Source: Bacilli bacterium (GTDB lineage Bacteria; Bacillota_I; Bacilli_A; RFN20; CAG-826). From it: a DNA stretch of 16,849 nt. Below, piece by piece: positions 1 through 16,849 of this stretch. The translations under genes and the position numbers were made by a program. Numbering within the stretch: position 1 is the stretch's first letter; every line of letters begins with the position of its first letter. The stretch covers positions 1 to 16,849 of the forward strand of contig JAILKX010000108.1 of the NCBI GenBank assembly GCA_024693415.1, written 5' to 3'. The notes under the pieces were generated by a model. That model worked only from the letters and a program-made list of their open reading frames with translations, made no database searches and was not told the origin of the DNA.

Positions 1-266
1 CCAGGGCCTTTGCCGGTATTGAGCATCTTGATCTGAAGCGGGTGATGGTCGGCGGCGATGCCCATGAGGCCGCCCAACGCATCGATTTCGCGCACCACCA
101 CGCCTTTCGCCGATCCGCCGATGTGCGGATTGCAGGGCATATTGGCGATCATCTTCTTATTCAGGGTGCACAAAAGAGTGCGCATCCCCATCTTGGCGCA
201 TGCATGACTTGCTTCGACGCCGGCGTGTCCTCCGCCGACGACGATGACGTCATATTCTTGGACCAT
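1..266 (-). CDS. mnmG: MnmG (GidA) tRNA U34 carboxymethylaminomethyl-modification FAD protein, N-terminal part
   Basis: Partial gene: the first 88 codons, running off the left edge. MnmG with MnmE installs the (carboxymethyl)aminomethyl group at the wobble uridine of certain tRNAs and binds FAD. The visible N-terminus begins [20 protein letters not shown], with the dinucleotide-binding GGGHAG at residues 11-16. It then has the family signature [11 protein letters not shown] (about 45-55) followed by VREIDALGG, and MLNTGKGP near the window edge. This separates it from TrmFO, whose N-terminus is different. The ATG lies at 264-266, only 3 nt after the sufB stop, with a weak GGGG-type ribosome site inside the end of sufB. 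It therefore probably depends on suf operon transcription and translational coupling. Identity is secure; the remainder of the protein is not visible. Confidence 0.93.
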
Positions 267-269
267 CGT

Positions 270-1676
270 TTACCCCACTGATCCCGCCATATCCATTTTG
301 ATGAGGCGGTTGAGTTCGACGGCGTACTCCATCGGAAGTTCTTTGGAGAAAGGTTCGATGAATCCCATGACGATCATTTGCGTCGCGTCCTCTTCGGAAA
401 TGCCGCGGCTCATGAGATAGAAGAGCTGGTCGGCGTTGATCTTAGAGACGGTGGCCTCGTGCTCGATATAGGAATCGTTGTTCTTGGTTTCGTTGACCGG
501 GATGGTGTCGCTTCTCGACATTTCGTCGACGATCAAGGTGTCGCATTCGACATGCGACTTCGATCCGGTGGCGGACTCTTCGAAGCGGACGGTGCCGCGG
601 TAATTGGCGACGCCGCCATCATGGACGATCGATTTCGAGATGATCGTCGAAGAGGTGTTCTTGCCCTGATGGATCATCCTGGCGCCGGCATCCTGGTACT
701 GGCCTTTGCCGCCGACGGCGATCGAAATCGTCGATCCCCTGGCGTAATCGCCATGGAGGATGCAGGCGGGGTATTTCATGGTGGTCATGGATCCGATGTT
801 GCCGTCGACCCACTCCATGAAGCCGTTTTCCTCGACGCGCGAGCGCTGGGTGACGAGGTTCAGGATGTTGTTGGACCAGTTCTGAATGGTCGTATAGCGG
901 ACGTGGGCGTTCTTCTCGACGATGATCTCGACGACGCCGACGTGGAGGGACTCTTTGGAATAGATCGGGGCGGTGCAGCCTTCGACGTAATGGATGTCCG
1001 CGCCCTCATCGGCGATGATGAGCGTCCTTTCGAACTGCCCGGTCTTCTCGTTGTTGATGCGGAAATAGGACTGGAGGGGCTTCTCAAGCTTCACGCCCTT
1101 AGGGACATAGATGAAACTGCCGCCGGACCAGCAGGCGGAATTGAGGGCCGAAAACTTGCTGTCGGCGATCGGGATGACGGTCGCGAAATACTTTTTGAAG
1201 ATCTCAGGGAAGAGCTTCAAGCCCATGTCGGTTGAGAGGAAAATGACGCCTTTTTGACGTACCTCCTCCAACATATTGTGGTAAACGACCTCGGATTCGT
1301 ACTGAGTCGAGACGCCGGCGAGGAACTTCTGCTCCGCCTCGGGGATACCAAGTTTCTGGAAGGTGCTCTTGACGGTGTCGGGGACGTCGTCCCACGAGGT
1401 TTCCTCCGCCTTCGAGACGCGGGTGAAATAGGTATAGGAATCGAAATCCATGAAGTCGAGGCTCGGGCCGAACCTCGGCATCGGCATCTTCTCGAACATA
1501 TGGAAAGCCTTGAGGCGGAACTCAAGCATCCATTCCGGCTCATCCTTGGCCTTGGAAATCGCGCGGACGATATCCTCGGTCAGACCTTTGCCGGTCGAAT
1601 AAATCGATACGTCCTCATCTTTGAAGCCGTATTTGTATTCCTGGTTGATGATATCCTTCTCGTCTTCAATCGCCAT
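270..1676 (-). CDS. sufB: SufB, Fe-S cluster scaffold subunit of the SufBCD complex
   Basis: 468 aa, normal length for SufB. In the cytoplasmic SufBC2D complex it receives persulfide sulfur and is the main site of nascent Fe-S cluster assembly. The C-terminal SufBD core is well preserved: YVEGCTAP at about 230-237, SHVECDT at about 374-380 with Cys378 in the place of the cluster-assembly cysteine of E. coli SufB, NETKNN around 395-400, and [23 protein letters not shown] at about 404-426 (given as the run start and end, with the EHEAT and FYLMSRG blocks as landmarks). The start at 1676 is preceded by GGAGGAACACCACC and overlaps the end of sufU by 11 nt, so translation is likely coupled. It is the last suf gene and is followed at once by mnmG. 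Assignment of single residues to catalytic roles is by family alignment from memory. Confidence 0.97.
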
Positions 1677-2112
1677 GGTGGTGTTCCTCCAGCAATTGCT
1701 TGACCGCGTCCCAGCCGATGGAGGCGCAGTGGATGCGGGCCGCCTGCTTGGACGTGTTCATGAACGCGAGCGCCTCTTCAAGCGCATCGGCGTCATAGGG
1801 CTCTTCGTGGAGCATGTGGGTGTATTGCTCGATGATGTAAAGGGCTTCGTCTTTGTTCTTGCCGACCAAAAGATCGCAGAGGATATCGGTCGAGGCGGTC
1901 GAGATGGTGCAGGCGACGCCTTCCCATTTCGCATCTTTGATCTTTCCGCCCTCTTCCTTCAGGTAGACGTTGATGTCGTCGATGCAGTTCACGGAAGAGG
2001 AATGCATCGAAAGATAGGAATCGTCCTTCGGGTCGGTTTTGTGACGGGGGTTGGACGCATGGTCCATGATGATCTCCCTCATCATTTCAGGAGTGATTTC
2101 AAAAGTAGGCAT
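1666..2112 (-). CDS. sufU: SufU, zinc-dependent sulfurtransferase partner of SufS
   Basis: 148 aa, IscU/NifU-like fold, SufU subfamily. In Gram-positive SUF systems SufU accepts the persulfide from SufS and passes it to SufBCD. The three conserved cysteines and the aspartate of the zinc/sulfur site are visible: Cys43 and Asp45 in VNCIDDI, Cys68 in GVACTIST and Cys129 in RIHCASIGW. The spacing between the second and third cysteines carries the SufU-type insert that separates it from IscU. The ATG at 2112 is preceded by AAAGGAG nine bases upstream and lies inside the end of sufS (14-nt overlap). The 3' end overlaps sufB. Its position between sufS and sufB is the standard Bacillota arrangement. 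Confidence 0.95.
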
Positions 2113-3331
2113 TCAAGAACTCTCCTTTGCATTTATCGATGGCTTCGACGAGGGCGTCGACGTCTTCTCTGGTGGTGTAGAGGTAGAAGGAAGCGCGCAC
2201 GGTGGCGACGGTTCCTAGGAAATCGTTCAGGATCTTGGCGCAGTGCTGGCCCGAACGGCAGGCGATGCCCCTGCTGTTAAGGTAGGTCGCGGCATCCTGG
2301 GCGAACACGCCGTCGACGTTGAACGTGACGATGCCCGCTTCGGATTCGGCGTTGTAGATGGTCGCTTTGTCGGTGGCCTTGATCTTCTCGACCGCGTACT
2401 TCTTGAGTTCGCGCTCGTGGGCGGCGATGTTGTCGATCCCAACCTTCTCGATGTATTCGATGGCGGCCCTTAGGCCCATGATGCCCTCGAGGTTCTGCGT
2501 CCCTGCTTCGAAGCGCACGGGCGGCTCGAGGAAATTCACGTCGCCGCACATATCGAATTTGGCGTTCATTCCGCCGCCGGTCATAAACGGCTCGGTCTTA
2601 CGCAGCAATTCGTATTTGCCATATAAGACGCCGATGCCGGTCGGCCCGCAAAGCTTATGGCCGGAGAAGGAAAGGAAATCGCAGTCCAGGTCCTTCACAT
2701 CCGTCTTGAAATGTGGGACCGATTGTGCGCCGTCGACGACGATGAGCGCGCCATGCTTATGGCAGATTTCAGCCAATTCCTTGATCGGCGCGACATAGCC
2801 CAAGACGTTGGTCACATGGGCGACGCAAACCAATTTCGTTGAGGACGTGAATGCGTTTTCGAGGTTTTCGGGGGTCAATCTCCCCTGCTCGTCAAGCGGG
2901 ATGAACCCGACTTTGCAGCCGGTCATCTCAGCGACTTTATACCAAGGCAAAACATTGGAAGCGTGCTCGGCCTGGGTGATCAGGATCTCATCGTCGGGGC
3001 CAAGATGCTTCGCGGCATAGCCAAACGCCACGAGGTTCACCGACATCGTGGTGCCGGAGGTGAAGACCACTTCCGACTGGTCGCAGTTGATGAAGGATGC
3101 GACGGCCTTGCGCGTCTTCAGCACTTCCTGGTCCATCGCATAGCAAAGATCGTAATCCCCGCGGTGGGAATTGCTGGTCTCCGTGGTGTAATAGCGGGTC
3201 ACGGCCTCGAGGACGCAGTCGGGCTTGAAAGTGGTCGATGCATTGTCGAGCCACACGAGCTCATGGTCCTGCATCTTCACCCCGTTGCGGTACATCGGGA
3301 AGTCTTTCCTAAGCAATTTCGGATCGAGCAT
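2099..3331 (-). CDS. sufS: SufS, group II cysteine desulfurase
   Basis: 410 aa, PLP-dependent aminotransferase class V fold. It converts L-cysteine to L-alanine and loads the sulfur as an enzyme persulfide for SufU. Visible active-site elements: His123 in QAEHASN, Asp200 in IVVDGAQS (PLP pyridine contact), Lys226 in SFSGHKL (Schiff base), and the catalytic Cys364 in CRSGQHCAK. The loop reads GQHC where many SufS proteins have GHHC. I chose the ATG at 3331, which overlaps the sufD stop as TGATG and has AGGAGG seven bases upstream. A GTG immediately before it (3334) would add one residue but leaves too short a spacing. It overlaps sufU downstream. Confidence 0.97.
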   Translation of the reverse strand: MLDPKLLRKDFPMYRNGVKMQDHELVWLDNASTTFKPDCVLEAVTRYYTTETSNSHRGDYDLCYAMDQEVLKTRKAVASFINCDQSEVVFTSGTTMSVNLVAFGYAAKHLGPDDEILITQAEHASNVLPWYKVAEMTGCKVGFIPLDEQGRLTPENLENAFTSSTKLVCVAHVTNVLGYVAPIKELAEICHKHGALIVVDGAQSVPHFKTDVKDLDCDFLSFSGHKLCGPTGIGVLYGKYELLRKTEPFMTGGGMNAKFDMCGDVNFLEPPVRFEAGTQNLEGIMGLRAAIEYIEKVGIDNIAAHERELKKYAVEKIKATDKATIYNAESEAGIVTFNVDGVFAQDAATYLNSRGIACRSGQHCAKILNDFLGTVATVRASFYLYTTREDVDALVEAIDKCKGEFLNAYF

Positions 3332-4005
3332 CACACGCCCTCCTCAATCGCTTGGTCAACCTGATTTTTCAAGGATTCATCGAAGAAATAATTGACGACG
3401 GGCTTGAGATAACCAAGGGTCAGAAGCCTTCTGGCCTCCGCGAGGTTCAAGCCGCGGGAAAGAAGGTAGAAGATGTGATCCTCGTTGAGCTTGCCGCAGC
3501 TTGCGGAATGGCTCGCGACGACATCGTTCTCGTCGATATTGAGGATTGGGGCCGCCTTGCCGACGCTCGTCGGGTCGAAGATGATGATCTTTGCTTCCTG
3601 ACGGGTCGATGAACCCCTCGCATATTTCTTGATCTCGCTCACCCCGGCGAACGACAGTCTGCCGTGGTCGCGGGTGATGCCATAGTTCGACATGAGGGCT
3701 TGGGTCTTGGGCTCGTCATGGAAAACGGAGGTGTCGAAAACCTTCCTGTCCGAGTTCCCGCCGATGCTTGCGAGGTGCCAGTTGCAGCTCGCTCCTTCGG
3801 CCAGATGCACGACGACGATCACCTTGCCAGAACCGTTCGACAAATCGGCGAATGCGCCGTCAAAAATGCCGTTTTTGCGGACATTTACTTCGATTTTGCA
3901 GGGTTTGAACTCTTTGAAGTTCGCGATGTTCAACCGCAGGGAATCGCCTTCCGGGACCTCGATTTGGAGGTCTTTTATTTGCTCGTTAAGAAGCAATAGG
4001 TCCAT
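3331..4005 (-). CDS. sufD: SufD-like subunit of SufBCD, short form lacking the usual N-terminal domain
   Basis: 224 aa; family members in Bacillus and E. coli are roughly 420-440 aa. The part present matches the C-terminal SufBD core: beta-rich segment at about 35-120, then PILNIDENDVVASHSAS at about 153-169 with His166 in the place of the conserved cluster-interface histidine, then GKLNEDHIFYLLSRGL (171-186) and the terminal helix. SufD pairs with SufB and forms the SufB-SufD interface where clusters are built. No frameshifted N-terminal remnant can exist, because the sufC stop is only 3 nt upstream of this ATG. The ATG at 4005 has an AGGGA ribosome site at good distance. The stop overlaps the sufS start. 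Identity as SufD, not a second SufB, rests on its place after sufC and its divergence from the sufB product here. Confidence 0.9.
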   Translation of the reverse strand: MDLLLLNEQIKDLQIEVPEGDSLRLNIANFKEFKPCKIEVNVRKNGIFDGAFADLSNGSGKVIVVVHLAEGASCNWHLASIGGNSDRKVFDTSVFHDEPKTQALMSNYGITRDHGRLSFAGVSEIKKYARGSSTRQEAKIIIFDPTSVGKAAPILNIDENDVVASHSASCGKLNEDHIFYLLSRGLNLAEARRLLTLGYLKPVVNYFFDESLKNQVDQAIEEGV

Positions 4006-4008
4006 GGC

Positions 4009-4839
4009 TTATTTCCCTTCGAGGCCAACCCTGGTGGCGCACGCCCCGATCGAGACCTTGTTCATCGGCTGATCCTCGACCGGCTTCTCGATCTCGATGC
4101 CGAGCTCGTCTTTGATCCACTCGTAACCGGTGGTGTCGATGCGATTGATGATCTCCGGTCCGCCCTCGACGGCGATTCTGCCGTTGATCATGACGGCCGC
4201 CCTTGTCGGATGGATCATCTCATAAAGGCGGGCATAGTGGCTGATGACGAGGAACCCCCTGCCCTTTTCCTGCTCCTCGCGGATGGCGGCGGCCACGACT
4301 TGCATCGCGTCGACGTCCAAGCCGGAGTCGATTTCGTCCAACATGGCGAACTTCGGCTCGAGCAGCTTCATCTGCAGGATCTCGTTCTTTTTCTTTTCGC
4401 CGCCGGAGAAGCCCTCGTTGAGGTTGCGGTTGCTCATCTCGAACGGGATGCCCATCTCCTTGTAGGCGGTCTGAAGCTTGCCATAGAACTGGAAGAGCTT
4501 CATCGGGGTTTCGCGGCGGACGTTCATCGCGGCTTTGAGGAAGTCGGCGGAGTTGACGCCCGGGATTTCGGAGGGATTCTGCATCGCGAGGAAGATGCCC
4601 GCTTTCGACCTCTCGTCGACGGGTAGGCTCAAAACATCGACGTCGTCTAAGAAAATCTTACCTTCGGTGACGGTGAAGGCCGGATTCCCCATGATGGCGG
4701 CGAGCAGCGTGGACTTGCCATGGCCATTCGGGCCAAGCAGCGCCAGGGTCTCCCCTTCTTGCAGATTCAGGTTCACGCCATGGAGGATTTCCTTCTCCCC
4801 TACGGTGACATGCAGGTTTTCGATTCTCAATGCAGACAT
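4009..4839 (-). CDS. sufC: SufC, ABC-type ATPase of the SufBCD complex
   Basis: 276 aa cytoplasmic ABC ATPase that drives conformational change in SufBCD during cluster assembly; it is not a transporter. Walker A GPNGHGKST is at 36-44, the Q-loop glutamine is Gln87 in AMQNPSEIPG, the signature is SGGEKKKNE (145-153), Walker B plus catalytic Glu is FAMLDE (164-169), the D-loop is SGLD (172-175) and the switch is His201. A tail of about 25 residues after the usual end (from about 250) ends in GLEGK and is somewhat longer than in typical SufC. First gene of the operon. AGGAGGG lies six bases before the ATG, and a sigma-A type promoter lies 27 to 55 bases upstream. Confidence 0.97.
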   Translation of the reverse strand: MSALRIENLHVTVGEKEILHGVNLNLQEGETLALLGPNGHGKSTLLAAIMGNPAFTVTEGKIFLDDVDVLSLPVDERSKAGIFLAMQNPSEIPGVNSADFLKAAMNVRRETPMKLFQFYGKLQTAYKEMGIPFEMSNRNLNEGFSGGEKKKNEILQMKLLEPKFAMLDEIDSGLDVDAMQVVAAAIREEQEKGRGFLVISHYARLYEMIHPTRAAVMINGRIAVEGGPEIINRIDTTGYEWIKDELGIEIEKPVEDQPMNKVSIGACATRVGLEGK

Positions 4840-4845
4840 AACTAA

Positions 4846-4852
4846 CCCTCCT
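4846..4852 (-). promoter_or_regulatory. Strong ribosome binding site of sufC
   Basis: Minus-strand AGGAGGG six bases upstream of the sufC ATG at 4839. It is the best Shine-Dalgarno match in the suf operon and fixes the sufC start. Confidence 0.8.
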
Positions 4853-4865
4853 AAGAGGCTTACCT

Positions 4866-4894
4866 ATTCTAGTCGCACAAAACCCGTTCGACAA
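4866..4894 (-). promoter_or_regulatory. Sigma-A type promoter of the suf operon
   Basis: On the minus strand, -35 TTGTCG (4889-4894) and -10 TAGAAT (4866-4871) are separated by exactly 17 bases. Transcription would start near 4859, giving a leader of about 20 nt before the sufC ATG with room for the ribosome site only. The match is four of six bases at -35 and five of six at -10. Prediction from sequence only. Confidence 0.7.
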
Positions 4895-4899
4895 CAAAA

Positions 4900-4915
4900 G
4901 CGATAACACAATCGC
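4900..4915. promoter_or_regulatory. Inverted repeat GCGAT-N6-ATCGC upstream of the suf promoter
   Basis: A perfect 5-bp inverted repeat (4900-4904 and 4911-4915) with a 6-bp spacer, just upstream of the suf -35 box. It could be an operator or upstream activator site. No known Fe-S regulator motif was recognised, and short repeats of this size also occur by chance. Confidence 0.3.
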
Positions 4916-4926
4916 CTCAGGCCCCC

Positions 4927-4942
4927 CAAAGATTTATCTTTG
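4927..4942. promoter_or_regulatory. 16-bp palindrome CAAAGATTTATCTTTG between divergent promoters
   Basis: Two perfect 7-bp arms (CAAAGAT and ATCTTTG) around a TT centre, lying between the divergent suf operon and the lipoprotein genes. It is about 33 bp upstream of the suf -35 box and 55 bp upstream of the lipoprotein -35 box. A dimeric regulator site is the simplest reading. No following T-run makes it a terminator. The regulator is unknown. Confidence 0.45.
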
Positions 4943-4993
4943 CGCCGAAAAGACGATTTACAGGGAATTGCTAGTATAAGCGCACAAAATTTT

Positions 4994-5007
4994 CTTGTTG
5001 TAACAAG
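4994..5007. promoter_or_regulatory. 14-bp palindrome CTTGTTGTAACAAG over the lipoprotein -35 box
   Basis: Perfect 6-bp arms (CTTGTT and AACAAG) around a GT centre. It covers the predicted -35 hexamer at 4998-5003, the classic placement for a repressor operator. The binding protein cannot be named from the sequence. Confidence 0.45.
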
Positions 5008-5026
5008 TATTGTTAAAGTCTATGAT
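4998..5026 (+). promoter_or_regulatory. Sigma-A type promoter of the prsA-like lipoprotein genes
   Basis: -35 TTGTAA (4998-5003) and -10 TATGAT (5021-5026) with a 17-bp spacer. The predicted start near 5033 gives a leader of about 33 nt to the ATG at 5066, containing AAGGAGG at 5047-5053. The -35 box is embedded in a 14-bp palindrome. Confidence 0.7.
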
Positions 5027-5065
5027 ATTCACGCTACGTTCAGACGAAGGAGGAACGAGTCCAGT

Positions 5066-7207
5066 ATGAAAAAATCGAAACTCACCCTCGGCGTTGTGAC
5101 GGCATTGGTCGCCATTCCGGCAATCACGGCCTGTGACGTTACCGCAAAAGAGGGCGTAGTGCTGACTTACTCTTATACTGATGCAAGTGGGAACACCCAG
5201 AAAGTTGACTACCATGCCAGCGATCTGTTCGACGACTATCTCACCAGCACCAGCGCAGCCAGCACTGCATTCACCAAGATCCAGGAACTCTTGATCCGCC
5301 AGTCCTATGAGACCGGCGACGCCAACACCCTGGCAACGCTCAAGTCCGAAGCCCAGTTGAAGGTCAGCAGCGTCAAGACCACTGCCGCCGACAATGCCAG
5401 CAACAACGGAACCACCTATCAGGCGGAATTCGAGAAGCTGCTCGAAAGCGAAGGCGTTGACAATGTCGACGAACTGTTCGACAAGAAGCTCTACGAAGTC
5501 GAGGAAGACCACTACAAAAAGAACTACTTCGTTCAGAAGAACCTGAACAAGATGCGCAGTGGCGAAAAGTGGGCCAATCTCTCCACCGACGCCCTCATCG
5601 AGAAGTATGGCCCGATCAGCCAAGGCTACATCGAAGACAAGATGCCCTACCACGTCTCGCACATCCTCGTCAAATTCGCGAGCGCGTCCAGCAACGACCA
5701 CACCCAGGCGACCGTCTCGGAAGCGGAATCCAAGAAGCTTTCCAACGTCGTCAAAGAACTCGCCGGCGCCAAGAACACCAGCGTCAGCGGAACCGATGCC
5801 AGCGCATCCAGGCTTACCTTTGGATCCATCGCCCAGCTCTTCTCGGAAGACGGAAGCGCATCCTCCTATGGCGATCTCGGCATCATGGATAGAGATACCG
5901 AATACGTGCCGGAATTCAAACTCGGTCTCTATGCGTTCGAAGCCCTTTACAGCAGCGGCAACTCCTACGCCGACACCACTGTGAAGACCCCGGACGGAAC
6001 CTCCCAAACCCTCAAGGAGAACCTGCTCCCGAGCGATGAAGCGAAAGACATCGACGGCAACTCCGTCCTCGCCGACTTCACCTCGCGCGGAATCGGGACC
6101 ATCCCCTATGGCGCATTCGTGGCCATGGGCAACGACGCGGTCGCCAAGGATCCTAACCTCGGCTACGAAGTCAACGGCAACGACAGCCACTTCTACCCGC
6201 GCAACGTTCTATTTAATAAATACTTCAACAACCACGCCATCGCGGTCATCACCCCGAACAAGATCGACTACAACGATTACCTTGATGGCGCTGCCCCGAC
6301 CGGCTCCGAATCCTGGTCCACCTATAAGACCAGCGAGGTCGACAGCCTCATGCAGGTCCAAACCAAGGGCACCCTCGAGGCCACTTACGCCGCCCTCCCC
6401 GGATTCCAGACCGATACCACCAACATCCTCCCCGGCATCGGCAGCAACGTCCTGACCACCAGCAACGGACAGATCGTCCTCGCCGTCAGGGCCGGCGCTT
6501 CCGGATCCTACGAAGGCATGCACTTCATCGTCGTCGACCGTTCCGCCCTCTCGCAGTACGGCACCTACGTCGATGAAACCACCAAGCAGATCACCCAGAA
6601 CACCGAGGCGACCTACACCGCGAACAAGAAAACCTCCGACATCACCTCGCTCGACGAGTACTACACGATGCTCACCCCGGGCAAAGTCCCGAGCGCGACC
6701 TCCACGGCGTTCAACGATCACGATGACGTCACCCAGTACCCCTACTACGTGAGCAACGGCGAAGCGGTCGCCAAGACCACCTACGTCAACAAGCTCATCT
6801 CCTCGACCGAGACCAACTACAGCGAAAAGGCCGCGGAGATCACCTCCAAGGTCAAGACCAACTGGAGCGATGCGATTCAGTATTACCAGTTCGAAGAGCT
6901 CTTGATCGACGACAACGGCAACGAAAAGATCACCTTCGTTGACGAAGACCTCGGCAAGCTCGTCACCAACTACATCAAGACCCGCCGCCTCAAATCCTAC
7001 AAGGATTGGTCCGACGACTTCGATGACGATTGGGTTGACTATGCCGAATACCTCGAGCAGCAAGATGCCGCCCGCGCGATGCGCGACGATGGCAACCAGA
7101 GCCTCATCTCTGAGACCTGCGCGATCCAATACGGCAGCGATGACGCCAAGAACAACACTGGCGACTGGGCGAAAGGAGGTCCGTGCTCCAATGGCAAGAA
7201 CAACTAA
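5066..7207 (+). CDS. PrsA-like parvulin foldase lipoprotein with a large domain insertion
   Basis: 713 aa from the ATG at 5066, chosen because it gives a lipoprotein signal peptide and follows AAGGAGG (12 bases away). An upstream in-frame start would add 42 residues that break the signal. Lys-rich N-end, hydrophobic segment, and lipobox ITAC with Cys23 as the lipidated residue: an anchored extracytoplasmic protein. A PpiC/parvulin domain begins at YHVSHILVKF (195-204), continues as TFGSIAQLFSED (251-262), YGDLGI (268-273) and VPEFKLGLYAFEAL (281-294). The usual closing strand appears only about 95 residues later as NHAIAVITPN (389-398), or possibly at GMHFIVV (484-490). PrsA folds exported proteins at the membrane surface. 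The protein is more than twice the length of Bacillus PrsA (about 290 aa). The acidic C-terminal region has Cys685 and Cys707. Function as peptidyl-prolyl isomerase is inferred. Confidence 0.8.
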   Translation: MKKSKLTLGVVTALVAIPAITACDVTAKEGVVLTYSYTDASGNTQKVDYHASDLFDDYLTSTSAASTAFTKIQELLIRQSYETGDANTLATLKSEAQLKVSSVKTTAADNASNNGTTYQAEFEKLLESEGVDNVDELFDKKLYEVEEDHYKKNYFVQKNLNKMRSGEKWANLSTDALIEKYGPISQGYIEDKMPYHVSHILVKFASASSNDHTQATVSEAESKKLSNVVKELAGAKNTSVSGTDASASRLTFGSIAQLFSEDGSASSYGDLGIMDRDTEYVPEFKLGLYAFEALYSSGNSYADTTVKTPDGTSQTLKENLLPSDEAKDIDGNSVLADFTSRGIGTIPYGAFVAMGNDAVAKDPNLGYEVNGNDSHFYPRNVLFNKYFNNHAIAVITPNKIDYNDYLDGAAPTGSESWSTYKTSEVDSLMQVQTKGTLEATYAALPGFQTDTTNILPGIGSNVLTTSNGQIVLAVRAGASGSYEGMHFIVVDRSALSQYGTYVDETTKQITQNTEATYTANKKTSDITSLDEYYTMLTPGKVPSATSTAFNDHDDVTQYPYYVSNGEAVAKTTYVNKLISSTETNYSEKAAEITSKVKTNWSDAIQYYQFEELLIDDNGNEKITFVDEDLGKLVTNYIKTRRLKSYKDWSDDFDDDWVDYAEYLEQQDAARAMRDDGNQSLISETCAIQYGSDDAKNNTGDWAKGGPCSNGKNN

Positions 7208-8825
7208 TCTCAAAAAGGTCTGCGTCTCCCTCCTCGCGGCTTCCGCATTCATGCTCGTTAGCTGCGACACCGTCGAGGCCGGTCTCACCGACTCCGAGGA
7301 GAACGCAAAGATCCTCAATTACGATGGCGAGCTCACCAACAACAAGATGGGTGAGATCTACGATGCCCTCGTGACCGCCGGAAGCTCCAACTCCGAGCGT
7401 GTCCTCAACAACATCCTCAAGATCTATGCCGAAAAAATCTTCGGCGGCTTCTACGAACTCCGCGAAGCGGTCGCAGACGACACCGCCATGACGACCTTCC
7501 TCGCCAACAAGGCGCACCAGGAAGTCTACGGCACCGACGACAACGCCGCGGCCAAAGTCAAAGTCCAGTACAACCACTGGCTCGAAAGCATCAAGGAATC
7601 CTTCTGGGGTTATGTGAACAACTCGACCTACCAGGAGCGTTCCATGTTCTTCGAAGAGAAGTTCTACGACGCTCAGATCAACGAGCTCTACAGCCTCGGC
7701 TCCGTGACGACCTTCAAATCCTTCGAGTTGGACGCCATGAAAGACGAGGACGACGTCGCCTCCTTCTTCTCCCCCTACGATGGCACTGAGGGCTACCTCA
7801 CCACCTACAAGGACTACATCGAAAGGAACTTGCTCCCGAGCCTCTATCGCGATGCCCTCACCGAGCAGTACCTCATCGATAACAACCTCGGCTCCCTCGG
7901 CCGCAGCTATGCTAGGAAAGTCACCTACATCGCCCTCCCGGCCCTCGAGACCGACGCCGCTACGCAGAAATTGTTGAACGCGTATTGCGAGCGCGTGATC
8001 GAAGACGCCACCGTCGACGAGAAGTACAGCGACTTCCGCTACCTCAACGCCCTCTATAACGGCTATTGGGACTTCACCGACGCCACCTGGGAAACCCTCG
8101 CCGCCAAGATCTACAGCGATGCGGGCTTCGATGACACCGTCACCGATCCGAACGCCAAGGAAATCCCGGTTGAGACCGCCTACGGCAAACTCATCAAGGA
8201 CTATAACGAAGTCGAGGACAACCGTCACATGACCGGCACCTCCACCGACTTCACCGGCGGCAACAAGTACACCAAAGAAGTTGGCCTCGAGATCAAGACC
8301 CGCGAGATCAAAGCGACCTCCAAGGTCAAGGCCGGCTGGTTCACCTCCAGCGGACTGAGCGACCTCCCCTCCACCATCAAGAACCGCGTGTTCAAGATGT
8401 CGGTGGCCAACGAAGTCGACTCCCTCGAAGAAGGCAGCTTCGGCAAGTACGTCAACGGCAACTACTACATGGTTCCCGATGAATACTCCTCCGACATCAA
8501 GTATCCTTACGCAATCTTCGACCAAAGCTCCACCACCTCCTATCTCGTGAGGGTCGATGAAGCGGTCAAGGCGCCTAAGCTCGTCCTTGATAAAGAGACT
8601 GGCGTCCAGTCGTATCAGAACATGGTGGAAGGCACCAACGCCCGCCACACCAGGGACTTCGAGTATCAGTGGGACATCATCCACAACGTCGCCGAACTCC
8701 TCTCCTCGACCGACTCCTACAAGAAGGCGGCCAAGCAGACCTATGTCAAAGCGATGGCGCTCGAGTATCATGACCAAACCGTCTATGATTACTTCGTCTC
8801 GACGTTCCCCGATCTCTTCGACTGA
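7191..8825 (+). CDS. Secreted lipoprotein, probably a degenerate PrsA/parvulin-like chaperone
   Basis: 544 aa from the ATG at 7191, which follows AAAGGAGG and overlaps the previous gene by 17 nt in another frame. A long upstream extension in this frame is only a shadow of the neighbour. Signal peptide with lipobox LVSC (Cys25). No domain is obvious at first sight, but parvulin-like landmarks occur in order. These are a strand KVTYIALP (243-250) where HILV would be, a helix WETLAAKIYSDAGF (300-313), GWFTSSGLSDLPSTIKNRVF (382-401) resembling the GDLGWF half of PrsA, and a closing strand SYLVRVD (450-456). The active-site histidines are absent, and a catalytic isomerase is unlikely. Operon pairing with a PrsA-like protein suggests a shared role in export folding. 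The homology is inferred by eye, so an unrelated lipoprotein remains possible. Confidence 0.7.
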   Translation: MARTTNLKKVCVSLLAASAFMLVSCDTVEAGLTDSEENAKILNYDGELTNNKMGEIYDALVTAGSSNSERVLNNILKIYAEKIFGGFYELREAVADDTAMTTFLANKAHQEVYGTDDNAAAKVKVQYNHWLESIKESFWGYVNNSTYQERSMFFEEKFYDAQINELYSLGSVTTFKSFELDAMKDEDDVASFFSPYDGTEGYLTTYKDYIERNLLPSLYRDALTEQYLIDNNLGSLGRSYARKVTYIALPALETDAATQKLLNAYCERVIEDATVDEKYSDFRYLNALYNGYWDFTDATWETLAAKIYSDAGFDDTVTDPNAKEIPVETAYGKLIKDYNEVEDNRHMTGTSTDFTGGNKYTKEVGLEIKTREIKATSKVKAGWFTSSGLSDLPSTIKNRVFKMSVANEVDSLEEGSFGKYVNGNYYMVPDEYSSDIKYPYAIFDQSSTTSYLVRVDEAVKAPKLVLDKETGVQSYQNMVEGTNARHTRDFEYQWDIIHNVAELLSSTDSYKKAAKQTYVKAMALEYHDQTVYDYFVSTFPDLFD

Positions 8826-8844
8826 TCAAAACGCGCTATAATAT

Positions 8845-8868
8845 GGGCAGGAGAAATCCTGCCCTTTT
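8845..8868 (+). terminator. Rho-independent terminator after the lipoprotein genes
   Basis: Perfect 8-bp stem GGGCAGGA (8845-8852) and TCCTGCCC (8857-8864) closed by a GAAA tetraloop of the stable GNRA class, followed by TTTT and an A+T-rich stretch. It lies 20 nt after the second lipoprotein stop and just before the HIT gene, so some readthrough may feed hit. The short T-run suggests partial termination. Confidence 0.75.
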
Positions 8869-8894
8869 ATATTAATAAGGAGATACGCGCGCAC

Positions 8895-9308
8895 ATGAAA
8901 GACATCTTCTGCCGAATCATCGATGGGGAAATCCCCAGCAACATCATCTACGAGGACGACGACGTCATCGCGATCCTCGACATCTCGCAGGCGACCAGGG
9001 GCCACACCCTCGTCATCCCGAAGAAGCATTACGACAACTTCCTTTCCTGCCCGATGGACATCATGCATAAGGTCTATGACGTGGCCCAAAGGATCGGGCA
9101 GGCCGAGATGGCCGTGCTCGGCGCCAAAGGCGTCAACATCCTCACCAACGTCGGTGAGCCCGCCGGCCAAAGCGTCCCCCACTTCCACGTTCACGTCATC
9201 CCCCGCTACCTCGGCGGGGAAGGCGGATTCCAGATCACCATGGAGTCCCACGACGCCTCTTCGATCGATTTACCGCGCCTTGCGATGCAGATCAAAGAAG
9301 GCCTCTGA
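8895..9308 (+). CDS. HIT-family nucleotide hydrolase/transferase (HinT-like)
   Basis: 137 aa, cytoplasmic, normal length for a Bacillota Hit protein. N-terminal CRIIDGEIPS (6-15), VIAILDISQATRGHTLVIP at about 24-42, and the histidine triad HFHVHVIPR at 96-104, where the middle histidine (98) would be the nucleophile. Such proteins cleave AMP-X bonds such as adenosine phosphoramidates; the physiological substrate is unclear. The ATG at 8895 follows AAGGAG. It sits behind the lipoprotein terminator and could be expressed by readthrough; no convincing promoter of its own is seen. In Bacillus the hit gene also lies near prsA and yhaM. Confidence 0.93.
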   Translation: MKDIFCRIIDGEIPSNIIYEDDDVIAILDISQATRGHTLVIPKKHYDNFLSCPMDIMHKVYDVAQRIGQAEMAVLGAKGVNILTNVGEPAGQSVPHFHVHVIPRYLGGEGGFQITMESHDASSIDLPRLAMQIKEGL

Positions 9309-9322
9309 TAGAAGCCGAACAT

Positions 9323-9370
9323 AATGAAAATCGCGCCACGTCCCCCACGGATTGGCGCGATTTTCATTTT
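9323..9370. terminator. Bidirectional terminator between hit and yhaM
   Basis: A perfect 16-bp inverted repeat, AATGAAAATCGCGCCA (9323-9338) against TGGCGCGATTTTCATT (9353-9368), with a 14-nt loop that itself can pair CGT with ACG. A T-run follows on the plus strand and A-rich arms give U-rich 3' sides in both directions. It separates the convergent hit and yhaM transcription units. Confidence 0.88.
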
Positions 9371-9379
9371 TTGGCTTTG

Positions 9380-10423
9380 TTATTTCAGGTCGTCTTTCTC
9401 TTCTTCGACGCTCGTGCCAGCGACGTAGGCAGGCTTAGAGAAGGTCGGGAGATAGAAGTAACGGTCATCCATATTGAAGAGCTTCGCAGTGGATCCGCCC
9501 TTCTCGACATCCTTGAACGCCTTATCGAGGATCATCATCTTGGCATCGAGGTCATCGATCACGCCGATCACGAAGGATTCGCGGGTGACCGGCATAACCG
9601 GTGAGCCGAATTCGGGCTTGGAGTGATGCGACAGCACGATGTGCTCAAACACGACCGCGATCTCCTTTTTGCGGAACAGCGGATGGTTGATGGTCTGCTG
9701 CTCAAGCGGCAAGTCGTCGAAGGCGTACATGCCTAGCTCTTTCGCGACGGAACGAAGCTCTGCTTGGCCGATGGAGATGTGGCCAAGGAGTTTACCTTCG
9801 AGGGTGAACGAGGTGGCATTTGCGCCGCTTAGCTCGATCGTCTTGCCCATATCGTGGATGATGACGCCGCCGAGCACCACGTCGCGGTTAAGGCTCGGGT
9901 AGACGCGGCACACCTTCGCCGCCATATCGGCCATGGTCAAGGAGTGATAAAGGAGGCCGGAGACGTAGTCATGGTGATTTCTGACGGCCGCCGGATAGGT
10001 GAGGTATTTGTCGCCGAAGCGCTTCACCATCGCCTCGACGAGGGCTTTGATGTCGGGATCTTCGATCGAGTCGATGTAGATGCGGAGCTTTTCCTTCATC
10101 GTCTCAATAGAGACAGGGGCGCTGGAAACGAAGCGGGTCCAGTCGATGTTGTCCTGCGGAATCGAGGTGACGCTGAAGATTTTGAGTTGGAGCTGCGTCT
10201 TGTACCGGTTCACTGCCCCGCTGATCTGCACGATGAGCCCTTTGGCGAGGATTTCCTCATCCCCTGGGGCATAATCCCATTTCTTTCCTTCGATCGTCCC
10301 CGTGGCGTCTTGCAGCGTCACGTTCATGTAGCCAGCACCGTTGGCGGTCACGCCTTTCTTGCTGTCGACGATCAGGAATTGTTCGTCGACCCGGCATCCG
10401 TCGGTGAATTCATTGATAAGCAT
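9380..10423 (-). CDS. yhaM: YhaM-type 3'-5' exoribonuclease (OB-fold plus HD domain)
   Basis: 347 aa. YhaM trims RNA 3' ends in the cytoplasm of Bacillota, leaving processed termini near terminators. An N-terminal OB-fold nucleic-acid module spans about 1-90 (YMNVTLQDATGTIEGKKWDY at 32-51). An HD phosphohydrolase domain then follows: GLLYHSLTMA (156-165, His160), GGVIIHDMGK (185-194, His-Asp 190-191), GKLLGHISIG (210-219), LSHHSKPEFGSP (264-275) and IDDLDAK (289-295). These are the expected metal-binding positions. The ATG at 10423 is 2 nt after the recX stop and follows GGAGG ten bases upstream within recX. Last gene of a four-gene operon, ending at the shared terminator. A diverged C-terminal tail is acidic. 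Confidence 0.94.
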   Translation of the reverse strand: MLINEFTDGCRVDEQFLIVDSKKGVTANGAGYMNVTLQDATGTIEGKKWDYAPGDEEILAKGLIVQISGAVNRYKTQLQLKIFSVTSIPQDNIDWTRFVSSAPVSIETMKEKLRIYIDSIEDPDIKALVEAMVKRFGDKYLTYPAAVRNHHDYVSGLLYHSLTMADMAAKVCRVYPSLNRDVVLGGVIIHDMGKTIELSGANATSFTLEGKLLGHISIGQAELRSVAKELGMYAFDDLPLEQQTINHPLFRKKEIAVVFEHIVLSHHSKPEFGSPVMPVTRESFVIGVIDDLDAKMMILDKAFKDVEKGGSTAKLFNMDDRYFYLPTFSKPAYVAGTSVEEEKDDLK

Positions 10424-10425
10424 AT

Positions 10426-11226
10426 TCAGATATCCTCCAATACATTGTTGATGTCGTCATAGTCGTAGCCCTTCCTCGCCAAGCAGGCGAAGAGGTGGGA
10501 GCGAAGGGCATAGCCCTCGTATTTCCTTTCGTATTTCGCCAAGGCGGCTTGCAGGTCCTTCTTGAGCTTTGCGCGGTCATCCCTTTCGGAATTCTCCTCG
10601 TAGCCCTTACCGATTGCGTATTCGATCGCTTCGGGGTCGAATCCCTTATCGCGAAGGGCGATTTTGCACTGCTGCAATTTGCGGTTATTCGGCAGCCTTG
10701 CGTAGCGCGTATTCAGCGAATCCATCCAGGACAGTGCATTGTTTTTCTCGGTTTTGGATGGAAAATCGAGCTTGTTCATGATCTCTTCGGAGACGCCGCG
10801 GTCCTTGAGTTTGCGCAAGATCAGGTTCCGACCTTCCTTCTTGTAGGAGCTGAGCTCTTCCGCATAGTCTAAGGCGAATTGCTTATCGTCAAGCAAGCCG
10901 TTTTTCTTCAAACGCGCGATGATCTTGTTGCGCGCCTCAAGCGTCGTGCCCATAGATTTCAGCTTCTCGCAGACCTCCATCTCGGTTCGGGGATGCGAGG
11001 ATATCATCGAAATCGCTTTGGAATAGGCGTCGTCTTGGGCGACGTATTCCTTGATCCGCTTCAATTCCGCGGGGGACATGACCTTGTTTTCGTAGATTCG
11101 GAACTCGGTGTAGGCGTCAGGAGAACACTCGATGACCTCCTTGTTCGATAAGGTGATCTGGATGCGGCTCTTCTTGATCTCCACCGAGACGACGGAGATC
11201 TCTTTACCACCTTTGCCTGCAGACAT
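10426..11226 (-). CDS. recX: RecX family regulator of RecA
   Basis: 266 aa, length as in Bacillus RecX. RecX binds and modulates RecA filaments in the cytoplasm. It is an all-helical repeat protein: after a beta-rich N-terminal piece (about 10-45) come three-helix units, for example SHPRTEMEVCEKLKSMG (77-93), then KNGLLDDKQFALDYAEEL (107-124, a hallmark of the family) and a matching repeat RKLKDRGVSEEIMNKL. The C-terminal pattern LARKGYDYDDINNVLEDI is also typical. The ATG at 11226 follows GAGGTG and overlaps the glycosyltransferase end by 23 nt. recA itself is not in the window, so the link to its neighbours is operonic only. Confidence 0.88.
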   Translation of the reverse strand: MSAGKGGKEISVVSVEIKKSRIQITLSNKEVIECSPDAYTEFRIYENKVMSPAELKRIKEYVAQDDAYSKAISMISSHPRTEMEVCEKLKSMGTTLEARNKIIARLKKNGLLDDKQFALDYAEELSSYKKEGRNLILRKLKDRGVSEEIMNKLDFPSKTEKNNALSWMDSLNTRYARLPNNRKLQQCKIALRDKGFDPEAIEYAIGKGYEENSERDDRAKLKKDLQAALAKYERKYEGYALRSHLFACLARKGYDYDDINNVLEDI

Positions 11227-12379
11227 TGCTGTACACCTCGTGAGCTTGTTTGTAGAACGTATCCATCGAATAGGTTTCGGCCGCTTGGACGCCGGCCTTC
11301 GTTATGGCTTTCCTTTCCTCGTCGGAAAGATCGACCACGTGCTTCAATTTCTGCACCAAATCGTCCTCGCTTAGGAAGAAGAACCCATTTTCGCCATCGC
11401 GGATCGTTCCGCTTAGGTTATCGTCGAAGCGGGCTAGGACCACTAAAGAGGAGGCCATGGCTTCCATGAAGGTCAAGCCTTGGGTCTCGGTGATGGAAGC
11501 CGAGGCAAAGCAATCGGCGATATGGTAGAAATTCTGCGTCTCGTCGGGAGCGCATTTTCCAGTGAAGATGACATGATCTTCAATGCCGAGCTGTTTGGCC
11601 AGAGCCTTAAGGTCATCTTCCGCAGGGCCAAGTCCCGTGATCACGAATTTGGTGTTCCTCTTCGGATTGGTTTCAAGATACTTCTTGTATCCGTTGAGGA
11701 TCATGTCAATCGACTTTTCCTTCGCGATGCGGCCAAGGGACAAGATGACGTAGTCGTCAGGGGCGATTCCCCACTTCTTTTTGATGGCATCCACGGCAGA
11801 CGTGTCTTTGTTTTCGATGGAAAACCGCTTCACGTCGATACCCGTTGGGATGATGTGGATCGGGCCGTCAATGCCGATGGAGCGAAGATAATCCTTAATC
11901 TTTCCGCTCGGGGCGATGAAGGCATCGTAGCTGTGGGATTTGCCGCGGTAGAAGAATCGGACCACATGGCGGGCGACGCGGTCGAAATGCCCGCGCGTCA
12001 CATAATAGGCATAATCCTCGATCATCGTGTGGAATGTATAGATTTTGCCGATGCCGAGGCGCGATGCCATGATGGAGCCGAACATCCCGACGCCGACGTC
12101 GGTCTGGCAGTGGACGATATCGGGGCGGAAGGCCGTGATGATCTTGGCGGCCTTCGAGTTGAAGAAGCTGCTGACGCGGTAGCCGTATAGGGCCTTCAGC
12201 TCAAAGCCGGGCATGCGCAAAACATTGTTTTCATAAGACAGGGTCTTGGTGAATGGATTGGTCGTTACCACGAGGACCTCATCGCCGTGCTCCCTGAAAG
12301 TCTTGGCGAGGTTATAGGAGGACGTGGCGACGCCATTGATCTCCGGCGGATATGTATCGGTGAACAGGGCAACTCTCAT
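11204..12379 (-). CDS. GT4 glycosyltransferase, probably membrane glycolipid synthase
   Basis: 391 aa from ATG 12379, which forms an ATGA overlap with the stop of the membrane protein gene upstream. A start six codons earlier (12397) is possible but the family begins at MRVALFTDTYPPEINGVATS. GT-B fold, family GT4: N-terminal donor/acceptor half to about 180, IPTGIDVKRF at 177-186, SLGRIAKEKSID at 214-225, and the EX7E motif ETQGLTFME at 298-306. The closest family type by eye is the diacylglycerol alpha-glucosyltransferase group that makes membrane glycolipids in Bacilli and Acholeplasma, using UDP-glucose. The exact sugar and acceptor are inferred, not shown. It would act at the inner face of the membrane. 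Coupling to the polytopic membrane protein upstream supports a lipid role. Confidence 0.85.
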   Translation of the reverse strand: MRVALFTDTYPPEINGVATSSYNLAKTFREHGDEVLVVTTNPFTKTLSYENNVLRMPGFELKALYGYRVSSFFNSKAAKIITAFRPDIVHCQTDVGVGMFGSIMASRLGIGKIYTFHTMIEDYAYYVTRGHFDRVARHVVRFFYRGKSHSYDAFIAPSGKIKDYLRSIGIDGPIHIIPTGIDVKRFSIENKDTSAVDAIKKKWGIAPDDYVILSLGRIAKEKSIDMILNGYKKYLETNPKRNTKFVITGLGPAEDDLKALAKQLGIEDHVIFTGKCAPDETQNFYHIADCFASASITETQGLTFMEAMASSLVVLARFDDNLSGTIRDGENGFFFLSEDDLVQKLKHVVDLSDEERKAITKAGVQAAETYSMDTFYKQAHEVYSNVCRQRW

Positions 12380-13836
12380 AGATCCCAATTCTCCCATCCG
12401 GAGTCCTCTGACTTCTTTTTCTTCTTGACCCTCTTCTCTTTTTTGGGCTTCTGCTGTTTCTCGTCGACTTTGATGCGCGCGTGCATGGATGTCTCGGTCA
12501 TGCTCTTTTCCGGCATCTCATCGCTGGGCAAGCTGAAATTCAGCTGCACGCCCTCATCGTTTTTGTCTTTCTTCGGGCGGAGGAAGGAAGTTGTTTCGAT
12601 TAACTTGCGGCGCAATTCCTTGCGCGACATCTGACGGGTTTCGTACATCGTATCGGCCGAGCGCTTACGTTCATCGAACGTAGCAAGCTGCAGGTCGACG
12701 AAGGTCTGGCGGTTGACGTAACCGACGTTCTCCCTGAGGCCGCGAGAACGATACAGGGCCGCCACGAAGCCCGAAACGACGAGCATCAGGTGGAAGGTCG
12801 CGAACCTCCAAAGGATCTGGGTAGCGGAAATGATGTCGGTTTTGCCTTCGAAGAAGTTGAAGAAGAGGTAGTAATAGAAAAGTTCGGATACGCCGGCGGC
12901 GCCAGGGATCGGGATAAGCCCCGTGACCATTTGATGGAACGAGGATAAGAATGCTGCGTCGAAGAGCAATTTGACATTGAACTGCGCGCCTTCGCCAAAG
13001 GCGGTCAAAGACAATCCAGCGAGGTACGGTATGCAATTTCGCATGAAAATCAGCAACAGGAACATGATGATCTGCAATATCACAACCGGCACGTTGGCCT
13101 GCAATCGCCGCAACTCGATCTTGAAGTTCTCTACCTGCACGCGCAGGTTCTCGCGCGTCTTATCGGGGCGCTTGATGATATGGATCTTCCCCAAGAAACC
13201 GATGACGTAGCGCAAAATGAAGTTATGGATATGGTGGCTGTAGCTCATGACGAAGAGCAAGGCGATGACCGAAAGGTTCAGCAAGAAGCCCGCGATGATG
13301 AGCGGAAGCATCGGCAAAGTGAGCGTCGAGCCGTCGTTCATCGCGATATCGATGTTCTTAATCGACATGATCTGGTTCCATTCGACTGCATAGGCCACGA
13401 CATCGAACAAGATCAAAGCGGTTTGATAAAGGATAAACCACATGACCATGATTGAGGCGGCGTTGCTGACCTGAATGCCTTGGGATTTCAGGGTGTAAAC
13501 CTGCATGACCTGCCCACCGCTTGCGCCCGGGGTGACATCGGAATAGAACTGGCCGACGAACGTTGTGGCGATGCCTTGGTGGAATTTATATTGTCTGGTG
13601 TATAGGCGGCAGAAAATGAAAATGATGGTGCCGTCCACCACATAAGAACCCCCGACGACGGAGAACATGATCAGAATGTAACGCCAATCGGCTTTGCTGA
13701 ACGCGGAAAGGACGTTGTTGAAGTTATCACCCCACAACGAGATCGCCAACGAGACTCCGGTAGCGACCAAGACGATGAGAATATAGAAGATATATTTTAT
13801 CGTCCCGTTCTTTTTCTTTGCGTTTTTCTCAGCCAT
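12376..13836 (-). CDS. UPF0104/lysylphosphatidylglycerol-synthase-type integral membrane protein with charged tail
   Basis: 486 aa from ATG 13836. A start nine codons earlier (13863) is also open, and neither has a clear Shine-Dalgarno. Basic N-terminus, then hydrophobic segments near 13-35, 52-77, 125-150, 174-198, 249-275 and 340-362. Family landmarks are FVGQFYSDVTPGASGGQVMQ (93-112) and IPIPGAAGVSE (308-318), typical of the flippase-like domain of MprF and relatives; the aminoacyl-transferase domain of MprF is absent. From about 363 a 124-residue hydrophilic tail follows, ending in a lysine-rich stretch (about 460-475) and the tryptophan motif GWENWDL. First gene of the operon with the GT4, recX and yhaM. 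It probably handles glycolipid or phospholipid translocation; the substrate is unknown. Confidence 0.85.
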   Translation of the reverse strand: MAEKNAKKKNGTIKYIFYILIVLVATGVSLAISLWGDNFNNVLSAFSKADWRYILIMFSVVGGSYVVDGTIIFIFCRLYTRQYKFHQGIATTFVGQFYSDVTPGASGGQVMQVYTLKSQGIQVSNAASIMVMWFILYQTALILFDVVAYAVEWNQIMSIKNIDIAMNDGSTLTLPMLPLIIAGFLLNLSVIALLFVMSYSHHIHNFILRYVIGFLGKIHIIKRPDKTRENLRVQVENFKIELRRLQANVPVVILQIIMFLLLIFMRNCIPYLAGLSLTAFGEGAQFNVKLLFDAAFLSSFHQMVTGLIPIPGAAGVSELFYYYLFFNFFEGKTDIISATQILWRFATFHLMLVVSGFVAALYRSRGLRENVGYVNRQTFVDLQLATFDERKRSADTMYETRQMSRKELRRKLIETTSFLRPKKDKNDEGVQLNFSLPSDEMPEKSMTETSMHARIKVDEKQQKPKKEKRVKKKKKSEDSGWENWDL

Positions 13837-14002
13837 ATGCGCGACATGGTAATAATAAACCATGTCGGCATTGATTGGAACGCGATTTCACGCACGCGCA
13901 TTAGCGTCATAAGGCTTGGGGGCGGGAACAAAATGAGCCATTTGCAAAGAAAAGGGTAAACAAAAGGCGACAATCACAATAAAATGTTTGCAGTAGAATC
14001 CC
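13837..14002. other. Divergent intergenic region, little recognisable
   Basis: 166 bases between the membrane protein gene (minus) and the 201-aa protein gene (plus). I see A-rich tracts, a possible plus-strand promoter (separate entry) and minus-strand TATTAT at 13852-13857 without a convincing -35. No RNA gene or strong hairpin is evident. Confidence 0.4.
13957..13985 (+). promoter_or_regulatory. Possible promoter of the 201-aa protein gene
   Basis: -35 TAAACA (13957-13962) and -10 TAAAAT (13980-13985) separated by 17 bases. The predicted transcript would start only about 11 nt before the ATG at 14003, leaving no room for a ribosome site, in agreement with the lack of one. Weak prediction. 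Confidence 0.35.
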
Positions 14003-14608
14003 ATGATACGGAAAAACTATTATTACATTCAGCTGAAGCCAACGATTGAGAAGGTTTTAACAGCCCACACCGACCGCAAAACAGCTCGGCAAATACTTCG
14101 TAAGAGCCCGCATGTTTACCGCGCGCTTCGTGAGATCGGACCCGATGTCGGAAAGAAAAACCCCTTGGCGAGGCATATTGATTTTGCGTTGACGTTTTTA
14201 GCAATTTATTTGGCCCATGACAAAAGGATTGCGCCCGAAATACTTGGCGAGGCAATGCTATCGATAGCCAACAACCAAGCGACAAAGCTCTCCAAGCATG
14301 ATATCCGCACCGCTGAAGGCAAAGAGGATTTCGAAAAGAGACTGAATCAAATGGCGTCGTGGCAGGACGAAGGACACAAGGCAGAATTCCCAGGCGACTA
14401 CATCCTTAGTGTTCAGCAAACGGATGGTTCATATATCATCAACGTCGAGCGCAATGCAGCAGAAAAGATCATCGTTAAATCGGGCGGCAAGAAATTGCTC
14501 CCCCAATTTGATGCCTTCGACAAGAGGATCATAGAATTGGCCGGCGGGGATTTAGATATTCAGCGATCCGGGCCAGCAACCAAATACACCATCACTCCCA
14601 AGAAATAA
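14003..14608 (+). CDS. Unassigned 201-aa protein
   Basis: I do not recognise this protein with confidence. The ATG at 14003 is the first possible start because a TAG stop lies three codons upstream; no Shine-Dalgarno is visible. No signal peptide and no strong membrane segment, though HIDFALTFLAIYLAHDKR (58-75) is moderately hydrophobic. The N-terminal half (1-95) looks helical and basic (RKTARQILRKSPHVYRALR from about 25). The C-terminal half (about 120-201) looks like beta strands, with LPQFDAFDKRIIEL near 166-179. A faint overall resemblance to the L-2-amino-thiazoline-4-carboxylate hydrolase-like group (helical N-half, mixed C-half) was noted, but the cysteines expected there are missing. 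Codon use is less C-ending than the neighbours, which hints at accessory origin. It ends in its own terminator and faces a TetR gene. Confidence 0.72.
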   Translation: MIRKNYYYIQLKPTIEKVLTAHTDRKTARQILRKSPHVYRALREIGPDVGKKNPLARHIDFALTFLAIYLAHDKRIAPEILGEAMLSIANNQATKLSKHDIRTAEGKEDFEKRLNQMASWQDEGHKAEFPGDYILSVQQTDGSYIINVERNAAEKIIVKSGGKKLLPQFDAFDKRIIELAGGDLDIQRSGPATKYTITPKK

Positions 14609-14635
14609 AAGCGCGCCGGAATCGACGCGTTTTTT
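14607..14635. terminator. Bidirectional terminator between the 201-aa gene and tetR
   Basis: Stem AAAAGCGCG (14607-14615) against CGCGTTTTT (14626-14634) with one G-T wobble and a 10-nt loop, ending in a six-T run. Begins inside the stop codon of the upstream gene. The A-rich left arm gives a U-rich 3' side for the convergent TetR transcript too. Confidence 0.75.
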
Positions 14636-14669
14636 GATTCAAATACTTAGGTTTTGCGGAAAGTTTCAA

Positions 14670-15233
14670 TCAAAGAAGCTTCTTCCAGATCAAACGGATG
14701 AACTCAGAGAACTCCTCCTCCGTCCCGTTAAAGAATCCTTGGGAAACGGCGTATACTGCAGTCGCGAATGCTCCAGCGAAGAAATCAGTCACCAATTCGG
14801 GATCCAATGAATTAGCCTTCGCCATGAACTCTCCGAGGAAATCCTTTTGGATCTTAACTTTGAATCCGCGGATAACTCCCCAATAGAATTCCTTGTTCAC
14901 GTCATGTTTCAGGATTTTGCTGAACTTCTCTTTCTTTTCGTAGAGCACGTGGCTTGCCCCATCCGCGAATGCGGTCAGGTTGTCATTATTCGCATAATGC
15001 TTCTTCTCAATGCTGGCGGCTTTAATATCGTCGCCATACAAAGTGAATAAGTACTTCAATAGAGCGTTTTTGTCTTCGAAGTTGTTGTAAAAAGTGTTTT
15101 TGCTTAGCCCTGCGGTTTCGGTGATGTCTTTAATGGTTATGCTTCTAAGATCTTTTTCTTGGAGCAGTTTTTCGAGTGAAAGCGCCATTAATTCTTTGCT
15201 ACGAATGACGCGTGCATCAATTTTTCTTCCCAT
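14670..15233 (-). CDS. TetR-family transcriptional regulator
   Basis: 187 aa, typical length. An N-terminal helix-turn-helix lies at about 15-62, with ITIKDITETAGLSKNTFY (32-49) and NNFEDKNALL (50-59), the strongest signature of the family. The C-terminal ligand/dimer domain (70-187) ends in GTEEEFSEFIRLIWKKLL, similar to the class of TetR proteins with TetR_C_8-like ends. The ATG at 15233 has only a weak purine-rich ribosome site. It lies 118 nt downstream of the GT-B-like gene on the same strand and may regulate that gene, itself, or the facing 201-aa gene. Ligand unknown. Codon use is more A+T-rich than the suf and lipoprotein genes. Confidence 0.9.
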   Translation of the reverse strand: MGRKIDARVIRSKELMALSLEKLLQEKDLRSITIKDITETAGLSKNTFYNNFEDKNALLKYLFTLYGDDIKAASIEKKHYANNDNLTAFADGASHVLYEKKEKFSKILKHDVNKEFYWGVIRGFKVKIQKDFLGEFMAKANSLDPELVTDFFAGAFATAVYAVSQGFFNGTEEEFSEFIRLIWKKLL

Positions 15234-15351
15234 ATTATCTTCGTCTTTCCGAAATGTATCCTATCGCGTTTTCTCCGCCCATAAAACAATGGATTTTTAT
15301 AAATGACCTTAAAAAAATAAAGAGACCAATATTTATTAGAATATATCGCAA
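15234..15351. other. A+T-rich spacer between the GT-B-like gene and tetR
   Basis: 118 bases, markedly A+T-rich. Contains CCAT-N6-ATGG (15279-15292) and TTTATAAA (15296-15303), small symmetrical elements that could serve TetR binding. A minus-strand T-run near 15310-15316 has no strong preceding hairpin. No clear promoter found. Confidence 0.35.
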
Positions 15352-16806
15352 TTAATTCTGTTTTGGAAACCCTTTGACCGCAAGTCGTACGGCTTCGTAT
15401 CCGCCATCATAGACTTTGGCGGCCTTCAATTCGACGATTCTCTGGTTCAAGTGAATCAACAGATCCTTATCACTTAGAAGGCGATCGAGCATCTCATTCA
15501 TCTTCGCGCTGGTATCGCATTCAAAAGTGGAGTCGCCATATTCCTGAGCATGCACGGCACCATAGACTTCGTGGCCGCCGATATGGCGCATCATGATCTT
15601 GACGACCGGATAGAACGCAAGCTCGCTCGGCTTGGTGATGAGGGCTTCGCATTTCCTCATCAAGAGGTTGGTGCTGTAGACCGCTTCGAAGATGTCTTTG
15701 TTGTAAACCGTGTATATGCCTTCGACCCTCTCGTTCTCCATCTTGTTAACGAATTTCACAAATTCATCATACTGGTCGAAGAAATTGACCGTGGATCCTT
15801 TGAATCCTTTGACATGGTCGCAAAGATAGTCGTACATCGTCTTATGGTCGCCGAAGTTGAAGAACAGCGCGGCCTTCTTTTCAGACACATAAGGCATCAG
15901 GTGATCGACCATTTGGGCAAACTGCTTCGCGCCCGCGCCCGCGCCACCTACTGATAAAAGGATGCGGACGGGCTCGCCGTTGTTGATACGGGCGATGCGC
16001 TTTTCGACATCGTGCTCGATATTCGAAACAAGTTCATGATCGATGAAATGACCGATCATGTAAATCTGGTCGGCGGGGATACCCTTGAGCGGCTTTTTCG
16101 CAAAGCCGTTGAGCATCTTGTAGCCGATATAGGCAAATGGGGTTTGGACGGCATGGACCGCTCCTTCGGATAAGTGCAAACCCATGGGCCAATTGTCGGG
16201 AATCGCTTCGACGACATGGGTCAAATCCGCGTGCACCGCGCCTTGGCTCGGCCAGGCATGGGTGGCGATATAGGGGATATCTTTCGGCATGTCGCGGAAA
16301 AGTGGAACCAGAAGCTCCGAAGCTTTTTGGTCGGTGGAGTTATAAGTGATCTTCTTGAAGCCTTCGCAGTTCATAGGTTCCCAAACGAAATGGTTGAACA
16401 ATTTGGACTTCTGCGAAATACGGCTCGCCATAGAGTACAGGTCGTTTTGAGCACGAATCATCTTCGAGCCGGTCGCATCGAAGGATGCGAGGTCAAACCA
16501 ATAAGGTTCATAGCCGAGGGCCTTTGCGCAAGACGCCATCGCCATGGAAATGCGATAATGTCCAAAACCCATTCGGATATTGCCGACGACCAAAGCGTTC
16601 TTCGGGAAGTCCATCGGCTTATCCGACAACACCAGATTCTGAACGCCCATATCCTTTAAACAAGGGATGGCGACAGGCGCCAAATGATATTCGGTTTTTG
16701 TATCGTCACCGAACTTCTTCAGGTATTTGTTTTTGTTCTTGATACCCTTCTTAATCGTTTTCTTGTCGATGGGGTTACCAAATATAACAGATGATCTATC
16801 CTTCAT
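15352..16806 (-). CDS. GT-B-fold glycosyltransferase-like protein of unknown function
   Basis: 484 aa from ATG 16806, with GAGG seven bases upstream; a TTG five codons earlier is open but less likely. Looks like a two-Rossmann (GT-B) protein related in plan to MurG/GT28 enzymes. The N-terminal glycine loop is GNIRMGFGHYR (75-85), comparable to the GMGH loop of such enzymes. The second half starts with RILLSVGGAGAGAKQF (281-296), like the GG(S)xG loop before the donor site, and continues to ITKPSELAFYP (390-400) and HIGGHE (408-413), where the donor-binding region would be. No signal peptide or membrane segment. The substrate cannot be named; the family seems to be one of the uncharacterised gut-Firmicutes families. 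Followed on the same strand by a TetR gene. Confidence 0.78.
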   Translation of the reverse strand: MKDRSSVIFGNPIDKKTIKKGIKNKNKYLKKFGDDTKTEYHLAPVAIPCLKDMGVQNLVLSDKPMDFPKNALVVGNIRMGFGHYRISMAMASCAKALGYEPYWFDLASFDATGSKMIRAQNDLYSMASRISQKSKLFNHFVWEPMNCEGFKKITYNSTDQKASELLVPLFRDMPKDIPYIATHAWPSQGAVHADLTHVVEAIPDNWPMGLHLSEGAVHAVQTPFAYIGYKMLNGFAKKPLKGIPADQIYMIGHFIDHELVSNIEHDVEKRIARINNGEPVRILLSVGGAGAGAKQFAQMVDHLMPYVSEKKAALFFNFGDHKTMYDYLCDHVKGFKGSTVNFFDQYDEFVKFVNKMENERVEGIYTVYNKDIFEAVYSTNLLMRKCEALITKPSELAFYPVVKIMMRHIGGHEVYGAVHAQEYGDSTFECDTSAKMNEMLDRLLSDKDLLIHLNQRIVELKAAKVYDGGYEAVRLAVKGFPKQN

Positions 16807-16849
16807 AAAACGGCCTCGCAAGTTGTTTTTATTTTATGCCTTTCTTATA

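Follow-up and report, generated by a model that had tools for sequence, protein, structure and literature searches.

The window considered here, the whole stretch of 16,849 nucleotides from a member of an order of uncultured bacteria within the Bacilli, carries on its forward strand two overlapping genes for large lipoproteins, which we term P1 and P2. P1 (5066..7207, ATG at 5066) encodes a predicted PrsA-type parvulin lipoprotein of 713 residues with an insert within the parvulin domain, and P2 (7191..8825, ATG at 7191) a predicted His-free, PrsA-like lipoprotein of 544 residues. The two genes share 17 nt (7191..7207), and an AGGAGG ribosome site precedes both starts, that of P2 (7174..7179) lying within the 3' end of P1. 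Each product has a lipobox cysteine, C23 in P1 (5132..5134; the same, by pattern, in 54/54 aligned rows) and C25 in P2 (7263..7265; the same in 68/68), in agreement with the overlap and consecutive lipoboxes noted in the first-pass annotation. To the left lies a divergent sufC (4009..4839, reverse strand, by model match). To the right, P2 is followed by a gene for a HIT-family protein (8895..9308, forward strand), for which the top-scoring NCBIfam model is that of mollicute HinT, NF045834 (102.6 bits, cut-off 130), and then, on the opposite strand, by a yhaM-type exoribonuclease gene (9380..10423) that falls below its model's cut-off. Between P2 and the HIT gene, a consensus scan alone marks a terminator-like stem-loop with a T run (8845..8864); terminator-like sites number 12 as against 6.1 in shuffles, and this is the sole one on the forward strand.

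Direct searches of Pfam, NCBIfam and the PDB with P1 and P2 returned nothing significant or above cut-off (P1 lies below the Pfam cut-off for the parvulin domain and has zero NCBIfam matches at E up to 10; P2 has no match to Pfam or NCBIfam at E up to 10), and alignments of relatives were therefore needed. These were built at under 72% identity from 54 of 120 P1 relatives and from 68 of 117 P2 relatives (120 listed, three short ones omitted). At E up to 1, Rotamase_3 matches 46/54 and Rotamase 42/54 of the P1 relatives, and PDB PrsA is matched by the P1 family profile (E 0.002) and by a broad P1 profile (E 2.7e-26). The motifs quoted earlier for this protein, namely HILV at H199, SED at 260-262, YGDLG and VPEFK, are all present; the second catalytic His, H486 in the GMHFIVV motif of beta4, had gone unnamed and lies beyond the insert of about 190 residues. 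By these results P1 is classed as a parvulin of the PrsA type, with H199 on beta1 (5660..5662; H in 97/106 P1 rows, gap in three), D262 (5849..5851; D in 105/106) and H486 (6521..6523; H in 103/106). The insert, placed by alignment and VIA at approximately residues 290-480 (5933..6505, borders approximate), is missing in 10/10 aligned shorter P1s from other Bacilli; VIA gives a parvulin range of 191-494 on P1, though the match covers only 91 residues.

The predicted model of P2 is confident (pLDDT 87), and the structural check proposed at the outset finds PrsA first: the 11 best Foldseek matches are all PrsA chains, in searches in which neither the P1 nor the P2 model had a match below E 0.001. 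VIA superposes the P2 model on PrsA entries over roughly residues 20-540, at a high rmsd (6.6-11.0 Å; Z < 8), and delimits a degenerate parvulin-like domain with inserts at residues 240-464 (7908..8582), the range from 240/241 to 462/464 matching PpiD at 3.2 Å over 97 residues and SurA at 3.7 Å over 96. Further, shorter P2 relatives match PDB PrsA structures over their full length (E 1.1e-20) and Pfam Rotamase_2 below its cut-off (E 1.1e-4), and a profile chain for P2 spans 278 columns. The divergent P2s score highly against the iterated P2 profile because they are part of it, that is, by construction; against the first P2 profile they reach E 1e-10 to 0.07 among 28 sequences. Within the host's order alone, the comparison of P1 and P2 profiles stays near noise (6.2%, E 0.006), the only matching parts being the signal peptide and, weakly, the N-terminus; it is through intermediates from other Bacilli that the homology is established. 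The profile chain, the PDB profile match and the model show that P2 keeps the PrsA architecture of N-lobe, parvulin domain and C-lobe. Because the model best matches PrsA and the short relatives match PrsA over full length, P2 is, by sequence and prediction, a degenerate, His-free PrsA paralogue.

The absence of active-site histidines from the second protein, also claimed at first reading, is borne out: P2 holds the quoted landmarks, and its strands matching parvulin beta1 and beta4 carry zero His. The places of the two catalytic histidines are assigned by motif to Y246 (7926..7928) on beta1 and Y451 (8541..8543) on beta4, and 0/111 rows have His at either; the first place holds Y, V, I, T, F, M, A or C and the second mostly Y (97/111). 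In five rows a His stands one to three places off the beta1 column, and in two farther along the beta4 strand. The catalytic Asp column of P2 is not fixable in the alignment, and our claims are limited to the His columns. One of the quoted landmarks, WETLAAKIYSDAG, falls where the P2 family alignment shows gaps or variation, and we think that DFRYLNALYNG (281-291) is a better candidate counterpart of the PrsA 'FEELAxxYSxD' helix.

In P1, the His/Asp/His triad is intact in 95/106 rows, one gene being counted twice among these (L090 repeats part of L129 in cut form); the 11 failures comprise three gaps of cut genes and eight substitutions. The latter include the second-copy P1s of three genomes that carry the pair twice, each of which has lost H199, and both His are gone in 5/10 aligned P1s from other Bacilli with the pair. 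Since P1s in these two sets lack one or both histidines, the notion of one catalytic and one non-catalytic partner is weakened as a general rule: it would fit most of the host's order and not the whole arrangement. The first interpretation is supported in part: for the His-free P2, the P1 triad and the pairing of the genes.

Of the scored candidates, at least 174 are related to P2 and at least 451 to P1 at E up to 0.001; each ORF thus belongs to a conserved family, and the observation is more than chance. A frameshift artefact was also considered and is rejected because the two ORFs are conserved separately. P1 lies upstream of P2 in 78/80 loci, the contigs of the other two beginning inside P2, and the HIT gene comes next after P2 in 75/80; in the remaining five the contig runs out within 170 nt of P2. 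The order of sufC, P1, P2 and HIT is seen again in other Bacilli, and the P1-P2 pair is present in 17/20 class loci hand-picked from the best class matches. In the P1-P2 spacing sample, 10/113 P2s were omitted (seven had no called P1 ORF, of which five still show a P1 match at the locus, and three had no lipobox), and L090 and L129 again repeat one P2. Across 39 loci retained by a length filter, P1 and P2 diverge in correlation beyond their neighbours, with the highest partial distance correlation at the locus; raw P1 distances also correlate with those of flippase (0.90) and glycosyltransferase (0.86) genes, and much of the signal is therefore shared descent. In the P1 tree and the P2 tree, the second copies take up different positions with respect to the first, though support is weak. 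The pairing is supported by adjacency, paired duplication and correlated divergence.

Alongside the computed homology, loss of catalytic residues, conserved pairing and paired duplication, we propose as the probable reading that P1 and P2 together make up a PrsA-type extracellular foldase tethered to the membrane, the two subunits having arisen when a prsA gene was duplicated. Such a heteromeric foldase would be older than the host's order. Both proteins are predicted to be lipid-anchored on the outer face of the membrane, where P1, with its kept parvulin site, would isomerise Xaa-Pro bonds, and P2, with its chaperone lobes at both termini and a His-free parvulin fold, would bind, probably without isomerisation. 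By analogy with PrsA homodimers, the two may form a heterodimer through their chaperone lobes and would cradle proteins emerging from Sec, whose folding they would assist. Weighing against this reading are the near-noise P1-P2 comparison within the order, the rmsd and Z of the P2 model and the Foldseek E values, the P1s without an intact triad, the placement of the second copies in the trees and the share of common descent in the distance signal.

Among the alternatives, the strongest, though still unlikely, is that P1 and P2 are independent, co-transcribed PrsA paralogues, each homodimeric and serving separate clients in the manner of Listeria PrsA1/PrsA2. Genomes with two PrsAs of partly separate roles exist, according to the accessible part of the source (PMC11853100), and neither homology nor close spacing needs a complex; however, the fixed order in 78/80 loci, the pair occurring twice in three genomes and the top partial distance correlation are more than such paralogues need. 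Rather improbable is a role of P2 past folding, as a scaffold or adaptor that might, for instance, couple the foldase P1 with some other machine in the membrane or reach HIT/HinT by way of P1. The constancy of the HIT neighbour speaks for it, as does Mycoplasma hominis P60, which is tight on a P80 that binds HinT (PMC539234, as far as its accessible text goes). Yet P2 has kept its lobes and parvulin fold, a terminator-like hairpin separates it from the HIT gene in the window, and HIT is expected in the cytosol while P1 and P2 are predicted to be extracellular.

We give little credence to P2 as a parvulin that still isomerises prolines lacking both His. Parvulin catalysis does tolerate some His substitutions, as in Pin1/Ess1; nevertheless, the range of residues at the first place in P2 and the prevalent Tyr at the second argue against it, and the PrsA of Streptococcus pneumoniae, which has Ile and Tyr in these same two positions, reportedly lacks PPIase activity (PMC11853100, accessible text). 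That P2 is an unrelated lipoprotein resembling PrsA by chance is extremely unlikely and is rejected, since the structure and the intermediate sequences reach PrsA over full length, even though the 68-row family shows no parvulin in a PDB search by sequence or among the Pfam matches listed (25 of 38 families).

The preferred reading of a PrsA heteromer also bears on the mollicute hit locus, where P80, P60 and HinT follow the same gene order as P1, P2 and HIT (accessible text of PMC1173108), that is, a large membrane protein, a lipoprotein and HinT of similar sizes. In M. hominis the likeness extends to P60, a lipoprotein in tight association with P80, with HinT in the operon; however, the signal anchor of P80 (NF045833) stays uncleaved, its match to P1 is weak and confined to the N-terminal part, and P60 (NF045835) does not match P2. 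In profile-profile comparison, P80 matched P1 at 34.5% (E 4e-4) with 19 P80s and at 64.9% (E 6.1e-5, 49.7 bits) with 25, over 119 N-terminal columns only, as against at most 22 bits for unrelated decoys; P60 against P2 stayed at noise level. Neither P80 nor P60 was matched significantly as a whole protein when the P1 and P2 profiles were run in hmmsearch, one P80 having an N-terminal local match to the P1 profile (i-E 1.7e-4). The models NF045833 and NF045835 are above cut-off in 26 and 25 of 395 class genomes, and 20/23 mollicute HIT sites were examined. One further genome (G400) has a P60 match below the NF045835 cut-off (E 1e-26); the remaining matches to the two models are weak and short and thus do not bridge P1/P2 to P80/P60. 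Orthology of the pair with P80/P60 is no more than suggestive. Tentatively, and with a little less than even confidence, we consider that an asymmetric PrsA pair may have had a single origin close to the root of this part of the Bacilli, kept its place between sufC and hit, and given rise to the P80-P60-HinT membrane complex. If so, that complex would represent a PrsA heterodimer in remodelled form, retained for secretion folding by cells that had lost their wall, and a complex known for two decades, whose function is not stated in the accessible parts of PMC1173108 and PMC539234, would gain a testable one.

As to precedent, the listed titles and abstract openings of open-licence literature mention neither a pair of the P1-P2 type nor a link of P80/P60 to PrsA. 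The first-pass annotation's view that the arrangement is undescribed is correct in part only: non-catalytic PrsAs are already known and the gene order is that of mollicute P80-P60-HinT (PMC11853100 and PMC1173108, in their accessible parts). P1 and P2 share with the PrsA foldases of Bacillota (Bacillus subtilis 4WO7, Listeria PrsA1 5HTF, Streptococcus mutans 7L75) the lipoprotein nature, the N- and C-lobes around a parvulin domain and, in P1, the His/Asp/His triad; in contrast to them, inserts bring P1 and P2 to roughly double the size, and there are two neighbouring genes, one lacking the site. The PrsA structures compared in the accessible part of PMC11853100 are homodimers. S. pneumoniae PrsA (Ile150/Tyr235) resembles P2 in the replacement of both His, with Tyr second, but the accessible text describes no adjacent active PrsA partner in streptococci and discusses cyclophilin-type PPIases instead (PMC11853100). 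Listeria likewise has two PrsA paralogues per genome; however, these are not described there as an overlapping pair, and both are said to be PPIase-active. Escherichia coli PpiD-YfgM is a heterodimer with a parvulin-domain chaperone at the Sec translocon (PMC9643414, accessible text), but YfgM is a TPR protein rather than a parvulin paralogue, and the anchors are transmembrane. Set against these systems, uncultured Bacilli and others beyond them keep divergent PrsA paralogues adjacent, one of them His-free in every aligned row, and the pair offers a natural test of the purpose of the parvulin site in extracellular folding.

P1 (713 aa) is encoded on the forward strand from an ATG at position 5066 to a stop ending at 7207, and the next gene, encoding the His-free PrsA-like lipoprotein P2 (544 aa), runs from an ATG at 7191 to 8825 on the same strand. 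The window sequence thus gives an overlap of 17 nt, with the ribosome site of P2, AGGAGG, lying within the 3' end of P1. Each protein has a lipoprotein signal at its N-terminus, the Cys of which never varies across the family alignments. This bears out the overlapping pair of lipoprotein genes proposed in the first-pass annotation; the sequence landmarks that it quoted are likewise present. A single two-gene transcript would be compatible with two consensus matches, a promoter-like site at 4998-5026 and, directly after P2 at 8845-8864, a hairpin plus T run (the consensus scan of the window returned 6 promoter-like and 12 terminator-like sites vs 1.7 and 6.1 in shuffles).

P1 is a PrsA-type protein, as had been claimed for the first member of the pair, and both its family profile and its structural model match PrsA. 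By itself P1 falls below the Pfam cut-off; 46 of 54 relatives match Rotamase_3 (E up to 1), and B. subtilis PrsA is matched at 2.7e-26 by a profile built from 17 P1s, of which 10 belong to Bacilli beyond the host's order. The predicted structure (pLDDT 88.3, pTM 0.87) has B. subtilis PrsA and Pin1 as its top PDB matches (best E 0.0017). In superposition with a B. anthracis PrsA fragment, the parvulin domain of the model aligns 91 residues at 2.1 A and 33% identity. These residues fall between 191 and 494, a span that greatly exceeds the length of a parvulin domain, since an insert of ~190 residues precedes the last strands; this insert is missing from all 10 short P1s in the alignment. The catalytic set comprises H199, D262 and H486, conserved respectively in 97 (with 3 gaps), 105 and 103 of 106 aligned P1 rows; the full triad is found in 95, and the other 11 are cut genes (3) or carry substitutions (8).

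Within the order, the two genes are kept side by side. Among the best 80 of 135 confirmed loci from a genome scan for P2, 78 have P1 upstream of P2 in the same orientation, the contig beginning inside P2 in the remaining two, and a HIT-family gene follows P2 in 75, the other five having a contig end within 170 nt of P2. Where spacing was measurable (103 of 113 P2s), 71 P2s overlap P1 and 32 lie at 0-28 nt, with none beyond. Of 147 genomes sampled from the order, 140 yielded P1 and 132 yielded P2; six have neither and one has P2 pieces only, and a Rotamase_3 search of these seven gave no match. The P2 search left nine genomes with P1 only, in all of which a P2-sized protein with a lipoprotein signal, weakly matching the P2 family, overlaps P1 or follows it within 20 nt. 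Rotamase_3 (E up to 0.1) found one match in 8 of 10 genomes, two in one (a bin labelled Spirochaetota, perhaps mixed) and none in one; therefore, P1 is usually the sole parvulin seen by this model. Divergent from the pair, the window carries suf genes at 270-4839 (sufC, a short protein resembling SufD but below the model cut-off, sufS, sufU and sufB), and a SufC match adjoins the pair in most of the best 80 of the 135 loci.

Three genomes carry the pair twice (loci L129, L130 and L132/L133): in G021 and G033 as four consecutive genes, P1-P2-P1-P2, and in G013 as two pairs at the ends of two contigs. In the P1 tree, one clade (100/99) unites the second copies of the three genomes and another (96/95) the first; the P2 tree likewise has a clade of second copies (100/99, with a long-branch flag), with the first copies beside it at weaker support. 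The attachment point of the second copies differs between the trees, with weak support. In the second-copy P1s, H199 is replaced by Q, D or E, and H486 is kept. Over 39 loci, the correlation between P1 distances and P2 distances is 0.94, and raw P1 values also correlate strongly with those of the flippase (0.90) and the glycosyltransferase (0.86); given seven neighbours, the P1-P2 partial correlation is 0.66, the top of 36 pairs (next 0.48). At 11204-13863, the window has a glycosyltransferase beside a flippase-like protein; the glycosyltransferase scores best, though under the cut-off, with the model for alpha-monoglucosyldiacylglycerol synthase (NF049988). A 201-aa ORF at 14003-14608 has no Pfam match (E up to 0.001).

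Outside the order, 20 loci were hand-picked from other matches in the class. P1 adjoins P2 in 17, of which 13 have a divergent SufC-type gene on the P1 side and 13 a HIT gene immediately after P2; two others have a single PrsA-like gene without P2 and one has neither. By eye, the lone PrsA-like genes at L163 and L164 lie near an apparent cell-division cluster. The proteins here are shorter (uncut P1s 324-382 aa, P2s 284-325 aa), and the P1 N-termini, judged by eye, comprise 10 membrane anchors, 6 lipoboxes and 1 cut. All 10 tested P1s pass the Rotamase cut-off; none of the 10 tested P2s passes a parvulin cut-off, and six match Rotamase_2 weakly. Both His are gone in 5 of 10 aligned P1s, and it is therefore the paired paralogues, rather than the active/inactive contrast, that look like the old feature.

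PrsA crystal structures are described as dimers, and dimerisation of Listeria PrsA is reported as critical (PMC11853100). We propose that a P1-P2 heterodimer may have replaced the PrsA homodimer, with chaperone lobes shared between the partners; it would combine a predicted live isomerase with a predicted binding-only arm.

The mollicute hit locus has a parallel gene order. For M. hominis, the published accounts describe the gene order hitA-hitB-hitL, a P80 whose signal anchor stays uncleaved, a lipoprotein P60 binding tightly to P80 and a cytosolic, P80-binding HinT (PMC539234; PMC1173108); differing arrangements are named for M. pneumoniae, M. genitalium and M. gallisepticum (PMC1173108). 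In 19 of 20 fetched mollicute HIT places, a ~700-aa protein with a hydrophobic N-terminal anchor is followed by a shorter protein and then HIT, and the three pairs tested correspond to NF045833 (P80) and NF045835 (P60). The window HIT protein (8895-9308) has NF045834, the HinT model for mollicutes, as its best match, at 102.6 bits against a cut-off of 130; this model outranks the general purine nucleoside phosphoramidase model. P60 gave no match in profile comparison with P2. The N-terminal part of P80 matches the P1 profile (64.9%, E 6e-5, 49.7 bits; decoys at most 22 bits), and the matching part occupies the same position in both, after the anchor. At the level of the locus only, a common origin of P1-P2-HIT and the mollicute P80-P60-HinT is likely.
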